Assembly: GCF_014042165.1 (NCBI RefSeq)
Contig: NZ_JACDZE010000001.1
Location: 1,262,595-1,326,594 of the forward strand
DNA from: Moheibacter lacus
GTDB lineage: Bacteria; Bacteroidota; Bacteroidia; Flavobacteriales; Weeksellaceae
Length of the DNA: 64,000 bases
Direction of reading: 5' to 3'
Numbering within the stretch: position 1 is the stretch's first letter; each line of letters begins with the position of its first letter. A program made the position numbers and the translations under genes. The notes under the pieces were generated by a model. The model was not told the origin of the DNA. It saw nothing but the letters and a program-made list of their open reading frames with translations, and did no database searches. Positions 1 to 64,000 of this stretch are shown in pieces.

Positions 1-2
1 GC

Positions 3-1406
3 GAGAATTTAGGAATGTCCAATACTTTGTTGTGGATTGGATTAGGGGTTATCATATTTGGAAATGGTTTTTTTAAGCCAAACATATCTTCCATGGTGGG
101 AAGTTTGTATCCGAAACAAGAAAAAAGCAAATTGGATTCGGCATTTACCATTTTCTATATGGGAATCAACATCGGGGCATTTTTAGGTCAATTCATCTGT
201 CCGTTTTTGGGGGATGTAAAAGTAGATGGTGTTCGAGATATATTTGCTTTTAAATGGGGATTCTTGGCAGCATCTATTGCCATGGTCATCGGAACTTTGA
301 CTTTTGTTTTATTGAAAAATAGATATGTTGTAACACCGGAAGGAAGAGCAATTGGTGGTTTGCCTAAAAACAATACAAAAGATGATTTCGAAGAAGGAGA
401 AGCTACTTCTGCCAAATTTACTGCTAAATCTTTAGGGATTGTTGTCGCGCTATTTGTAGGGTTATTTTTTATTTTCCAATATTTATTGGTTGACAAAATC
501 GGATTTACCGGAATGGATGCAGCCGGGATGATCAAAGGTGTGATTTATCCGATTATTTATGCGTCGGGGATTTCATTGGCAGTGTTGATAGTTTCTGATT
601 CGGCTTTGACCAAAATAGAACGCGACCGAATTTTCGTTATTTATATCATTTCCTTTTTCGTCATCTTTTTCTGGGCCGCTTTTGAACAAGCAGGATCGTC
701 CTTGACCTTCATTGCAGACAACCAAACCGACCGAAATATTTTTGGTTGGGAAATGCCACCGTCCATGGTGCAAATTTTTAATGGAATGTTTGTCGTGCTT
801 TTGGCAGTTCCATTCAGTATGTTGTGGGACAAATTGAGAGCAAAAGGAAAAGAACCGGTTTCACCATTCAAACAAGCCATCGGTTTGGCAGTGATGGCAT
901 TGAGTTATTTTATCATTGCGTATAACGTAAAAGATTTAGGAAGCTCGGGCATGTTGGCGATAAAATGGTTGATTTTATTGTATTTCATCCAAACTTGTGG
1001 AGAATTATGTTTGTCTCCGATTGGATTATCCTTGGTAGGAAAACTTTCTCCGAAACGTTTTTCGTCTTTGTTGTATGGCGTGTTCTTTATTTCAAATGCA
1101 GCCGGATATGCATTGGCAGGAACATTGGGAGCATTATTACCGGCGACGGGAGATAAATTCCAAAAGGCAAGCGAATTGGGAATTAATTTACAAGGGGTTT
1201 TGGACAAATCAGTTGCTTTGACACCTCAAATGGAAAAGGTTTTGACCGATAATCAGTTGCCGACACATAATCCGGTTTTCGCCGGATTTGAAATCGGGAA
1301 TTTATTTGAATTCTTTATGGTTTTTGTGGTTTTATGTGGAATCGCGGCGGTAATCCTTGCTGCCATCACCCCATTTTTGAAAAAAATGATGCACGGAGTG
1401 AGATAA
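3..1406 (+). CDS. POT-family proton-dependent oligopeptide transporter (5'-truncated)
   Basis: Inner-membrane symporter of the POT/PTR2 branch of the major facilitator superfamily, expected to import di- and tripeptides with protons. The frame is open to the window edge, so the N-terminal helices with the ExxERF motif are missing; the first ATG (15) is internal. Visible family marks are GNGFFKPNISSMVG near the start, FFWAAFEQAGSSL mid-protein and GELCLSPIGLS late, with many hydrophobic segments and the usual end KKMMHG. It is the first of four tandem POT genes and most resembles the fourth. Substrate is inferred from the family only. Confidence 0.93.
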   Translation, partial: ENLGMSNTLLWIGLGVIIFGNGFFKPNISSMVGSLYPKQEKSKLDSAFTIFYMGINIGAFLGQFICPFLGDVKVDGVRDIFAFKWGFLAASIAMVIGTLTFVLLKNRYVVTPEGRAIGGLPKNNTKDDFEEGEATSAKFTAKSLGIVVALFVGLFFIFQYLLVDKIGFTGMDAAGMIKGVIYPIIYASGISLAVLIVSDSALTKIERDRIFVIYIISFFVIFFWAAFEQAGSSLTFIADNQTDRNIFGWEMPPSMVQIFNGMFVVLLAVPFSMLWDKLRAKGKEPVSPFKQAIGLAVMALSYFIIAYNVKDLGSSGMLAIKWLILLYFIQTCGELCLSPIGLSLVGKLSPKRFSSLLYGVFFISNAAGYALAGTLGALLPATGDKFQKASELGINLQGVLDKSVALTPQMEKVLTDNQLPTHNPVFAGFEIGNLFEFFMVFVVLCGIAAVILAAITPFLKKMMHGVR

Positions 1407-1440
1407 TTCTTGTCAAAGACCAATTAATTTATAATTTAGC

Positions 1441-1470
1441 GAGGATGTTTTGAAAAAGGCATCCTCTTTT
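1441..1470 (+). terminator. Rho-independent terminator after the first POT gene
   Basis: GAGGATG (1441-1447) pairs perfectly with CATCCTC (1460-1466) and is followed by TTTTAT. It lies just before a -7-like box (TATATTTA, about 1469) for the next gene. Confidence 0.75.
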
Positions 1471-1480
1471 ATATTTATAC

Positions 1481-2989
1481 ATGAACACACTTGAACAAAT
1501 CCAGAATTTTAAGGGTAAATACCCTAAACAAATCTGGTCTTTATTTTTCTCCGAAATGTGGGAACGCTTCTGTTTTTACGGAATGCGCGGGATGTTGGTT
1601 TTCTTTATGATCGACCAATTAAATTTTGAAGAAACAGCAGCAAATCTTCAATACGGAGCAACGCAAGCCTTTGTTTATGCCTTTACTTTTGTAGGCGGAC
1701 TTTTTGCCGATAAAATCCTCGGATTCCGGAAATCGCTCTTCTGGGGCGGAATTTTGATGATCGTAGGAAGTTTGATTCTGGCCACAGATCCTCATCAGTT
1801 TTTCTTTTTGGGAATCGCATTTACCGTCGTTGGTACTGGATTTTTCAAACCGAATATTTCCACCATGGTCGGAAAATTATACAAATCGGACGATTCTCGT
1901 CGAGACGCCGGATTTTCGCTTTTTTATGCCGGAATCAATTTAGGTGCGCTTTTGGGTGGATATCTTTGTATTGCCATAGGGAAAGGTGAAATGCTCTCAT
2001 CGGTGATTGCTGAAGGAGCAAGGTGGAATGTAGCTTTTGGATTGGCAGCCATCGTAATGGTCATCAGTCTGATTAATTTTGTTTTCACTCAAAGAAGTTT
2101 AGGTCCGATTGGTTTACAGCCTCAAATGATGAGATTAGACGGTACATACTATCCAATTGAAAAATGGAAAGAATACGGGGTGTATATTTTATCGTTGGTA
2201 TTTGTGCCGTTGATTATGGTTATGGTAGCCAAAACGGAGTATACTGATTATTTCATGTGGACCATAGGGCCACTGGTTTTAATCTATTTGTTTTATGAAA
2301 TGTCCAAAGTGAATGCGGCTGAAAGAAAAAAACTCTGGGCAGCTTTGATTTTCATCCTATTTTCTATTTTGTTCTGGGGAATTTATGAGCAAAGTGGAGG
2401 TTCACTGAGCATTTTTGCCGCCAAAAATCTGAACAAAGATTTATTTGGATTGGATCCAAATGGCGTCAATAATTCGGCCGGAGCATTTTTCATCATTTTT
2501 CTGGCACCTTTGATCGGATTGCTGTGGATTTGGTTGAGTAAAAGAAAAATTGAACCCAATACCGTCATCAAATTCGGATTGGGATTTATATTCCTAGGAT
2601 TGGGCTATTATGTTTTATTTGCCACAAGATTATTTGCAGATTTACAGGGAGTTACATCTTTAAATATTTTCACGATTGCCTTATTGGTGATAACATTGGG
2701 AGAACTTTGTCTTTCCCCAATCGGTCTTTCCATCATGACTAAATTGTCCACCGAAAAATTACAGGGAATGATGATGGGGCTTTGGTTTCTGGCCAGTGCT
2801 TATGGCCAATATGTAGCCGGAATCATCGGAGCAAATTTGGCTACCGCCAAAGAGGGCTCCACCAATTATGATGCTTTAATCGCTTATACAGACGGCTATA
2901 AACAATTGGGAATTTACGCTGTCATAGCCGGTGTATTACTGATTCTCATTTCCCCAATCGTAAAAAAATTAATGCAAGACGTTAAATAA
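1481..2989 (+). CDS. POT-family peptide:proton symporter, copy 2
   Basis: A complete POT transporter of 502 residues, the normal size for the family. It shows the proton-coupling motif EMWERFCFYGMRGML near residue 25, GTGFFKPNISTMVG near 125, FFWG-like IYEQSGGSLSIFA near 300 and GELCLSPIGLS near 405. About fourteen hydrophobic helices are visible, and the soluble loops are short. The ATG at 1481 places the ExxERF helix at its usual distance from the N terminus. Hairpins flank it on both sides, so it may be transcribed alone. Peptide specificity cannot be read from the sequence. Confidence 0.94.
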   Translation: MNTLEQIQNFKGKYPKQIWSLFFSEMWERFCFYGMRGMLVFFMIDQLNFEETAANLQYGATQAFVYAFTFVGGLFADKILGFRKSLFWGGILMIVGSLILATDPHQFFFLGIAFTVVGTGFFKPNISTMVGKLYKSDDSRRDAGFSLFYAGINLGALLGGYLCIAIGKGEMLSSVIAEGARWNVAFGLAAIVMVISLINFVFTQRSLGPIGLQPQMMRLDGTYYPIEKWKEYGVYILSLVFVPLIMVMVAKTEYTDYFMWTIGPLVLIYLFYEMSKVNAAERKKLWAALIFILFSILFWGIYEQSGGSLSIFAAKNLNKDLFGLDPNGVNNSAGAFFIIFLAPLIGLLWIWLSKRKIEPNTVIKFGLGFIFLGLGYYVLFATRLFADLQGVTSLNIFTIALLVITLGELCLSPIGLSIMTKLSTEKLQGMMMGLWFLASAYGQYVAGIIGANLATAKEGSTNYDALIAYTDGYKQLGIYAVIAGVLLILISPIVKKLMQDVK

Positions 2990-2999
2990 ATAATCGTTC

Positions 3000-3052
3000 A
3001 ACCTTGTCAAGGTAATTCTTCATTACGAAAATAACCTTGACAAGGTTTTTTT
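3000..3052 (+). terminator. Strong terminator between POT copies 2 and 3
   Basis: A 14-bp perfect stem (3000-3013 with 3034-3047) is followed by a T-run to 3052. Each arm (ACCTTGTCAAGGT / ACCTTGACAAGGT) is itself nearly palindromic. Confidence 0.85.
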
Positions 3053-3067
3053 ATAATATTATACACT

Positions 3068-4717
3068 ATGACAGAAAACAACAAAACCTTCTTCCAAACC
3101 ATCGGATCGCTGAATAAAAACTTTTGGATTGCCAGTAATATGGAGCTCTTTGAAAGATGGGCTTGGTATGGAATGTTCAATATTTTAGGATTGTATTTGG
3201 TAGGTTCTACTGATGATGGAGGACTCGGTTTCAACCATATTCAGAAAGGAAGCATCATGGGAAATATCACAGCAATTCTTTATTTGTTGCCTGTGTTTTT
3301 TGGTGTGATTGCAGACCGAATTGGTTATAAATTATCCTTAACCATTGCCTACATCATCATGATTGCAGGCTATTATCTCATGGGTGAAGTCAATACCTAC
3401 TGGAGTGTTTACATGATTTTTCTTTTTGTGGCAATAGGTGCTGCATTTTTCAAACCTGTGGCTTCGGCAATTGTCGCAAGAAATACAGACGAATCGACCG
3501 GAACGCTCGGATTTGGGATTTTCTATATGATGGTAAACATCGGTGGTTTTGTAGGTCCATTTATGTCATCTACGTTGCGAAACGCTTATGGATACAAAAT
3601 CATCTTTATACAAGCCGCAATCGTGATCGGAATCAATTTGCTGATTTTATTGTTTTTCTACAAAGAACCAAAGGTAGAACGTCCAAAAGATTCGATTGGG
3701 AAAGCGATTGGAGATTCTTTGAAAGGAATTTTTGAAGCCTTAAAAGACATCCGATTAAGCATTTTATTGTTGTTGATGATTTGTTTCTGGGTGATGTTCA
3801 ATCAATTGTTCTACACCTTGCCTAACTTTATTGATGATTGGGTGGATTCAAGTGCGATCAGTCATTGGATCATCGAAAATGTTCCCTTTCTGAAACAATC
3901 CTTTGTAGACAAAGATACTGGATTGATCAAACCGGAACAATTCTCCAATTTGGATGCTTTGATGATCATCATGTTACAAATTCCGATTTCCTATTTCGTC
4001 ACCAAAATGCGTCATATCAATGCCGTAATTCGCGGTGCAATTGTAGCGACAATTGGTGTTGGATTGACTTTTTATACGCATAGTGTTTGGTTTACAATTT
4101 TAGGAACGATGATTTTTGCCATCGGAGAAATGATGTCAAGCCCTACAGTTTCTTCGTTTATCGCCTTGATTACGCCAAAAGGAAAAGAAGGATTGTACCA
4201 AGGAACGTATTTTTTACCAGTTGCAGCGGGTAATTTCTTTACCGGATTCATCGCCGGAAATTTATACCAATCTTGGTCAGACAAACTCTCCTTATTGCAA
4301 AAAGAAATGGGAAAACGCAATATCGAAATGCCGGAAGTGGTCACCCATGAACAATTCATAGAATCAGGTTCAAAAGCGCTGAAAATGCCGATTTCGGATT
4401 TTGAGAGACAATTTGATCTGAAAGCAGAAAAAGTGGATTGGGCAACGGTGGAAACTTCTTTCCGTGAATTTGCCACCACAAAAGGTGTCGATATTTCCAA
4501 CGTTCATTTGCCATTTTCCAAAAACGAATATTTCGCATTGGCGGAACAGAAATTGGGAATGGATCATTGGCAGATGGTTGAAATGCTTTGGAATACGTAT
4601 AATCCCAATAAAATCTGGTACGTCATCGTCGGAATCGGATTGTTTTCTATCGTGACTTTGTGGATTTATGACCGAATGATCATTCGTCCTAGAGAAAAAA
4701 ATATGAAAGAGATTTAA
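3068..4717 (+). CDS. Divergent POT-like MFS transporter, copy 3
   Basis: A 549-residue transporter clearly related to the POT family but divergent. The first-helix motif reads MELFERWAWYGMFN, so the ExxER core is kept while the aromatic part differs from copies 2 and 4. The usual GTGFFKPN is replaced by GAAFFKPVASAIVA. The GELCLSP signature is replaced by GEMMSSPTVSSFI. A hydrophilic, charged stretch of roughly 100 residues (about 405-510) lies between the last two helices and has no counterpart in the neighbouring copies. Membrane topology is otherwise MFS-like. The substrate may not be the same as that of its neighbours. Confidence 0.88.
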   Translation: MTENNKTFFQTIGSLNKNFWIASNMELFERWAWYGMFNILGLYLVGSTDDGGLGFNHIQKGSIMGNITAILYLLPVFFGVIADRIGYKLSLTIAYIIMIAGYYLMGEVNTYWSVYMIFLFVAIGAAFFKPVASAIVARNTDESTGTLGFGIFYMMVNIGGFVGPFMSSTLRNAYGYKIIFIQAAIVIGINLLILLFFYKEPKVERPKDSIGKAIGDSLKGIFEALKDIRLSILLLLMICFWVMFNQLFYTLPNFIDDWVDSSAISHWIIENVPFLKQSFVDKDTGLIKPEQFSNLDALMIIMLQIPISYFVTKMRHINAVIRGAIVATIGVGLTFYTHSVWFTILGTMIFAIGEMMSSPTVSSFIALITPKGKEGLYQGTYFLPVAAGNFFTGFIAGNLYQSWSDKLSLLQKEMGKRNIEMPEVVTHEQFIESGSKALKMPISDFERQFDLKAEKVDWATVETSFREFATTKGVDISNVHLPFSKNEYFALAEQKLGMDHWQMVEMLWNTYNPNKIWYVIVGIGLFSIVTLWIYDRMIIRPREKNMKEI

Positions 4718-4742
4718 ATCTAAATTTTAAATAAAATGAATT

Positions 4743-4778
4743 ACAGCCTGCATAGATTTCTTTGCAGGCTGTTTCATT
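4743..4778 (+). terminator. Hairpin after POT copy 3
   Basis: ACAGCCTGCA (4743-4752) pairs with TGCAGGCTGT (4763-4772), a 10-bp perfect stem followed by TTCATTT. It lies upstream of the chosen start of the next gene and inside the longest open frame of that gene, which argues against a start at 4762. Confidence 0.8.
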
Positions 4779-4818
4779 TAAAAAAATCTTAGTACTTTGC
4801 GAGCTCTTAAAAAATATT

Positions 4819-6612
4819 ATGCAGCAAACAGCTACAACTTCAGATTCTTTTTTTAATAGCAAAGTCTTTGGACATCCATCTGGATTATTTGTTTTGTTTT
4901 TCACTGAAATGTGGGAAAGATTTTCCTTTTATGGAATGCGTGTTTTATTGATCCAATTCTTAACCGCAGCTGTTCTGGGGCAGAATCCGGGTTGGGGTTG
5001 GTCGGCTGAAAATGCAGCTGCACTGTACGGAACATACGCCATGTTGTTGTACATCACACCGATTTTTGGAGGGATGATTGCCGATAAATACATCGGTTAT
5101 CGCTGGGCGGTTGTAGTAGGAGCAGCTATCATGACGTTGGGCCATGCATTTATGGCATTGGATACACCGTTGTTTCTTTATTTAGGGTTGGGTTCTTTGG
5201 TCATCGGGACAGGATTTTTTAAGCCTAATATGACTTCGATTTTATCTGAAATGTATAAGAAATTCCCTGAAAAGAAAGATGGTGCATACACAATTTTCTA
5301 TATGGGAGTAAATGCCGGAGCCTTTTTTGGGATGATGCTTTGTGGTTATTTGGCAGAGAAAATAGGATGGCACTGGGGATTTGGTTTAGCCGGGATTTTC
5401 ATGTTTTTGGGAACTTTACAATTTTGGTTAGCGAAACCTTTGTTTGGTTCAATTGGAGATATTCCTTCAAAAAGAGAAAAAGAAGATTTAGGAAGTGATG
5501 AAATCGAAACTATCGGAGGCGTTCCAACTCCTAAATCTACTTCGACACCGGCCGATAAATTGAATCCTTTTACGGTTTTTGATTATATCATGATTGCCAT
5601 TACAATTTGTTTGGGATTGGGTTATGCTTTCAATGATCCACTTTCAAAAATCGGAGGAATCAATCTTTTTCCATTTAGCATTGGCAATGTTGCGGGTCAA
5701 AATGTAATGGCACTTTTAGCACTGGTCATGTTTTTAACGGTGGTCGTAAAAAGATTGATGAATTATACAAAAGTGGTGCGTGATCGGATGATTGCAGTGA
5801 TCATTTTCGCTTTTTTTGTGGTTTTCTTTTGGATGTCTTTTGAGCAAGGTGCTTCTTCACTTGTGATTTTTGCCAGAGATAATATTGACAGAAGTCTAGA
5901 AGGGACTACGCAGACGATTTTTAACATAGTCAATACGTTATTGACCATCGTTCCATTATTGGTGATTTCTTATGTTTTGTACTTATTAGGAAAACAAACT
6001 TGGAAGAAAATTCCGGTATCCAATATCGTCTTGATCATTTGTTTTTTAGGCGTTTGGGGAATTGCGATTTGGATGTTGAACAGAGAATTACGCGCTGAAT
6101 CTTCTGAAATTACCGTGTCTTTTTTCAGTACATTAAATTCGTTTTTTATCATCACTTTAGGTTCATCAGTATCAAGAATTTGGGATAGTAAATACAATCC
6201 ACCTGCAGCTGTAAAATATGGTTTGGGTCTGATCATTATGGCGATTGGGTTTGGATTTTTATTTTTAGGAACTAATGGTGTAGCAGATGGTGTAAGGATC
6301 AGTTTCATTTGGCTAGTTTTGGCATATTTATTCCATACGCTTGGCGAACTTTGTTTATCACCTGTTGGCCTTTCTTATGTGAGTAAATTGGTGCCGGCAA
6401 GGATGATCGCTTTTATGTTTGGGATGTGGTATCTCGCCATTGCAATTGGTCAGAAATTAGCAGCCATTTTAGGAGGAGAAATTGAAAATATCACCAAAGA
6501 ATATTCACTTTCGACCTTTTTCTTGATCTTTACCATCGTTCCGATTATCGCTGGACTTTTAGTCATGGCTTTACATCCGGTATTGAAAAAATTAATGCAC
6601 GGAATCAAATAA
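4819..6612 (+). CDS. POT-family peptide:proton symporter, copy 4
   Basis: A POT transporter of about 597 residues from the ATG at 4819. The frame stays open upstream to 4762, but that part lies inside the terminator hairpin, and the 4819 start gives a normal N terminus (MQQTATTSD). Motifs are EMWERFSFYGMRVLL, GTGFFKPNMTSILSEM, FFWMSFEQGASSLV and GELCLSPVGLSYVSK. A charged loop around residues 215-245 and extra helices between the two bundles account for the greater length. It closes the four-gene POT array and resembles the truncated first copy at the C terminus (LKKLMHGIK versus LKKMMHGVR). Confidence 0.93.
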   Translation: MQQTATTSDSFFNSKVFGHPSGLFVLFFTEMWERFSFYGMRVLLIQFLTAAVLGQNPGWGWSAENAAALYGTYAMLLYITPIFGGMIADKYIGYRWAVVVGAAIMTLGHAFMALDTPLFLYLGLGSLVIGTGFFKPNMTSILSEMYKKFPEKKDGAYTIFYMGVNAGAFFGMMLCGYLAEKIGWHWGFGLAGIFMFLGTLQFWLAKPLFGSIGDIPSKREKEDLGSDEIETIGGVPTPKSTSTPADKLNPFTVFDYIMIAITICLGLGYAFNDPLSKIGGINLFPFSIGNVAGQNVMALLALVMFLTVVVKRLMNYTKVVRDRMIAVIIFAFFVVFFWMSFEQGASSLVIFARDNIDRSLEGTTQTIFNIVNTLLTIVPLLVISYVLYLLGKQTWKKIPVSNIVLIICFLGVWGIAIWMLNRELRAESSEITVSFFSTLNSFFIITLGSSVSRIWDSKYNPPAAVKYGLGLIIMAIGFGFLFLGTNGVADGVRISFIWLVLAYLFHTLGELCLSPVGLSYVSKLVPARMIAFMFGMWYLAIAIGQKLAAILGGEIENITKEYSLSTFFLIFTIVPIIAGLLVMALHPVLKKLMHGIK

Positions 6613-6661
6613 GTTGTAGCTTTGTTATACCAATTTAGGAATGAATGCGTTCAATATCAAT

Positions 6662-7123
6662 ATGAAAAAGTACGTTTATATCAGTCTGTTTTTTATCTCA
6701 CTTTCGCTTTCAGCCCAGGATATCAACTGGATGTCGCTGGAAGAGGCCGAAGTTGAAATGAAAAATTCGCCCGAAAAACCATTGTTCATTGATTTTTATA
6801 CCGATTGGTGCGGTTGGTGCAAAAAAATGGACGCTTCTACTTTTAAAGAAGGTGAAGTCGTGCAACATATCAATGAAAATTATATTCCGGTGAAATTTGA
6901 TGCGGAGATGAAAAACGATGTGAAATTCAGAGGAAAAACCTACAAATATGTCAAACCCCAAACCGGCGGTCGCGGCGTGCATTCCTTTGCGTATTTTTCA
7001 CTTAGAGGAAAACTATCCTATCCTGCCTATGCGGTGATCAATCAGGAAGGACGTTTGGAGAAATTATTATTAGGCTTCATGCCAAAATCCCAATTGCTCG
7101 AAAATCTTAATCAAACCCAATAA
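6662..7123 (+). CDS. Exported thioredoxin-fold protein (CGWC)
   Basis: A 153-residue protein with a cleavable signal peptide (MKKYVYISLFFISLSLSAQ) and a thioredoxin-like domain. The redox motif WCGWCKKMD places the cysteines at residues 50 and 53, as in the Thioredoxin_7/DsbD-gamma type. It probably works as a periplasmic disulfide reductase or isomerase. An in-frame ATG seven codons upstream (6641) exists, but 6662 gives a proper signal peptide. Its last 17 nt overlap the convergent comEC gene. The partner protein is unknown. Confidence 0.85.
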   Translation: MKKYVYISLFFISLSLSAQDINWMSLEEAEVEMKNSPEKPLFIDFYTDWCGWCKKMDASTFKEGEVVQHINENYIPVKFDAEMKNDVKFRGKTYKYVKPQTGGRGVHSFAYFSLRGKLSYPAYAVINQEGRLEKLLLGFMPKSQLLENLNQTQ

Positions 7124-9095
7124 TTCGGGCGCCTTTTTCACGGGTTTTCCAAATGGGAATTTCTACATCTTTTAAGTGATTTGGATAATTGCTTCCGTCG
7201 ATGATGATTTCGGTTTTAGATGAAATGGAATCCAAATTTATTTCCGAATTGTTTTGAATCAACACATAATCAGCGTGAATGGTTCTATGGACGAATTCTC
7301 CATGGGTTAAAACCAAATGTTTTTCTTCGAAATAAATGGAATGATTTGATTTATAATAATTTGAATGATGACTTTTTTCTAAATCTCTAAGTTCAACTTT
7401 CCGAATTCCTTCGTTGATTACATAAGGTTTCACCAAGTATTTTTTCAAATTGACCGAATCTGAAATATTTTGAACATACACATCCAACTGAAATCCATCC
7501 CGAACGCCAACTACCGAATTTCTGGTTTGATGAAATACGATGATTTCTTTTTTCTTCTCGAATTGATACGAACGAATCATTCGCTGGACTTGAAAAATTA
7601 GAATGACAGAAAGCCCTGTAATTATCCATTTGAAATTTGGTTTCTTCCAAATAATTTTAATCAAAATGATGCCAACCAAAATCAGAAGTACTTCGAAAGA
7701 ATTGAATGAAATATTCTCAAAAACAAAAGCATCAAAACTTGATAGCCAAGCAATATATTCATTGCAAAACGCAATAAATCCGTTAAAAAGATGGATGAAA
7801 AAGTTGAATTTGATGCCAAATTCGACCAAAAGCAAAGCAAACATCCCACCCCAAATCATTGCATAAGATGCCAAAATCATCACAAGATTTCCTGCGAGAA
7901 ATAGACCGGAAGTTTGGTGAAAATAATAAGCCGCAAATGGAAATGTTCCCAATTGTGCCGAGATGCTTGTGCCCAGAAAGGATACGAAATATTGGGAGAA
8001 TTTGGATTTAGGGCGAAATATTTTTTGATAAATCGGGTGCAGATAAACGATAAAGAAAACGGCAGAAAAGCTGAGTTGAAAACCGATGTCAAACAGGAAA
8101 TTGGGATTGATCAACAATAGAATCATCGCAGAAACCGCTAACGTATGGTAAACATTGGGTTTTCGTCTGAAGGTAATTGTGATATAATACACCGAAATCA
8201 TTACAGCCGAGCGCAAAACTGGAGGTTGAAATCCCACAAAAACCACAAAACTCCAGATAAGCGTTAAGCTCAAAAGGATGCGAATCGTCTTTCCGTTTCG
8301 CAAATAAATCAAAGGATAGAGTAAAATCATGAAAATGGAAAATACCATCATCACATGCAGTCCCGAAATCGAAAGGATATGAACTACGCCGGCTTTTCGG
8401 TAATTTTCTTCGGTTTGTGGATTCATTTCTGTACGGTCGCCGAGTAACATGGCGCCGATGAGGTCAGCAGAAGATTTGGAATAACCGGAATCCAATAACT
8501 TTTGGTAAATCCTTCGTTTGTATTTGGCAAATTGGAAATAAGCGGATTTAGAATTGGTTTGATGAAAAATAGTATCTGAAAATATCGTGTAGTGAATATT
8601 TTGCCTCCGCAACCATTTGGCATAATCAAATTGATGAGGATTGAGCGGCTTTTGCGTTGGAAGAATTTTGGTTTTCAGCCAGATTTCATCCCCAGGATAT
8701 ATTTCTTGATTTTCTTTTTTCCAATACAGCAAAGCAAAATTGGAAGTTGAAGTAGAGTCGATTTGAAGGATTTCAGCTTTGTATTTTCTAAATTTTGCAG
8801 AAGGTTTGTAGATTTCTTTGATTTTGAGTTGAATGAACAGTTCTTTGTCCAGTTGGGTTAGATTTAGACCGGAAAAAGAATTGAATTGAGAAGAATAGAA
8901 AAATCCAATTGCAATAAAAATGAAGAAAACCGCAAGTATTTTGTGTCTAAACCAAAAACCTAAACCACAGAAAAGGATGATGCCGATCAGACTCCATTTG
9001 AGTGCAATGGATAATTTGGAATCGAAAAAGAAATCGACTATGAAAATTCCGAGCATCAGCCCGAAAACTGGAGCGATGAAAGGTTGGTTTTTCAT
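7107..9095 (-). CDS. comEC: ComEC/Rec2-family DNA-uptake channel protein
   Basis: A 662-residue polytopic membrane protein. The N-terminal third carries three helices and an OB-fold-like soluble segment; then comes the competence domain with SISGLHV near residue 238 and RSAVMIS near 300, followed by about eight helices. In model bacteria ComEC carries single-stranded DNA across the inner membrane during transformation. The C terminus (about 520-662) is soluble but has no HxHxDH metallo-beta-lactamase motif, which is usual for Bacteroidota ComEC. It stands alone, convergent with the thioredoxin gene. Whether the cell is competent cannot be told. Confidence 0.9.
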   Translation of the reverse strand: MKNQPFIAPVFGLMLGIFIVDFFFDSKLSIALKWSLIGIILFCGLGFWFRHKILAVFFIFIAIGFFYSSQFNSFSGLNLTQLDKELFIQLKIKEIYKPSAKFRKYKAEILQIDSTSTSNFALLYWKKENQEIYPGDEIWLKTKILPTQKPLNPHQFDYAKWLRRQNIHYTIFSDTIFHQTNSKSAYFQFAKYKRRIYQKLLDSGYSKSSADLIGAMLLGDRTEMNPQTEENYRKAGVVHILSISGLHVMMVFSIFMILLYPLIYLRNGKTIRILLSLTLIWSFVVFVGFQPPVLRSAVMISVYYITITFRRKPNVYHTLAVSAMILLLINPNFLFDIGFQLSFSAVFFIVYLHPIYQKIFRPKSKFSQYFVSFLGTSISAQLGTFPFAAYYFHQTSGLFLAGNLVMILASYAMIWGGMFALLLVEFGIKFNFFIHLFNGFIAFCNEYIAWLSSFDAFVFENISFNSFEVLLILVGIILIKIIWKKPNFKWIITGLSVILIFQVQRMIRSYQFEKKKEIIVFHQTRNSVVGVRDGFQLDVYVQNISDSVNLKKYLVKPYVINEGIRKVELRDLEKSHHSNYYKSNHSIYFEEKHLVLTHGEFVHRTIHADYVLIQNNSEINLDSISSKTEIIIDGSNYPNHLKDVEIPIWKTREKGARIIGFD

Positions 9096-9129
9096 TTCAA
9101 TGGGTTAGGTGTACTAAATGTACAAAAAA

Positions 9130-9154
9130 AACGCCTCGACTAAGCCGAGACGTT
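9130..9154 (-). terminator. Terminator downstream of the SGNH lipoprotein gene
   Basis: On the minus strand AACGTCTCG pairs with CGAGGCGTT (one G-U pair) around a 7-nt loop and is followed by seven T residues. Confidence 0.8.
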
Positions 9155-9180
9155 TTTGAATATAAGATTTACAACTATCT

Positions 9181-10749
9181 TTAAGGAATGACAACTCCCG
9201 GATAATTGTTTGGATTGACATTTCTTAAAGTTGATCCAAATTTCAAATTGATTGCATCGATGAAATAATTGGCAACCACCGCATAACCCTTTGCAGAAAG
9301 GTGAACACCGTCCAATGAGAAAGCACCTCCGCTCACATAAGTCGCGGTATAGGTATTCCCAAAATAGGTGATTCCGGATTCTGTATTCAATTGTTCCAAA
9401 GCACGGTTAGCATCCACAAACGCCAATCCATAATTATTGGCCAATTGTTGGATAGCAGCATTGTATGCATCAGTTGCTGCATTGATCGCTTGGATTTCAG
9501 AAGGGATTAATACCCAATTGTCAGTCAATGGATACGTGATTCCATTTACAGAAAGTTGAGCGGCTTGTTCTTGGGGAACGCCCATTGCCATTAATTCAGC
9601 TACTCGGTCAGTATTTATTTGACCGATTACCGTTTGAGAAGTAAAAATCATCAATTCATCAGAAGTAGCTTGTCTTGATTGTTTGTAAGTGTCTGCTAAA
9701 ATAGTTGCAGTTCCCATATCCATACCTTGAGAAACAAGAACAGATCTGATTTGATCAAATAAATTGGGCAAAGTTTCATCCTCGATAACCACAGCACTTG
9801 CTGCATCTGTGTTGAAAACAACTTTTCTTTCCGGAACACCCAAATAATCAAACACTGCATTCAATTGCCCGAATTGCGCGTTCAAAGCAGGGATCATAGC
9901 ACCAAAAGAAGGATTACTCGGATCCAAAGGCGCATAAGGAACGGTTGTAAAGAAAGGAATATTGGTAATTCCCGGAACATTTGCAATTGCTCCTTTTGCT
10001 CCACCTTGATTGATTAAAGTTTCCAGAATCATTTGGATAGAACCGGCGACAACTTGTGGATGCGAAATATCATTGCTTCCATAAGTGGTAACATCTGTAT
10101 TGTTTGCAGCCATTTGGTTCGTACCTACACCACCACTGGTTGCATAAGAAAGAACGTCATTAGAACCAATCCATAGCGAAACAAAAGTTGGCGCTTGAGC
10201 CGCAGCATCTGCCAAAACAGTTGTCGTTGAAGAAGAAGCAAATCTCACGAAATAAGGATTGGCATAAGTTCCAATTCCGGCAGGATCACCATAATTTGGG
10301 GCTAATAAATGATAGGATTTTGCTCCAGGAACACCCATATTGCCAAAAGGACCTCCCGAGGCTGGTGTCAAAGGAGATTGTGCAGGTGTTGAAACAGGCG
10401 TCAAACTTCCATCTACCAACTGTAAAGTCATCCTTCCTGCAACACCTAGATTGGTAAATCCACCGATGTCATCCGGCATCAAAGGTTGAGCAAAACTTCC
10501 TCCACCGGCCATAGCCATTTGCGTAGCCAACATGTTTGGATAAGAGTTTACCTGACCGCTTGAAAAAAGTGCATTGTCAGAATATCCAGAAGTCAAAGAA
10601 TTTCCCAAAGCGATATATTTGCTGAAATCAGCTTCACCGGAAGTTACGACAAAGTCTTCTACCGGTTCGTCAAAATCGGGTTCACAACTTGCAAAGGCTA
10701 CCAATGAAGTTGCAATTAATATTTTTGATAAATTTTTCATGTTTCTCAT
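9181..10749 (-). CDS. SGNH/GDSL-hydrolase outer-membrane lipoprotein
   Basis: A 522-residue lipoprotein. The signal sequence ends in the lipobox VAFASC, so it should be lipid-anchored after processing by Lsp. The SGNH blocks are visible: GNSLTSGYSD (nucleophile Ser) near residue 50, IGSNDVL near 193 and the catalytic DGVHLSAKGY near 475. The family hydrolyses ester bonds in lipids or glycans. The start codon overlaps the TAA of the upstream fadL gene as TAATG, suggesting translational coupling; an ATG three codons later (10740) is an alternative start. Pairing with FadL suggests it releases fatty acids that the porin then imports. Confidence 0.88.
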   Translation of the reverse strand: MRNMKNLSKILIATSLVAFASCEPDFDEPVEDFVVTSGEADFSKYIALGNSLTSGYSDNALFSSGQVNSYPNMLATQMAMAGGGSFAQPLMPDDIGGFTNLGVAGRMTLQLVDGSLTPVSTPAQSPLTPASGGPFGNMGVPGAKSYHLLAPNYGDPAGIGTYANPYFVRFASSSTTTVLADAAAQAPTFVSLWIGSNDVLSYATSGGVGTNQMAANNTDVTTYGSNDISHPQVVAGSIQMILETLINQGGAKGAIANVPGITNIPFFTTVPYAPLDPSNPSFGAMIPALNAQFGQLNAVFDYLGVPERKVVFNTDAASAVVIEDETLPNLFDQIRSVLVSQGMDMGTATILADTYKQSRQATSDELMIFTSQTVIGQINTDRVAELMAMGVPQEQAAQLSVNGITYPLTDNWVLIPSEIQAINAATDAYNAAIQQLANNYGLAFVDANRALEQLNTESGITYFGNTYTATYVSGGAFSLDGVHLSAKGYAVVANYFIDAINLKFGSTLRNVNPNNYPGVVIP

Positions 10750-11978
10750 TAATTAAAGTTATAAGAAAGACCCAAACCAAATGAAGCAGCACGTAATGAA
10801 ACATCTCCTTCAAATCCGGTTTCTACATTGTGAACATAGCGTTCTTTTCCTATGTTATATTGTCCGTACAAATCCACATTCAATCCGCCAAAAGTCAATC
10901 CCAAACCACCGTTTAGTGAATGACGGGTCGTTTCAGGCGTTTCAGGTGACCAGTGTTCTGAAGGTGACACAAATTCGTCGAAATAATATCCCAAACGAAC
11001 CGCCAATAAATCGGTTGCTTGGTATTCGCCACCTACTTTCCAAACCGCACGGTCGATAAAGTTTTTGGTCGCATAAGAATCATAAGTTTCGCCGGTAGAA
11101 GTATTGTTCAACTGAATGTCCAAACTTCTGTATCTTCCCCAACCATGAACTGAAACCTCACCTGCCAACATCAATTTGGAAGTGGCTTGGTAAGAAAATC
11201 CTGCTAAAAATTCCGAAACCAAAGGTAACATCGCTGAGAATTCATCAGATGCAAAAGGCATTGTAGAGCCCAATGCTGTAGGGACATCTGTCCAAGTAAC
11301 TTCACCGTAATTCGCTTTCATATCAACCGGAGATCGATAAGCCAAACCGATGTTCAATCTTTCTGTCGGTCTGAAATAAGCTCCGATGTTAAATCCTAAA
11401 CCATGCGCATCTGTATCATCAATTTCCAATCCTATGTCATTTCCGGCAACACTCATCGTTCTTTGCAGATTTACAGAACCCATCGCATAGATAAATCCGG
11501 CACCCGCACTGAACCATTCGTTAAATTTCACCGCAACCGTAGGTTGTATGAAATAAGATTTAAGTGAAATTTCAGTAATATTTGCTTTTCCTGCCCAGTC
11601 TTCCGGCCATTTCACTGAACTACCAAATGGTGTAGTGAAACTCAAACCAACGGTGACATCTTCAATAGGACGATAGGACGCCGCAAAGTAAATAGGCGTT
11701 CCCAATGGGCTGTCCGTCTCTGCAGATTCCAGTGTTTTGGGGTTTTGCCAACTCACATTGTTGATGATTCCAAAACCACCTGCTGCAATGCTCAATTTAC
11801 TTTCTACAAAAGCAAGACCCGCAGGATTGTAAAATGCAATACTCGCATCTCGGGCATGCATGACACTGGTAAGTCCCATAGATGCCTGTCTGACACCTTG
11901 AAAGGAAACGCGGTATCCACCTGCAAAAGCTGTAGTACCTAACCCAAACAAGAGTGCAATTAAAAAAACTCTTCTCAT
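10749..11978 (-). CDS. OmpP1/FadL/TodX-family outer-membrane transporter
   Basis: A 409-residue beta-barrel of the FadL family, which passes long-chain fatty acids or other hydrophobic compounds through the outer membrane. Signal peptide MRRVFLIALLFGLGTTAFAG is followed by the typical N-terminal segment with NPAGLAF near residue 55, and the protein ends in alternating barrel strands (FGLGLSYNFN). ATG 11978 is preferred to 11990 because it begins the signal peptide. A TACCTTTG-type promoter (TACATTTG at 12021-12014) lies 36 nt upstream. It forms a two-gene operon with the SGNH lipoprotein. Confidence 0.9.
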   Translation of the reverse strand: MRRVFLIALLFGLGTTAFAGGYRVSFQGVRQASMGLTSVMHARDASIAFYNPAGLAFVESKLSIAAGGFGIINNVSWQNPKTLESAETDSPLGTPIYFAASYRPIEDVTVGLSFTTPFGSSVKWPEDWAGKANITEISLKSYFIQPTVAVKFNEWFSAGAGFIYAMGSVNLQRTMSVAGNDIGLEIDDTDAHGLGFNIGAYFRPTERLNIGLAYRSPVDMKANYGEVTWTDVPTALGSTMPFASDEFSAMLPLVSEFLAGFSYQATSKLMLAGEVSVHGWGRYRSLDIQLNNTSTGETYDSYATKNFIDRAVWKVGGEYQATDLLAVRLGYYFDEFVSPSEHWSPETPETTRHSLNGGLGLTFGGLNVDLYGQYNIGKERYVHNVETGFEGDVSLRAASFGLGLSYNFN

Positions 11979-12013
11979 GTATTGATTCAATTTAAATGTT
12001 AATGTATCGTTAA

Positions 12014-12021
12014 CAAATGTA
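12014..12021 (-). promoter_or_regulatory. -7 box of the fadL operon
   Basis: The minus strand reads TACATTTG, an exact match to the Bacteroidota -7 consensus TAnnTTTG, with the fadL ATG 36 nt downstream. No clear -33 TTG was found. Confidence 0.6.
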
Positions 12022-12120
12022 AATAAAATTATTGAATTGTTATGCGTACATAGTAAAATTTCCTATTTCGCTACTGTTAAATAAATTAGCTGAATTTGAA
12101 TTGGTGTACATTTTACACTT

Positions 12121-12240
12121 TGGGCGTCTCCGCCTGACGGACGGACAGGCGGTCGGGCTCTTCCGGGGTTCCGTATGCCGCCAAAGAAAATCAGAACGTA
12201 ATAGGCGGCACACCAAGCCCTCCGATCCCTGACGCAAACC
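12121..12240. repeat. Intergenic GTCGGGCT repeat, copy 1
   Basis: A GC-rich block in an AT-rich gap. Its order of parts is GGGCGTC, GTCGGGCT (12154-12161), then ATCCCTGACGCAAACCC at the end. The copy at 41216-41370, read in reverse, has GGGCGTG, GTCGGGCT and ATCCCTCACGCAA in the same order. It covers part of the 461-nt gap between fadL and the flavoprotein gene. No ORF in it looks real. Confidence 0.6.
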
Positions 12241-12274
12241 CGTTATCTAATTCAAAATATTTTTTTAAATATTA

Positions 12275-12337
12275 AAATCCGTTAGGATTTAGATATGGGT
12301 AAAAAAACAAAAGAACCGCATTTGCCCCATTCGGGGT
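12275..12337. repeat. Paired stem-loops resembling a Bacteroidota REP-like repeat
   Basis: AAATCC-GTTA-GGATTT (12275-12290) is a perfect hairpin. About 35 nt later comes CCCC-ATTC-GGGG (12325-12336), separated by an A-rich segment with GGGTAAAAAAACAAAAG. From memory, such pairs are frequent between genes in Bacteroidota. The rest of the gap (12341-12451) shows nothing I can name. Confidence 0.5.
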
Positions 12338-12451
12338 CGCAACTGAGGTATCCATTAATTTCTACACACATTCGATTTCTCCGAAGTCATTTCATTTATA
12401 CTAAAAAACGAAAGGTTTGGCCTTAATAACGATTGCTGTTTCCATTTCTAA

Positions 12452-13663
12452 CTATAAAAATTCATTTTTTAAAGTCTCAGAAATGATAAAACCTTCGCTC
12501 CAACAAGCTTGAAAATTAAATCCACCCGTGATGGCGTCAATATTTAATATTTCTCCGGCGATGAACAAATTGGGGACAATTTTGCTTTCCATCTTTTTGA
12601 AATTGATTTCTTTCAAATCCACACCGCCCGCCGTTACAAATTCTTCTTTGAACGTACTTTTTCCTTTTACTTGGTAAATTCCTTTAGTTAATTCTGAAGC
12701 TATTTTTTCCAATTGATTTTTGGTCAAATGGGAGTAAGTTAAATCCGTCGGAATGGGAGTGATCTCTAAAATCCTTTGCCAAAATCGTTTGGGGAAACCA
12801 AAGGGATTGATTTTATAAACGGACTTTTTTCCGTTTTCCAATTTGAATTCATTTAAAAATTCACAACATGCTTCATATTCTTTTTGGACGAAATTGATTT
12901 TGATTTCAAATTCATAATTCAAACGATTCAATTCAATCGCTCCCCAAGCTGAAAGCCGTAAAATTCCCGGTCCACTCAGCCCCCAATGCGTGATCAACAT
13001 CGGTCCTTCTGCTTCCATTTTGATTTGTGGAATCGAGATTTCTGCCCATTCGAAACTGATACCCATCAAATCCTTCAATCGTTTATCTTTGATGTTAAAC
13101 GTAAAAAGCGAAGGAATGGGTTTGACAATGCCATGACCTAAATTTCGAAGTATTTCCATCGATTTATTGCTGCTTCCCGGCGTGAAAATGACGGTTTCAA
13201 ATTTATAAGAACCTGATTTCGTTTCAATTAAAAACGAATGCTCTTTCTTAGAAATTTTTTGAACCGTTTCGCTCAATTTGATTTCCACCAGATTTTTTTC
13301 TGTTTCATTCATCAAACATTCGATAATGCTCATGGAATTATCCGAAACCGGAAAAATACGGTTGTCATCTTCTATTTTCAATGGAACTTTACGGCTTTCA
13401 AACCACTCCATCGTGTCTCCTGGTTGGAATTGATGGAAAACACTCCGCAGTTCTTTTTTGCCACGGGGATAAAATTCTACCAATTCTTTAGGGTCAAAAC
13501 AAGCATGCGTCACATTGCACCGACCGCCTCCGGAAACACTGACTTTCTGAAGAGGAGCAGAAGACTGTTCAAACAAAACCGTTTGACTTCCCAATTCCTT
13601 TCCCAAATTGGCTGCAGTGAAAAATCCGGCGGCACCTCCGCCGATGATGGCTATTTTTTTCAT
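12452..13663 (-). CDS. BaiN/HI0933-family FAD-dependent oxidoreductase
   Basis: A 403-residue flavoprotein of the HI0933/YhiN/BaiN family. The N-terminal dinucleotide fold reads IIGGGAAGFFTAANLG, followed by SVSGGGRCNVTH near residue 45 that is diagnostic for the family. The C-terminal part has TAGGVDLKEI and LFIAGEILNIDAITGGFN, where FAD is contacted. Members bind FAD and NAD(P), but the physiological substrate is unsettled outside gut bile-acid reducers, so bile-acid activity should not be assumed. It stands alone between two repeat-filled gaps. Confidence 0.88.
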   Translation of the reverse strand: MKKIAIIGGGAAGFFTAANLGKELGSQTVLFEQSSAPLQKVSVSGGGRCNVTHACFDPKELVEFYPRGKKELRSVFHQFQPGDTMEWFESRKVPLKIEDDNRIFPVSDNSMSIIECLMNETEKNLVEIKLSETVQKISKKEHSFLIETKSGSYKFETVIFTPGSSNKSMEILRNLGHGIVKPIPSLFTFNIKDKRLKDLMGISFEWAEISIPQIKMEAEGPMLITHWGLSGPGILRLSAWGAIELNRLNYEFEIKINFVQKEYEACCEFLNEFKLENGKKSVYKINPFGFPKRFWQRILEITPIPTDLTYSHLTKNQLEKIASELTKGIYQVKGKSTFKEEFVTAGGVDLKEINFKKMESKIVPNLFIAGEILNIDAITGGFNFQACWSEGFIISETLKNEFL

Positions 13664-13716
13664 TTTTTCGAAGTTCGAATTTCGTTTTGCGAATTTCGCT
13701 TAAAATTTGAATCTAT

Positions 13717-13985
13717 AAAAATGTGTTTAGTACACGACAAAAATTGTATATGGTTGATGAAAATAACTTTAACCACATAGGGACAGAGTCTTTTTTGAAG
13801 ATTAAGTTTTTATAGTATCCGCCTTTGGCGGTATAGGGTTATATAATTCATTTTCATGATTCTATGTTCCACGAAAAGTGGAAACTATTTTAACTAATGC
13901 GCACTGATAAATAAGAAAAAACTATGTGTCTATGTGGTTGCATTACAATTTATTATATTTTTTGTCGTGTACTGAAAAAAATGTG
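13717..13985. mobile_element. MITE-like non-coding element with TIRs and 9-bp target duplication
   Basis: The 251-bp core (13726-13976) begins TTTAGTACACGACAAAAA and ends with the reverse complement of TTCAGTACACGACAAAAA: 18-bp terminal inverted repeats with one mismatch. It is flanked exactly by the direct repeat AAAAATGTG (13717-13725 and 13977-13985). A second inverted pair, AACCACATAG (13771-13780 and 13930-13939), lies inside. The centre has hairpins CCGCC-TTT-GGCGG (13819-13831) and TTCCAC-GAAAA-GTGGAA (13867-13883). There is no ORF, so it would need a transposase supplied elsewhere. It occupies much of the 618-nt gap before folD. Confidence 0.72.
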
Positions 13986-14213
13986 AATAAATCTGTGGTG
14001 TATTTTGAGAACTTATGATTTAAGTTTTCTCTCCTTAAATCAACTTATTGATTCCTGAAAAAAAAACTTAACAAATTGAATTGTAGGTAAATGTGTGGTT
14101 GGTTTAATTCACGTCAACTTTAAATCTTAATTTTTTTATATCGAACTCCTATGTTAATTTAAATAGGCACTTATGGTTTATTTTGAATTAAAAATTTATG
14201 TAGACTAATCCTC

Positions 14214-14250
14214 AACATTAAACCTTAAACTTTGAACTTTAAACTTGAAA
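14214..14250 (+). repeat. TTAAAC/TTGAAC short tandem-like tract upstream of folD
   Basis: A run of eight- to nine-base units of the form CTTAAACTTTGAACTTTAAACTT. It is the same sequence type as the two 35-bp repeats in the arg operon, read on the opposite strand. The rest of the gap from 13986 to 14213 is AT-rich and holds nothing I can identify. Confidence 0.5.
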
Positions 14251-14256
14251 GATTCG

Positions 14257-14264
14257 TATTTTTA
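14257..14264 (+). promoter_or_regulatory. Probable -7 box of folD
   Basis: TATTTTTA differs from TAnnTTTG only at the last base. A TTTG at 14231-14234, inside the repeat tract, sits 22 nt upstream and could act as the -33 element. The folD ATG follows 17 nt later. Confidence 0.4.
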
Positions 14265-14281
14265 CGCAAAATTATTTCGGT

Positions 14282-15157
14282 ATGCAAATTTTAGACGGTA
14301 TCAAGTTGGCCAAAGAAATCAAACAAGAAATTAAAAGTTCTGTTGAAGAAGCTGTGAGTCAAGGGAAAAGACCACCTCATTTGGCGGCTGTTTTGGTCGG
14401 GAATGATGGTGCGAGTCAAACTTATGTGAACAATAAAATCAAGGATTGTGAATTTGTTGGTTTTAAATCTTCATTGGTGAAATTGCCCAATACCGTTTCC
14501 CAAACCGAATTGATCGAAGAAATCGAAAAATTGAACAATCAAGAAGATTTGGATGGTTTCATCGTCCAACTTCCGCTTCCTTCTCAAATCGACCAAGAAG
14601 AAATCATCGAAGCCATCGATCCTAAAAAAGATGTAGACGGATTTCATCCGGAAAATTTTGGGAAAATGGCGTTGGATATGAGTACTTTTTTACCGGCAAC
14701 ACCTTTTGGGATTTTAGAAATGCTAGAACGCTACGAAATCCCGACCAAAGGAAAACATGCCGTGATCATCGGTAGAAGTAGAATCGTAGGTCGTCCGATG
14801 AGTATTTTGATGGGAAGAAAAGATTTTCCGGGAAACAGTACCGTTACCTTAACTCACAGTAATACCGAAAATTTAGCCGAATATACTCAACACGCCGATA
14901 TCGTCATCACAGCACTCGGTGTTCCCGGGTTTTTAAAGGCCGACATGATCAAAGAAGGCGCTGTGGTCATCGACGTTGGAATCACCAGAGTCGATGATGA
15001 TTCTGAAAAAGGATATTCACTAGTGGGTGATGTGGATTTTGAAAATGTTAAAAATAAAGCTTCCTGGATCACGCCTGTGCCGGGTGGAGTAGGCCCTATG
15101 ACTCGGGCTATGTTGTTGAAAAACACACTTTTAGCCTATAAGAGCAATATTCGATAA
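14282..15157 (+). CDS. folD: Bifunctional methylenetetrahydrofolate dehydrogenase/cyclohydrolase
   Basis: Interconverts 5,10-methylene-THF, 5,10-methenyl-THF and 10-formyl-THF in the cytoplasm, supplying one-carbon units for purines and formyl-Met-tRNA. The 291-residue length is standard. Signatures visible are the catalytic YVNNKIKDC (Tyr and Lys near residue 50), DGFIVQLPLP near 97, the dinucleotide-binding GRSRIVGRPM near 165 and PVPGGVGPMTRAML near the C terminus. It is a single gene; the following lipoprotein is 74 nt away. Confidence 0.97.
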   Translation: MQILDGIKLAKEIKQEIKSSVEEAVSQGKRPPHLAAVLVGNDGASQTYVNNKIKDCEFVGFKSSLVKLPNTVSQTELIEEIEKLNNQEDLDGFIVQLPLPSQIDQEEIIEAIDPKKDVDGFHPENFGKMALDMSTFLPATPFGILEMLERYEIPTKGKHAVIIGRSRIVGRPMSILMGRKDFPGNSTVTLTHSNTENLAEYTQHADIVITALGVPGFLKADMIKEGAVVIDVGITRVDDDSEKGYSLVGDVDFENVKNKASWITPVPGGVGPMTRAMLLKNTLLAYKSNIR

Positions 15158-15231
15158 GCTTCTTGCGTTGTAGTTTAGAACTAATCTTACAAATTTTTTA
15201 CCTAAATTGAGTTTGTTCTAATTACATTTTT

Positions 15232-15495
15232 ATGAAAAGAAGGAATTTTATCAAAAAAGCAGGTCAACTTCTTTTGTTGACTTCCGCAGTTTCAGTTACA
15301 GGAATGTCAGTAATTAGCTGTTCAGACGATGATGATTCGTTTGGAGATGGATACTATGGTGATGGTTATTATGGAGATGGATATTATGACGATGGATATT
15401 ATGACGATGGTTACTATGATGATGGTTACTATGATGATGGTTACTATGATGATGGTTACTATGATGATGGTTACTATGATGATGATGACGATTAA
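15232..15495 (+). CDS. Tat-type lipoprotein with nine DGYY repeats
   Basis: An 87-residue protein of unknown function. The N terminus has a twin-arginine-like motif (KRRNFIKK), a hydrophobic stretch and a lipobox (SVISC, Cys30), so a folded or metal-loaded product may pass through Tat before lipidation. The mature part is almost only acid and tyrosine: SDDDD, then nine units of DGYYG or DGYYD, then a terminal Asp run. The net charge is very negative. The design suggests binding of divalent cations or surface adhesion, but I know no characterised homologue. The terminator just after it implies a monocistronic unit. Confidence 0.75.
   Translation: MKRRNFIKKAGQLLLLTSAVSVTGMSVISCSDDDDSFGDGYYGDGYYGDGYYDDGYYDDGYYDDGYYDDGYYDDGYYDDGYYDDDDD
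15346..15480 (+). repeat. Nine 15-bp in-frame tandem repeats
   Basis: The unit GATGGTTACTATGAT occurs nine times without gaps. The first four units differ at silent or Gly/Asp positions and the last five are identical, so the array looks recently expanded at its 3' end. Units of 15 bp keep the reading frame on copy-number change. Confidence 0.9.
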
Positions 15496-15515
15496 ATGTT
15501 AACCCTAAAAAGTAG

Positions 15516-15552
15516 AAATGGACATTGCCTTTTAATGGGAATGTCCGTTTTT
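15516..15552 (+). terminator. Terminator after the DGYY lipoprotein gene
   Basis: GGACATT (15520-15526) pairs with AATGTCC (15540-15546) and is followed by GTTTTTC. The longest open frame of the next gene begins inside this stem. Confidence 0.7.
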
Positions 15553-15566
15553 CATTTCTTTCCAAA

Positions 15567-17657
15567 TTGAAAAAAATACTATTCCTTCATGATACGCGTT
15601 TGGATACGCCTCGTGGCGCCGAGTTGACCATTTTACAATTGATGAAATTGGGCGAAGAAAAAGGTTTGGATACAAAAGCCGATTTGTTGCGCAATTTTGA
15701 ACAAACCAAAATGTCCATTGCTGCAGCTGATTTGGTGATTGTTAACTCAACTTCTCGATGTCCTTATGAAATCGAATTGATTCAATTTTTGGTTGATCAC
15801 AACATCAATTACATCAAAATTGAATTTGACTATAATTTCTGTGTCAGACGAAATATTTATTGCACCATCACCAAATCGGTTTCCAAATGTTGTCACAACG
15901 ATAAGTTTCATCATTTCAGAGAATTGTTCAAACATGCTTTTCGAAATATTTTTCAGTCCCCCGCACATTTTAAAGCACATAAAGAATTTTATGGCGAAGC
16001 TATTCAAAACCCAATCATCATGCCGCCGACTGTGGAAGTGGAACGGCTCCAGATTTCGGAAAAAAAACTTGAAAACATCATTCCATTTTTTGGGAGCTTG
16101 AACAATTTAAAAGGGGGAAATGCTTATTTGGATTATGCAGAAAACCATCCCGAAATGGAATTTCATGTGTATGGCAACAATCAATTGGAACGGGAAATTC
16201 CGGAAAACGTTCAATTTTTCTCACCCATTTCAAACGATGAAGTTTTGAAAATTTTGGGTCAAACCAAAACCTTTATTTGTCAGCCCGTTTGGCCGGAACC
16301 CAGTGGAAGATTGGCTGCAGAAGCATTTCTCTCAGGCTGTGAAATCATTTCAAATAACAGAGTTGGAACCTTTTCTTTTGATTTTTATCCAAATGATCCA
16401 TCTCGCGCTTATCAAGAAATGAAAGAAAGTCCGGATTTGTTTTTTCAAGCGGTAGGGGATTTCTTTTCAGAAAAGGAATTGGAAATCCATCCAAAATGGA
16501 AGAATGTATTGATTTACAAATCTTATGGCGGTCTCGGAGATATTTTTTTCTGTATTCCGTCTCTACTTTTGTTTCAAAACGTTGCAGAAAAATTGAGTTT
16601 TGCCGTTGAATCCAGATTGATTCCTTTTTTTGAAAAATATTTCCCTCAACTCAAAGTCGTGGATGCCGTAGAGGTGAAAGAAAGAGAATCGGATTTTGAT
16701 TGTATCATTGATCTCGGAAACTGTCCGGCTTTTGGCGGATATGCCATTCCGCATGTCATTCGTTATCCAACTCATAAGAAGTTAAAACAACATGTCATTC
16801 ATCATTATATAGACGGTTTGGCGCGTTTGCATAAAGAAGTACAACCGGAAATCTATCAACGGTATCCTTATATTTCTTCGAAACCAAAGGAATTAGCGTA
16901 TACAATTCATCCCGGTGCGGGATTTCTATTGAAAATTTGGCCGACTAAAAAATATGCAGAGTTGATAGAGAAAATTCATGCTCTTTTTCCTGAATTAAAA
17001 TGCAGAATCATCATTGGTCCAAACGATCCCAATCCTGTCGATTTTATGAAAATTCCAACCGATTTCATCGAACTCGTAACGGGTGATTTATTGGCGGTTG
17101 GAGAAGCGATGGAAACAGCGCTTTTTCATATAGGCAATGACGCCGGAATCACGCATGTTGCGGGTGGATTCAATTTGCCGACTTTGGCGATTTATGGCCC
17201 GACCGGTCCCGGAGCTTGGGGAAGTTTCTCCGAAATCAACGAAATCGTTTGGGGAAAGAAAGGCGTTTGTAATCTGCGATGCAATTATGAAGTGATCTTG
17301 AATTGTGAGCACCGGATTTGTTTGAATTCCATAACATCCGATCGGGTTTTGAACCATTTGTTTCAATTGTTTAACAAAATGGAGAATTTGGAAGCCGGGA
17401 ATCAAATTCTTTTTGGGCAAAATAATTCGTGGAAACGAGAGAAAAACGATTTTATCCTCCAAAAATATGATGATGAATTTTTAGTTGAATTTCATAATCA
17501 ATCAGAAGCCGATTATTTCGAAACCTTATTAAAACAGCCATTTGATTTCTCAGAAGAATTTCCCGATTCGATTTACCAAGTTTTAGAAGTATTGATCGAA
17601 AAAGAAATTTTCTTCGAACTGCCCGATTTTTCAAATTGGAAATCAGAGAATTCCTAA
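15567..17657 (+). CDS. Two-domain glycosyltransferase (GT-B/GT4-like plus GT9-like)
   Basis: About 696 residues with two glycosyltransferase halves. Residues 1-290 look GT4-like, with PEPSGRLAAEAFLSGCE near 244 as the donor-binding signature. Residues about 310-620 look like GT9, the ADP-heptose:LPS heptosyltransferase family, with GGLGDIFFCIPSLL near 318, HPGAG near 447 and GNDAGITHVAGG near 523. It probably builds surface polysaccharide or LPS core. No ATG fits: the frame is open from 15525 but starts inside a terminator. I chose TTG 15567 because it begins the natural first strand (KKILFLHDTR). The start could also be lost or displaced by a frameshift. Confidence 0.78.
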   Translation: MKKILFLHDTRLDTPRGAELTILQLMKLGEEKGLDTKADLLRNFEQTKMSIAAADLVIVNSTSRCPYEIELIQFLVDHNINYIKIEFDYNFCVRRNIYCTITKSVSKCCHNDKFHHFRELFKHAFRNIFQSPAHFKAHKEFYGEAIQNPIIMPPTVEVERLQISEKKLENIIPFFGSLNNLKGGNAYLDYAENHPEMEFHVYGNNQLEREIPENVQFFSPISNDEVLKILGQTKTFICQPVWPEPSGRLAAEAFLSGCEIISNNRVGTFSFDFYPNDPSRAYQEMKESPDLFFQAVGDFFSEKELEIHPKWKNVLIYKSYGGLGDIFFCIPSLLLFQNVAEKLSFAVESRLIPFFEKYFPQLKVVDAVEVKERESDFDCIIDLGNCPAFGGYAIPHVIRYPTHKKLKQHVIHHYIDGLARLHKEVQPEIYQRYPYISSKPKELAYTIHPGAGFLLKIWPTKKYAELIEKIHALFPELKCRIIIGPNDPNPVDFMKIPTDFIELVTGDLLAVGEAMETALFHIGNDAGITHVAGGFNLPTLAIYGPTGPGAWGSFSEINEIVWGKKGVCNLRCNYEVILNCEHRICLNSITSDRVLNHLFQLFNKMENLEAGNQILFGQNNSWKREKNDFILQKYDDEFLVEFHNQSEADYFETLLKQPFDFSEEFPDSIYQVLEVLIEKEIFFELPDFSNWKSENS

Positions 17658-17669
17658 AAGATTTAGTTT

Positions 17670-17677
17670 TACCTTTG
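17670..17677 (+). promoter_or_regulatory. -7 box of queE
   Basis: TACCTTTG followed by C matches TAnnTTTG exactly. The expected transcription start, about 5-7 nt downstream, falls on the ATG cluster at 17682-17690, so the mRNA may be leaderless or nearly so. Confidence 0.6.
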
Positions 17678-17681
17678 CCAG

Positions 17682-18320
17682 ATGCAAATGATAGGTGAAG
17701 AAAAAGAAGTTTTGAAGCGAGAAGGAAAATTTCTTCCTTTGATGGAGCATTTCTATACGTTGCAAGGCGAAGGAATGCATGCCGGAAAAGCGGCGTATTT
17801 CATCAGACTTGCAGGCTGTGATGTGGGGTGTCATTGGTGCGATGTAAAAGACAGTTGGGATGAAAATACGCATCCGCTGACCGATATGAAAGCACTCGCC
17901 AAAGAAGCGACTGATTTGTCCAAAACCATTGTGATCACCGGAGGAGAGCCTTTGATGTGGAATTTGGATTTTCTCACTTCAAAATTAAAAGAATTTGGTG
18001 CAACTATTCACATCGAAACTTCTGGTGCTTATTCGCTTTCTGGTCAATTGGACTGGATCACGCTTTCTCCCAAAAAAAGAGCAGAAGTAAAACCCGACGT
18101 TTTGGAAAAAGCTTCAGAGTTGAAATGCATCATTTTTAACAATGATGATTTCAGGTTTGCAGAAAAACATGCGGCTTTGGTTTCGCCAGATTGTAAGCTG
18201 TATTTACAAGTTGAATGGAGCAAAAAGGAGAAAATGTCACCTTTGGTGGTTGAATATGTGAAGCAAAATCCACAATGGCAGGTTTCCGTCCAAACTCATA
18301 AATATTTGGATATTCCCTAA
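17682..18320 (+). CDS. queE: 7-carboxy-7-deazaguanine synthase (radical SAM)
   Basis: Converts 6-carboxytetrahydropterin to 7-carboxy-7-deazaguanine in queuosine synthesis. The 212-residue protein has the radical-SAM cluster motif CDVGCHWC (Cys46, Cys50, Cys53), preceded by FYTLQGEG, and ITGGEPLMW near residue 90 for SAM binding. Of the two nearby ATGs (17682, 17688) either may be used; both keep the needed N-terminal strand. It stands alone; queC, queD and queF are not in the window. Confidence 0.93.
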   Translation: MQMIGEEKEVLKREGKFLPLMEHFYTLQGEGMHAGKAAYFIRLAGCDVGCHWCDVKDSWDENTHPLTDMKALAKEATDLSKTIVITGGEPLMWNLDFLTSKLKEFGATIHIETSGAYSLSGQLDWITLSPKKRAEVKPDVLEKASELKCIIFNNDDFRFAEKHAALVSPDCKLYLQVEWSKKEKMSPLVVEYVKQNPQWQVSVQTHKYLDIP

Positions 18321-18395
18321 GTGCCGTAAAGTTCGATTTCCGAAGTTTCTGCTTGAAAAAACCGTATCTTTCATCCTAAATTCTAAAAAACAATT

Positions 18396-18950
18396 ATGAA
18401 ATTTTCAATTCTAATTTTAATGATGATGATTTCGTTTGGACTTCATGCCCAAACTAAAAAGATTGACACAGCCAAAAGTTCCATTCATTGGGTAGGTAAA
18501 AAAATAACCGGGAAACACGATGGAACGATTAACTTTAAGGAAGGATCATTGGTTTTTGATAAAAACAAATTGAAGGGAGGAAGTTTTACGGTTGATATGA
18601 CTACGATTAACGCTACGGATGTTTCAGGTGGAGCAAAAGAGAAGTTGGATGCACATTTAAAAGCCGATGATTTTTTTGGGGTAGAAAAATACCCGACTTC
18701 TACGTTGAAAATCACAAATATTACCGATAAAGGAAATGGGGTTTATACAGTAACGGCCGATTTGACCATCAAAGCAAAATCCAATCCGGTGACATTTGAT
18801 ATGAATGTTTCTGGTAAATCAGCATCTGCAAAATTATCCGTTGACAGAACGAAATACGATATTACCTACAAATCAGGTTCTGTATTTGACGGTTTGGGTG
18901 ACAAAGCCATTTCGGACGAATTTGATTTGGAAGTGAAATTGGTTTTTTAA
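18396..18950 (+). CDS. YceI-family periplasmic protein
   Basis: A 184-residue secreted protein with a signal peptide ending near HAQ (residue 19) and a YceI lipocalin-like beta-barrel, a fold that binds polyprenoid or amide-linked lipids. Family features seen are SSIHWVGKKITGKHDGTINF at the start of the domain, VDMTTINATDVSG, and a C-terminal DEFDLEVKLVF strand. The exact ligand and role are unknown. A TATCTTTC box at 18365 is a reasonable -7 element. It is followed by a long hairpin, so it is probably monocistronic. Confidence 0.9.
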   Translation: MKFSILILMMMISFGLHAQTKKIDTAKSSIHWVGKKITGKHDGTINFKEGSLVFDKNKLKGGSFTVDMTTINATDVSGGAKEKLDAHLKADDFFGVEKYPTSTLKITNITDKGNGVYTVTADLTIKAKSNPVTFDMNVSGKSASAKLSVDRTKYDITYKSGSVFDGLGDKAISDEFDLEVKLVF

Positions 18951-18970
18951 ATTAAATTGAAAAATTAAGC

Positions 18971-19013
18971 TAACGCTGAGAATCGTCATTTTATAGTTCG
19001 GTTTTCAGCGTTA
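18971..19013 (+). terminator. Hairpin after yceI
   Basis: TAACGCTGA (18971-18979) pairs with TCAGCGTTA (19005-19013), a 9-bp perfect stem followed by ACTTTAT. The U-tract is weak. Confidence 0.6.
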
Positions 19014-19038
19014 ACTTTATAGAAAAGCAAACAAATGA

Positions 19039-19088
19039 AACACCCATGATTAAACTTAAATCATACAGCAGAATCTTATTTGGGTGTT
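19039..19088. other. Nested inverted repeat upstream of azurin
   Basis: AACACCCA (19039-19046) pairs with TGGGTGTT (19081-19088), and the enclosed sequence has its own arms ATGATT / AATCAT. It lies 34 nt before the azurin start, so it could be a second terminator or a 5'-leader structure. Confidence 0.5.
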
Positions 19089-19122
19089 CCATGTATCCGA
19101 TAAAAACAATAAATATTTATAC

Positions 19123-19614
19123 ATGAAAAATTTATTTTTAGCCTTAACTTTTGTATTTACAATTGTATCATGTGGTTCAGATCAAAAAGATTCCACAACT
19201 GAAAAACCAAGCACAACGGCATCTGAAGCGCCTAAAACTTCCAATGTTTTGGATATTAAGGGAACGGACGACATGAAGTTCGACAAAACTTCGTTTACCG
19301 TAAAATCTGGAGAAGAAATTACTTTGAATTTCACCAATGCCGGCGTTTTACCACTTGAAACCATGGGACATAACGTAGTGGTTTTGGAAAAAGGTGCTGA
19401 TGTTCAAACTTTTGCTACAGCTTCTGCCAAAGCAAAAGAAACAAATTATATTTCAGACCTGTACATCACCGACATCATCGCCCAAACCAAACTTTTGGGA
19501 CCAGGTGAGTCTGAAACCATCAAATTTACCTTAAAAGAACCAGGAGAATATACCTTTATTTGTACGTTTCCCGGGCATTGGATCCAGATGAAAGGAATCA
19601 TAACCGCTATTTAA
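19123..19614 (+). CDS. Azurin, lipoprotein form (type 1 copper protein)
   Basis: A blue copper electron carrier. From ATG 19123 the 163-residue protein has a lipoprotein signal with lipobox TIVSC (Cys17), a Ser/Thr/Pro-rich linker of about 25 residues and the azurin domain. The copper ligands are all present: His83 (MGHNVV), Cys147 (ICTFPGHW), His152 and Met156 (QMKG). It is expected at the outer or inner membrane, passing electrons between periplasmic redox enzymes. An in-frame ATG at 19084 lies within an inverted repeat and would bury the lipoprotein signal. No obvious partner is adjacent. Confidence 0.94.
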   Translation: MKNLFLALTFVFTIVSCGSDQKDSTTEKPSTTASEAPKTSNVLDIKGTDDMKFDKTSFTVKSGEEITLNFTNAGVLPLETMGHNVVVLEKGADVQTFATASAKAKETNYISDLYITDIIAQTKLLGPGESETIKFTLKEPGEYTFICTFPGHWIQMKGIITAI

Positions 19615-19854
19615 TTTTAAAACATAAAGAGCCTGTTTAAAATTTATATTTTCAAAATCATTTTTTAGCATGGTTAAGGATCAACAAATTGATTAAGAGT
19701 TTCTTCAATCATATGATAACTTAACTCATCTTGATTTATGAATTTCTAAATGACTTAATGTTGAATTTTATTTAATCATATTCTAAACTTTGGCAGAATT
19801 TGAAGTTTTGCCAAAGTTATTTCTAACTTCGCAATTCTAATTTCTAATTTCGAA

Positions 19855-20187
19855 ATGTCAGACGTAAAAATTACGGTAATCGACCGCGAGGGAATTTCCC
19901 ATGAAGTAGACGCACCGACCGACATGGCGATGAATGTCATGGAACTCGTTCGTGCATACGAATTGGCGCCGGAAGGAACCATCGGAATCTGTGGCGGAAT
20001 GGCGATGTGTGCTTCGTGCCAATGCTATGTTCTTTCTGATGACGTCGAACTTCCACCTATGCAAGATGATGAAGAAGCCATGCTCTCTGAAGCCTTTAAC
20101 GTGAAGGAAAACAGCCGTTTAGGTTGTCAGATCAATATCACGGAAGAATTAGAAGGATTGGTGGTGGAATTGGCGCCTGAGTCTTAA
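19855..20187 (+). CDS. Adrenodoxin-type [2Fe-2S] ferredoxin
   Basis: A 110-residue soluble ferredoxin. Cys46, Cys52, Cys55 (GICGGMAMCASCQC) and Cys91 (RLGCQ) form the C-x5-C-x2-C ... C ligand set of the vertebrate/ISC-type ferredoxins; Cys57 is extra. The acidic stretch SDDVELPPMQDDEE is typical of the partner-docking helix. Likely roles are electron supply for Fe-S assembly or for a monooxygenase. A TrxR-like ferredoxin-NADP reductase occurs at 60470-61522 and could be its reductase. Its last four bases overlap the convergent neighbour. Confidence 0.93.
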   Translation: MSDVKITVIDREGISHEVDAPTDMAMNVMELVRAYELAPEGTIGICGGMAMCASCQCYVLSDDVELPPMQDDEEAMLSEAFNVKENSRLGCQINITEELEGLVVELAPES

Positions 20188-20717
20188 TCAAATTGAGAAG
20201 CATAAACCATTAAATCCCTATAAATGGGATCGTTAGAGCTGTAAAATTCTTTGATTAATTCTCGTAAATGATTGGCGTCTCTCACCATAATTTGATCTAA
20301 ATCAGAAAACTCCACATTTTCTTGTTCTAGTGCATTGTGGTCAGCAGTTACGCCACTCAAATAATTCCCATCCCAATCATAAGTCAATAAAAAATTGTCT
20401 GGCGTATAACTTCCGCTTCCGGTAATAAACGCGGCATCATCACCACCCATAAAATAAAGTTCAAAATATTGATCATAAGATTCAAAAGAAGCCAGTGCAT
20501 CAAATTCAACCATTTTGGTTAAACCATCCAAATTGTATTTCACCCGAACCGTTGCCAAACCTTCACCCGCTTCGATGAAATTTTCAGAAACCACAACTGT
20601 GTTATAATGAACATCCTGATTGGACCATTTGTAAAAATCGATCATTTCAACTTTTTCAAGTTGAGCTTGTGCTACAAAAAAGAACAATGTAAAAATAAGA
20701 GAGAGAGTAGTTTTCAT
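20184..20717 (-). CDS. Unknown exported protein
   Basis: A 177-residue protein with a clear signal peptide (MKTTLSLIFTLFFFVAQAQ). I recognise no family. The mature part is acidic, rich in Asp, Tyr and Phe, predicted mostly as beta strands. The promoter TATATTTG 17 nt upstream supports expression and the start. Coding quality resembles its neighbours. Confidence 0.7.
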   Translation of the reverse strand: MKTTLSLIFTLFFFVAQAQLEKVEMIDFYKWSNQDVHYNTVVVSENFIEAGEGLATVRVKYNLDGLTKMVEFDALASFESYDQYFELYFMGGDDAAFITGSGSYTPDNFLLTYDWDGNYLSGVTADHNALEQENVEFSDLDQIMVRDANHLRELIKEFYSSNDPIYRDLMVYASQFD

Positions 20718-20733
20718 GGGGTTTTAAATTTCT

Positions 20734-20741
20734 CAAATATA
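20734..20741 (-). promoter_or_regulatory. -7 box of the exported protein gene
   Basis: The minus strand reads TATATTTG, an exact TAnnTTTG match, which predicts a leader of about 10 nt before the ATG at 20717. Confidence 0.6.
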
Positions 20742-20833
20742 AAATTTCAATTTCAAATTTGAAATAGGTAAATAAAAATTTATAGAAGAAATCTGCAATT
20801 TCAGGTTTCTTAATTTTCATACCTTTACCTTCT

Positions 20834-23641
20834 ATGAATACAGAAGACAAACGCTTATTTTTATTGGACGCATATGCGCTCATTTTTCGTGGCTATTATG
20901 CTTTTATTAAAAACCCAAGAATCAATTCAAAAGGTCTAAATACCTCAGCCATTTTAGGTTTTACTAACTCCTTATTGGATGTCATAAAAAGAGAAAAACC
21001 GACACATATCGCTGTGGTTTTTGATGTTGGACAAGCCACCGTCCGTACCGTGGATTATGACCAATACAAGGCAAACCGCGACGAAACGCCGGAAGCCATC
21101 AAAATAGCCGTTCCTTACATTCAAGAAATCATCCGCGCCATGTGTATTCCGGTTTTATTTGCAGAAGGATATGAAGCAGATGATGTCATCGGCACTTTGG
21201 CCAAAAAAGCGGAAAAAGAAGGTTATACGACTTATATGGTCACGCCCGATAAAGACTTTGCCCAATTGGTTTCCGATAAAATTAAGATGTATCGGCCGCC
21301 GGCTTTTGGAAAAGGAATCGAGATTTGGGGCGTGGAAGAAGTCAAAGAGAAATTTGGTGTTCAGGATCCAATTCAAGTCATCGATTTTCTCGGGATGATG
21401 GGCGATAGTGTGGACAATATTCCCGGACTTCCCGGAGTTGGTGAAAAAACGGCGAAAAAGTTTCTAGCGGAATACGGTTCACTAGAAAATCTTTTGGAAA
21501 ATACCGACAAATTGAAGGGGAAAATGAAAGAAAACATTGAAGCCAACAAAGAGTTGGGAATTCTTTCTAAAAAATTGGCGACGATAATAATCGATGCCCC
21601 GGTCGATTTTGACGAAGAAGATTTGACCATGTGCGCACCAGATGTAGATAAAGTCAAAGAAATTTTTAACGAATTGGAATTCAGGCAATTATTAGAAAAT
21701 TTCTATAGGACATTCAATTTGGAATCAGATGTAGTAGAAAAAACCAAATCTGTTTCTGAATCTGCTGTGCAACAATCCTTGTTTGGTGGTGGAGATGCAG
21801 ATTCTGGCGAAATTCCTTCAACTGCATTTTTTACGGAAATCGACACCTATGATCATTTGTACCAATTGACCGAAGGAAAAATGGGACGTAAACTTTTAAT
21901 CGACAAATTGCTCCAGCAAAAGGAAGTTTGTTTCGATACTGAAACGACCGGACTCGATGCTCTGACTGCAGAACTAGTAGGGATTTCCTTCAGTTTTGAG
22001 GCCGGAAAAGGCTATTATGTTCCGTTTCCTCAAGATTTTAATGAGGCCAAAGCAATCATCGAGGAATTTCGTCCGTTTTTTGAATCGGAATCGGTTTTGA
22101 AAATCGGGCATAATTTGAAATACGATTATAAAGTCTTGTTCAAATATGGAATTGTCCCAAAAGGAAAATTCTTTGACACGATGATTGCGCATTATCTTTT
22201 GAATCCCGATATGCGGCATGGAATGGATGTTTTGTCCGAAACTTATTTGAATTATAAACCGATTTCCATAGAGACCTTAATTGGTAAAAAAGGGAAAAAC
22301 CAAAAACAATTCAATGAAGTAGATTTGGAACAACAAAAAGAATATGCGGTGGAAGATGCCGATGTTACGTTCCAACTCAAAACATTTTTCGCACCACAAT
22401 TGCCGGAAGTCAATGCCGAAAAATTGTTCCATGAAATCGAAATGCCACTCATGGAAGTGCTTTCCGATATGGAAATCGAAGGAATCCGTTTGGATACTGA
22501 AGTTCTAGCAGAACAATCGGTAAAAATTACAGCAGAAATTCTCGAATTAGAGAAAAAAATATTTGAAAAAGCAGGAGAAGCATTCAATTTAAATTCACCC
22601 AAACAATTGGGCGATATTTTATTTGAGAAATTAGAATTGGACAAAAAAGCCAAAAAAACCAAAACGGGTCAATACGCAACAGGCGAGGAGGTTTTGACCA
22701 AATTGGTCGATAAACATCCGATTATTTCCGACATTTTGGACTATCGTCAATTGCAAAAATTGAAATCGACTTATGTGGATGCTTTGCCCAAAGAAGTTAG
22801 TTCGGAAACCCAAAGAATCCATACGACGTTCAGTCAAACGGTTGCTGCAACAGGACGTTTGGCGTCGGTTGGACCCAATTTGCAAAATATTCCGATTCGT
22901 TCCGAGCAAGGACGTGAAATCAGAAAAGCCTTCGTGGCCAGAGATGAAAATTATGTGTTGGTTTCTGCAGATTATTCACAAATCGAATTGCGCATCATTG
23001 CCGAATTGAGCCAAGATCCGATCATGATGGAAGCTTTCCAAAAAGGAGAGGACATTCACCGAACCACGGCTGCCAAAGTGTTCAAAGTAGCTCTTGATGA
23101 AGTAACGCGCGAACAAAGAAGCCAAGCCAAAACCGTGAATTTCGGGATTGTGTATGGAGTTTCTGCATTTGGTCTTTCGGAACAAACCGGACTTTCCCGT
23201 GCGGAATCCAAACAATTGATCGATGCGTATTATGAAACCTATCCGACCTTGAAAAAATTCATGGAAGAGCAAATTCATCAGGCGAGAGAAAAAGGCTATG
23301 TCGAAACGATTTTGGGAAGAAGAAGGTATTTAAAAGACATCAATTCACGGAATCATGTCGTAAGAAGTTTTGCAGAACGAATTGCTGTAAATGCTCCGAT
23401 TCAGGGAAGTGCGGCCGATATTATCAAAATTGCGATGATCAATCTACAAAAGGTTTTAAAAGAAAATTACCAAACCAAAATGCTGCTACAGGTTCATGAT
23501 GAATTGGTATTTGATGTGCCGAAATCTGAATTGGAAACGATAAAACCTATTATCAAAGAAACGATGGAAAATGCGGTGAAAATGCAGGTGCCACTCGAAG
23601 TAGAAATCGGCGTGGGACAGAATTGGTTGGAGGCGCATTAG
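20834..23641 (+). CDS. polA: DNA polymerase I
   Basis: Family A polymerase for Okazaki-fragment processing and repair, 935 residues as usual. The 5'-nuclease domain (1-290) has the acidic cluster at YEADDVIGTLA and the helix-hairpin-helix GLPGVGEKTA. The 3'-5' exonuclease is present and looks active, with FDTETTGLD near 368. The polymerase domain has motif A DYSQIELR near 712, motif B RSQAKTVNFGIVYG near 760 and motif C VHDELVFD near 885. A TACCTTTA box ends seven nt before the ATG, implying a very short or absent leader. Confidence 0.97.
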   Translation: MNTEDKRLFLLDAYALIFRGYYAFIKNPRINSKGLNTSAILGFTNSLLDVIKREKPTHIAVVFDVGQATVRTVDYDQYKANRDETPEAIKIAVPYIQEIIRAMCIPVLFAEGYEADDVIGTLAKKAEKEGYTTYMVTPDKDFAQLVSDKIKMYRPPAFGKGIEIWGVEEVKEKFGVQDPIQVIDFLGMMGDSVDNIPGLPGVGEKTAKKFLAEYGSLENLLENTDKLKGKMKENIEANKELGILSKKLATIIIDAPVDFDEEDLTMCAPDVDKVKEIFNELEFRQLLENFYRTFNLESDVVEKTKSVSESAVQQSLFGGGDADSGEIPSTAFFTEIDTYDHLYQLTEGKMGRKLLIDKLLQQKEVCFDTETTGLDALTAELVGISFSFEAGKGYYVPFPQDFNEAKAIIEEFRPFFESESVLKIGHNLKYDYKVLFKYGIVPKGKFFDTMIAHYLLNPDMRHGMDVLSETYLNYKPISIETLIGKKGKNQKQFNEVDLEQQKEYAVEDADVTFQLKTFFAPQLPEVNAEKLFHEIEMPLMEVLSDMEIEGIRLDTEVLAEQSVKITAEILELEKKIFEKAGEAFNLNSPKQLGDILFEKLELDKKAKKTKTGQYATGEEVLTKLVDKHPIISDILDYRQLQKLKSTYVDALPKEVSSETQRIHTTFSQTVAATGRLASVGPNLQNIPIRSEQGREIRKAFVARDENYVLVSADYSQIELRIIAELSQDPIMMEAFQKGEDIHRTTAAKVFKVALDEVTREQRSQAKTVNFGIVYGVSAFGLSEQTGLSRAESKQLIDAYYETYPTLKKFMEEQIHQAREKGYVETILGRRRYLKDINSRNHVVRSFAERIAVNAPIQGSAADIIKIAMINLQKVLKENYQTKMLLQVHDELVFDVPKSELETIKPIIKETMENAVKMQVPLEVEIGVGQNWLEAH

Positions 23642-23655
23642 AAGTGCGATTTACG
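23642..23655 (+). repeat. 14-bp direct repeat, left copy
   Basis: AAGTGCGATTTACG directly follows the polA stop codon and recurs exactly at 24186-24199. The two copies bracket the small membrane-protein gene. Confidence 0.7.
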
Positions 23656-23685
23656 AAATTAGAAGTATGAATTAATATACCATCT

Positions 23686-24177
23686 ATGAAAATAAATCTT
23701 TTTATTTTTTCATTTGTAATTTTTTTGGTTTCCTTACTGGTACACTTATTAGCTGTTTTTCAAATTACTGAAATAAGCCGTCTTCCTGTTTTTATTTTAC
23801 ACTTTTTGACAATTGGTATTTCAGCTGTTGCTTTTTTTGACTTACGTTCAAAAGAAGGAAGTAAGATAAACTTTGAGAATTATTTTAAATCTAAATTTTC
23901 TGGTAACCTTTTTTGGATTCCCGTAGTGTTACTGATTTTTTTTATTTACAATTTCATTAATTTTTTTGTTGGAATATTTTATAGTGTTGGAACCCCAGAT
24001 GTTTGGGATAGTAAATATGTTTTACATGATCATGGTAAATTGATTAAAGAAATAACTGAAAATGAATATTTATTAGAAAGAACAAAAGAAGTTAAAATGT
24101 TTTCTTCTTTTTGGATAATGTTTTCCGGTCTTGCAATAGCAATTCTCTATGATAAAGAATATTTTATGATTAAATAG
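23686..24177 (+). CDS. Unknown membrane protein
   Basis: A 163-residue protein with four hydrophobic segments (about residues 3-28, 33-52, 75-100 and 140-157) and a charged loop between the third and fourth. No family is recognised. The gene is more AT-rich than polA and is bracketed by perfect 14-bp direct repeats 544 bp apart, consistent with an inserted or mobile cassette. The ATG at 23686 is the first in frame. Confidence 0.65.
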   Translation: MKINLFIFSFVIFLVSLLVHLLAVFQITEISRLPVFILHFLTIGISAVAFFDLRSKEGSKINFENYFKSKFSGNLFWIPVVLLIFFIYNFINFFVGIFYSVGTPDVWDSKYVLHDHGKLIKEITENEYLLERTKEVKMFSSFWIMFSGLAIAILYDKEYFMIK

Positions 24178-24185
24178 ATTCTTAA

Positions 24186-24199
24186 AAGTGCGATTTACG
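24186..24199 (+). repeat. 14-bp direct repeat, right copy
   Basis: AAGTGCGATTTACG, identical to 23642-23655, lies nine nt after the stop codon of the membrane-protein gene. Confidence 0.7.
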
Positions 24200-24219
24200 T
24201 AGGAGAGACGATTTAATCT

Positions 24220-25086
24220 CTATAATTCCGTAATTATGGTTCTACGGATGTTGTTCAAATTATAATCGTCATTATCACAATTAATTCGGATGGTAGAATT
24301 TTGTCTTTCAAAGTGTTCGTTGAAGTTTTTACAATTCTTTATCGTATGAAATTCCTTTTTAGAAAAATACATAATGATCGGGCGGTAATCTGCAGGTGAA
24401 TTCGTAGAAACTACTCCTGCCAATGCTCCACCAATTGCTCCTCCTATTCCAACGCCGACTGCAGTTGTGGCAATCAAATTTCCCATGGTTTGTAATGGCA
24501 TTTCAAAATAAAGGAAATCATCGCCCATATATTTTACGCGAACAAATGTATGTACACCATGTTTTAACACAAAACTTCCTTTTTCATCTTTGCTTTCATG
24601 ATCAGACGCATGTTTTACACTTACATACACATATCCATTTAACAATACTCCGGCAATGTCTTTGATTTTTTTTGTTTCATAATCCACTACATCGATCAGA
24701 TCATTTGTGTATTCGTAAAGTCCAAGTCCGATTGATTTTGATCGAAAAGGCATTTCCGTAAGATTTCCATTGATAAGGTCATCAATAGTTAAATAAACCC
24801 CACGTCCTTCTCTTTTTTCCGAAAAAGTTTCATTTAATTTAGGTGCGTTTTGATGGAATTGTGTAGAATCGAATTCAAATTTTTCCAGTTTTTTTAATTT
24901 CGCATAACTTAAAACATAAGGATAATTGGTATTTCGAAACTGAATCAGCTTATCATTTACATAAACCACATCTTTTGCAGAAACGGTTTCATCAAGTTTC
25001 TCAAATTTTAATGTGGCATTCTCAATATATTGTCCAAATGCAATTGAACTCAAAACCAATTGAAATGCAAATAGAATTTTTTTCAT
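24220..25086 (-). CDS. Unknown exported protein with glycine-zipper segment
   Basis: A 288-residue protein with signal peptide MKKILFAFQLVLSSIAFGQ. The middle is mixed alpha/beta with no family I can name. Near residue 205-225 lies a Gly/Ala-rich hydrophobic run (GVGIGGAIGGALAGVV), a glycine-zipper type helix that can pack in membranes or oligomers. The C-terminal tail is basic and Asn-rich. The TAGATTTG promoter 20 nt upstream supports the start. Confidence 0.72.
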   Translation of the reverse strand: MKKILFAFQLVLSSIAFGQYIENATLKFEKLDETVSAKDVVYVNDKLIQFRNTNYPYVLSYAKLKKLEKFEFDSTQFHQNAPKLNETFSEKREGRGVYLTIDDLINGNLTEMPFRSKSIGLGLYEYTNDLIDVVDYETKKIKDIAGVLLNGYVYVSVKHASDHESKDEKGSFVLKHGVHTFVRVKYMGDDFLYFEMPLQTMGNLIATTAVGVGIGGAIGGALAGVVSTNSPADYRPIIMYFSKKEFHTIKNCKNFNEHFERQNSTIRINCDNDDYNLNNIRRTIITEL

Positions 25087-25105
25087 TCGAATAGATTTAA
25101 GTGTG

Positions 25106-25113
25106 CAAATCTA
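25106..25113 (-). promoter_or_regulatory. -7 box of the glycine-zipper protein gene
   Basis: The minus strand reads TAGATTTG, an exact TAnnTTTG match, with the ATG 20 nt downstream. Confidence 0.55.
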
Positions 25114-25165
25114 AATAAATATGGTTTTAAACCTAAAACTTTAACAAAGAAGGAAAATTCAAAAA

Positions 25166-25178
25166 TGCCATTTTGTCA
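25166..25178 (+). promoter_or_regulatory. Candidate heat-shock control site upstream of htpG
   Basis: TGCCA-TTT-TGTCA, two TGNCA half-sites three bases apart, lies 53-65 nt before the htpG ATG. TGNCA is its own complement pattern, so the pair can be read as direct or inverted. The link to heat-shock control is an inference from the downstream gene. Confidence 0.35.
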
Positions 25179-25230
25179 CACTTCCCTTCAATGGTATTTT
25201 TTTTGACCAATTGGATGAAAAAAGTACAAA

Positions 25231-27114
25231 ATGACAAAAGGAAGTATCAATGTTTCAGTGGAAAACATTTTTCCACTCATCAAGAAATTTTTATACAGCG
25301 ACCACGAAATATTTTTAAGAGAACTTATCTCCAATGCGACCGATGCGACTTTGAAGCTCAAACATTTGACCAACATCGGTGAGGCTAAAGTCGAATACGG
25401 AAATCCGAAAATCGAAGTAAAAATCGATAAAGATGCCGGAACGCTTCACATCATCGACCAAGGAATCGGGATGACAGCGGAAGAAGTAGAAAAATACATC
25501 AACCAAGTGGCTTTTTCAGGTGCAGAAGAATTTCTAAACCAATACAAAGATTCGGCAAAAGATTCAGGAATCATCGGACATTTCGGTCTTGGGTTTTATT
25601 CTGCTTTTATGGTAGCCGACCAAGTCGAAATCATCACAAAATCCTTTAAGGATGAACCGGCGGTAAAATGGAGTTGTGACGGAAGCCCCGAATTTACACT
25701 CGAAGAAACGAAAAAAGCAGAGCGAGGAACGGAAATCATTTTGCATATAGCGGAAGATTCAAAAGAATTTTTGGACGAACATAAAATCCGTGAACTCTTG
25801 TTGAAATACAACAAATTCATGCCGATTCCGATTCAGTTCGGGATGAAAACGGAAACTTTGCCGTTACCGGAAGATGCGGCAGAAGATGCAAAACCGGAAA
25901 CGATTGAAGTTGAAAATATCATCAACAATCCAACTCCGGCTTGGACAAAAGCGCCTTCAGAATTGACAGATGAAGATTACTTGAATTTCTACCGAGAACT
26001 CTATCCGATGCAATTTGAAGAACCGTTGTTTTGGATTCATTTGAATGTGGATTATCCGTTTAATCTTTCCGGAATTTTGTTTTTCCCAAGAATCGGAAAC
26101 AACGTCAATATCGAAAAGGATAAAATTCAACTCTATCAAAATCAAGTATTTGTAACAGATGAGGTAAAAGGAATCGTTCCTGACTTTTTGATGTTACTTA
26201 GAGGTGTGATCGATTCGCCGGACATTCCATTGAACGTTTCAAGATCTTATCTACAGGCTGATGGAGCGGTGAAGAAAATTTCGCAGTACATCACAAAAAA
26301 AGTGGCCGATAAAATGGCTTCTTTGGCTAAAAATGAAAGAGAGGAATTCGAGAAAAAATGGAACGACATCAAAGTCGTTTTGGAATACGGTGTGGTTTCA
26401 GAAGAAAAATTTGCAGAGAAATCGGAGAAGTTCATGTTGTTTCCAACTGTTGACGGAAAATATTTCACTTGGGAAGAATTGAACGAAAAAATAAAAGACC
26501 ATCAAACCAATAAAGACGGGAAATTGGTGGTGTTGTATGCGTCACATCAAGATCAGCAAGATGCCTACATTCAAGCGGCGCAGGAAAAAGGCTATGAAGT
26601 TTTGTTGTTAGATTCGCCAATTGCTTCACATTTCATTCAGAAATTGGAACAAGAAAAAGAGAATGTAACTTTTGCGAGAGTTGATGCTGATCATGTTCAA
26701 AATTTGATCAAAAAGGACGAACCGATACTTTCAAAATTGTCAGATGAACAGAAAGAATCTTTGAAAACTTCAATTGAAAATTCGATCAACAAACAAACTT
26801 ATACGGTTCAATTGGAAGATTTGAGTTTGAGTGATGCTCCGTTTGTCATCACCCAGCCGGAATTTATGCGTCGCATGAAAGAAATGCAGCAAATGGGCGG
26901 CGGTGGAATGTTTGGAATGGGAAATTTCCCGGAAATGTACAATTTGGTGGTCAATACAAATAGTGAATTGGCAAACGAAATCTTAAATAAGCCTGAGGAA
27001 GAAAAAGCGCCGCTTATCAACCAAGCATTGGATTTAGCGAAATTGTCTCAGAATTTATTGAAAGGAAAAGAATTGACAGATTTCGTGAAACGAAGTTTCG
27101 AAATGTTAAAATAA
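25231..27114 (+). CDS. htpG: Chaperone HtpG (bacterial Hsp90)
   Basis: An ATP-dependent dimeric chaperone in the cytoplasm, 627 residues. The N-terminal GHKL ATPase has ELISNATDA near residue 30, DQGIGMT near 75 and GHFGLGFYSAFMV near 112. The middle domain has LNVSRSYLQAD near 335. The C-terminal dimerisation domain is present, with a Gly/Met-rich stretch (QQMGGGGMFGMGN) near 555. There is no eukaryotic MEEVD tail. It is monocistronic, ending at a bidirectional terminator. Confidence 0.97.
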   Translation: MTKGSINVSVENIFPLIKKFLYSDHEIFLRELISNATDATLKLKHLTNIGEAKVEYGNPKIEVKIDKDAGTLHIIDQGIGMTAEEVEKYINQVAFSGAEEFLNQYKDSAKDSGIIGHFGLGFYSAFMVADQVEIITKSFKDEPAVKWSCDGSPEFTLEETKKAERGTEIILHIAEDSKEFLDEHKIRELLLKYNKFMPIPIQFGMKTETLPLPEDAAEDAKPETIEVENIINNPTPAWTKAPSELTDEDYLNFYRELYPMQFEEPLFWIHLNVDYPFNLSGILFFPRIGNNVNIEKDKIQLYQNQVFVTDEVKGIVPDFLMLLRGVIDSPDIPLNVSRSYLQADGAVKKISQYITKKVADKMASLAKNEREEFEKKWNDIKVVLEYGVVSEEKFAEKSEKFMLFPTVDGKYFTWEELNEKIKDHQTNKDGKLVVLYASHQDQQDAYIQAAQEKGYEVLLLDSPIASHFIQKLEQEKENVTFARVDADHVQNLIKKDEPILSKLSDEQKESLKTSIENSINKQTYTVQLEDLSLSDAPFVITQPEFMRRMKEMQQMGGGGMFGMGNFPEMYNLVVNTNSELANEILNKPEEEKAPLINQALDLAKLSQNLLKGKELTDFVKRSFEMLK

Positions 27115-27134
27115 TTCTTTGAATTCATATAAAA

Positions 27135-27170
27135 AAAACCTCTCTTGTCATTTGAACTTGAGAGGTTTTT
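27135..27170. terminator. Bidirectional terminator between htpG and the arg operon
   Basis: AAAACCTCTC (27135-27144) pairs with GAGAGGTTTT (27160-27169), with an A-run on the left and T-run on the right. It can stop transcripts from both converging units. Confidence 0.85.
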
Positions 27171-27174
27171 GGTT

Positions 27175-28146
27175 TTATAAATTCTTCAAAATCTCATGAA
27201 AAACCGTTTGTGTCGAATAAATGCGATTGGTCGCTTCGGGAATGACGATGGAATGCTCAGAATCCAAAACATCATCGCTCACCACCACATTTCTACGAAC
27301 CGGTAAACAGTGCATGAATTTTCCGTTATTGGTCAATTTCATTTTGTCGAGTGTCACTTGCCAATCCACTTCAGGCGTTAAAGTTTGTCCATAATTTTTA
27401 TAACTACTCCAGTTTTTTGCATAGACAATATCTGCACCTTCAAATGCTTTTTCTTGGTCGAATTCGATTTTGGCTCCTTCTGTAAAATCGGGATTTAACT
27501 CATTTCCTTTGGGCTGAACGATGGTCAAATCGACCCAATCCACTTTAGAAAACCATTGCGCAAAAGAGTTCGGAACTGCTTGTGGCAAACGTCTCGGATG
27601 TGGTGCCCAAGTCATCACTACCTTTATTTTTTTGTCGAAATTTTGATGAGGTTTGTAACCGGAATACTCGGCAACCGTAATCAAATCAGCAAAAGATTGA
27701 AGCGGATGCAAAGTCGCACTTTCCAAACTCACAACCGGAACCGAAGAAAGTTCTCTTACTTTATTGAACATCAATTCGTTATAATCTTCATCACGTTCTT
27801 CCAACTTTGGAAAAGTCCGCACACCCAAAATATCACAATACGCACTCATCACACCGATGGCTTCTTTGATATGTTCCTGCGTATCGCCGTTCATCACCGT
27901 TCCGTCTGCCATCTCCAACGTCCAAGAATCGGCTCCTGCATTTAAAACCCAACAATTTGCACCGAGATTATAAGCGGCTTTAACAGAACTTAATCGTGTT
28001 CGTAAACTTGGATTGAAAAATAACAATCCGATGGTTTTGTTTTTCCCTAAATCCTGCTGTCCAAAAGGATTGGCTTTTATTTCCAATGCCGTATTTAAAA
28101 GTTGGGTGTAATCTTTAACATCGTTAAAAGAAATGAAATTTTGCAT
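27175..28146 (-). CDS. argF': N-acylornithine carbamoyltransferase (acetyl or succinyl)
   Basis: Carbamoylates N-acetyl- or N-succinylornithine, the Bacteroidota variant of the citrulline step. The 323-residue protein has FFNPSLRTRLSS near residue 45 (carbamoyl-phosphate loop), HPLQSFADL near 177, WAPHPRRLPQAVPNS near 205 and the active-site MHCLPVRRN near 285. The proline-rich WAPHPR.LPQAVPNS segment is shared with the structurally known Bacteroides succinylornithine enzyme, not with ordinary OTCase. Whether the acyl group is acetyl or succinyl cannot be decided by eye. It is the last gene of the operon, 6 nt after carB. Confidence 0.92.
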   Translation of the reverse strand: MQNFISFNDVKDYTQLLNTALEIKANPFGQQDLGKNKTIGLLFFNPSLRTRLSSVKAAYNLGANCWVLNAGADSWTLEMADGTVMNGDTQEHIKEAIGVMSAYCDILGVRTFPKLEERDEDYNELMFNKVRELSSVPVVSLESATLHPLQSFADLITVAEYSGYKPHQNFDKKIKVVMTWAPHPRRLPQAVPNSFAQWFSKVDWVDLTIVQPKGNELNPDFTEGAKIEFDQEKAFEGADIVYAKNWSSYKNYGQTLTPEVDWQVTLDKMKLTNNGKFMHCLPVRRNVVVSDDVLDSEHSIVIPEATNRIYSTQTVFHEILKNL

Positions 28147-28152
28147 CTTTAT

Positions 28153-31100
28153 TTAATTTTGATTTGAATTTTGGTTTCGATATTCATTCCAACTTTTGAT
28201 TTCTAAATCTTCAAGACTCAAAGTCGTAAATGCATTGATGTAAGCCGCTGCTAATCTTGCATTGGTAACCAAAGGAATGTTAAAATCCACAGCCGTACGA
28301 CGGATTTTATAATCATTGTCCAATTCTGCTTTGGTCAAATTCTTAGGAATATTGATGACCATGTCGATTTTCTTGTTTTGTAAATACGAAATTACGTTTG
28401 GTTCTTTTTCATCATTTGGCCAATAAACCAAAGTCGAATACACATTATTTTCCATGAAAAATTTATGGGTTCCTTCCGTAGCATAAATTTTATAACCTTT
28501 TTCGATCAATTTTTTGGCAGGACTTAGCAAAGCCACTTTGGATTCAATCGGTCCTCCTGAAATCAAAACCGTTTTTTCAGGAATTTTATATCCAACGGAA
28601 AGCAATGATTTCAGCAAAGCGTCTTCTGCAGTCGTTCCGATGCAACCCACCTCTCCGGTCGATGACATATCAACAGAAAGCACAGGATCGGCTCCGGCCA
28701 ATCTCGTAAAGGAGAATTGCGAAGCTTTTACTCCGACATAATCCAAGTCGTAAACAATTTCAGACTTTCCTTTTTCCACTTCTAAACCTAAAAGAACTTT
28801 CGTTGCTTTTTCAATTAAATTATTTCCGGAAACTTTGGATACAAAAGGGAAGGATCGTGAAGCTCTGATGTTACATTCGATCACACGAACAGCATTGTTT
28901 TTAGACAAAAACTGAATGTTCATCGGACCCGAAATCTCAAAACGTTTGGCAATTTTTTCTGCTACTTTTCTGATTTGTCGGATGGTTTCGATGTACACTT
29001 TTTGTGGCGGATAATACATCGTTGCATCACCCGAATGCACGCCTGCAAATTCTACGTGTTCTGAAATCGCATAGTCTACAATGTCTCCATTTTTAACAAC
29101 CGCATCCAACTCAATTTCTTTGGCGCCTTGGACAAATTCGGAAACCACAATCGGATAATCAGGCGAAACTTCTTTGGCCAATTTTAAAAATGAATTCAAT
29201 TCGTCTTTGTTGGAAACTACATTCATTGCCGCACCGGAAAGTACATAGGAAGGACGAATCAACACCGGAAAACCAACTTCTCCTACAAATTCATGTACCG
29301 CTTCAAGCGAAGACAGTTCCTTCCATCTGGGTTGGTCAATGTTCAATTCATCTAAAATTTCAGAGAATTTATGCCGATTTTCCGCATCGTCAATTCGAAG
29401 TGGAGAAGTTCCCAGAATCGGAATATTTTCATCGTATAATTTGATGGCCAAATTATTTGGGATTTGACCTCCGGTCGAAATAATTGTTCCCGATGGGTTT
29501 TCAAAATCCAAAATGTCCATCACACGCTCAAAGGACAATTCTTCAAAATACAATCGATCCGACAAATCATAATCCGTCGAAACGGTTTCTGGATTGTAAT
29601 TGATAATGACCGTTTTAAAACCTTCTTTGGCAGCGGTTTGAGCAGCATTGACACCACACCAGTCAAATTCTACCGAAGAACCGATTCTGTAAACACCCGA
29701 GCCCAAAATACAAACTGCTTTTTCGGTTTCAGGTTGCAAATCGTTTTCAGTTCCGTGATAAGTCAGGTACAAATAATTGGTTTGTGCGGGGAATTCAGCT
29801 GCCAGCGTGTCGATTTGTTTCGTCACGGGAATGATTCCATAATTTTTTCTTAATTGACGTACAGTCAATTCATTTCGGTGTATTCCCGAATTTCCCTTGA
29901 TTAAAACGCCGATTTGCTGATCCGAAAACCCCATTTTTTTTGCTTTTGAAAGCAATTCAGGCTGTAATTGTTCAAATCGGATCAATTCTTCCAATTCAAC
30001 TGAAGTAGAATAAATTTTCTCCAATCGTTGTAAAAACCATAAATCTATTTTAGTTAAATCATGAATTTTTTCAATTGAATATCCGGCTTTAAATGCTTCT
30101 GTAATGGCATAAAGTCGCTCATCATTGGGTTCAGACAACCAAGTATCCAATTCTTCACCTTCCGGAATTGTAAAATTATTGGCAACAAAACCACGATGTC
30201 CGATGTCCAACATTCTGATTCCTTTTTGGATCGCTTCTTCAAATGAACGTCCGATCGCCATAACTTCTCCGACCGATTTCATGGCAGATCCGATGTTTCT
30301 TTTTACACCATAAAATTTATTCAAATCCCAACGCGGCAATTTTACCACACAATAATCCAATGCCGGTTCAAACATCGCCGAAGTAGTTTGGGTAACGCTA
30401 TTTTTCAATTCAGACAAATTATAACCCAATGCCAGTTTCGCAGCAACGAAAGCCAATGGATAACCAGTTGCTTTGGATGCCAGTGCGGACGAACGTGACA
30501 ATCTTGCGTTGACTTCTATCACACGGTATTCTTCATTTTTAGGATTGAGTGCGTACTGAATGTTACATTCACCAATCACGCCCAAATGGCGAATGGTGCG
30601 GATGGCAACTTCACGTAATTTATGGTATTCGGAATTGCTCAAAGTTTGTGAGGGTGCAACTACGATTGATTCTCCGGTGTGAATCCCGATCGGGTCGAAA
30701 TTTTCCATGTTACAAACCGTAATACAATTGTCTTCCGCATCACGAACGACTTCATACTCAACTTCTTTCCAGCCTTTTAGGGATTCTTCGACCAAAATTT
30801 GGCTGGAATACGTAAATGCTTTTTCGGCCAATTCTTTTAATTCTTCTTCATTATTGGCAAAGCCGGAACCCAATCCACCCAAAGCATAAGCCGCACGGAC
30901 GATCAGCGGAAATCCGATTTCATTTCCAGCACGAATTGCGTCAGAAACGGTTTCGACCGCTTCACTTCTAGCGGTAAAAACATTGATTTGGTTTAGTTTT
31001 TCGATAAAAATATCGCGATCTTCGGTTGCTTCGATTACGGAAATCGGTGTTCCTAGGACTTTGACGTTGTATTTATCGAAGATTTTATTTTTGTTCAATT

Positions 31101-31395
31101 CTACGGCACAATTCAAAGCGGTTTGTCCACCAAAAGCCACCAAAACACCATCCGGTTTTTCTTTTTGGATGACTTTTTCTACAAAATAAGGCGTAACCGG
31201 AAGGAAATAAACTTCGTCGGCAATGTTCTCCGAAGTCTGAACAGTAGCGATATTGGGATTGATAAGTATGGTTTGGATTCCTTCTTCTTTCAAAGCTTTG
31301 AGAGCCTGCGAACCTGAATAATCAAATTCTCCAGCTTCTCCGATTTTCAAAGCTCCTGAACCTAAAACCAATACTTTTTTGATGTTTTTGATCAT
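28153..31395 (-). CDS. carB: Carbamoyl-phosphate synthase large subunit
   Basis: Makes carbamoyl phosphate from bicarbonate, ammonia from CarA and two ATP. The 1080-residue protein has two homologous ATP-grasp halves, starting with KVLVLGSGALKIGEAGEFDY and, near 575, CILGSGVYRIGSSVEFDW. The ATP-grasp signatures VIEVNARLSRSSALASKATG (near 300) and VIECNIRASRSFPFVSK (near 840) are present, and a C-terminal MGS-like allosteric domain (YKIYATEGTHKFF) closes it. It is separated from carA by an unknown gene and a palindrome, which is unusual. Confidence 0.97.
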   Translation of the reverse strand: MIKNIKKVLVLGSGALKIGEAGEFDYSGSQALKALKEEGIQTILINPNIATVQTSENIADEVYFLPVTPYFVEKVIQKEKPDGVLVAFGGQTALNCAVELNKNKIFDKYNVKVLGTPISVIEATEDRDIFIEKLNQINVFTARSEAVETVSDAIRAGNEIGFPLIVRAAYALGGLGSGFANNEEELKELAEKAFTYSSQILVEESLKGWKEVEYEVVRDAEDNCITVCNMENFDPIGIHTGESIVVAPSQTLSNSEYHKLREVAIRTIRHLGVIGECNIQYALNPKNEEYRVIEVNARLSRSSALASKATGYPLAFVAAKLALGYNLSELKNSVTQTTSAMFEPALDYCVVKLPRWDLNKFYGVKRNIGSAMKSVGEVMAIGRSFEEAIQKGIRMLDIGHRGFVANNFTIPEGEELDTWLSEPNDERLYAITEAFKAGYSIEKIHDLTKIDLWFLQRLEKIYSTSVELEELIRFEQLQPELLSKAKKMGFSDQQIGVLIKGNSGIHRNELTVRQLRKNYGIIPVTKQIDTLAAEFPAQTNYLYLTYHGTENDLQPETEKAVCILGSGVYRIGSSVEFDWCGVNAAQTAAKEGFKTVIINYNPETVSTDYDLSDRLYFEELSFERVMDILDFENPSGTIISTGGQIPNNLAIKLYDENIPILGTSPLRIDDAENRHKFSEILDELNIDQPRWKELSSLEAVHEFVGEVGFPVLIRPSYVLSGAAMNVVSNKDELNSFLKLAKEVSPDYPIVVSEFVQGAKEIELDAVVKNGDIVDYAISEHVEFAGVHSGDATMYYPPQKVYIETIRQIRKVAEKIAKRFEISGPMNIQFLSKNNAVRVIECNIRASRSFPFVSKVSGNNLIEKATKVLLGLEVEKGKSEIVYDLDYVGVKASQFSFTRLAGADPVLSVDMSSTGEVGCIGTTAEDALLKSLLSVGYKIPEKTVLISGGPIESKVALLSPAKKLIEKGYKIYATEGTHKFFMENNVYSTLVYWPNDEKEPNVISYLQNKKIDMVINIPKNLTKAELDNDYKIRRTAVDFNIPLVTNARLAAAYINAFTTLSLEDLEIKSWNEYRNQNSNQN

Positions 31396-31412
31396 TTTTT
31401 TTTGTGTATTTT

Positions 31413-31443
31413 AACTTCCAAGGTTTTTAAAACCTTGGAAGTT
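31413..31443. other. Perfect palindrome between the unknown gene and carB
   Basis: AACTTCCAAGGTT (31413-31425) and AACCTTGGAAGTT (31431-31443) form a 13-bp perfect stem with a 5-nt loop. No U-run follows in the operon direction, so partial attenuation or an RNA-processing site fits better than full termination. Confidence 0.65.
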
Positions 31444-31450
31444 TGGATTT

Positions 31451-32209
31451 TTATAATATTTTATGGTAAATGTCAAATGAAGGCCAAAGAGAGAACATTT
31501 GTCCTTTTACAAAATCGTTGCAATCCATAGTTTTATAGTTTCTAATAAAACTATTTCTGATTTTTTTTCTCGCACTTTCATCTAATCCTTCAAAATTAAA
31601 ATCTAATTGGTCAGATTTGGAATAATGTTTAATTTGTTCTTTTCTAAATTTTTTACAATCTTTTAATTCTTCTTTGAACTTTTTAGTTTTTTTGAATTTT
31701 AAAAATTGCTCTGTTTTGAAATTTTCTAGTTCTATTAAGTTAAATTTAAAGCTTTGTGCGACTAAATTATTTTCTATTCCAAATACAAAATAATCTGCTT
31801 CTTCTGGAGTTTTTTCATCCCAGTAATTATCATTATAATCCGAAAAAATTAAAACCTCATTGAGTAGGATTGAGTTAATTTTCTCTTTAATATTATCATT
31901 GATGACACTTTTTAGATAAGATAAGCTATCGTTTTCGTTGAAAACAAATGATTTCAGATCTTTGAGCTGTAATTTATTATTTTCAACCTCCCAGACTGCC
32001 ATGTAGCCTCGCCATAAAGCTGTGTAAAAATACTCATCAGTGATGTAGCCTTCATCTATTACAAATTGATTTAAAATTTCTTCGTGTAAAAATTTATTTT
32101 CGATGTAATAACCTTTTCCATTGTAAACCAAACTGTCTTTGATTTGTTCAGTAGCAGATACGTTTGAACAAAAAATAAAACTGATTATTAGAAAAATGAA
32201 CTTTGACAT
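31451..32209 (-). CDS. Unknown exported protein inserted between carA and carB
   Basis: A 252-residue protein with a signal peptide (MSKFIFLIISFIFCSNVSA). The rest is hydrophilic, rich in Lys, Glu, Asn and Phe, with a coiled-coil-like charged stretch near residues 165-200. I recognise no family and see no arginine-related motif. It starts two nt after the carA stop, so it is read with the operon, yet its composition is visibly more AT- and Lys-rich than that of carA or carB. It looks like an acquired passenger. Confidence 0.7.
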   Translation of the reverse strand: MSKFIFLIISFIFCSNVSATEQIKDSLVYNGKGYYIENKFLHEEILNQFVIDEGYITDEYFYTALWRGYMAVWEVENNKLQLKDLKSFVFNENDSLSYLKSVINDNIKEKINSILLNEVLIFSDYNDNYWDEKTPEEADYFVFGIENNLVAQSFKFNLIELENFKTEQFLKFKKTKKFKEELKDCKKFRKEQIKHYSKSDQLDFNFEGLDESARKKIRNSFIRNYKTMDCNDFVKGQMFSLWPSFDIYHKIL

Positions 32210-32211
32210 AT

Positions 32212-33297
32212 TTATACCAATTCTCCTTTATACTTTTTAATTTCATTGATGAATTCATCAAATAAAAATTCTGTATCCACAGGTCCACCCATCGCTTCCG
32301 GGTGAAATTGAACTGTGAAAAACGGTTTTTCTTTGTGACGAATTCCTTCACAAGTTCCATCATTCAGATTGCTGAAATAAGTTTCCCAACCGTCCGGCAA
32401 TTTGGAATCGTCCAATGCAAATCCATGGTTTTGAGAAGTGATGAAACATCTTTTGGTTCCCGCCATGACAACGGGCTGGTTGTGCGAACGGTGTCCGTAT
32501 TTTAGTTTGAAGGTCGAAGCACCTGCTGCTAACCCAACCAATTGATTTCCCAGACAAATTCCGAAAATCGGTTTGTCTTCGGTCAATGATTTTTTCAAGT
32601 TTTCAATGGTCACATCGCACAAAGTCGGATCGCCAGGCCCATTTGAGATAAATAATCCGTCGTATGCCAAAGTCGAATAATCATAATTCCAAGGAACTCT
32701 GATGACTTCCACGCCACGTTTCACGAAACAACGAACGATGTTGTTTTTCACACCGCAATCGATCAGAATAATTTTGATTTCGGCGCCTTCGTTGTAGCGT
32801 TTTACTTCTTTTAAACTTACTTGATCAACCAGATTATCCAAATTTGGATCGTAAAATTCGATGTCGTTTTCTGCGATGATTTTACCCAAAGTCGAACCTT
32901 CTTCACGCAATTTTTTGGTAATGGCGCGCGTATCGACTCCGTAAATTCCGGGAATGTTTTGTTTTTCCAGCCATTCGCCCAATTTCTGAAAACCGTTCCA
33001 ATGGCTGAATTCATCTGAATAATAGGAAACAACCAATCCGGTCACCTGAATTTGATTGGATTCCATGAAAGCTTCGATTTGGTCAATTATTTCTGTTTCG
33101 CTCGGAACGCCATAATTTCCGACAATCGGAAACGTCATGACCATGATCTGACCTTTGTAAGAAGGATCAGTCAAACTATCCGGATAACCCACCATCGCCG
33201 TGTTGAAAACGACTTCCCCGGCAGCCGAAATATAGGCTCCGAAAGAATTTCCTTCGATTGTTTGTCCGTCTTGAAATACGAGTTTTACTTTTTTCAT
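32212..33297 (-). CDS. carA: Carbamoyl-phosphate synthase small subunit
   Basis: The glutaminase subunit that feeds ammonia to CarB. The 361-residue protein has the N-terminal CPSase domain (FNTAMVGYPDSLTDPSYKGQ) and a class I glutamine amidotransferase domain with nucleophile FGICLGNQLVG near residue 245 and VQFHPEAMGG near 335 (His, Glu). It lies in the arg operon after argD. A run of TTTTGAG-type repeats fills the 86 nt upstream. Confidence 0.97.
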   Translation of the reverse strand: MKKVKLVFQDGQTIEGNSFGAYISAAGEVVFNTAMVGYPDSLTDPSYKGQIMVMTFPIVGNYGVPSETEIIDQIEAFMESNQIQVTGLVVSYYSDEFSHWNGFQKLGEWLEKQNIPGIYGVDTRAITKKLREEGSTLGKIIAENDIEFYDPNLDNLVDQVSLKEVKRYNEGAEIKIILIDCGVKNNIVRCFVKRGVEVIRVPWNYDYSTLAYDGLFISNGPGDPTLCDVTIENLKKSLTEDKPIFGICLGNQLVGLAAGASTFKLKYGHRSHNQPVVMAGTKRCFITSQNHGFALDDSKLPDGWETYFSNLNDGTCEGIRHKEKPFFTVQFHPEAMGGPVDTEFLFDEFINEIKKYKGELV

Positions 33298-33304
33298 TCT
33301 TATG

Positions 33305-33342
33305 TTTTGGGTTTTGAGTCTTGAGTTTTGAGTTTTGAGTTC
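33305..33342. repeat. TTTTGAG short tandem repeats upstream of carA
   Basis: About five units of TTTTGAGT or close variants occur in a row between argD and carA. On the operon strand they read as ACTCAAAA units. Confidence 0.55.
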
Positions 33343-33383
33343 TATTTTAAAGTGACTCGTAACGCAAAACGCTCAACACATAA

Positions 33384-34514
33384 TTATTTATGATTTAGAA
33401 TTTCTTCTTCTAGTGCGTTGATGAATTTATCTGCAAATCCTTTGTTCATCGTTAATGGCGGTAAAAGTCGGATAATGTTAGTCTTTGCGTTTCCGACAAA
33501 TATTTTATGTTTTTGCAATAAATTATTTTTGATTTCGGCGATTGAAAAATCCAGTTCAATTCCAATCATCAAACCTCGTCCGCGGATTTCTTTCACTCTA
33601 GGCAAACGGTTCAAAGTTCTTGAAATATAAAATCCGATTTCATCAGCATTTTGGATTAAATTTTCTTTTACAATCACTTCCAAAACCGCTAACGCAGCTG
33701 CACATCCCAAATGATTTCCGCCGAAAGTCGTTCCCAAAAGTCCGTGTGAAGCTTTGAATTCCGGAGAGATCAAAACACCTCCGATTGGGAATCCGTTGCC
33801 CATTCCTTTCGCAATCGTAATCAAATCGGCTTTGATTCCAGAGTGTTGATGCGCAAAGAATTTCCCTGTTCGTCCGTAGCCAGATTGGATTTCATCTGCA
33901 ATTAAAATCACTCCGTTTTCTGTGCATAGTTTTCTCAGTCCTTGTACAAATTCATCTGTTGGTAAAATAATTCCGCCCACACCTTGAATCGGTTCGTAAA
34001 TGACTGCGGCAACTTCTTTCGAATTAATTATTTCCTGAATTTGATTCAAATCATAATCAACAAAAGAAACCGAATGTCCTGCATTGAAAGGTGAGACGAT
34101 TTTTGGATTGTCTGTCAAAGCAACTGCGCCCGAAGTTCTTCCGTGAAAAGCGCCTTTGAAGGCAATGATGTGATTTTTTCCGGTGTGGAAAGAGGCGAGT
34201 TTCAGCGCATTTTCATTGGCTTCCGCTCCTGAATTGCATAAAAAAAGGCTAAAATCCGGATAACCCGACAACTGCCCTAATTTTTCTGCCAATCTTTCCT
34301 GAATGGGATTCTGAACGGAATTGGAATAAAAAGCCAATTTTTTCAATTGTTCTTCGATGCTCTTGACATAATGCGGATGGCTGTGTCCGATAGAAATCAC
34401 GGCATGACCGCCGTAAAGATCTAAATATTCCGTGCCGTTTTCATCCCAAAGAATACAATCTTTGGCTTTGACCGGAGTTACGTTTAGGAGTGGATATACG
34501 TCGAATAATTTCAT
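33384..34514 (-). CDS. argD: Acylornithine aminotransferase
   Basis: Class III PLP aminotransferase that makes N-acylornithine from N-acylglutamate semialdehyde. The 376-residue protein has CNSGAEANENALKLA near 90, IADEIQSGYGRTGKF near 210 and TIAKGMGNGFPIGG with the PLP lysine near 240. The operon position after argC supports the arginine role. It may also serve lysine synthesis as in other bacteria, which is inferred only. Confidence 0.95.
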   Translation of the reverse strand: MKLFDVYPLLNVTPVKAKDCILWDENGTEYLDLYGGHAVISIGHSHPHYVKSIEEQLKKLAFYSNSVQNPIQERLAEKLGQLSGYPDFSLFLCNSGAEANENALKLASFHTGKNHIIAFKGAFHGRTSGAVALTDNPKIVSPFNAGHSVSFVDYDLNQIQEIINSKEVAAVIYEPIQGVGGIILPTDEFVQGLRKLCTENGVILIADEIQSGYGRTGKFFAHQHSGIKADLITIAKGMGNGFPIGGVLISPEFKASHGLLGTTFGGNHLGCAAALAVLEVIVKENLIQNADEIGFYISRTLNRLPRVKEIRGRGLMIGIELDFSIAEIKNNLLQKHKIFVGNAKTNIIRLLPPLTMNKGFADKFINALEEEILNHK

Positions 34515-34523
34515 TTTCTAAAA

Positions 34524-34558
34524 ATTTTGTTTCAAGTTTAAGGTTCAAAGTTTCATGT
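34524..34558 (-). repeat. 35-bp arg-junction repeat, copy 2 (argC/argD)
   Basis: It starts five nt after the argC stop and is 31/35 identical to the copy at 35538-35572, with no gap. On the operon strand it begins ACATGAAAC and contains TTAAACTTGAAAC. Here its ATG opens only a three-codon frame. Confidence 0.75.
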
Positions 34559-34562
34559 TAGT

Positions 34563-35570
34563 TTAAAATCCTACAGGTTTTAGATTCAATCCCAAATTTT
34601 CTTCCCATCCGAACATCAAATTCATATTCTGAATTGCTTGTCCTGATGCACCTTTGGTCAAATTATCGATGATCGATGTGATCAATAAAACATCATCGTG
34701 TTTCTGAATTTGGAGCAAACATTTGTTGGTGTTGACAACTTGTTTCAGTGCGATTTCTGTTTCGGAAACGATGGTAAACGGATGATTTTTGTAATAATTT
34801 TTATAAATTTCATTCGCTTCTTTTTCCGTCAAATCTGATTTCACGTATATGCCAGCGAGAATTCCTCTTGTGAAATCGCCACGCATGGGTAAGAAATAAA
34901 TTTTATGGTCAAATGAATTTTCTAATTGATGAATAGATTGATAAATTTCTGCTTCATGTTGGTGCGAAAATTCTTTATAAAATGAAACGTTGTTATTTCT
35001 CCAGCTGAAATGTGTGGTTTCTGAAAGGCTTTGTCCGGCGCCAGTTGAACCGGTTACAGCATTGATGTGAATGTCGTTTTTGATTAAATTCTTTTCTGCC
35101 AAAGGCAAAATTGCCAATTGAATTGCCGTTGCAAAACAGCCCGGATTGGCAATGTTTTGAGCGGAAATGATTTGTTCTTTGTTCAATTCAGGCAAACCAT
35201 AAACGAAATTTCGATTTTCAAAATTTTGATTCGGAGCCAGTCTGAAATCATTGCTCAAATCGATGATTTTAGTCGTTTCCGAATATTTATTTTTGGCTAA
35301 AAATTCAGTCGATTTTCCGTGTCCAAGACATAAAAAAACGACATCCGATTCCGCATCAATTTCATCTGAAAAAATCAAATCCGTTTCGCCCAATAAATCA
35401 TCGTGAACTTTCGAAACAGGATTTCCAGCGTTTGAAGTGCTGAAAATCGAAGTGATTTCGACATGAGGGTGGTTGATGAGAATTCTCAGTAATTCTCCCG
35501 CTGTATAGCCTGCTCCGCCAACGATGCTGGTTTTTATATTTTGTTTCAAGTTTAATGTTTCAGGTTTCAT
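34563..35570 (-). CDS. argC: N-acylglutamyl-phosphate reductase
   Basis: NADPH-dependent reduction of N-acylglutamyl phosphate to the semialdehyde. The 335-residue protein has the Rossmann start SIVGGAGYTAGELLR and the active-site NPGCFATAIQL near residue 145, plus PMRGDFTRGI near 225. The only usable ATG (35570) sits in a short repeat, so the first ten residues (MKPETLNLKQ) are repeat-encoded and extend the enzyme's natural N terminus. It follows argG with a one-nt gap. Confidence 0.95.
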   Translation of the reverse strand: MKPETLNLKQNIKTSIVGGAGYTAGELLRILINHPHVEITSIFSTSNAGNPVSKVHDDLLGETDLIFSDEIDAESDVVFLCLGHGKSTEFLAKNKYSETTKIIDLSNDFRLAPNQNFENRNFVYGLPELNKEQIISAQNIANPGCFATAIQLAILPLAEKNLIKNDIHINAVTGSTGAGQSLSETTHFSWRNNNVSFYKEFSHQHEAEIYQSIHQLENSFDHKIYFLPMRGDFTRGILAGIYVKSDLTEKEANEIYKNYYKNHPFTIVSETEIALKQVVNTNKCLLQIQKHDDVLLITSIIDNLTKGASGQAIQNMNLMFGWEENLGLNLKPVGF

Positions 35571-35572
35571 GT
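35538..35572 (-). repeat. 35-bp arg-junction repeat, copy 1 (argG/argC)
   Basis: 31/35 identical to 34524-34558. It begins within the argG stop codon and supplies the argC initiation codon and first codons. Confidence 0.75.
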
Positions 35573-36756
35573 CAACTCTTGAATGAATGATAAATTTTCA
35601 ATTGATTTCCAAAGATTTTGATAAATCCTCTCGCATCACGTCCGTCCCAAGCGTCCATGTCTTCGCCGTAAGTGGCAACTTTGGACTGCAACATGTCAAA
35701 TGGAGATTCAACTCCAACCAAATCAAATCGATACGGATGCAATTCCAAAATGACTTTTCCGGTTACATGATTTTGGGAAGATTCCAAAAATGCTTCGATG
35801 TCACGCATCACCGGGTCCAAATATTGTGCTTCATGCAACAATGTTCCGTACCAGTTTGCCAAAGAATCTTTGTGCAACAATTGCCAGCGAGTCAAAGTAT
35901 GTTTTTCTAATAAATGGTGTGCTTTGATGATCAAATTCGCCGCAGGCGCCTCAAATCCGACACGTCCTTTGATTCCCAAAATCGTATCTCCTACGTGTGT
36001 ATCTCGTCCGATGGCATAGCTTCCTCCGATTTCATTTAATTTTTGAATCAAATCCACAGGACTCAAACTTTCTCCATTTAATTTCGCAGGAATTCCTTTT
36101 TCAAATTCGATTTCGATGGTTTGAGGTTCAGTCTGTGAAAGTTGCGTCGGATAAGCATCTTCGGGAAGTGATTGGTGTGAAGTTAATGTTTCCACACCAC
36201 CGACAGAAGTCCCCCAAATTCCGACATTGATCGAATATTTCGCTTTTTCCCAACTATATTCTACACCTTGACTTTGTAAATAGTTTACTTCTTGTTGACG
36301 CGTCAAACGTTCGTCACGAATCGGCGTGATGATTTCAGATTTCGGAGAAATGACCGCAAAAGCAACATCAAATCGGATTTGGTCATTTCCCGCGCCAGTC
36401 GAACCATGGACGATGTATTCGGCATCAACTTGTTTGGCATATTCAGCAATTGCGATCGACTGAAACATGCGTTCAGCACTCACGGAAAGCGGATAAGTAT
36501 TGTTTTTCAATACATTTCCATAAATCAGAAAGCGCAGACAGTCTTGAAAATATTTCTCCGTAATGTCAATCGTTTCGTGGTGAGAAGAACCCAATTCATA
36601 AGCTCTTCTTTCAATTGATTCTAATTCTTCTTTGGTGAAACCACCTGTGTTTACGATGACCGTATGTACTTCAAAACCTTGTTCTTTAGTAAGGTTGACG
36701 AGGCAATAAGAAGTGTCCAATCCGCCGCTATAGGCCAATACAGCTTTTTTACTCAT
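35572..36756 (-). CDS. argG: Argininosuccinate synthase
   Basis: Joins citrulline and aspartate with ATP. The 394-residue protein starts with the ATP pyrophosphatase P-loop AYSGGLDTSYCLVNL, then has HGSTGAGNDQIRFD near residue 118 and SINVGIWGTSVGG near 170. The family is type 1 ArgG. Its start overlaps the argR end by four nt, so the two are probably translationally coupled. Confidence 0.97.
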   Translation of the reverse strand: MSKKAVLAYSGGLDTSYCLVNLTKEQGFEVHTVIVNTGGFTKEELESIERRAYELGSSHHETIDITEKYFQDCLRFLIYGNVLKNNTYPLSVSAERMFQSIAIAEYAKQVDAEYIVHGSTGAGNDQIRFDVAFAVISPKSEIITPIRDERLTRQQEVNYLQSQGVEYSWEKAKYSINVGIWGTSVGGVETLTSHQSLPEDAYPTQLSQTEPQTIEIEFEKGIPAKLNGESLSPVDLIQKLNEIGGSYAIGRDTHVGDTILGIKGRVGFEAPAANLIIKAHHLLEKHTLTRWQLLHKDSLANWYGTLLHEAQYLDPVMRDIEAFLESSQNHVTGKVILELHPYRFDLVGVESPFDMLQSKVATYGEDMDAWDGRDARGFIKIFGNQLKIYHSFKS

Positions 36757-37202
36757 GTTGTGATTTTAATATTGGGAATTAAATTTTCGATTTGATGGAT
36801 GAGGGTTTTTTGGTTGAAATTGACTTGGACGGCAATGAAAATTGTATCGTCGCCGGCAATGGTACCCAGTATTTCTTCAGATTTAAATTGGTCGATTTCG
36901 ATGGCAATTCGGTTCGCAAATCCAGGACGCGTTTTCAAAACGGCTAAATTTCCGGTGAATGCTAAGGTTTCGGTGTCAGTAGAAATATCTTGAGGTTCGA
37001 TTTCGGTCAATTGGTAGATATAATTTCCTTTGGAATTGGGTAATTTAGAAACTTTCAATTCTCGCAAATCTCTTGATAAAGTGGCTTGTGTCACGGAAAC
37101 TTCTTGCGCCAAAAGTTGTTTGATCAATTCTTCTTGATTGCTGATTTCTTGTTTGGAAATCAAATCTTTAATTAAATCTTGTCTGTATAATTTTTCACTC
37201 AT
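36753..37202 (-). CDS. argR: Arginine repressor
   Basis: The 149-residue transcription factor of arginine metabolism. The N-terminal winged helix has the recognition segment SVTQATLSRDLRELK near residue 36. The C-terminal oligomerisation and arginine-binding domain has the signature GTIAGDDTIFIA near 115. The typical protein is a hexamer that binds paired ARG boxes with arginine as corepressor. Two ARG-box-like palindromes precede this gene within 80 nt, suggesting autoregulation. Confidence 0.95.
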   Translation of the reverse strand: MSEKLYRQDLIKDLISKQEISNQEELIKQLLAQEVSVTQATLSRDLRELKVSKLPNSKGNYIYQLTEIEPQDISTDTETLAFTGNLAVLKTRPGFANRIAIEIDQFKSEEILGTIAGDDTIFIAVQVNFNQKTLIHQIENLIPNIKITT

Positions 37203-37205
37203 TTT

Positions 37206-37219
37206 TGAATAATTATTTA
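37206..37219 (-). promoter_or_regulatory. ARG-box-like operator next to the argR start
   Basis: TGAATAATTATTTA (plus strand) differs at one position from the classical half-site palindrome TGAAT-N4-ATTCA and lies four bases before the argR ATG. Confidence 0.55.
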
Positions 37220-37876
37220 ATATTTTGGCTTTTTCTTTGATTTTTTAGTAAAAAAATTTAGTAATGATGAATATTTATTCATCGTTATATTTTCTCTAAA
37301 GGATTGTAATTCGAGTTCGATTTGTTTGGATTTGGGTTGCGCAAATTGGTCATTTAAATTATCATAAACCAAACCTGTACACAAACACATTTTCCGTTCG
37401 TTTTCCATCAAAATATCATAGTTTTTACAACCTTGACAACCTTTCCAGAAATCATCACTTTGGGTGATTTCGGAGAAAGTAACCGGTTTATAGCCTAAAT
37501 TATAGTTCATTTTCATCACAGCCAAACTGGTTGTGATGCTGAAAATTTTGGCATTTGGAAATTTTGTTCTTGATAATTTGAAAATCGCCATTTTGATTTT
37601 TCTTCCGATTCCCGAATCGCGCATATCGGGACGGACGATCAATCCGGAGTTGACCACAAATTTTTCTTCTTCGTAGGTTTCGATATAGCTGAATCCGGCA
37701 AGAAGTCCATCATTATCAAAAGCGATGATAGCGTTTTCAGTTTCCATCTTTTTTTGGATATAAGACGGATCGCGTTTGGCAATACCGGTTTTTCTTTGTT
37801 TCGCAGAATCCTCATACCAAATACAAAGTTCATCTGCGTATTGGGTATCGGTGCTATTTGCTGTCCTAACGTACAT
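37217..37876 (-). CDS. GNAT acyltransferase of the arg operon, candidate N-acylglutamate synthase
   Basis: A 219-residue GNAT-fold protein, first gene of the operon. Acyl-CoA-binding motif A is visible as VRPDMRDSGIGRKIK near residues 81-95. After the GNAT core come Cys147, Cys150, Cys164 and Cys166 (CQGC and CLC), a possible Zn site. No other argA or argJ candidate exists in the cluster, so it likely makes N-acetyl- or N-succinylglutamate, the first committed step. This rests on position, not on a recognised NAGS signature. The C-terminal 40 residues are basic and carry an ARG-box-like site in their DNA. Confidence 0.8.
   Translation of the reverse strand: MYVRTANSTDTQYADELCIWYEDSAKQRKTGIAKRDPSYIQKKMETENAIIAFDNDGLLAGFSYIETYEEEKFVVNSGLIVRPDMRDSGIGRKIKMAIFKLSRTKFPNAKIFSITTSLAVMKMNYNLGYKPVTFSEITQSDDFWKGCQGCKNYDILMENERKMCLCTGLVYDNLNDQFAQPKSKQIELELQSFRENITMNKYSSLLNFFTKKSKKKPKY
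37268..37281 (-). promoter_or_regulatory. ARG-box-like operator inside the 3' end of the GNAT gene
   Basis: TGAATATTTATTCA fits TGAAT-W4-ATTCA exactly. It lies 66-79 nt upstream of the argR ATG within the coding sequence for residues near 200. Confidence 0.6.
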
Positions 37877-37972
37877 TTTAAATGAAAGGAGAATTGTTGA
37901 TTAATAAAAAAAAGGAAAAAAGGAAAGAAATTGGAGAACCCAAATCCTTAAAAAAAGGAATACAAATACTAA

Positions 37973-37997
37973 AGCCCGACCGGGCGGAACCCTCGGG
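37973..37997 (-). repeat. GC-rich hairpin in the arg operon leader
   Basis: CCCGA (37975-37979) pairs with TCGGG (37993-37997). The transcript-strand sequence includes GGTCGGGCT, the core shared with repeat copies at 12154 and 41300. It lies about 100 nt upstream of the first gene, so it may affect leader-RNA structure. Confidence 0.4.
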
Positions 37998-38023
37998 ATA
38001 AATTAAATTTGCTATTTTGTGCA

Positions 38024-38037
38024 TGAATCAACATTCA
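38024..38037 (-). promoter_or_regulatory. ARG-box operator at the divergent arg promoters
   Basis: TGAATCAACATTCA is a perfect TGAAT-N4-ATTCA palindrome. It sits about 12-25 nt downstream of the predicted operon transcription start and about 35 nt upstream of the argB -7 box, so one bound ArgR could affect both units. Confidence 0.65.
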
Positions 38038-38054
38038 GTGTGTGTACTGAGATG

Positions 38055-38062
38055 CAAAGGTA
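38055..38062 (-). promoter_or_regulatory. -7 box of the minus-strand arg operon
   Basis: The minus strand reads TACCTTTG followed by C, an exact consensus. The expected start is near 38049, giving a leader of about 170 nt before the GNAT gene. Confidence 0.65.
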
Positions 38063-38071
38063 TAAAAACTT

Positions 38072-38079
38072 TATTTTTG
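38072..38079 (+). promoter_or_regulatory. -7 box of argB
   Basis: TATTTTTG is an exact TAnnTTTG match, 23 nt before the GTG start of argB and only nine nt from the opposing operon box. Confidence 0.6.
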
Positions 38080-38102
38080 TAAAGTTAAAAATTTTATAAT
38101 TC

Positions 38103-38894
38103 GTGAAAAAAGAGGTTAACGCATTGAAAATCATCAAAATAGGAGGTGGTGTTATAGATGATGAAATGCAATTGAATCAATTTCTCGAAGACTTTTCTAA
38201 AGTTGAAGGTGCTAAAATTTTGGTTCATGGCGGCGGAAGAGGAGCGAGTGAGCAACTTAAAAGAATGGGAATCGAGCCGAAAATGATCGATGGTCGTCGC
38301 ATCACAGATGCAGAAACTTTGGAAGTTGTGGTCGGATTTTATGCGGGAGTAACGAATAAATCTATCGTTTCCAGTTTACAGAAATTGGGCGTAAATGCAA
38401 TGGGGATTTCTGGTTCAGATGGAAATGCGATTTCGGGTGTGAAACGTCCGGTGAAAACGGTAGATTTTGGTTTTGTAGGTGATTTACATGAAAATTCGGT
38501 CAATGGAAAACTGTTTCAAATTCTTTTAAAAAACGAATTGATTCCGGTTGTCTGCGCGATCACGCATGATGGAAATGGACAGTTGTTGAATACCAATGCG
38601 GACACGATTGCGTCTGCAATTGCCAAAGAATTGGCGAAAATTAAAGAATGGAATGTCGAACTTTATTTTTGTTTTGATAAAAATGGTGTAATGAAAGATG
38701 TCAATGACGAATCTTCTTTGATTTCCGAAATTGATTTTGAATTTTATCAGGAATTAAAAGCAGATGGAATCATCAATGAAGGCATGATCCCAAAATTGGA
38801 TAATGCTTTTGAAGTGATCAAATCAGGCGTGAAAAGCGTTTACATTAAACATGCTTCAAATGTGAATATGGAAATTGGAACGAAACTAATTTAA
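38103..38894 (+). CDS. argB: N-acylglutamate kinase
   Basis: Phosphorylates N-acetyl- or N-succinylglutamate. The 263-residue amino-acid kinase has the N-terminal IIKIGGGVIDD, the substrate loop LVHGGGRGASEQL near residue 40 and NTNADTIASAIA near 160. The start is GTG at 38103, placed 23 nt after the promoter. It diverges from the main operon, with a shared regulatory region, and is followed by argE. Confidence 0.93.
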   Translation: MKKEVNALKIIKIGGGVIDDEMQLNQFLEDFSKVEGAKILVHGGGRGASEQLKRMGIEPKMIDGRRITDAETLEVVVGFYAGVTNKSIVSSLQKLGVNAMGISGSDGNAISGVKRPVKTVDFGFVGDLHENSVNGKLFQILLKNELIPVVCAITHDGNGQLLNTNADTIASAIAKELAKIKEWNVELYFCFDKNGVMKDVNDESSLISEIDFEFYQELKADGIINEGMIPKLDNAFEVIKSGVKSVYIKHASNVNMEIGTKLI

Positions 38895-38903
38895 AGTATA
38901 TCT

Positions 38904-38936
38904 CGCCAAAACTATTAAATTTAATGAATTTTGGCG
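38904..38936 (+). other. Stem-loop between argB and argE
   Basis: CGCCAAAA (38904-38911) pairs perfectly with TTTTGGCG (38929-38936), and the loop holds ATTAAATTTAAT. No U-run follows, so argE may still be read through. Confidence 0.55.
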
Positions 38937-39030
38937 GATTATAATTATTCGGCATACAAATCTTTCAAGGTCAAATCATTTTGAATGAGTTCGTTAAATT
39001 GATGGAATTTAATAAATCAATAAATTAAAT

Positions 39031-40089
39031 ATGAATCAAGAATTAAAAAACAAAGCCATCAATTTGTTGAAACAATTAATTGAAACCCAATCTTTTTCTG
39101 GCGAAGAAGACAAAACCGCGGATTTGATTTTTGAATTTCTCGAGTCCAATGGAGCAAAAGCGCAAAGACAAGACAACAATGTTTGGAGCATCCACCCGAA
39201 TTATGATGTTTCCAAAAAGACAATTTTGCTAAATTCTCATCACGACACGGTGAAATTCGGGTCGAATTGGACGTATGATCCACTTATTGCAACGGTGGAA
39301 GAAGATAAATTAATTGGTTTAGGGAGCAATGATGCAGGCGCTTCGGCGGTGAGTTTATTGGCATCGTTTCTTTATTTTTTGGACAAAGAATTGGATTTTA
39401 ATTTGATAATTGCCATTTCGGCGGAAGAGGAAAATTCCGGTCAGAAGAACATTGCGAGTATTTTACCGAAATTAGGGAAAATAGATTTGGGAATTGTAGG
39501 CGAACCTACCCAAATGAATATGGCGATTGCCGAACGTGGATTGGTGGTTTTGGAAGTAGAAGCCAAAGGGAAAACGGGTCATGCAGCAAGAAATGAAGGA
39601 ATGAATGCGATTTATGAAGCTTTGCAAGATATCCATTGGTTTCAAAATTTTCAATTTGAAAAAGTTTCTGACTTTCTCGGCCCGGTAAAAATGACTTTAA
39701 CACAAATAGAAGCCGGAAAACAACACAATGTAGTTCCTGATTTCTGTAAAATGGTGATCGATGTGCGTGTTAACGAATTGTATTCCAATGCAGAAGTGGT
39801 GGAAATTGTCCAAAAAAATGTGAAATCTAAAGTGAAAGCCCGTTCATTGCGTTTGAATTCTTCTCGCATCGATAAAAATCACCCGATCGTACAAAAAGGA
39901 ATTTCAATTGGCTGTACAACTTATGGATCTCCAACGTTGTCTGATATGGCGATGATGGATTTCGATACGGTGAAAATCGGTCCGGGTGATTCTGCTAGAT
40001 CACATACTCCAAACGAATTCATCTACTTATCAGAAATTGAAAATGGAATCGATCGTTACATCGATTTGTTGGATGGATTTAGATTTTGA
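39031..40089 (+). CDS. argE: M20-family N-acylornithine/N-acylcitrulline deacylase
   Basis: A zinc peptidase-fold deacylase of 352 residues. Metal-binding LLNSHHDTV near residue 70, GLGSNDAGASA near 97, catalytic SAEEENSG near 130 and GEPTQ near 155 are all visible. In this pathway variant it should remove the acyl group from N-acylcitrulline (made by the argF' product) rather than from acylornithine. Family neighbours DapE and acetyl-lysine deacetylase cannot be excluded, but the context supports arginine. argH, often next, is absent. Confidence 0.88.
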   Translation: MNQELKNKAINLLKQLIETQSFSGEEDKTADLIFEFLESNGAKAQRQDNNVWSIHPNYDVSKKTILLNSHHDTVKFGSNWTYDPLIATVEEDKLIGLGSNDAGASAVSLLASFLYFLDKELDFNLIIAISAEEENSGQKNIASILPKLGKIDLGIVGEPTQMNMAIAERGLVVLEVEAKGKTGHAARNEGMNAIYEALQDIHWFQNFQFEKVSDFLGPVKMTLTQIEAGKQHNVVPDFCKMVIDVRVNELYSNAEVVEIVQKNVKSKVKARSLRLNSSRIDKNHPIVQKGISIGCTTYGSPTLSDMAMMDFDTVKIGPGDSARSHTPNEFIYLSEIENGIDRYIDLLDGFRF

Positions 40090-40213
40090 AATCAGGAATT
40101 TTCCTCATTAAATTTGAGGAAATCACCTTGAAATTAAATGAATTGCTGGTGGTAGATTTGTAAAAGAAAACAAAACAACTCTCTCTACATAACTTCCCTA
40201 TTAACTATGAAAA

Positions 40214-40247
40214 ACCCTGTGATTTTTGAAACCACAGGGTCTTTTTT
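40214..40247 (+). terminator. Terminator after argB-argE
   Basis: ACCCTGTG (40214-40221) pairs with CACAGGGT (40233-40240) and is followed by CTTTTTT. A smaller hairpin, TTTCCTCA/TGAGGAAA (40100-40122), precedes it right after argE. Confidence 0.88.
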
Positions 40248-40268
40248 ATAATTCAATTTGATTGAAAA

Positions 40269-41102
40269 TCAAAGCATTTTTAAGAAAGAAACTTCTTTTT
40301 CATCTAATTTTCTCCAATCGCCACGTTTCAAATTCTTTTTGGTCAATCCGCCAAATGATACACGATCAAGTGCTTCTACTTCATAACCCATTTTCTCAAA
40401 TATCCTTCTCACCACACGGTTCCAACCGATGTGAATTTCGATTCCGACTTCTGTATGCGGTTTTCCTTCGATAAAGGAAACATTGTCGACTTCAGCGATT
40501 CCTTCGGGAATCAATCGAATTCCTTTTTTGATTTCATCTAAATCAGCATGGGTCAGTTTTTTGTTCAACTTCACATGGTAGATTTTCCGCACTGTATGAC
40601 TCGGATGGGTCAATTTTTTGGTCAAATAACCATCGTTGGTAAACAACAACAATCCAGTTGTGGCTCTATCCAAACGCCCTACCGGAAAAACACGTGCCGT
40701 AGTAGCATTGGCGATCAAATCCATCACCGTTTTGCGGTCTTTTTCATCTTTTGTCGTAGTGATAAATCCTTTGGGTTTGTTGAGAAGTATGTAGACATTT
40801 TTCTCGGCAGAAATGGTTTTTCCGTCAAATTTCACGACGTCCCCGGGCTGGACTTTATAGCCCATTTCGGTAACGACTTTTCCATTTACTTGCGCCAATC
40901 CTGTTTTGATGAATTCGTCTGCCTCGCGTCGGGAACAGATTCCGGCGTTGGCGATGTATTTGTTGAGTCGGATGGTTCCGTCATCAACGGGTGCTTTTTT
41001 TAACCGGGGTTTGAAGGGTTTGCCGGTGTTTCTAAAATTGGGCTTTGAGTTTCCCGCCGGTCTTTTTGGGGAAGCGTCTCGCCTTTCCTGTCTTTTTTTC
41101 AT
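40269..41102 (-). CDS. 23S/16S rRNA pseudouridine synthase, RsuA/RluB family
   Basis: A 277-residue RNA-modifying enzyme. A basic, disordered N-terminal tail (about 1-40, rich in Lys, Arg, Pro) leads to an S4 RNA-binding domain (RLNKYIANAGICSRREADEF). The catalytic domain has the active-site GRLDRATTGLLLFTNDG with Asp near residue 144. Such tails are common in Bacteroidota family members. Whether it acts on 23S position 2605 or on 16S cannot be told. Confidence 0.93.
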   Translation of the reverse strand: MKKRQERRDASPKRPAGNSKPNFRNTGKPFKPRLKKAPVDDGTIRLNKYIANAGICSRREADEFIKTGLAQVNGKVVTEMGYKVQPGDVVKFDGKTISAEKNVYILLNKPKGFITTTKDEKDRKTVMDLIANATTARVFPVGRLDRATTGLLLFTNDGYLTKKLTHPSHTVRKIYHVKLNKKLTHADLDEIKKGIRLIPEGIAEVDNVSFIEGKPHTEVGIEIHIGWNRVVRRIFEKMGYEVEALDRVSFGGLTKKNLKRGDWRKLDEKEVSFLKML

Positions 41103-41116
41103 TTTATATTTTTTTT

Positions 41117-41180
41117 ATTTACCACATAGTTTTTTAAAAAAATATCGTTTAGTTGACATAGAACGCCATTGGCGTGATAG
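41117..41180. repeat. Degenerate relative of the MITE interior
   Basis: ACCACATAGTTTTTT (from 41120) matches the inner repeat of the 13.7-kb element, and a hairpin ACGCC-ATT-GGCGT (41163-41175) follows in the same relative place as CCGCC-TTT-GGCGG there. No terminal repeats or target duplication are visible. Confidence 0.4.
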
Positions 41181-41215
41181 AATTTGTATTTCTAAAAGAT
41201 ATTTTTATTTGTCTT

Positions 41216-41370
41216 TTCCTTGCGTGAGGGATGGAGGCTCTGTTTGAGCTCTTTTTGTCGTCTGAGGTTCTCGAAGACAACAAAAAAGCGAGTGCCGACA
41301 GCCCGACTTCGTTGCGGCATTATTTTGAATGGATTCTGATTTTTGAATCGCTACGAAGGCACGCCCTTGT
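41216..41370. repeat. Intergenic GTCGGGCT repeat, copy 2 (inverted)
   Basis: Read in reverse it has GGGCGTG, GTCGGGCT (complement at 41300-41307) and ATCCCTCACGCAA, the order seen at 12121-12240. It abuts the stop codon of the UbiA-family gene. The interior carries CCGACA/TGTCG-like and GAGCTC palindromic bits. Confidence 0.55.
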
Positions 41371-42282
41371 TTAAATAATTTTTTGCAAATCTAAGGGATT
41401 TAAATCAATGAACACCATGTTGAAGATCCCAAATCCGATTAAAAGTTTGAAAATCAGGTGTAAAATTTTGTAGGTCGTTTTGGAATTTGAGCCCCAAAGC
41501 GGGAAAATCATCAATAAATTGAGTATGGCGCTGAAGAGAAAAAAGTATTTCATGTAACCGGTAGCCGTGTCGGTCCACATAAAAACGGACCAAACCGCAG
41601 TAAATATCATCAAAACGGTGAGGATGTATTTTGTGGTTTTATCACCGTAAATGATGGGCAATGTGCTGTAATGGTAGATTGCGTCTGCTGTGGAGGTGGT
41701 GAGGTCTTTTAAGATGTCCGTTACGAGCAACAATAAAAGTAAATAGGCGGCGTGGAAAAATATGATTTGGGTAAAATTTTCATAATACAGAAACAACGCA
41801 AAAAACGGAAATACCATGAGGATGACCGAATATAAATTGTTCAGCCACACGATTTTATTGGCCTTGTGCGAATAAAACCAAACCAAAAATTGGTACACCA
41901 GAAAGAATAAAGCTACCCGCCAGGAGACCAAAAATGCAATTCCTAGCGCAAGAAAATTAAGGGCGAGATATGTGTTGAGTTTAAAATTTTGGGAGACGAA
42001 TCGTTCGATATAATTTTGCAGTGGACGGCTGATGCTATCTCGCTCCAAATCGTAAAAATTATTGATGATGTATCCGGCTGCCGCACTGAGCGCCGAAGCG
42101 ATGATGATAAAGTTGAGGTTTTTATCGAGGAGGATTTCGAGATGGTTTTTACCTTCGTTGAAAATGAAAAGACTCGCCATGTATTGGGCGAGAATGAGCA
42201 TCGCAATGTTGTATCCCCTGATGACTGTAAAAAGTGCAAGTGTTTTGACAAATAGCTTTCGAGGGCTCAATCCGTTCATCAT
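41371..42282 (-). CDS. UbiA-family prenyltransferase (GGGP synthase-like)
   Basis: A polytopic membrane enzyme of about 303 residues with eight or nine helices. The first Asp-rich motif is NNFYDLERDSISRP near residue 75 and the second, TDILKDLTTSTAD, near 195; both bind Mg-diphosphate. Bacteroidota members are usually labelled geranylgeranylglycerol-phosphate geranylgeranyltransferase, but the true acceptor is unproven. ATGs at 42282 and 42279 are both possible, and both overlap the GNAT stop. Its place after mevalonate kinase supports an isoprenoid role. Confidence 0.85.
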   Translation of the reverse strand: MMNGLSPRKLFVKTLALFTVIRGYNIAMLILAQYMASLFIFNEGKNHLEILLDKNLNFIIIASALSAAAGYIINNFYDLERDSISRPLQNYIERFVSQNFKLNTYLALNFLALGIAFLVSWRVALFFLVYQFLVWFYSHKANKIVWLNNLYSVILMVFPFFALFLYYENFTQIIFFHAAYLLLLLLVTDILKDLTTSTADAIYHYSTLPIIYGDKTTKYILTVLMIFTAVWSVFMWTDTATGYMKYFFLFSAILNLLMIFPLWGSNSKTTYKILHLIFKLLIGFGIFNMVFIDLNPLDLQKII

Positions 42283-42542
42283 TCGTAGGATTGGATCACC
42301 TTTTCGGCAAACCAACAGGTTGCAGAAACACTCAAATCATTTTCTTTTGCAAATTCCAGAACTTTGTCGACTAGTTTTTTTCCATAACCTTTTCCTTCGA
42401 ATTCTTTTTTTACATAGGTATGGTTGATGGAGATCGCGTTTTGAATTCTTTTTCTGTAAGTGACTTCTCCAATTTTTGTTTCGTCTTCAAACAAATCAAA
42501 TTTCCCGATTTGGTCATCTTCTTCAAATTTGAATTTTTCCAT
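42279..42542 (-). CDS. Small GNAT-like acetyltransferase (YidJ type)
   Basis: An 87-residue protein of the single-domain GNAT type related to YjdJ/COG2388. The acetyl-CoA loop is visible as KKEFEGKGYGKKLVDKVLEFA near residues 45-65, followed by the family end SATCWFAEKVI. The substrate is unknown. It lies between mevalonate kinase (5 nt) and the UbiA gene (overlap), so it is operonic. Confidence 0.85.
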   Translation of the reverse strand: MEKFKFEEDDQIGKFDLFEDETKIGEVTYRKRIQNAISINHTYVKKEFEGKGYGKKLVDKVLEFAKENDLSVSATCWFAEKVIQSYE

Positions 42543-42547
42543 AAAAA

Positions 42548-43462
42548 TTAGAATTTGTAGATGATTTCGGTGTCAAAATCTTGTAAATGTGTTTTTGCTT
42601 TTTCGTAATCTTTGGTGAACCCAAGGATGTATCCGCCGCCGCCTGAACCGCAAAGTTTCAGGTAATAGGAATTGGTTTGAATTCCATATTGCCAAGCGTC
42701 TAAAAGTCGTTGTGGAATCATGGGTTTGAAATGCAAAAACGCCCAAGTGGACAATTTTTTCAAATTGGAAAACAATGGATTTACATCGCCTTTTACAAAA
42801 GCATCGATGCAAGCATTGTTGTATTTGATGAATTCTTCTTTCAGTGTTTTACGGAAACCGTCTTGTTTCAATTTTTCAAAGAAAATCTGAACCATAGGAG
42901 CGGTTTCACCGGGAGCACCGGAATTGACTAAAAATATAGCACCTTTTCCTTCTTTTTGAGCCGGAATTCCGATGGTGGAAATGTCGGTTTTGGAATTGAT
43001 AAGCAACGGTAGATTCAAATAACAAATCAAAGGATCAATTCCTGAACTTTTTCCGTGAAAGAAAGATTCCATTTTGGAGAAAGTTTCTTTGAGTTGGGCG
43101 ATGATTTCTTTTGAGATTCCTTGTTCGGTTTCGATTTTATTTGCCGCATAGCGTTCGTAAATCGCAGCCACCAAAGCACCTGAACTTCCTACACCATAGC
43201 CTTGTGGTATGGTGGAGTCGAAATGCATTCCCTCTTCGATGTCTGATTTCATTTGGTCGAAATCGAATTCGCCCGGAAAATTTTCTTCCAAATACGCCGC
43301 AAACTTTCGGATGCTTTCGTTGGAAATTTTTCCTTGCGAATTTTCATCAAATGTCAAAGTTCCTTTGTAAGAGTTATAAGGAATGGTCAATCCTTTGGAA
43401 TCTTCGATGATTCCATACTCTCCAAACAAAAGGATTTTTGCATAAAACAAAGGGTTTCTCAT
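42548..43462 (-). CDS. GHMP kinase, probable mevalonate kinase
   Basis: Phosphorylates mevalonate in isoprenoid synthesis. The 304-residue protein has the GHMP motifs: N-terminal YAKILLFGEYGIIED, ATP-binding PQGYGVGSSGALVAA near residue 92 and C-terminal CGSGGGGYILG near 276. The TATCTTTG promoter 18 nt upstream fixes the start. It heads an operon with a small GNAT and a prenyltransferase. Other mevalonate genes are not in the window, so another GHMP substrate is possible though less likely. Confidence 0.87.
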   Translation of the reverse strand: MRNPLFYAKILLFGEYGIIEDSKGLTIPYNSYKGTLTFDENSQGKISNESIRKFAAYLEENFPGEFDFDQMKSDIEEGMHFDSTIPQGYGVGSSGALVAAIYERYAANKIETEQGISKEIIAQLKETFSKMESFFHGKSSGIDPLICYLNLPLLINSKTDISTIGIPAQKEGKGAIFLVNSGAPGETAPMVQIFFEKLKQDGFRKTLKEEFIKYNNACIDAFVKGDVNPLFSNLKKLSTWAFLHFKPMIPQRLLDAWQYGIQTNSYYLKLCGSGGGGYILGFTKDYEKAKTHLQDFDTEIIYKF

Positions 43463-43479
43463 CGGTTGTAATTACAGGG

Positions 43480-43487
43480 CAAAGATA
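43480..43487 (-). promoter_or_regulatory. -7 box of the mevalonate kinase operon
   Basis: The minus strand reads TATCTTTG, an exact match, predicting a leader of about 11 nt. Confidence 0.6.
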
Positions 43488-43560
43488 CGAAATATTTGGT
43501 TGGGAAATTCGATAAAGTTTGATAAGTAATTACCACTTAATGAAAAGTGAAATAATTAAT

Positions 43561-44286
43561 TTATTCCGTATCTATTTCTGAATTCATTGCTTCTATTTTT
43601 TTCTTATAATCCGAAAATAATGTATCAAACCTTTCTCTACTCATTACTTTTTTAGGTTTTTCTTTTTTAAAGTCAAATTCGATTTCATCATTTATTTCAG
43701 TAGCTGTATAATGATGGAAATGTTTTGCGCCTTTCTTAGTAGAAATTTTTGCTTCCAAAATTAAATTTTCGTTGCCTGAATAATTTAATGGACCATTTGG
43801 AATATGAATTTCAATTGCACACCAAATTTCTATAAATTGATTTTCATCTTCATAAAAATATTTTTGTGTTTGATAGCCTAACAATTCTTTTTGTTCATTT
43901 GTTTTTCGCCAAATTAGCTTTTGTAAAGAATCCCTAACAAAGTAATTTTTGTCGAACTGAATCAAATTTACAGTATAATTTTCTTTCAAATTTTTATATG
44001 CCCATTTCAAATCGGGCTCAATCTCAATGGCTAATACATTTTGTGAATTTATAAGTTTCGGCAATAATTTAAAGACTGATTCTGAACTATTTGTATACAA
44101 TGAAAACGCATAAGTCACATTACTCGCATCCTTAATTTGTTGTAAAATTTCAGGAGGATATGACCTTCGGGTATTTTCATCAATTTCTAATGATTGAGTG
44201 TAATGATAATCAACCTTATAAAGTTCTTTTTCAAGTTGAGGAAACCAGAAATTAAAAAAAATCAATAAGGCTTCTATTACGTACAT
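43561..44286 (-). CDS. GLPGLI-like protein
   Basis: A 241-residue protein. Near residues 158-176 it reads AIEIHIPNGPLNYSGNENLI, which fits the GLPGLI-family core (GP..(F/Y)SGLPGLIL) although the eponymous motif is degenerate. The family is specific to Bacteroidota, usually exported, and of unknown function. Here the N terminus (MYVIEALLIFFNFWFPQ) is only a weak signal peptide. The C-terminal tail is charged. It is more AT-rich than its neighbours. Confidence 0.65.
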   Translation of the reverse strand: MYVIEALLIFFNFWFPQLEKELYKVDYHYTQSLEIDENTRRSYPPEILQQIKDASNVTYAFSLYTNSSESVFKLLPKLINSQNVLAIEIEPDLKWAYKNLKENYTVNLIQFDKNYFVRDSLQKLIWRKTNEQKELLGYQTQKYFYEDENQFIEIWCAIEIHIPNGPLNYSGNENLILEAKISTKKGAKHFHHYTATEINDEIEFDFKKEKPKKVMSRERFDTLFSDYKKKIEAMNSEIDTE

Positions 44287-44370
44287 AATTCATTTTTTTT
44301 ATTCAAAGAAACAAAAAACCTATTTTACAGATTAATCAAGATAATTAAAAATTGTAAGTAATTACAGTTT

Positions 44371-45342
44371 TTAAGGAACCCTCACCTCAATCAGTGTAGC
44401 ATTCCTTTCCGGAATAATTTTATAGGAATCTACTTCCGCAGGTATCAACAAAGTTTCATACATTTTCAATTTCGTTCCGCCGTTTTGGGTTTGGAATTTC
44501 GCACTACCTTCCGTACAGATGTAAATACGCATTTCGTTGTTTTCCGTCATGGAAATTTCTTGGTCTCCGGTAAAAATTTGGGTTTTAAAAAAAGGCGAAT
44601 CGATTAAAGTTTCGAATTGATTTTCTGTCGAATTGTATTTCGTTTTAACATTTTCAATCGGGCTAAAATCAATCGCTTCCAACGCCAAATCGGTATGTAA
44701 TTCGCGTTTATTGCCGTCTTTGTCGATTCGGTTGTAATCGTAAATCCTGTAGGTAACATCGGAAGTTTGTTGGATTTCTGCCAATACAATTCCGGCGCCG
44801 ATGGCATGAACTCTTCCTGCCGGAATATACACCGCATCACCTTTTGTTACCGAAACTCTCCCAAGGATTTCTTCCAGAGTTTCAGACTTTAAATGTTTTT
44901 CATAATCTAATTTCTCAACGCCATCTTGAAATCCGATGATGAGTTCAGCATCCTTTTCGGCATCCATGATGTACCACATTTCAGACTTTCCGAAGGAATT
45001 GTGCAGACGTTTGGCTTGTTCATCGTTTGGATGGACTTGAACGGAAAGCGGCTGTGCCGCATCGATGAATTTGATCAAAAGGGGGAATTCATTTCCAAAT
45101 TTTTCCCAAACCTTTTTTCCGACCAATTTTTCTTGGTAAGTCGAAATCAATTCGTTCAGGTTTTGACCTTTTAAAAAACCATTTTCAACTTCACTGATAT
45201 TTCCTTCGACTCCAGAAATACTCCAGATTTCACCTAGATTTTCAATTTTTAAATCATCGGAAACAGCTTGGTTCAGTTTATTTCCACCCCAAATTCGGTA
45301 TTGAGTGATGGGTTTGAATTTTATGGGGTATAATTTATTCAT
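44371..45342 (-). CDS. manA: Mannose-6-phosphate isomerase, class I
   Basis: Interconverts mannose-6-phosphate and fructose-6-phosphate, feeding GDP-mannose for surface glycans. The 323-residue cupin protein has the zinc-binding VQVHPNDEQA near residue 100, KSEMWYIMDA near 116 and the catalytic AGRVHAIGAGIVLAEIQ near 175. It overlaps hutG by four nt and so is likely co-transcribed with it, though the two are metabolically unrelated. Confidence 0.95.
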   Translation of the reverse strand: MNKLYPIKFKPITQYRIWGGNKLNQAVSDDLKIENLGEIWSISGVEGNISEVENGFLKGQNLNELISTYQEKLVGKKVWEKFGNEFPLLIKFIDAAQPLSVQVHPNDEQAKRLHNSFGKSEMWYIMDAEKDAELIIGFQDGVEKLDYEKHLKSETLEEILGRVSVTKGDAVYIPAGRVHAIGAGIVLAEIQQTSDVTYRIYDYNRIDKDGNKRELHTDLALEAIDFSPIENVKTKYNSTENQFETLIDSPFFKTQIFTGDQEISMTENNEMRIYICTEGSAKFQTQNGGTKLKMYETLLIPAEVDSYKIIPERNATLIEVRVP

Positions 45343-46283
45343 CGTAAGGTAAATTCTTGAATAAAATGAGCCGCTAATTTAGCGGTATGATTATCTTGAT
45401 CCAGTTCTGGATTTAATTCGACGACATCAAAAAGCTTGACTTTTTTTGTTTCAATGATTTTTTGGAGAATGGATTTAACCTGAAAAGGTGTCAATCCATT
45501 GACCGAAGGCGCACTCACGCCCGGCGCAAATGCTCCGTCCAGCACATCCAAATCCAAACTCAAATAAAGCGCATCAAAATGTACGGCAAAGTCTTCTATT
45601 TGACGAAGCACAAAATTCAAATCGACATGTACTTCATCGACCAAAATTGTTTTTACTTCCAATTCCTCAGCTCGCTGAAACAAAGCTTGCGTATTTCCGT
45701 TGGACTGGATGCCGATGCATAAATAATGAAATTCCCGATCGTTATTTTGGCAAAATTGCGCCATCTCAAAAAAAGGTGTTCCTGAAGTACTGTTCTCAAC
45801 CGGAATCCTTAAATCAAAATGTGCATCGATATTGATAATTCCTATTTTTTTAAATTGGGAAGTCATCCCTAGATAATCTCCCAAAGCCGTTTCATGACCG
45901 CCGCCGAGGATGATAGGGAAAAAATTGTTTCGAAGTAAAGTGGAAACACATTCTATTTGTTCTTCTCGAGCAGATTCCAAATTTTCATTGACCAAAAGAA
46001 TATTCCCAAAATCAAAGATTTGTTTTTGATTTTCTTTGTTAAAAGGAAGATTGGCGAGTGATTTTCGGATTTGATCGGGCGCATTTCTTGCACCGATTCT
46101 TCCTTTATTTCTTCTGACGCCTTCGTCCGAACAAAACCCCAAAAGCGCAATATTTTCTTCTGAGTTGAATGCTATTTCAGAAAAATTTTTGGTTTGAATT
46201 GCTTGATGCCAACGCAACCCAAGTGTGCCGTCCTCATCGTCCAAACGCCCTGTCCATATTGTTTTATCGGTAAATTCTAACAT
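45339..46283 (-). CDS. hutG: Formimidoylglutamase, arginase/ureohydrolase family
   Basis: Hydrolyses formimidoylglutamate to glutamate and formamide in histidine degradation. The 314-residue protein has the binuclear Mn site residues of ureohydrolases: GGGHETALG near 125, NIDAHFDLR near 150 and SLDLDVLDGAFAPG near 240. The sequence FCSDEGVRRNKGRIGARNAP near 50 is typical of HutG. Other hut genes are not in the window. Another ureohydrolase activity (agmatinase) is less likely. Confidence 0.85.
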   Translation of the reverse strand: MLEFTDKTIWTGRLDDEDGTLGLRWHQAIQTKNFSEIAFNSEENIALLGFCSDEGVRRNKGRIGARNAPDQIRKSLANLPFNKENQKQIFDFGNILLVNENLESAREEQIECVSTLLRNNFFPIILGGGHETALGDYLGMTSQFKKIGIINIDAHFDLRIPVENSTSGTPFFEMAQFCQNNDREFHYLCIGIQSNGNTQALFQRAEELEVKTILVDEVHVDLNFVLRQIEDFAVHFDALYLSLDLDVLDGAFAPGVSAPSVNGLTPFQVKSILQKIIETKKVKLFDVVELNPELDQDNHTAKLAAHFIQEFTLR

Positions 46284-46285
46284 GA

Positions 46286-46894
46286 TTATCTAAATTTTGG
46301 GATGCTCCATTTGAAATAAACTGCCAAAACCCTGATGAAGATGATCAAGAGTCCGGAAATGATGAAATTCAGTGTTCTGTCTACTTCAAATCGGTATAAA
46401 ATTAAAAATAAAGTTGCACCTGCCAAACAAGCTGTGGCATAGACTTCTTTTCTGAAAATGACCGGAGTCGTATTGGTAAGCGTATCACGAATTACACCGC
46501 CCATGACGGCAGAAAACATTCCCATGATAGCTGCGATGACCGGATGAACGCCAAATTCCAAAGCTTTTTCGGTACCTAAAACTGTGAAAAGCGCAATTCC
46601 CATAGTGTCAAAAAGTGAGAGTTCTCTTCGGTACCTGTCCAAAGACGAATAAAAAAAGCGCATGATTAGGATGCCTACAAATATGGCGTACATAAAATTG
46701 ACATCATTTATCCAAACCAAAGGATAACTGCCAAGGAGCATGTCCCGCAAACTTCCTCCTCCGATTGCCGTGATAAAACCAATAAATGTCACCCCAAACC
46801 AGTCTTGTTCTTCAGATTTTTCTCCTGCTGCCAATGCACCCGAGATGGCAAAAACGATGGTTCCAAGGATTTCAAAAATGTACTGGATGGACAT
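46286..46894 (-). CDS. YadS/YicG-type UPF0126 membrane protein (TRIC-like channel)
   Basis: A 202-residue protein with about seven helices built from two repeats. Each repeat has a family signature: GGGSLRDMLLG near residue 55 and GGVIRDTLTN near 135. The fold is shared with trimeric intracellular cation channels; potassium or glycine transport has been proposed for homologues, but the role here is unknown. It is 2 nt upstream of hutG in the same operon. Confidence 0.88.
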   Translation of the reverse strand: MSIQYIFEILGTIVFAISGALAAGEKSEEQDWFGVTFIGFITAIGGGSLRDMLLGSYPLVWINDVNFMYAIFVGILIMRFFYSSLDRYRRELSLFDTMGIALFTVLGTEKALEFGVHPVIAAIMGMFSAVMGGVIRDTLTNTTPVIFRKEVYATACLAGATLFLILYRFEVDRTLNFIISGLLIIFIRVLAVYFKWSIPKFR

Positions 46895-46993
46895 AGTTGT
46901 GCATTCAAATATTCAGGATGTAAAAGTAAAGAAAGAATTGTAAATCCTCTTTTGTAAAAGGTTTTTTCTATTTTTAAATTTTAAATAGAACGC

Positions 46994-47953
46994 ATGAGTT
47001 TAGGAAGCATCGCTTTTTACAATACAGAAAATTTTTTTGATGTCATAGATGATCCGGAAAAATTTGAAAATGAATATTCGCCTGAAGGAAGCCGGAAATG
47101 GACGCAAAAAAGGTATGAAAATAAGGTTTGGAAAATCGGCAGTGTGATCAGTGAATTGGGGTTAAAAGAAACAGGTAATCCTCCATTGATCGTAGGTTTG
47201 GCTGAAGTTGAGAATGATTCTGTTTTGCGAGATTTGGTGCGTTCAGAGCATTTGGTTGAGCATAATTATGGATTTATTCATTTCGAATCCCGTGATGAAC
47301 GCGGGATTGACAATGCGATTTTGTATCGGAAAGATTGGGTGAAAGTGATACATGCTGAACCATTGGCATTTTCTTATTTAAAACCACCAGATTTTATCGC
47401 AAAAGATTTTTCAAGAGATGTCTTGTATGTTCAATTCCAATTGGGAAACCATCTGTTTCATAGTTTTGTATTGCACCTTCCTTCTCGTAGAGATTTGGAT
47501 GTGAATCGGGAATTTCGCAATATTATTTTAAAAGAAATCAAATCAAAAGTCAATGAGATTTTGGGTTCGGACCCTGAAGCTCAAATTATTTTGATGGGCG
47601 ATTTTAATGGAAATCCAAATGATGTTGATGCGTTGGAAATCTTAAAATCCAGTCGTGAAAAGGAATTGGGGATTGATCAATTGTTTAATCCGATGTTGGA
47701 AATGTTTCCCAAAAAAGGCAGTTTGAAACACAATGGCCGATGGATTTTATTTGACCAATTATTATTTTCGAAATCATTTTTGGATCAAATTAATCATAAG
47801 ATTCGGTTTGAGTCTGCGCATATTTACAACGATAGATCTGTTCAGGATTGGGACAGGAGATTCAAAGGATCGCCCTTCCGGACTTTTGCCGGAAGCAAAT
47901 ATTTGGGTGGTTACAGTGATCATTTTCCGGTTTTTGCCATAATTAATTATTAA
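46994..47953 (+). CDS. Endonuclease/exonuclease/phosphatase-family hydrolase
   Basis: A 319-residue protein of the DNase I/exonuclease III-like fold. Motifs are IAFYNTENFFD near residue 7, catalytic GLAEVEND near 75, ILMGDFNGNP near 203 and the C-terminal SDHFPVF. No signal peptide is seen. The family includes nucleases and phosphoesterases, so the substrate is undetermined. It diverges from the YadS gene and is followed by deoC. Confidence 0.9.
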   Translation: MSLGSIAFYNTENFFDVIDDPEKFENEYSPEGSRKWTQKRYENKVWKIGSVISELGLKETGNPPLIVGLAEVENDSVLRDLVRSEHLVEHNYGFIHFESRDERGIDNAILYRKDWVKVIHAEPLAFSYLKPPDFIAKDFSRDVLYVQFQLGNHLFHSFVLHLPSRRDLDVNREFRNIILKEIKSKVNEILGSDPEAQIILMGDFNGNPNDVDALEILKSSREKELGIDQLFNPMLEMFPKKGSLKHNGRWILFDQLLFSKSFLDQINHKIRFESAHIYNDRSVQDWDRRFKGSPFRTFAGSKYLGGYSDHFPVFAIINY

Positions 47954-47958
47954 TTTTG
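47951..47958 (+). promoter_or_regulatory. -7 box of deoC
   Basis: TAATTTTG is an exact TAnnTTTG match. It overlaps the stop codon of the preceding gene, 20 nt before the deoC ATG, so deoC can be transcribed on its own. Confidence 0.55.
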
Positions 47959-47977
47959 TGTCCTAATTATTTTCGAA

Positions 47978-48721
47978 ATGCAGTTAGGTGATTATTTGGA
48001 TTCTACCTATTTAAAGACTCCCAAACAAAGTGGACTTTCTGATTCACAGACTTTAGAAGAAGTACATAAATTGACGCGTGAGGCGACAGAACATGGTTTT
48101 TTTGCGGTCATGGTACGACCGGATTATGTACGTTCCTTGCGAATGTTGATTGATGAGTTGAATTCTGAAGTGAAATTGGGGACGGTCATTGATTTTCCGG
48201 AAGGAAATGGAGGGTTGGATGCAAAAGTTTCTGAAGCACAAAGAGCGATAGGAGATGGGGCGGACGAATTGGATTTCGTAGTAGATTATCGGGCATTTAA
48301 AAACGGTCAAGTTGAAAAGGTTTCAGAAGAAATCGAAGTTTGTTCAGCCATAGCTTTGAAAAATGATAAAATTGTAAAATGGATCATCGAAACTGCTGCG
48401 CTAACAGATCATGAAATCCAGCGATTGACAAAATTGATACGAGAGATCATCGAAATGAAATTGGCAGAATTTCCACCGGAAAATGTCTTTGTAAAATCCT
48501 CGACCGGTTTTTTTCAAACTCCAAATGCTGAACCAAACGGCGCAAATGAACACGTCATCCGATTGATGGTTGAAAATGCAGGCGATTTGTCAGTAAAAGC
48601 TTCGGGCGGAGTTCGGACAAAAAAGGAAGCGGAAAAAATGATTGAATTGGGTGTGAAAAGAATCGGAACTTCCTCTGCCAAACAAATCATTTCTGACGCA
48701 ACTGGAAGTACAGATTATTGA
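47978..48721 (+). CDS. deoC: Deoxyribose-phosphate aldolase
   Basis: Class I aldolase that splits deoxyribose-5-phosphate into glyceraldehyde-3-phosphate and acetaldehyde. The 247-residue protein has the substrate Asp in ELDFVVDY near residue 105, the Schiff-base lysine in VKSSTGF near 167 and VKASGGVRT near 206. It fits nucleoside salvage; deoA or deoB are not nearby. Confidence 0.95.
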   Translation: MQLGDYLDSTYLKTPKQSGLSDSQTLEEVHKLTREATEHGFFAVMVRPDYVRSLRMLIDELNSEVKLGTVIDFPEGNGGLDAKVSEAQRAIGDGADELDFVVDYRAFKNGQVEKVSEEIEVCSAIALKNDKIVKWIIETAALTDHEIQRLTKLIREIIEMKLAEFPPENVFVKSSTGFFQTPNAEPNGANEHVIRLMVENAGDLSVKASGGVRTKKEAEKMIELGVKRIGTSSAKQIISDATGSTDY

Positions 48722-48793
48722 TACAATACTTTTTCCTAAATTGCGTTGGATTATTTTGAAGTTATTTCTCTAATTTTAGCAAAAAATTAAAAA

Positions 48794-49699
48794 ATGAATA
48801 AATATTTGTTGTTCTCATTTCTATTGCTCGGTTTTTTATGGAGCTGTTCAGACAGTGAATTACTAACGCCGGGTGATGAATTCCAGAACGTCATAGATCA
48901 GGGAACTTATACTTTTGAGTTGAACGGTGTTTTTATGGATTATAGCGTAGGAACGACAGCGACATCTTCGACGGATGGCAGCCAAATCCGTGGTGGAAGC
49001 GGAGCAAGCCAAACCATCGTATTGTCTATCCTACAAGTTCTGGAAGTCGGTGCTTTTTCTCAAGCGGATGGAGCAACTGTGATCCTCAATCTTGGTGCTG
49101 AAGGCATATTTACAAATGTCGATGCAAACAACGAATTGTTGCCATTAACAGTTGGTATTTCTGCGGTAAACAATAGCGCAGGTTTGGTGACAGGAACTTT
49201 TTCAGGGACTGTTTATAATGCTGCTTCTGACGAAACCAGAGTTATTACCAATGGTATTTTTCATGAAATCCAATTTGAGCCTGAAGTTCAGGAAGATCGC
49301 ATTTTAAAAGCCAATTTTAATGATCAAGAATTTGATTTCAGTACCAATGCAGTTGCGCAAGGTATCCAAACTGCAGCCGTGATTCAGGGAATTAATACCA
49401 ATCAAATCCAAACTTTATCGATTACTATCCCGGGCGGAATCGCAGTTGGCTCTTATACCGAAGCTAATCAAGTGGTTTACCAAGTAAATTTGGGAACTTC
49501 AGGAAATCCAAATGATGTTTATTCCAATTATGATGCGACCACCGACACCTATCTTCCGGTAACACTAAACATAACGGGGATTACCGCTGAACGAGTAATC
49601 GGATCTTTTACCGGAACCATTACCAAATTTACCAACGGTGTGCCGGGTGAGGAAATTGTCGTTACCTCAGGCCAAATTAATGTGCCGATCATGCCGTAA
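48794..49699 (+). CDS. Lipoprotein with two tandem related domains, unknown function
   Basis: A 301-residue lipoprotein (lipobox LWSC, Cys18). The mature protein is two copies of a domain of about 135 residues. Matching parts are FELNGVFMDYS with ANFNDQEFDFS, LPLTVGISAVN with LPVTLNITGIT, and TGTFSGTVYNAASDETRVIT with IGSFTGTITKFTNGVPGEEIV. The first copy also has a Gly/Ser-rich insert. The pattern resembles flavobacterial DUF6252-like surface lipoproteins, which I cannot confirm. It is monocistronic, ending at a strong terminator. Confidence 0.75.
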   Translation: MNKYLLFSFLLLGFLWSCSDSELLTPGDEFQNVIDQGTYTFELNGVFMDYSVGTTATSSTDGSQIRGGSGASQTIVLSILQVLEVGAFSQADGATVILNLGAEGIFTNVDANNELLPLTVGISAVNNSAGLVTGTFSGTVYNAASDETRVITNGIFHEIQFEPEVQEDRILKANFNDQEFDFSTNAVAQGIQTAAVIQGINTNQIQTLSITIPGGIAVGSYTEANQVVYQVNLGTSGNPNDVYSNYDATTDTYLPVTLNITGITAERVIGSFTGTITKFTNGVPGEEIVVTSGQINVPIMP

Positions 49700-49714
49700 A
49701 CAAGAACAATAAAT

Positions 49715-49745
49715 AAAAAAGGACAACGAAAGTTGTCCTTTTTTT
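49715..49745. terminator. Bidirectional terminator between lipoprotein and feo genes
   Basis: A 13-bp perfect stem (AAAAAAGGACAAC with GTTGTCCTTTTTT) closes a GAAA tetraloop. The A- and T-tracts serve both converging units. Confidence 0.93.
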
Positions 49746-49762
49746 ATGCTGAAATTTTCGAA

Positions 49763-49921
49763 TTAGTCTTTGGAAACAGAAGAGGAGTCATCACATCCAC
49801 ATCCTTTGGAACAGGATTTTTTCTTGGAGCCAAAAGATTCTTTGGAAATCTTAATCACATACCAAACCGCTATCACAAAGACAACGGCAATAAAAATATA
49901 TTGGATGATGGTGTAAAACAT
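49763..49921 (-). CDS. FeoB-associated Cys-rich membrane protein
   Basis: A 52-residue protein below usual gene-calling size. It has one N-terminal helix (about IAVVFVIAVWYVI), a basic stretch (GSKKK) and a C-terminal CSKGCGCDD cluster with three cysteines. This is the layout of small FeoB-associated Cys-rich proteins, thought to help ferrous iron uptake, possibly as a metal-binding FeoC substitute. It follows feoB by 18 nt in the same direction. Confidence 0.85.
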   Translation of the reverse strand: MFYTIIQYIFIAVVFVIAVWYVIKISKESFGSKKKSCSKGCGCDDSSSVSKD

Positions 49922-49939
49922 GCTGCAAATTTAGGGGAA

Positions 49940-52024
49940 TTATTTTAAAATCTGATAAGCAATCAATGCTGCAAAATAAGCCATTCCGGTCATGAAGATC
50001 ATTTGTACAAATGTCCATTTCCAAGAATCCGTTTCCTTTCTCACAATCGCAATGGTTGCCATACATTGCATGGCAAAGGCATAAAAAAGCAAAAGCGAAA
50101 TTCCCGAAGCCAGATTATACGCCGGTTTTCCGGTGTTGGGATTGATTTCTTTGGCCATGCGTTCCCGTATAGTCAGCTCATCATCCGTATCGCCCAAACT
50201 ATAAACCGTCGCCATCGTTCCGACAAAGACTTCGCGCGCAGCAAAAGAGGAAATCAATCCTATTCCCATCTTCCAATCATAACCCAATGGTTCTACCAAC
50301 GGCTCGATAGCTTGACCCATATAGCCCAAAAACGAATATTCCAATTTATAAGCCGTGATTTCATTTTCCAATTCCTCATCGCTCAAATTCGGTTTTTCGG
50401 TTTTCACAATTTTCTCTGCATTGTTGAATCTTTCACCCATTCCAAAGGTTCCCAAAACCCAAAGGATGATGCTGATTGCCAAAATGATTTTTCCTGCTCC
50501 CAACACAAATCCGGTCGATTTTTCCCAAACTGTCAGCAAAACATTTCGCCAAACCGGCATTCTATAAGTCGGCAATTCGAGAACCAAATAACTTTTAAAT
50601 TTGGATTTGATTAATTTCTTCAAAATCCAAGCACTTCCCAGAGCGCCCAAAATCCCCAAAACATACATGCCCAGAAGTGCAAGTCCTTGTAAATTAAAAC
50701 CATATATTTTTTCTTCCGGAATGATCAATCCGATGATGACCACATAAATGGGCAATCGCGCAGCACAAGTCATAAATGGTGTAACCAAAATGGTAATCAA
50801 ACGTTCTTTGTCGTTTTCAATGTTTCGGGCAGACATCACCGCAGGAATCGCACAAGCCGCTCCGGACATCAGCGGAACAGCACTTTTTCCACTCAACCCA
50901 AATGGTTTTAACCACCTATCCATTAAATATACTACACGACTCATGTAGCCCGATTCTTCCATGATCGAAATAAATAGAAATAAAATCACAATCTGTGGAA
51001 CAAAAATGACAATTCCACCGATTCCTGAAATGATCCCATCTGTAATTAATCCACTTACCGGACCTTCCGGTAGCCAATTTGCTACCTTCTGCGAAAGCCA
51101 TGCAAAACCTTCATCTATACCATCCATAAAAGGACCTGACCATGCGAAAATGGCTTGGAAAATCAACAATAACAATCCAAAAAATAGGAGGTATCCCAAA
51201 ATTGGGTGAATCAATATTTGGTCTATTTTTTCAGAAAATGAAGAGGTTTTTTTAGTTGTTTTTGCAATCGTTTGATCCAAAATTTCATCGATGGTTTCGT
51301 AGCGGTTTAAGATTTCTTTGACTTGAAGTCGTTTGGAAATGATTTTGTTTTCTGATTTTAAACCGTCTAATTCTAATTTCTGTTTTTCAGAAAGATGTTT
51401 CATTTCTTTCTGAGTCAGCATTTGCCAAGCTTGGTAATCTCTGTCTGTCCCAGAAATTTCTTTGGTTTTTTCAACAATGGAAACAAATTCTCGAGGAATT
51501 GAAAAAGATTTTTCAACCAAAGGAATGGGATTTTCTAAAGCATTTTTTAAGGCTGCTACTCCTTTTCCAGTCCGGGCATCTGTCAGTAAGATTTTGGTTT
51601 GAAGTTTTTCTTCTAATTTTTCCAAATGGATTTTAATTCCTTGTTTTTCCGCCTCATCCATCATGTTCACCACAAACAAAGTCGGAATGCCTAAATCCCG
51701 GACTTGCTGTTGCAACAAAAGCGCTCGCTTGAGATTGGAAGGTTCAGCCACAACGATTGCCAAATCTGGATGTTGAGGATGATTGGGGTTGTTTAAAACA
51801 TCTGTAACGACTTGTTCATCAAGTGAGTTGGCGTAAAGTCCATAGGTTCCAGGAAGGTCTACAAGGTCATATTTTTTTCCTTCATGGGAGAAACTTCCGG
51901 TCTTTTTTTCAACGGTCATGCCCGGATAGTTTCCGATTTTTTGACGCAAACCTGTTAGCAAATTAAAAAGCGTGGACTTTCCGACATTGGGATTGCCAAT
52001 TAATGCAATTTTTTTAGGTTTCAT
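49940..52024 (-). CDS. feoB: Ferrous iron transporter FeoB
   Basis: GTPase-linked Fe(II) permease of the inner membrane, 694 residues. The N-terminal G domain has G1 GNPNVGKST (residues 9-17), the switch segment YPGMTVEKK, G3 DLPGTYGL near 57 and NMMDEAEKQG (NxxD) near 120. A helical spacer follows, then two Gate-type membrane regions with about eight helices, including AACAIPAVMSAR near 395 and SSFAAREVFVGTMATVYSLG near 600. Its start overlaps the feoA end by four nt. Confidence 0.97.
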   Translation of the reverse strand: MKPKKIALIGNPNVGKSTLFNLLTGLRQKIGNYPGMTVEKKTGSFSHEGKKYDLVDLPGTYGLYANSLDEQVVTDVLNNPNHPQHPDLAIVVAEPSNLKRALLLQQQVRDLGIPTLFVVNMMDEAEKQGIKIHLEKLEEKLQTKILLTDARTGKGVAALKNALENPIPLVEKSFSIPREFVSIVEKTKEISGTDRDYQAWQMLTQKEMKHLSEKQKLELDGLKSENKIISKRLQVKEILNRYETIDEILDQTIAKTTKKTSSFSEKIDQILIHPILGYLLFFGLLLLIFQAIFAWSGPFMDGIDEGFAWLSQKVANWLPEGPVSGLITDGIISGIGGIVIFVPQIVILFLFISIMEESGYMSRVVYLMDRWLKPFGLSGKSAVPLMSGAACAIPAVMSARNIENDKERLITILVTPFMTCAARLPIYVVIIGLIIPEEKIYGFNLQGLALLGMYVLGILGALGSAWILKKLIKSKFKSYLVLELPTYRMPVWRNVLLTVWEKSTGFVLGAGKIILAISIILWVLGTFGMGERFNNAEKIVKTEKPNLSDEELENEITAYKLEYSFLGYMGQAIEPLVEPLGYDWKMGIGLISSFAAREVFVGTMATVYSLGDTDDELTIRERMAKEINPNTGKPAYNLASGISLLLFYAFAMQCMATIAIVRKETDSWKWTFVQMIFMTGMAYFAALIAYQILK

Positions 52025-52263
52025 AAGAATTTTTCAATTAGGATGGAATTGGCTTCGGTATCACGTAATGCGATTAACTGAACAGAATCCATGATTTGAA
52101 CACAAACTGGGCCACCAAATGGAAGTCGTTTTTTCAATGTGACAAATGAGCCGGGCGTTAATCCCAGTTCATAAAATTTCATGGGAATGTCTTCAGATGA
52201 AAATCCTGAAATCCTCCCTGAATCTCCAATTTTTAAATCAAAAATCGTTTGATTGTCACTCAT
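52021..52263 (-). CDS. feoA: FeoA SH3-domain protein
   Basis: An 80-residue cytoplasmic partner of FeoB. It has the SH3-like FeoA core, with GFSSEDIPMKFYELGLTPGS and a C-terminal ALRDTEANSI. The frame reaches back to an ATG at 52281, but the TATCTTTG promoter overlaps that codon, so transcription starts inside it; ATG 52263 (MSDNQTIFDL) is the true start. Confidence 0.93.
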   Translation of the reverse strand: MSDNQTIFDLKIGDSGRISGFSSEDIPMKFYELGLTPGSFVTLKKRLPFGGPVCVQIMDSVQLIALRDTEANSILIEKFL

Positions 52264-52278
52264 TTTTTTGAATTTCGA

Positions 52279-52286
52279 CAAAGATA
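52279..52286 (-). promoter_or_regulatory. -7 box of feoAB
   Basis: The minus strand reads TATCTTTG, an exact match, giving a leader of about 9 nt before ATG 52263. Confidence 0.6.
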
Positions 52287-52290
52287 TTAA

Positions 52291-52306
52291 TTAAATTTAA
52301 TCTAAA
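52291..52306 (-). promoter_or_regulatory. Candidate iron-regulator operator upstream of feoA
   Basis: The minus strand reads TTTAGATTAAATTTAA, an imperfect palindrome (10 of 16 symmetric) immediately upstream of the -7 box, where a repressor would block polymerase. It resembles DtxR/IdeR-type sites more than a Fur box. Regulator identity is inference. Confidence 0.3.
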
Positions 52307-52372
52307 TAAGGACTGATAAGTTTCATGAACTTTTCAATAGATTTTTGTAATATCTTTAGAAAAAATTTGAGA

Positions 52373-52756
52373 ATGAAACAATTGGTATTGATTTTCGGGA
52401 CTTTGTACGGGGCATCTTCTGTTATTTTGGGTGCATTTGGGGCACATGCGTTTAAGAAATTCCTATCTCCTGAAAAGCTCGCCAGTTTTGAAACCGGTGT
52501 GAAATACCAAATGTATCACGCACTTTTATTGGTCATCATCGGATTGTTTTTGCAGTTCCAATCCGGATTGGAAAAAGGCGCCGGATGGAGCATCATCATC
52601 GGTACGTTTCTTTTTTCGGTCAGTATTTACTTTTTGTCGTTTGCCGACCATTGGGGAGTAAATTTGAAATGGTTGGGACCGATTACGCCGCTTGGTGGAT
52701 TGTTGATGATCGTCGGATGGTTTTTGTTGTTGTTTTATTTTCTGAAACGAAATTAA
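52373..52756 (+). CDS. DUF423 small membrane protein
   Basis: A 127-residue protein with four helices and the DUF423/YgdD signatures GAFGAHAFK near residue 21, YHALLL near 45 and GPITPLGGLLMIVGW near 100. The function of the family is unknown. A TATCTTTA box at 52351-52358 supports ATG 52373 over the upstream in-frame ATG at 52325. It overlaps the convergent pyrophosphatase gene by four nt. Confidence 0.9.
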   Translation: MKQLVLIFGTLYGASSVILGAFGAHAFKKFLSPEKLASFETGVKYQMYHALLLVIIGLFLQFQSGLEKGAGWSIIIGTFLFSVSIYFLSFADHWGVNLKWLGPITPLGGLLMIVGWFLLLFYFLKRN

Positions 52757-53343
52757 TTCGTCACCGCATTTTCTAAAATATAAGTTTCGGTTTCTTTTTC
52801 ATCCAACCAACCTTCGATTAATAGTGAGTCCGAATCATAATTGGTCAACCAAATTTCGATGATTTGGATGATGCTAGGGTATTTCGATTTGAATGATTGA
52901 AAGGTTTTGATTTTCAATAAATCCAAATCTGAGTTCGCCGGAACGGCAATGATTTTATAATCGTTTTCGCCCTGGTCCATCAATTTTACCGTTCCCAACG
53001 GAATGACCGGAAGCAGCGTTCCTTGTGACAAAGATTCAGAAATCACGATGATGTCTAACGGGTCACCATCGCCGCCTTCTGCTTTGTTGGAAAGGGTGGA
53101 GGGAATGAATCCATAATTTCCGAAATAAGGAAGATACCGAATGACGCGATCTTTTCCATCGCGTTGATCGATTTCGTAGGAAATACTTTCCGGACTGAAC
53201 TCATACTTTTTATTGGTTCCCGCCGGAATTTCCACGACAGCATGAAAATGACCATCTTCAGATTTTAACGGATAATTTTCAGCGTTTTTGCTTTCACATG
53301 AAGCCATGAAAATTATGATTAGAATGAATAGAACGTTTTTCAT
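52753..53343 (-). CDS. Inorganic pyrophosphatase, lipoprotein form
   Basis: A soluble family I pyrophosphatase domain on a lipoprotein signal (lipobox FMASC, Cys16), so it should act outside the cytoplasm. The Mg-binding signature is complete: GDGDPLD with Asp92, Asp94 and Asp97, plus KYEFS near 46 and YGFIPST near 77. The 196-residue length is slightly longer than cytoplasmic PPases because of the leader. It may hydrolyse pyrophosphate released by cell-envelope reactions, which is inferred. Confidence 0.9.
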   Translation of the reverse strand: MKNVLFILIIIFMASCESKNAENYPLKSEDGHFHAVVEIPAGTNKKYEFSPESISYEIDQRDGKDRVIRYLPYFGNYGFIPSTLSNKAEGGDGDPLDIIVISESLSQGTLLPVIPLGTVKLMDQGENDYKIIAVPANSDLDLLKIKTFQSFKSKYPSIIQIIEIWLTNYDSDSLLIEGWLDEKETETYILENAVTN

Positions 53344-53355
53344 AATGGATGTAGA

Positions 53356-53802
53356 TTAATTCCTTAGCATTTCCATGTGCGGCAATCCGTCTTCTAGATA
53401 TTCTTCAGAAGTTTGCTCAAATCCATATTGCGCATAAAAATTTTTCAAATAAGTTTGCGCACTGATTTTAATTTGAGAAGTCTGAAAATGATTTTGGATG
53501 ATTTCAATCGCATTTCGCATCAATTGATGTCCCAATTTCAAATGCCGAGCTTCGGGATGACTCACTACGCGACCGAAGGATGGGACTTCGTAGGAAACAC
53601 CCGGTGGAACGATGCGGCAATAAGCCAAAATTTTCCCATCCATCGTACACCAAAGGTGTGAACATTTCGGGTCTTTTCCATCGACTTCGTTGTACAAACA
53701 ATCTTGTTCGACCATGAAAACCGTCACGCGCAAACTCAATATTTCATAGAGTTCCGCAGAGGTCAGTTCATCAAATTCTTTATAATGCCAGAGGAGGTTC
53801 AT
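53356..53802 (-). CDS. ElaA-family GNAT acetyltransferase
   Basis: A 148-residue GNAT protein of the ElaA type. It begins with WHYKEFDELTSAELYEIL and has the family motif LRVTVFMVEQDCLYNEVDGKD near 28, then the acetyl-CoA region GRVVSHPEARHLKLGHQLM near 78. Substrates of ElaA are unknown. It lies 12 nt upstream of the pyrophosphatase gene and may be co-transcribed. Confidence 0.92.
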   Translation of the reverse strand: MNLLWHYKEFDELTSAELYEILSLRVTVFMVEQDCLYNEVDGKDPKCSHLWCTMDGKILAYCRIVPPGVSYEVPSFGRVVSHPEARHLKLGHQLMRNAIEIIQNHFQTSQIKISAQTYLKNFYAQYGFEQTSEEYLEDGLPHMEMLRN

Positions 53803-53825
53803 TTTTTTAATCTAATTTTTATTTT

Positions 53826-54008
53826 TTACCATAATTCAAAAATTTCTAATATTCCAATTAGAATAAAGACGATTCCGCCACCAATGAAAAAAAATAAATT
53901 GTTCAAGTTGGATGGTGAGTCTTCCATATTTCTATTTGTTTGTTTATAAGCCCATCGGATGTATAAACCCAAAGCCAGCATAATTACTCCACAACTTATT
54001 ATGAACAT
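53826..54008 (-). CDS. Small two-helix membrane protein
   Basis: A 60-residue protein with a hydrophobic N-terminal segment (IISCGVIMLALGLYI), a short polar loop and a second helix (FFIGGGIVFILIGILEIF). Its ATG overlaps the SDR stop as TGATG, which argues for real, coupled translation. No family is recognised. Confidence 0.6.
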   Translation of the reverse strand: MFIISCGVIMLALGLYIRWAYKQTNRNMEDSPSNLNNLFFFIGGGIVFILIGILEIFELW

Positions 54009-54805
54009 CACTCCAACTTAGAATACCTTGCCAACATTTTTTCAAAAACCCTTTGTCCCAAAACCCTTTTCAGCGTTACAGAAAATTTCTGGATTCCTTT
54101 TCCTATATTGTAATGTGGTTTTAGATTTCTTTTGTTGATGAGTCGCTCGATGACTGGAATCAATTGTTCCGGTTCCAATCCATGATCGACCTCTTCGTCG
54201 ATGAGCTGGACTAATTTCTCATAGCTTTTTTTATAATAATTGGAAACGGTGCTTTGGATACGGCTTTCAGCAATCGGTGTTTTGATGTCACCAAAATTGA
54301 CAGTTGTGATTTCGATTCCGGTATTTTGATTTTCCAATCGGACAGATTCTGTAATTCGGTCTATTGCTGATTTCGAAGCCGAATAATACCCACGGAACGG
54401 TAAACCATGATTACTCGCGATGGAAGAAACATTCAAAATATGTCCCGATTTCTGACCGCGCATCAAAGGTAAAACGGCTTGCATCAGATAAATCACACCA
54501 TAAATATTCACATTCACCAATTTATCAAAATCCTCTTTCCGAACATCTTCGATACTTCCAAGCATCCCTACTCCTGCATTGTTGATGAGGACATCGATGC
54601 GGCCAGCTTCGTTGATGATCGTTTGGATGGATGAAAAGACGTTTTCTTTATCGGTCACGTCGGTGGCGATATGGTGAAAAGCGAGTTTTTCCTTTTTGGA
54701 ACGGGAAAGTCCATAAACGGTATGACCTTGTTTTACAAAATGGTTGGCGAGTGTTTCACCAATTCCAGATGAACTTCCCGTGATGACGATTATTTTTTTA
54801 TTCAT
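54008..54805 (-). CDS. Short-chain dehydrogenase/reductase
   Basis: A 265-residue classical SDR. The cofactor motif TGSSSGIGETLA is near residue 9, NNAGVGMLG near 85, and the catalytic residues are Ser in NVSSIASNHG near 138 and YSASK near 152. The C terminus is extended and basic, as in membrane-associated SDRs. The substrate is unknown. A TATCTTCG box upstream is a weak -7 candidate. Confidence 0.9.
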   Translation of the reverse strand: MNKKIIVITGSSSGIGETLANHFVKQGHTVYGLSRSKKEKLAFHHIATDVTDKENVFSSIQTIINEAGRIDVLINNAGVGMLGSIEDVRKEDFDKLVNVNIYGVIYLMQAVLPLMRGQKSGHILNVSSIASNHGLPFRGYYSASKSAIDRITESVRLENQNTGIEITTVNFGDIKTPIAESRIQSTVSNYYKKSYEKLVQLIDEEVDHGLEPEQLIPVIERLINKRNLKPHYNIGKGIQKFSVTLKRVLGQRVFEKMLARYSKLE

Positions 54806-54856
54806 TTCTGTATATGAAATCTCTGCGAAGATAAGTTAGGCAAGGTTTTTATAAAA

Positions 54857-56443
54857 TTATTTCAATCGAAAAATTATGATCGTATAATTTTCGAACAAAG
54901 CTTTTTGGTGCAAAACCACTTCAGTTGGGACATCTTTCCATTCGGATTCATAAAATTTTTCTTTGGTGATAACGATTGCGTCCGGATTTTCTTTTAAGAA
55001 TTTTAAAACTTCATCTTTGGTTTCTGCAAACGGAAAAGTTCGCTTATAATTGAATAGAAATGCGGGGTCATACCCTTTGTACAATATGGTTTTGGAATCA
55101 GAACTGATGTCATTTTTCGCCAAAACCAAAGGACTTTGTGCTACCAAAGCCGGATACACAAATTGGAACATTTGTAAACTTAAAAACATCGATCCCATGC
55201 CGATTACGATGATGCTTTCTTTGATTTTTCCTCGGTATAAATAGATGAGCGACGCAATCATGGCACAAGGTAATATTGCCAAAGTGAAACTGGTATAACG
55301 GACACTGTACAATTGGGTTTCGATTTGGGAGAGTGCGATGTAGCCGGCAATCGGCATCGCAATTGTGATCACAAGCAAAACCCATAAACTGATTTTGTAG
55401 CCTTTTAAGGAAATCGATTTTTTGAGGATTTCGTTTAGGTAAACTGAAATGAGAATTCCGATGAATGGATAACTCGGCATCGGATAATTGGGTAATTTGG
55501 TCATGGAAACACTGAAAAAGACGACAAAAACAATAGCAACCACAAACGAAAACAAAATGAAATCATGGGTTTTTCGTTGTTTCCAACCTTGAATAAATCC
55601 TTGAATGATGAAAAACGAATAAGGCAAAAGTCCCAACAATACAAATGCCCAAGTTACAAAAGGCAATCCGCCGTGACCTTCCATTTCACCACTGAACCTT
55701 TGGATATTATGTTGCAGGAAAAAGCCTTCTGTAAAAGCGCCATCTGTGGCTTGATGAACCAGATAAAAATAAGGAACACAGATCGATAAGGTTAAAATTC
55801 CGCCGAGAAAGGGTTGGGTTTTTTTAATGGTTTTCCAATTGAATTCTTTTTTCATCAAAAGAAAAATCAAAATGATCAATCCCGGAAGTGCAATTGCAAC
55901 CGGTCCTTTGGCTAAAACAGCCAATCCAATTGAAATATAAAAAAGCAAACCACTGCTTTTCTTGCCAAATTTGTAAAAATCATAAAACGTAAAAAGTCCG
56001 AAACTGAGAAAGAAAATCAAATAAGGATCCGGTACCGCCAAATGAAATTCCTGCATAAAAAAGATCGCCGAACAAAGAATGAAAGCCGTGATGGCGGCTA
56101 CTTTTTTATTGATGAATTTTTTGGTGAAATGATAAGTGGAAATGATCGTCAATACACCAAATAAAGCGGAAAAAAACCTAGCGGCAAAAGCATCAACGCC
56201 AAATAATTTGTAAGCAAGCATCATGAACCAATAATGGAGTGGTGGTTTGTCGGTTCGCAATTCGCCATTAAAAGTTGGGACAATCCAATTCCCATTGACA
56301 AACATTTCACGGGCGGCTTCTGCATTTTTGGCTTCGTCCAAAATATAAATCGGATGACTTCCAAGATTGGCAAAACATAAAAATCCTGCAGCCATTAAAA
56401 TCAGGAAATAAAAGAAAAATTCGTTTTGAGAATACTGCCTCAT
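54857..56443 (-). CDS. GT39/ArnT-type membrane glycosyltransferase
   Basis: A 528-residue integral-membrane enzyme with about 12 helices. The conserved acidic segment YILDEAKNAEAAREM lies in the first periplasmic loop near residue 33, followed by RTDKPPLHYW near 63. The family moves a sugar from a polyprenyl-phosphate donor to lipid A, protein or polysaccharide. Divergent from it are a GT2 synthase and a UPF0104 protein, the other parts such a pathway needs. Donor and acceptor are unknown. Confidence 0.87.
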   Translation of the reverse strand: MRQYSQNEFFFYFLILMAAGFLCFANLGSHPIYILDEAKNAEAAREMFVNGNWIVPTFNGELRTDKPPLHYWFMMLAYKLFGVDAFAARFFSALFGVLTIISTYHFTKKFINKKVAAITAFILCSAIFFMQEFHLAVPDPYLIFFLSFGLFTFYDFYKFGKKSSGLLFYISIGLAVLAKGPVAIALPGLIILIFLLMKKEFNWKTIKKTQPFLGGILTLSICVPYFYLVHQATDGAFTEGFFLQHNIQRFSGEMEGHGGLPFVTWAFVLLGLLPYSFFIIQGFIQGWKQRKTHDFILFSFVVAIVFVVFFSVSMTKLPNYPMPSYPFIGILISVYLNEILKKSISLKGYKISLWVLLVITIAMPIAGYIALSQIETQLYSVRYTSFTLAILPCAMIASLIYLYRGKIKESIIVIGMGSMFLSLQMFQFVYPALVAQSPLVLAKNDISSDSKTILYKGYDPAFLFNYKRTFPFAETKDEVLKFLKENPDAIVITKEKFYESEWKDVPTEVVLHQKALFENYTIIIFRLK

Positions 56444-56499
56444 TGATTTTTAAGTATATTCGCTTTCAATATTGATTTGGGCTAAATTAAGCATTAAAA

Positions 56500-57486
56500 A
56501 TGATTCAAAATCCGCTTTCAGAAAACTTATCGGTCGTCGTTCCGGTTTATAACGAAGAAGAAAATGTTGCGCTTTTGGTTGAGCGGATAGAAGGTGCTTT
56601 GAAAGGAAATCATTTTGAAATCATTTTGGTGGATGATGGTTCTACAGACCAAACCCGACAAGCGATCAAAAAGCTCGATAATCCAAATGTAGTCCTGATC
56701 GAACTTAAAAAAAATTATGGTCAGAGTTTGGCACTTGCAGCTGGAATTGACTATGCAAAAGGCGATTATATCATCACGATGGATGGAGATCTGCAAAATG
56801 ATCCGGACGATATTTTGATGATGTACAACAAAGCCAAATCGGAAGATTGGGATGTAGTGACCGGAATTCGTCAGAAAAGAAAGGACAATTTGGTGCGTAC
56901 TTTTCCATCAAAAATAGCCAATTGGATCATCCGAAAAACGACCAAACTCAATATCAAAGACCATGGATGTGCGTTGAAAGTTTTCAGTAGAGAAACTGCA
57001 AAAGATTTGAATTTATATGGTGAAATGCATCGTTACATCAATCTTCTTGCGTTTTTCAATGGCGCAAGAATCACGGAAGTAAATGTCAAACATCATCAGC
57101 GTCAGTTTGGGAAATCCAAATATGGATTAGGGAGAACCACAAAAGTTGTCAATGATTTGATTTTACTGCTTTTTCAAAGGAAATATTTACAAAAACCGAT
57201 TCATCTTTTTGGGAATTTCGGGATGTTTTCTTTTACGATTGGCGGTTTGATTTTGTTGTATTTGATGATTGTCAAATTCGGATTGGGAGAGGACATCGGG
57301 AATCGTCCTTTGTTGATTTTGGGAATTTTATTGTTATTTGTCGGTATTCAATTTTTCACAACGGGAATTATCATAGATTTGCAGATGCGGACTTATTTTG
57401 AAGCACAGCAAAAGCGTCCGTATAAAGTCAGAAAAATATTTATCGGTGAAACCGAAACGCAAAAAACAACTCACAACCTTTCTTAA
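56500..57486 (+). CDS. GT2 polyprenyl-phosphate sugar synthase (DPM1/GtrB-like)
   Basis: A 328-residue glycosyltransferase with catalytic motifs VVPVYNEEENV near residue 12, VDDGSTDQTRQ near 46 and TMDGDLQNDPDD near 93. The two C-terminal helices (about 235-255 and 270-295) are typical of polyprenyl-phosphate sugar synthases such as GtrB and ArnC. It would charge undecaprenyl phosphate for the neighbouring GT39. The following gene overlaps its end. Confidence 0.9.
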   Translation: MIQNPLSENLSVVVPVYNEEENVALLVERIEGALKGNHFEIILVDDGSTDQTRQAIKKLDNPNVVLIELKKNYGQSLALAAGIDYAKGDYIITMDGDLQNDPDDILMMYNKAKSEDWDVVTGIRQKRKDNLVRTFPSKIANWIIRKTTKLNIKDHGCALKVFSRETAKDLNLYGEMHRYINLLAFFNGARITEVNVKHHQRQFGKSKYGLGRTTKVVNDLILLLFQRKYLQKPIHLFGNFGMFSFTIGGLILLYLMIVKFGLGEDIGNRPLLILGILLLFVGIQFFTTGIIIDLQMRTYFEAQQKRPYKVRKIFIGETETQKTTHNLS

Positions 57487-58309
57487 AATTGCAATTAGCT
57501 TTTCTCTAATTGCTTTGGTTTTCAGTGAATTAGATTGGAAAGAAATTGGTGATTTATTGAAAATAGCCAATCCTTTTTATTTTGCCGGTGCGGTAATCCT
57601 TTTTTTGATTTCCCAGGTAATTTCTGTTTTCCGGTTCAATATTTTCATCCGTAAAATAGGCGTCAGATTAAGTTTTGAAGCCAATTCCAAATTGTATTTG
57701 CTCGGGATGTTTTACAATTTTTTCTTGCCGGGCGGAGTAGGCGGAGATGCTTATAAAGCTTTTGCACTGAGTAAATCCCATCAAAAATCCTTGAAAAAAG
57801 TAGGTCAAATCGTTTTTGTTGAAAGGTTTTTGGGAATCGTGGCGATTGGGTTTATGTTTTGTGTTTTGATTCTTTTCGTTCAAACACCTTATGCAATTTA
57901 TTGGAATTTTGGGATTTCAATTTTGGGAATGATTTCGACTTTGGTGGTTTTGAAGTTGATCATTCGGTTTTTGCATACCTATAAAAAGAGAATTTATATC
58001 GGATTTTTTTATTCGATTTTGATTCAGTTGTCACAACTGATATCTGTTTATTTTTTATTGAAATCCTTTCAGATTGAAGGAGGTTATTTGATTTATTTGC
58101 TTTTATTTTTGGTATCCAGCGTACTTTCTGTGATTTCTTTTGCAGGGTTAGGAATTCGCGAAGCGGTATTTTATTATGGAGCGCAATGGTTTCAATTTAA
58201 CGGAGATATTTCTGCTGCGGTTGCACTGTCTTTTTCATTGATTACTGCTGCAGTTTCATTCATGGGAATCCTTTATTTATTCCAAAAAATACCATTGAAA
58301 AAAAAATAA
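57446..58309 (+). CDS. UPF0104/YbhN (AglD-like) flippase-type membrane protein
   Basis: A protein of about 287 residues with about eight helices, of the lysylphosphatidylglycerol-synthase transmembrane/AglD family. Characteristic segments are FRFNIFIRKIGV, LPGGVGGDAYKAF near residue 95 and FAGLGIREAVFYY near 230. Roles in lipid or glycolipid transport have been proposed. GTG 57446 is chosen; a TTG at 57398 is also open but overlaps the GT2 gene more. Coupled to GT2, it may flip the charged lipid. Confidence 0.85.
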   Translation: MKPKRKKQLTTFLKIAISFSLIALVFSELDWKEIGDLLKIANPFYFAGAVILFLISQVISVFRFNIFIRKIGVRLSFEANSKLYLLGMFYNFFLPGGVGGDAYKAFALSKSHQKSLKKVGQIVFVERFLGIVAIGFMFCVLILFVQTPYAIYWNFGISILGMISTLVVLKLIIRFLHTYKKRIYIGFFYSILIQLSQLISVYFLLKSFQIEGGYLIYLLLFLVSSVLSVISFAGLGIREAVFYYGAQWFQFNGDISAAVALSFSLITAAVSFMGILYLFQKIPLKKK

Positions 58310-58426
58310 TTTAATTTTTCACGCAACCTTTTTCAATTTCTCCATCTATACATTAAAACCAAAACCCATAATTGAAACTAGATAATTGTTTTGATTAGTT
58401 TTTCGCTTTTTGCTACCCTTTATTAG

Positions 58427-58466
58427 AAAGTTGCTTCTTCCCAAATACGGAGCAACTTTTTTTTAT
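58427..58466 (+). terminator. Terminator after the GT2 operon
   Basis: AAAGTTGCT (58427-58435) pairs with AGCAACTTT (58451-58459), a 9-bp perfect stem with an eight-base T-run. Confidence 0.87.
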
Positions 58467-58497
58467 TTTCTTCCGAAATCTTTCTCAAATTTGCGTG

Positions 58498-59391
58498 ATG
58501 AAATTTTGGGCAAATAAATGGGTCATATTGTTGATCTTGTCGCTTACTTGGGGAAGTTCCTTTATCTTGATCAAACAAGGGATTTCCGTTTATACGCCAT
58601 ATCAAGTTGGAGCGCTTCGGTTGGCAATCGCAGGATTAGTTCTGGTGTTTTTCGGAATTAGAAACTTCAAAGACATCCCGAAAAAGTTATTTCCATGGGT
58701 GATCATCGGGGGTTGTATGGGGAATTTCATCCCGATGTTTTTGTTTCCGTTGGCGCAGGAAAAGGTGAGTAGTTCCATGGCGGGGATTTTGGATTCATTG
58801 GTCCCGATTTTCATTTTGCTATTTGGGTTTTTGTTTTTTGGAATGAAAAGCAAATGGTCACAGATTTTAGGCGCTTTGGTTGGATTTGGTGGTGCCGCAA
58901 TTTTGATGAGTAATGAAGGAACGGAAGGAGAAAACGATTTGTTTCATTCGTTCTTAATCGTTTTGGCGACGGCTTTTTATGGAATGAATAGTTTGATCAT
59001 CAGTCGATATTTAGCGGGAATCAAATCCTTTAGTTTGTCATCTGTGATGTTTACGATTTGGCTTGGGCCGGCTTTAATCATTTTGGGTTTTACCGGATTT
59101 TTTAACGAATTTAAAGGAACGCCTGAACAATGGGAAGGTTTGGGTTATGTGGCGATTTTGGCAATTGTGGGAACGGCTTTGGCGATGATTTTATTTTATA
59201 AATTGATCCAACAAACTTCGGCTATTTTTGCTTCAGTCGTGACTTATTTGATGCCGGTGGTTGCGGTCATTTGGGGAATAATAGACGGTGAAAGGTTGAC
59301 GATGGTTCATGCTGTTGGTGGAATTTTGATTTTGCTAGGTGTTTATTTGATTCAGATGAATTCAAAAAAAGTAAGGAAAGAATTGGATTGA
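58498..59391 (+). CDS. EamA-family (DMT superfamily) transporter
   Basis: A 297-residue membrane protein with ten helices in two EamA halves. The first half has TWGSSFILIKQGI near residue 17; the second half ends in YLMPVVAVIWG...GERL near 260, a typical EamA signature. The family includes metabolite and amino-acid exporters, but no substrate can be assigned. ATG 58498 is used rather than the GTG one codon before it. Confidence 0.9.
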   Translation: MKFWANKWVILLILSLTWGSSFILIKQGISVYTPYQVGALRLAIAGLVLVFFGIRNFKDIPKKLFPWVIIGGCMGNFIPMFLFPLAQEKVSSSMAGILDSLVPIFILLFGFLFFGMKSKWSQILGALVGFGGAAILMSNEGTEGENDLFHSFLIVLATAFYGMNSLIISRYLAGIKSFSLSSVMFTIWLGPALIILGFTGFFNEFKGTPEQWEGLGYVAILAIVGTALAMILFYKLIQQTSAIFASVVTYLMPVVAVIWGIIDGERLTMVHAVGGILILLGVYLIQMNSKKVRKELD

Positions 59392-59404
59392 ACCCAAAAA
59401 AAAA

Positions 59405-59424
59405 ACCTTATCTCATCAGACAAG
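59405..59424. terminator. Weak hairpin between EamA and PfkB genes
   Basis: CCTTATCT (59405-59412) and AGACAAGG (59417-59424) pair with one A-C mismatch around CATC. A-rich sequence lies on the left, so it would mainly serve the minus-strand PfkB gene. Confidence 0.5.
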
Positions 59425-59454
59425 GATTCTATATTTTGTATTCATTTTTGAATT

Positions 59455-60378
59455 TTAATCCAACTCAATATCAAAGTTGGTCAAACTTTTAAAGATATCC
59501 AGACGTTCCACCAAATCCTCATCGGTCAATTCAGCCAAACGATCTGTTCCAAATTTCTCAACGGTAAATGAAGCCAACGCACTTCCATAAATGATGGCGC
59601 GTTTCATGTTTTCAAACGAATAGTTTTTCGTTTTGGCCAGAAATCCTGAAAATCCTCCGGCAAATGTGTCTCCCGCTCCTGTCGGGTCAAAAACATCTTC
59701 CAGCGGTAATGCCGGCGCAAAAAACACATTGTTTTCATGAAACAAAAGTGCACCGTGTTCACCTTTTTTGATGATGAGCGTATGTGGTCCCATCTCGAGG
59801 ATCTTTTTGGCAGCTTTTACCAAACTATATTCTTTGCTCATTTGGCGTGCTTCTTCATCGTTGATGGTCAACACATCCACGTCTTTTAAAACATCCATCA
59901 GCTCGTCCCAAGTCAAATCCATCCAGAAATTCATCGTGTCAAGAATGACCAATTTAGGACGTTCTTCCAATTGATTTAAAACAGATTTTTGTACCAAAGG
60001 GTGTAGATTTCCTAGCATCAAAACTTCAGGTTTTCTCCATCCGACTGGAACTTCCGGTTGGAAATTCTCCAAAACATTTAATTCAGTAACCAAGGTATCA
60101 CGAGAATTCATGTCGTTATGGTAGCGACCGGACCAATAAAAAGTTTTTCCACCTTCTACTTTTTCAACTCCCGCAAGATCCAAATTTTTGGATTCCATTA
60201 AATCGATGTGTTCGTCCGGGAAATCATCACCAATGACTGAAACAATTCCGGTTTTAACGTCCAACATCGATGCGGCCATTCCGATAAAGGTAGCGGCACC
60301 GCCGAGGATTTTATCGGTTTTTCCAAAAGGTGTTTCGATTTTATCAAATGCGACAGTTCCGACAACTAATAGACTCAT
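59455..60378 (-). CDS. PfkB-family sugar/nucleoside kinase
   Basis: A 307-residue ribokinase-family protein. The substrate-side N terminus is LVVGTVAFDKIETPFG with LGGAATFIGMAASM near 26, and the C-terminal PfkB signature is DPTGAGDTFAGGFSGFLA near 232 with the catalytic Asp. The frame stays open to 60477, but the TATCTTTG promoter at 60403-60396 places the start at ATG 60378. Bacteroidota homologues are often annotated as sugar or adenosine kinase, with no sure substrate. Confidence 0.9.
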   Translation of the reverse strand: MSLLVVGTVAFDKIETPFGKTDKILGGAATFIGMAASMLDVKTGIVSVIGDDFPDEHIDLMESKNLDLAGVEKVEGGKTFYWSGRYHNDMNSRDTLVTELNVLENFQPEVPVGWRKPEVLMLGNLHPLVQKSVLNQLEERPKLVILDTMNFWMDLTWDELMDVLKDVDVLTINDEEARQMSKEYSLVKAAKKILEMGPHTLIIKKGEHGALLFHENNVFFAPALPLEDVFDPTGAGDTFAGGFSGFLAKTKNYSFENMKRAIIYGSALASFTVEKFGTDRLAELTDEDLVERLDIFKSLTNFDIELD

Positions 60379-60395
60379 AATGGTTAATTTTTGGG

Positions 60396-60403
60396 CAAAG
60401 ATA
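60396..60403 (-). promoter_or_regulatory. -7 box that fixes the PfkB start
   Basis: The minus strand reads TATCTTTG, an exact match, with a leader of about 11 nt. It lies inside the longest open frame, so the upstream ATG at 60477 cannot be used from this promoter. Confidence 0.65.
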
Positions 60404-60469
60404 TGTTTTTTGATGTATGATGGGTGTTGTATGCTGAAAGAAATTAACGTCTTCCTTTCTGCTTCCAAC

Positions 60470-61522
60470 CTAATCAATTGATTTCACCACTGCTTTTTCT
60501 GCTTCTTTTCGTGAACCGTCAAATCCGTCAACACCGGAAACGGTTGTGTATTTTAAGATGAATTTTTTACCGGGATTCAAACGTTGGTAAATGCTCTGAA
60601 CGGCCATAGTTGCTTCATGGAAACCACATAGGATTAATTTTAATTTCCCCGGATAAGTGTTGATATCGCCGATGGCATATATCCCATCCACATTGGTTTG
60701 ATAATCAAGTGCATTGTTGACTTTGATGGCATTTTTTTCAATTTCCAATCCCCAATCGGCGATAGGACCCAGTTTCGGCGAAAGCCCAAAAAGTGGAATC
60801 AAATAATCGGTTTCCAAAGTTTGGAATTCACCATCTTTTTCGATGGTAATTCCGGTCAGTCGTTCATCACCATGCAAGGCTCGTACTTCTGCAGGTGTGA
60901 TCAAATTGACTTTGCCTTGGTTTTTTAGTTCTTGAAGTTTCTCAACAGAATCAAGTGCGCCTCGGAATTCATTTCTTCTATGGATCAAGGTAACTTCAGA
61001 AGCCACATCGGCTAGAAAGATACTCCAATCCAAGGCTGAGTCGCCACCACCGGCGATGATGATTTTTTTATCACTAAATAATTCTGGGTCCCGAACGAAG
61101 TATTCGATTCCTTTTTCTTCAAATTGCGCTAAATTTTCTAAATCCGGTTTTCTCGGCTCAAAACTTCCCAATCCACCTGCAATGGCGATGGCTTTGGTTT
61201 GGTGTTGCGTTCCTTTGTTTGTTGTGACGATAAAACTTCCGTCTTCTTGTTTTTCGATGGTTTGGGCAACTTCATTGAGCGTAAATCCAGGTTCAAATTG
61301 CTTGATTTGTTCCATCAAATTGTCCACCAGAACGCCCGCGTCTACACTTGGGAACCCCGGAATATCGAAAATGGGTTTTTTAGGATACAATTCTGCCAAT
61401 TGTCCTCCGGGTTGAGGAAGTGCATCGATGATATGACAACGAAGTTTTAATAATCCGGCTTCAAAAACGGTAAACAATCCGGTTGGTCCGGCTCCGATGA
61501 TCAATATATCTGTTTGAATCAT
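60470..61522 (-). CDS. TrxR-like ferredoxin-NADP reductase (type 2 FNR)
   Basis: A 350-residue flavoprotein of the thioredoxin-reductase fold. FAD binds at IIGAGPTGLFTVFEAG near residue 8 and LPQPGGQLAELYP near 40; NADP binds at IIAGGGDSALDWSIFL near 155; FAD again at GIYAIGDINTYPGKL near 285. It lacks the redox CxxC of thioredoxin reductases, and the C-terminal extension is typical of bacterial type 2 FNR. The likely electron acceptor is a ferredoxin such as the one at 19855. Confidence 0.92.
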   Translation of the reverse strand: MIQTDILIIGAGPTGLFTVFEAGLLKLRCHIIDALPQPGGQLAELYPKKPIFDIPGFPSVDAGVLVDNLMEQIKQFEPGFTLNEVAQTIEKQEDGSFIVTTNKGTQHQTKAIAIAGGLGSFEPRKPDLENLAQFEEKGIEYFVRDPELFSDKKIIIAGGGDSALDWSIFLADVASEVTLIHRRNEFRGALDSVEKLQELKNQGKVNLITPAEVRALHGDERLTGITIEKDGEFQTLETDYLIPLFGLSPKLGPIADWGLEIEKNAIKVNNALDYQTNVDGIYAIGDINTYPGKLKLILCGFHEATMAVQSIYQRLNPGKKFILKYTTVSGVDGFDGSRKEAEKAVVKSID

Positions 61523-61569
61523 AATCTTATTAGTTTGGATTGAAGAATTCTTTTTTGAATTGCTTCATG

Positions 61570-61577
61570 CAAAAATA
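61570..61577 (-). promoter_or_regulatory. -7 box of the ferredoxin reductase gene
   Basis: The minus strand reads TATTTTTG, an exact match, 47 nt before the ATG. Confidence 0.5.
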
Positions 61578-61623
61578 CGTTGGAAATCAATGTTGTAATG
61601 CTGATTTCTGTCAGAATTTGGAT

Positions 61624-62802
61624 TTAACTTAAAACAGTTTTAATTCGTTTCATGGCTTCTTCCAATTGATCCAGAGAAGCAGCATACGAAAATCGCAAAC
61701 AATTATTTAAACCAAATGCGCTTCCTGCAACAGTTGAGACATAGACTTCTTCGAGTAAAAAGTTCGCCAAATCATCTGAATTCTGAATGGTTTTTCCTTT
61801 TATGGTTTTTCCAAACCAATCAGAAACGTCCGGAAACATATAAAATGCTCCTTTTGGTTCTTTGATTTTAAATCCGGGGATTTCATTGATCCACTCCAAA
61901 ACTTTTTCCCGTCTTTTGGCAAAAGCATCGATCATGTATTGGATCTCACTTAAATCCGAATTCAGCGCAGCAATTGCGGCACGTTGTGCGATGGAATTGG
62001 TTCCTGAAGTGACTTGGCTTTGCATGTTGTCACATGCTTTTGCGATCCACTCGGGCGCTCCGATAAATCCTATCCGCCAACCGGTCATGGCATAGGCTTT
62101 TGATAGGCCGTTTATGGTAACGGTTCGGTCAAAAGCTTCTGGGAAACTCGCAATACTGATGGCTTTTTCCTCGTAAACGATGTGTTCGTAAATTTCGTCT
62201 GAAAGGATAATCAGGTCGTGTTTTGCTGCAAATTTTGCGATTTCGTGTAGCTCAGATTTAGAATAAACGCTTCCACTTGGATTACAAGGCGAACTGAAAA
62301 TCATCGCTTTTGATTTGGCAGAAATTGCATTTTCTAAACTTTCAAGAGTAGGTTTGAAATCATTTTCGATGGTTGTTTCTACCAAAACGGGTTTTCCACC
62401 TGATAGTTTTACGATATCTGCATATGTTATCCAATAAGGAACAGGGATAATGACTTCATCGCCTTCATTGATGATGGATTGAAAAACATTGTAAATCGAT
62501 TGTTTGGCTCCGGTAGAAACCACGATTTGAGATGGTTTGTAGTCTAAATTATTGTCGCGTTTGAATTTGTTTACAATGGCTTCTTTTAATTCGGGATAAC
62601 CGGAAACCGGTGTGTAATGCGAATAATTTTCATGAATCGCTTGAATTGCAGCTTCTTTAATGAAATCAGGCGTGTCAAAATCCGGTTCACCGATGCTGAG
62701 GCTGATGACATCTTTTCCTTGTTGTCTCAGTTCACGTGCTTTTTGGGTCATGGCGATGGTTGCCGGTTGTTCGATATTTTGAATCCTGGTGGATAGTTTC
62801 AT
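61624..62802 (-). CDS. Class I/II aminotransferase, aspartate-aminotransferase-like (subgroup Ib)
   Basis: A 392-residue PLP enzyme. The cofactor segments are TGAKQSIYNVFQS near residue 100, SSPCNPSG near 170, LSDEIYEHIVYE near 202, the PLP lysine in NGLSKAYAMTGWRIGF near 236, and the substrate-carboxylate Arg in NCLRFSYA near 372. The family includes aspartate and prephenate aminotransferases. It stands alone and the exact substrate is not settled. Confidence 0.92.
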   Translation of the reverse strand: MKLSTRIQNIEQPATIAMTQKARELRQQGKDVISLSIGEPDFDTPDFIKEAAIQAIHENYSHYTPVSGYPELKEAIVNKFKRDNNLDYKPSQIVVSTGAKQSIYNVFQSIINEGDEVIIPVPYWITYADIVKLSGGKPVLVETTIENDFKPTLESLENAISAKSKAMIFSSPCNPSGSVYSKSELHEIAKFAAKHDLIILSDEIYEHIVYEEKAISIASFPEAFDRTVTINGLSKAYAMTGWRIGFIGAPEWIAKACDNMQSQVTSGTNSIAQRAAIAALNSDLSEIQYMIDAFAKRREKVLEWINEIPGFKIKEPKGAFYMFPDVSDWFGKTIKGKTIQNSDDLANFLLEEVYVSTVAGSAFGLNNCLRFSYAASLDQLEEAMKRIKTVLS

Positions 62803-62877
62803 CTGAGCAAAATTTGCTGCGAAGTTAATTAAATTGAAGCGAAATATTGGGAATCAGAATCGATAATCCTACTATTG

Positions 62878-63393
62878 CTATAATTCTATTTGATACAAAA
62901 TCAATTCTTCGTCGTCATTTGGAATTCTGATCAATCCGGATTTTTTCAAGCCCAATTTTTCCAAGAGTTTTTGTGAATCATAATTGTCTTTGGTTGTGAA
63001 AGCGTCTAGATGATTGATTTTGAAAGTGTTTTTTGCTTCATATAATAGTTTGGAAGCGGCTTCAAAGGCAAAACCTTTTTTTTCAAATTCGGGAAGAAAA
63101 GCAAATCCGATGTCTATATTTTCCATGCCTTCCCGGCTGTACAAACCACAAGTTCCTATTTTGGTTTGGTCTTCCTTTTGGATTACTGTATAATTTGAAA
63201 AACCACATTTTTCTAATTGGGGAAGCATGCGATTTTGGATATAAATTTTGGCATCATCAGAAGTTCGGACATTTCGGTCACCTATGAATTGGATCCATTT
63301 CGGAGAATTGAGTAATTGGAAAATAAATTCTGTGTCTTCAATTCCTGTTGGTTTTAAAATCAATCTTTCAGTTTCAAATGAATGGTAGTCCAT
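62878..63393 (-). CDS. RimJ/RimL-type GNAT acetyltransferase
   Basis: A 171-residue GNAT protein starting with FETERLILKPTGIEDTEFI, the RimJ-type N terminus. Acetyl-CoA-binding residues lie near AFLPEFEKKGFAFEAASKLL at about residues 95-114. These enzymes acetylate ribosomal proteins or small molecules; the substrate is unknown. Confidence 0.9.
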   Translation of the reverse strand: MDYHSFETERLILKPTGIEDTEFIFQLLNSPKWIQFIGDRNVRTSDDAKIYIQNRMLPQLEKCGFSNYTVIQKEDQTKIGTCGLYSREGMENIDIGFAFLPEFEKKGFAFEAASKLLYEAKNTFKINHLDAFTTKDNYDSQKLLEKLGLKKSGLIRIPNDDEELILYQIEL

Positions 63394-63473
63394 TTCATGA
63401 AAAGTTTAAACGAATTTAGGAATTATTTATGAGGAAGATTGGGTGAATCCATGTAAATTGCAAAGAAAAAACA

Positions 63474-63974
63474 ATGGCAAATATTACACTAAAAGGCAAT
63501 CCGATTCATACCAAAGGAAATCTTCCAAATGTGGGTTCTAAAGCACCGGATTTCAAATTGACCAATGGTGAATTAGGAGAAAGGACTTTAAACGATTATA
63601 AAGGGAAAAGATTGGTTTTAAACGTTTTTCCAAGTGTGGATACGGGAACATGTGCGGCTTCTGTAAGGAAGTTTAATGAAGAAGCGTCCAATTTAGAAAA
63701 CACGGTTGTGCTTTGTGTTTCACGTGATTTACCGTTTGCGATGAACCGTTTTTGCGCAGCGGAAGGTTTGAAAAATGTAGAAACTTTATCAGAGTTTAGG
63801 GATCAGAATTTTTCTGAGGCATATCAATTGCAAATCACGGATGGTCCATTACAAGGTTTGATGAGTCGGGCTGTGGTGGTTGTGAATGAAGAGGGGAATG
63901 TGATTTATACAGAACAGGTTCCCGAAATCGTAAATGAACCAAATTATGGAGAAGCTTTGGCTAGTTTGAAATAA
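63474..63974 (+). CDS. tpx: Thiol peroxidase (atypical 2-Cys peroxiredoxin)
   Basis: A thioredoxin-dependent lipid-hydroperoxide peroxidase of 166 residues, full length. The peroxidatic cysteine is Cys60 in PSVDTGTCAAS and the resolving cysteine is Cys94 in NRFCAAEG, the spacing seen in Tpx. N-terminal GNPIHTKGNLPNVG and the DGPLQGLMSRAVVV segment are also typical. It is expected in the cytoplasm or periplasm, with no signal peptide seen. Confidence 0.96.
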   Translation: MANITLKGNPIHTKGNLPNVGSKAPDFKLTNGELGERTLNDYKGKRLVLNVFPSVDTGTCAASVRKFNEEASNLENTVVLCVSRDLPFAMNRFCAAEGLKNVETLSEFRDQNFSEAYQLQITDGPLQGLMSRAVVVVNEEGNVIYTEQVPEIVNEPNYGEALASLK

Positions 63975-64000
63975 TACAACCATGGTTTAAAAATAAGTTC

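Follow-up and report, generated by a model that had tools for sequence, protein, structure and literature searches.

A two-layered MITE of Moheibacter lacus: IS4-family-type ends round a core that resembles GxxExxY-type word-array units

Several described systems are close to the element reported here. MITECca01 of Cardinium derives from the IS982-family insertion sequence (IS) ISCca4 according to the available part of the source (PMC9769881), and the IS10 subgroup of the IS4 family is listed in the accessible text of PMC2266710 with a length of 1200-1350 bp, CT ends and 9-bp repeats. The excerpt of PMC4990558 describes 23S rRNA intervening sequences in which an S23p ORF is bordered by complementary arms. 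The element presented here lies in a window of 64,000 nucleotides (the whole stretch of M. lacus DNA that was analysed) and is best read, with a rough probability of 0.85, as a MITE with two layers: IS4-family ends placed round a gene-less GxxExxY-type word-array unit, the whole being a stranded non-autonomous transposon. The MITE alone is well supported and of an already known kind, and the added interest is in the inner layer, as the core hints at inserting units of a second kind that has drawn little notice. GxxExxY (TIGR04256/PF13366) is a common nuclease-like family of unexplained role, whose genes lie between arrays that change with the gene.

The element proper is 251 bp long, and 269 bp (13717-13985) with its target duplications (Table 1). 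The terminal repeats, TTTAGTACACGACAAAAA and the inverted TTCAGTACACGACAAAAA, are 18 bp long with 1 mismatch, and the 9-bp AAAAATGTG stands precisely at both ends, as the first-pass annotation of this DNA had read them. The second inverted pair and the two hairpins that it placed inside are also present: the pair (AACCACATAG/CTATGTGGTT) is 83% complementary, and its inner word begins about 46 and 38 bp from the ends of the MITE, as calculated from the coordinates. The same annotation saw no ORF in the element, and none of at least 40 aa was found wholly within it; one 180-aa mechanical ORF (13238-13780) enters from outside. A GxxExxY gene is absent between the inner arrays, where there is no ORF, and the MITE is therefore at most a gene-less derivative of a GxxExxY-type unit. 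The neighbours agree with those named earlier: a TIGR00275-type flavoprotein gene at 12452-13663 (minus strand) and folD at 14282-15157 (plus strand).

Table 1 Features of the element and of its target duplications in the window.
Feature	Position	Strand	Basis or remark
Target duplication, left copy AAAAATGTG	13717..13725	.	9 bp, letter-by-letter check
MITE, 251 bp, without transposase, 7 genome copies	13726..13976	+	Genome search, copy alignment, fold z -8.6
Terminal inverted repeat, left, TTTAGTACACGACAAAAA	13726..13743	+	IS4-family (likely IS10-like) end
Inner word array, left, AACCACATAGGGACAGAG...	13771..13794	+	GxxExxY-type
Hairpin TATCCGCCTTTGGCGGTATA	13816..13835	+	CGCCTTTGGCG-type hairpin also in congener G004
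Hairpin GTTCCACGAAAAGTGGAAAC	13866..13885	+	Kept in copies; substitutions in L002, L005, L006, L007
Inner word array, right, ...CTATGTGTCTATGTGGTT	13916..13939	-	Inverted counterpart of the left array
Terminal inverted repeat, right, TTCAGTACACGACAAAAA on the minus strand	13959..13976	-	Letter-by-letter check
Target duplication, right copy AAAAATGTG	13977..13985	.	9 bp, letter-by-letter check

Two word-array-like runs stand beside the MITE, TTCGAAGTTCGAATTTCG at 13667-13684 and CATTAAACCTTAAACTTTGAACTTTAAACTTGAAA at 14216-14250, and a run resembling the former is also found at the matching place in two congeners (G001 and G004). Just past folD, at 15232-15495, is a small ORF whose start is signal-like and which contains a DGYYDDGYY tandem repeat.

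The locus is the sole place in the window where an exact 9-bp repeat flanks 18-bp inverted ends with at most 4 mismatches, allowing 60-1500 bp between the 9-bp repeats. Chance inverted ends were ruled out by simulation: 30 Markov-1 windows contained 0 such structures at ≤4 mismatches, and 29 in total at 6 mismatches. A search for further copies of the ends, put forward in the first-pass annotation as a check, found seven places in the host genome (2.77 Mb, 13 contigs, 99.79% complete). Searching with the element and short flanks gave 8 matches at these 7 places, the eighth (L008) lying inside copy L003. Identity to the window copy (L001) is 79-88% for the other six, a divergence which suggests that the family is old, and when aligned in one orientation the copies have ends and core in common. 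At ≤2 mismatches, all 7 matches of the 18-bp end pattern in the host genome fall within MITE copies; at ≤3 mismatches there are 17, not above the 26 of a reversed control. Duplications were read by eye from the copy alignment. Two of the seven copies have exact 9-bp duplications of different targets (L001, AAAAATGTG; L002, ATCTTAATG), and the unrelated sequence at L002 eases the worry, voiced earlier, that the window's duplication is A-rich. Two more copies match at 7 of 9 positions (L005, TTTCTTGGC/TTTCTTGAT; L006, AACTTCGAA/AAGTTCGAT), and no clear duplication is seen at L003, L004 (decayed ends) and L007 (6/9; GGAATTAAA/GCAATAAAT), as would be expected if these copies are old.

An empty site, which the first-pass annotation had named as a further check, is found in three congeners. 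folD was detected in 5 of the 6 genomes of the genus, the host included, and in G001, G003 and G004 the gene order is that of the window, flavoprotein gene before folD, with a gap that holds no element (G002 is uninformative, its locus ending about at the folD start, and G005 has no folD match). The flanks from the window, joined with one copy of the duplication, align through the join with G004 (CTATAAAAATGTGAATAAAT vs CTATTTAAAATTGGATAAAT). This alignment covers G001 and G004; for G003 the absence was read directly from the gap sequence.

The element has a strong predicted RNA fold (-79.1 kcal/mol, z -8.6), as would be expected of a conserved intergenic structured RNA or attenuator with no transposon involved. 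Long inverted repeats fold well by construction, and the fold here follows from the nested inverted repeats and by itself shows no RNA role. Furthermore, the orthologous gap of three congeners is without the element, the seven copies are dispersed and several of them have target duplications, and there is no Rfam match at the element: in a scan of 20 loci the only matches were Flavo-1 (L152) and an L19 leader (L002). Structured RNA was rejected on the missing Rfam match and the empty sites; empty sites and duplications have already largely refuted this reading, and we regard it as very improbable. What is found is what characterizes bacterial MITEs: a short element without transposase, with inverted ends, a target duplication, 7 copies, an empty site and a related IS.

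That related IS belongs to the IS4 family. The first-pass annotation had proposed a non-autonomous element of a transposase that makes 9-bp duplications, and this is supported by IS4-family elements with the same ends and 9-bp repeats. The 18-bp end with ≤1 mismatch has 59 matches in 25 of 296 family genomes, the host counted, and the reversed pattern has 20 matches in 19 of the 296, with two per genome at most; single matches per genome are partly chance. At L061 and L051 both ends are present and enclose elements of 1211 and 1217 bp with a transposase of 367 or 373 aa. These transposases match NF033591 (IS4 family; 246 and 249 bits, cut-off 152) as well as DDE_Tnp_1. This IS4 transposase was detected in 7 of the 296 family genomes, in other genera, and the IS ends read TTTAGTACA(C/T)GACAAAA. 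Of 14 transposase loci read by eye, 8 have exactly these ends directly flanked by a perfect 9-bp duplication (six in G283, one in G305 and one in G224); the remaining six comprise three with both ends and no exact duplication (L069, L070, L075) and three with one or both ends missing.

The right end of the IS starts CT and the left end TT, or GT in L061, while the window MITE has TT on both sides. The parental IS is like the IS10 subgroup, as far as the accessible text of PMC2266710 defines it, in its 1211-1217 bp, its 9-bp duplications, its CT right end and its YREK-type motif (YRKRWQIETLFRGLK, read by eye in the transposase), and is unlike it in its left end. Because that end is TT or GT, the IS10-subgroup label, taken from table features rather than from a tree, is likely and not proven. 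In the host genome, the IS4 transposase search gave no match at E≤10 and the NF033591 model gave none either (the model detects 7 of 14 control genomes, and is above cut-off in 1). A resident autonomous partner, found by neither, was rejected. An IS with the same ends, for which the first-pass annotation advised looking, thus exists in other genera of the family and was not found in the host genome itself. A 431-bp internally deleted IS4-family element in another family genome (G015:C22:1521-1951; L040/L064) has both ends as well as the start and the tail of the transposase, and shows how such mini-elements can begin.

Short elements with the same ends are also found in four genera other than that of the window. 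Candidate ends were paired at 120-320 bp and accepted when the right end had ≤4 mismatches or the duplication matched at ≥7 of 9 positions, by which 20 of 32 rows were accepted; the twentieth is an overlapping reading of another and is not counted. The resulting 19 distinct mini-elements are 170-207 bp long (nine in G306, four each in G049 and G016, one each in G288 and G132), and 8 of them have exact 9-bp duplications. An inner word of the ACC(A/G)(C/T)A.. type is present on at least one side in 19/19 and on both sides in 15/19, and also in 4 of the 12 weak, unaccepted rows. In one case (L085, G306:C2:31500-32900) a mini-element is nested in another, and its target duplication is the inner word's CCGCAAAAG.

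Among these 19 mini-elements, 22-37 bp separate the IS ends from the start of the inner word, a distance at which a subterminal transposase site might also lie. This would suit a plain IS-derived MITE, in which the inner pair is the element's own subterminal inverted repeat and the likeness to GxxExxY flanks arises from convergence of short A-rich words or from capture in the reverse direction. However, all five IS copies lack an inner word of this type within 90 nt of either end (0/5). Arrays without IS4 ends exist in the same family (L013, L014, L016, L018, L019, L021) and beside GxxExxY genes in many phyla, and the MITE shares with units of congener G004 not only the words but also a hairpin. 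We therefore consider a plain IS-derived MITE unlikely and prefer the two-layered element, whose core resembles array units and probably derives from one. That the second inverted pair is a repeat of another class, linked to GxxExxY genes, was beyond the reach of the first-pass annotation.

The likeness was followed with the motif CTATGTGNCTATGTGGTT. At ≤3 mismatches it has 10 matches in the host genome: seven in MITE copies, two downstream of the only GxxExxY gene of this genome (C1:713885-714205) and one elsewhere. At ≤2 mismatches it has seven, of which six are in MITE copies and one is beside that gene. A reversed control gave 11 matches at ≤3 mismatches, so that the 10 are not in excess and the weight is on where the matches lie, not on their number. 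Compared directly, the MITE core scores 58 against the downstream flank of the resident GxxExxY gene (shuffle maximum 44) and 42 against its upstream flank, which is not above shuffles (maximum 45); its likeness to the flanks of the resident gene is thus modest. The scores against congener G004 are 88, 84 and 84 for L015, L009 and the upstream flank of a decayed GxxExxY gene, with shuffle maxima of 44, 43 and 52, respectively. The flanks of this decayed gene (L138) contain the same word, together with a CGCC(AAA)GGCG-type hairpin that resembles the one in the MITE. The free units L009 and L015 of G004 are similarly built, with the CGCCTTTGGCG-type hairpin in L009 and an imperfect one in L015. 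Of the 8 GxxExxY loci closest to the resident gene, all have ACATAG words upstream and 7 have them on both sides. No IS4 end (≤3 mismatches) was detected at any of 110 GxxExxY loci within about 600 nt or within the whole of a short locus, and the idea that GxxExxY genes themselves carry IS4 ends was rejected.

At the resident GxxExxY gene (L123; G000:C1, ~713,700-714,480), the 27 nt that precede the upstream array, AGCCGCTTAT[T/C]GGGAAGAAATGAAAAA, recur between the two downstream word copies with 26/27 identical, which looks like a duplication of the neighbouring gene's end. The upstream arrays of L118, L123 and L265 start at or near the stop codon (TTTAACC..., TAG...) of the gene before them, as read by eye.

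Matching arrays on both sides of GxxExxY genes are widespread. PF13366 was detected in 17 of the 40 genomes searched, the host counted, and a scan of named genomes with a 20-protein alignment gave at least 554 confirmed GxxExxY places. The best 80 of these were used; by their titles they come from Bacteroidota, Planctomycetota, Acidobacteria, Proteobacteria, Ignavibacteria and others. In an inverted-flank test, the 300 nt upstream of the gene were compared with the reverse complement of the 300 nt downstream. For 75 of the best 80 loci (L197, L205, L224, L227 and L228 were left out for their short flanks), the median score was 38 in true pairs and 20 in GC-matched false pairs, and a score of at least 40 was reached by 32/75 true vs 44/2116 false pairs. 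For the 67 of the best 80 with long flanks, sham flanks were taken 700 nt further out: 48/67 true and 0/67 sham pairs scored at least 30 (Wilcoxon p 1.9e-12), as did 2/67 near-far sham pairs (L226 at 54). The other 19 of the 67 loci fall below 30, though many of those whose sequence was inspected show recognisable words. Among the GxxExxY loci of relatives, 10 of 23 score below 30 (23 of 30 loci, short or partial ones being left out).

The flanking stretches consist of tandem words such as CACAGAG, CACATAG, CATTAAG, CATATAAG, CGCAGAG, CACGAAG and CACAAAAG, which match across the two sides of one gene and differ between genes. Word likeness tracks protein likeness (Mantel r 0.41, 0/2000 permutations; 0.40 allowing for GC) in a set of 45 loci that were selected for clear arrays by a score of at least 34, a correlation which co-inheritance alone would also yield. 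A survey of the map locus in Flavobacteriaceae, where a methyltransferase gene follows map, compares such units at one site: 76 of 80 genomes matched, 30 loci were fetched, and a GxxExxY gene lies between the two genes in 7 of the 30, two of them apparently decayed. In the 23 without a GxxExxY match the genes are 2-135 nt apart in 12 and have other DNA between them in 11. Gene and arrays appear to be gained or lost as one at this site. Where an intact gene is present, much of the extra non-coding sequence looks like word array, and 3/7 occupied loci have an inverted score of at least 30 (55, 41 and 32; the others 29, 21, 14 and 12). Two of the seven hold other GxxExxY proteins (41 and 38% identity with the query) and other words (CACGGATTT; CACTAATTT/CACGAATTT), so that gene and words differ together at one site.

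The same arrangement is seen with another family. Genes of PF05635, the 23S rRNA intervening-sequence protein, were found in 40 of 59 genomes and are likewise flanked by inverted arrays (21/27 vs 0/27 sham; 30 loci, 3 dropped), with different words such as ATTAGAA, TTAGTAA and AATTCGA (L230-L259, relatives). The arrays are thus not specific to GxxExxY. This is the main doubt about a nuclease unit that spreads itself: small inserted ORFs in general may be bordered by such arrays, in which case the nuclease would be one cargo among others and not the engine.

The GxxExxY protein itself has a nuclease-like appearance. D71, E81, K83 and Y99 are invariant in the alignments, and Q95 is invariant in the first and nearly so in the second; we take the set D71/E81/K83/Q95/Y99 to be the pattern of RecB/Cas4-like PD-(D/E)XK nucleases. 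PADLOC Cas4 models match the family weakly (E about 5e-4), and a sequence search for a solved relative gave 0 matches. A model of the L150 protein (mean pLDDT 95.1) has no Foldseek match at E≤0.001, and its best match is SSO0001 (4ic1; E 4.9e-3, TMq 0.55-0.58), a Cas4 protein. This weak structural match suggests that GxxExxY may have a Cas4-like fold.

In the two-layered reading, IS ends and a gene-less array unit would have been joined in an ancestor; an intermediate of this joining was not seen in the host genome. An IS10-like transposase acting in trans would then have moved the 251-bp unit, duplicating 9 bp of the target, and given the seven copies. Its gene may since have been lost from the host genome or may never have been resident, and mini-elements of the same build with other words would have been amplified in other genera of the family.

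On a broader view, which we hold only tentatively, GxxExxY genes, and probably those of PF05635, make up together with their matching arrays a large class of discrete inserting units found in many phyla. In this view the arrays might be recognised by the nuclease of their own unit, which would drive the spread of that unit, and gene-less forms would spread further inside IS4-type MITEs, as in the window. Such recognition is speculative; it is suggested by words that vary from unit to unit, agree on both sides of each unit and track the lineage of the gene. We found no description in the open-access papers searched of array-bracketed GxxExxY or PF05635 units, or of a link between the family and inverted arrays. 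Should gene and arrays prove to be a single inserting unit, GxxExxY proteins would gain a testable substrate and role. The broader view, if true, would also explain where many short intergenic repeats of Bacteroidota and other phyla come from, and would link GxxExxY to PF05635 genes, whose part in rRNA intervening sequences is likewise unsettled.

Compared with the 23S rRNA intervening sequences described in the excerpt of PMC4990558, array units similarly have a small ORF and complementary arms, and the PF05635 genes of relatives have array flanks. Intervening sequences lie in 23S rRNA genes, whereas array units lie between protein genes, for example map and the methyltransferase gene; the window MITE, between two protein genes, does not qualify as an intervening sequence. 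Like MITECca01, as far as the available part of PMC9769881 describes it, the window MITE is short, has IS ends, several copies and a matching parental IS, and an eroded IS is its likely early stage. Unlike MITECca01, it belongs to another IS family and has no parental IS found in its host, and its core resembles a GxxExxY-type word-array unit and not an IS remnant. From GxxExxY units it differs in that the gene is absent, and it is like them in its word arrays, which are of the kind that brackets GxxExxY genes, the resident one included.
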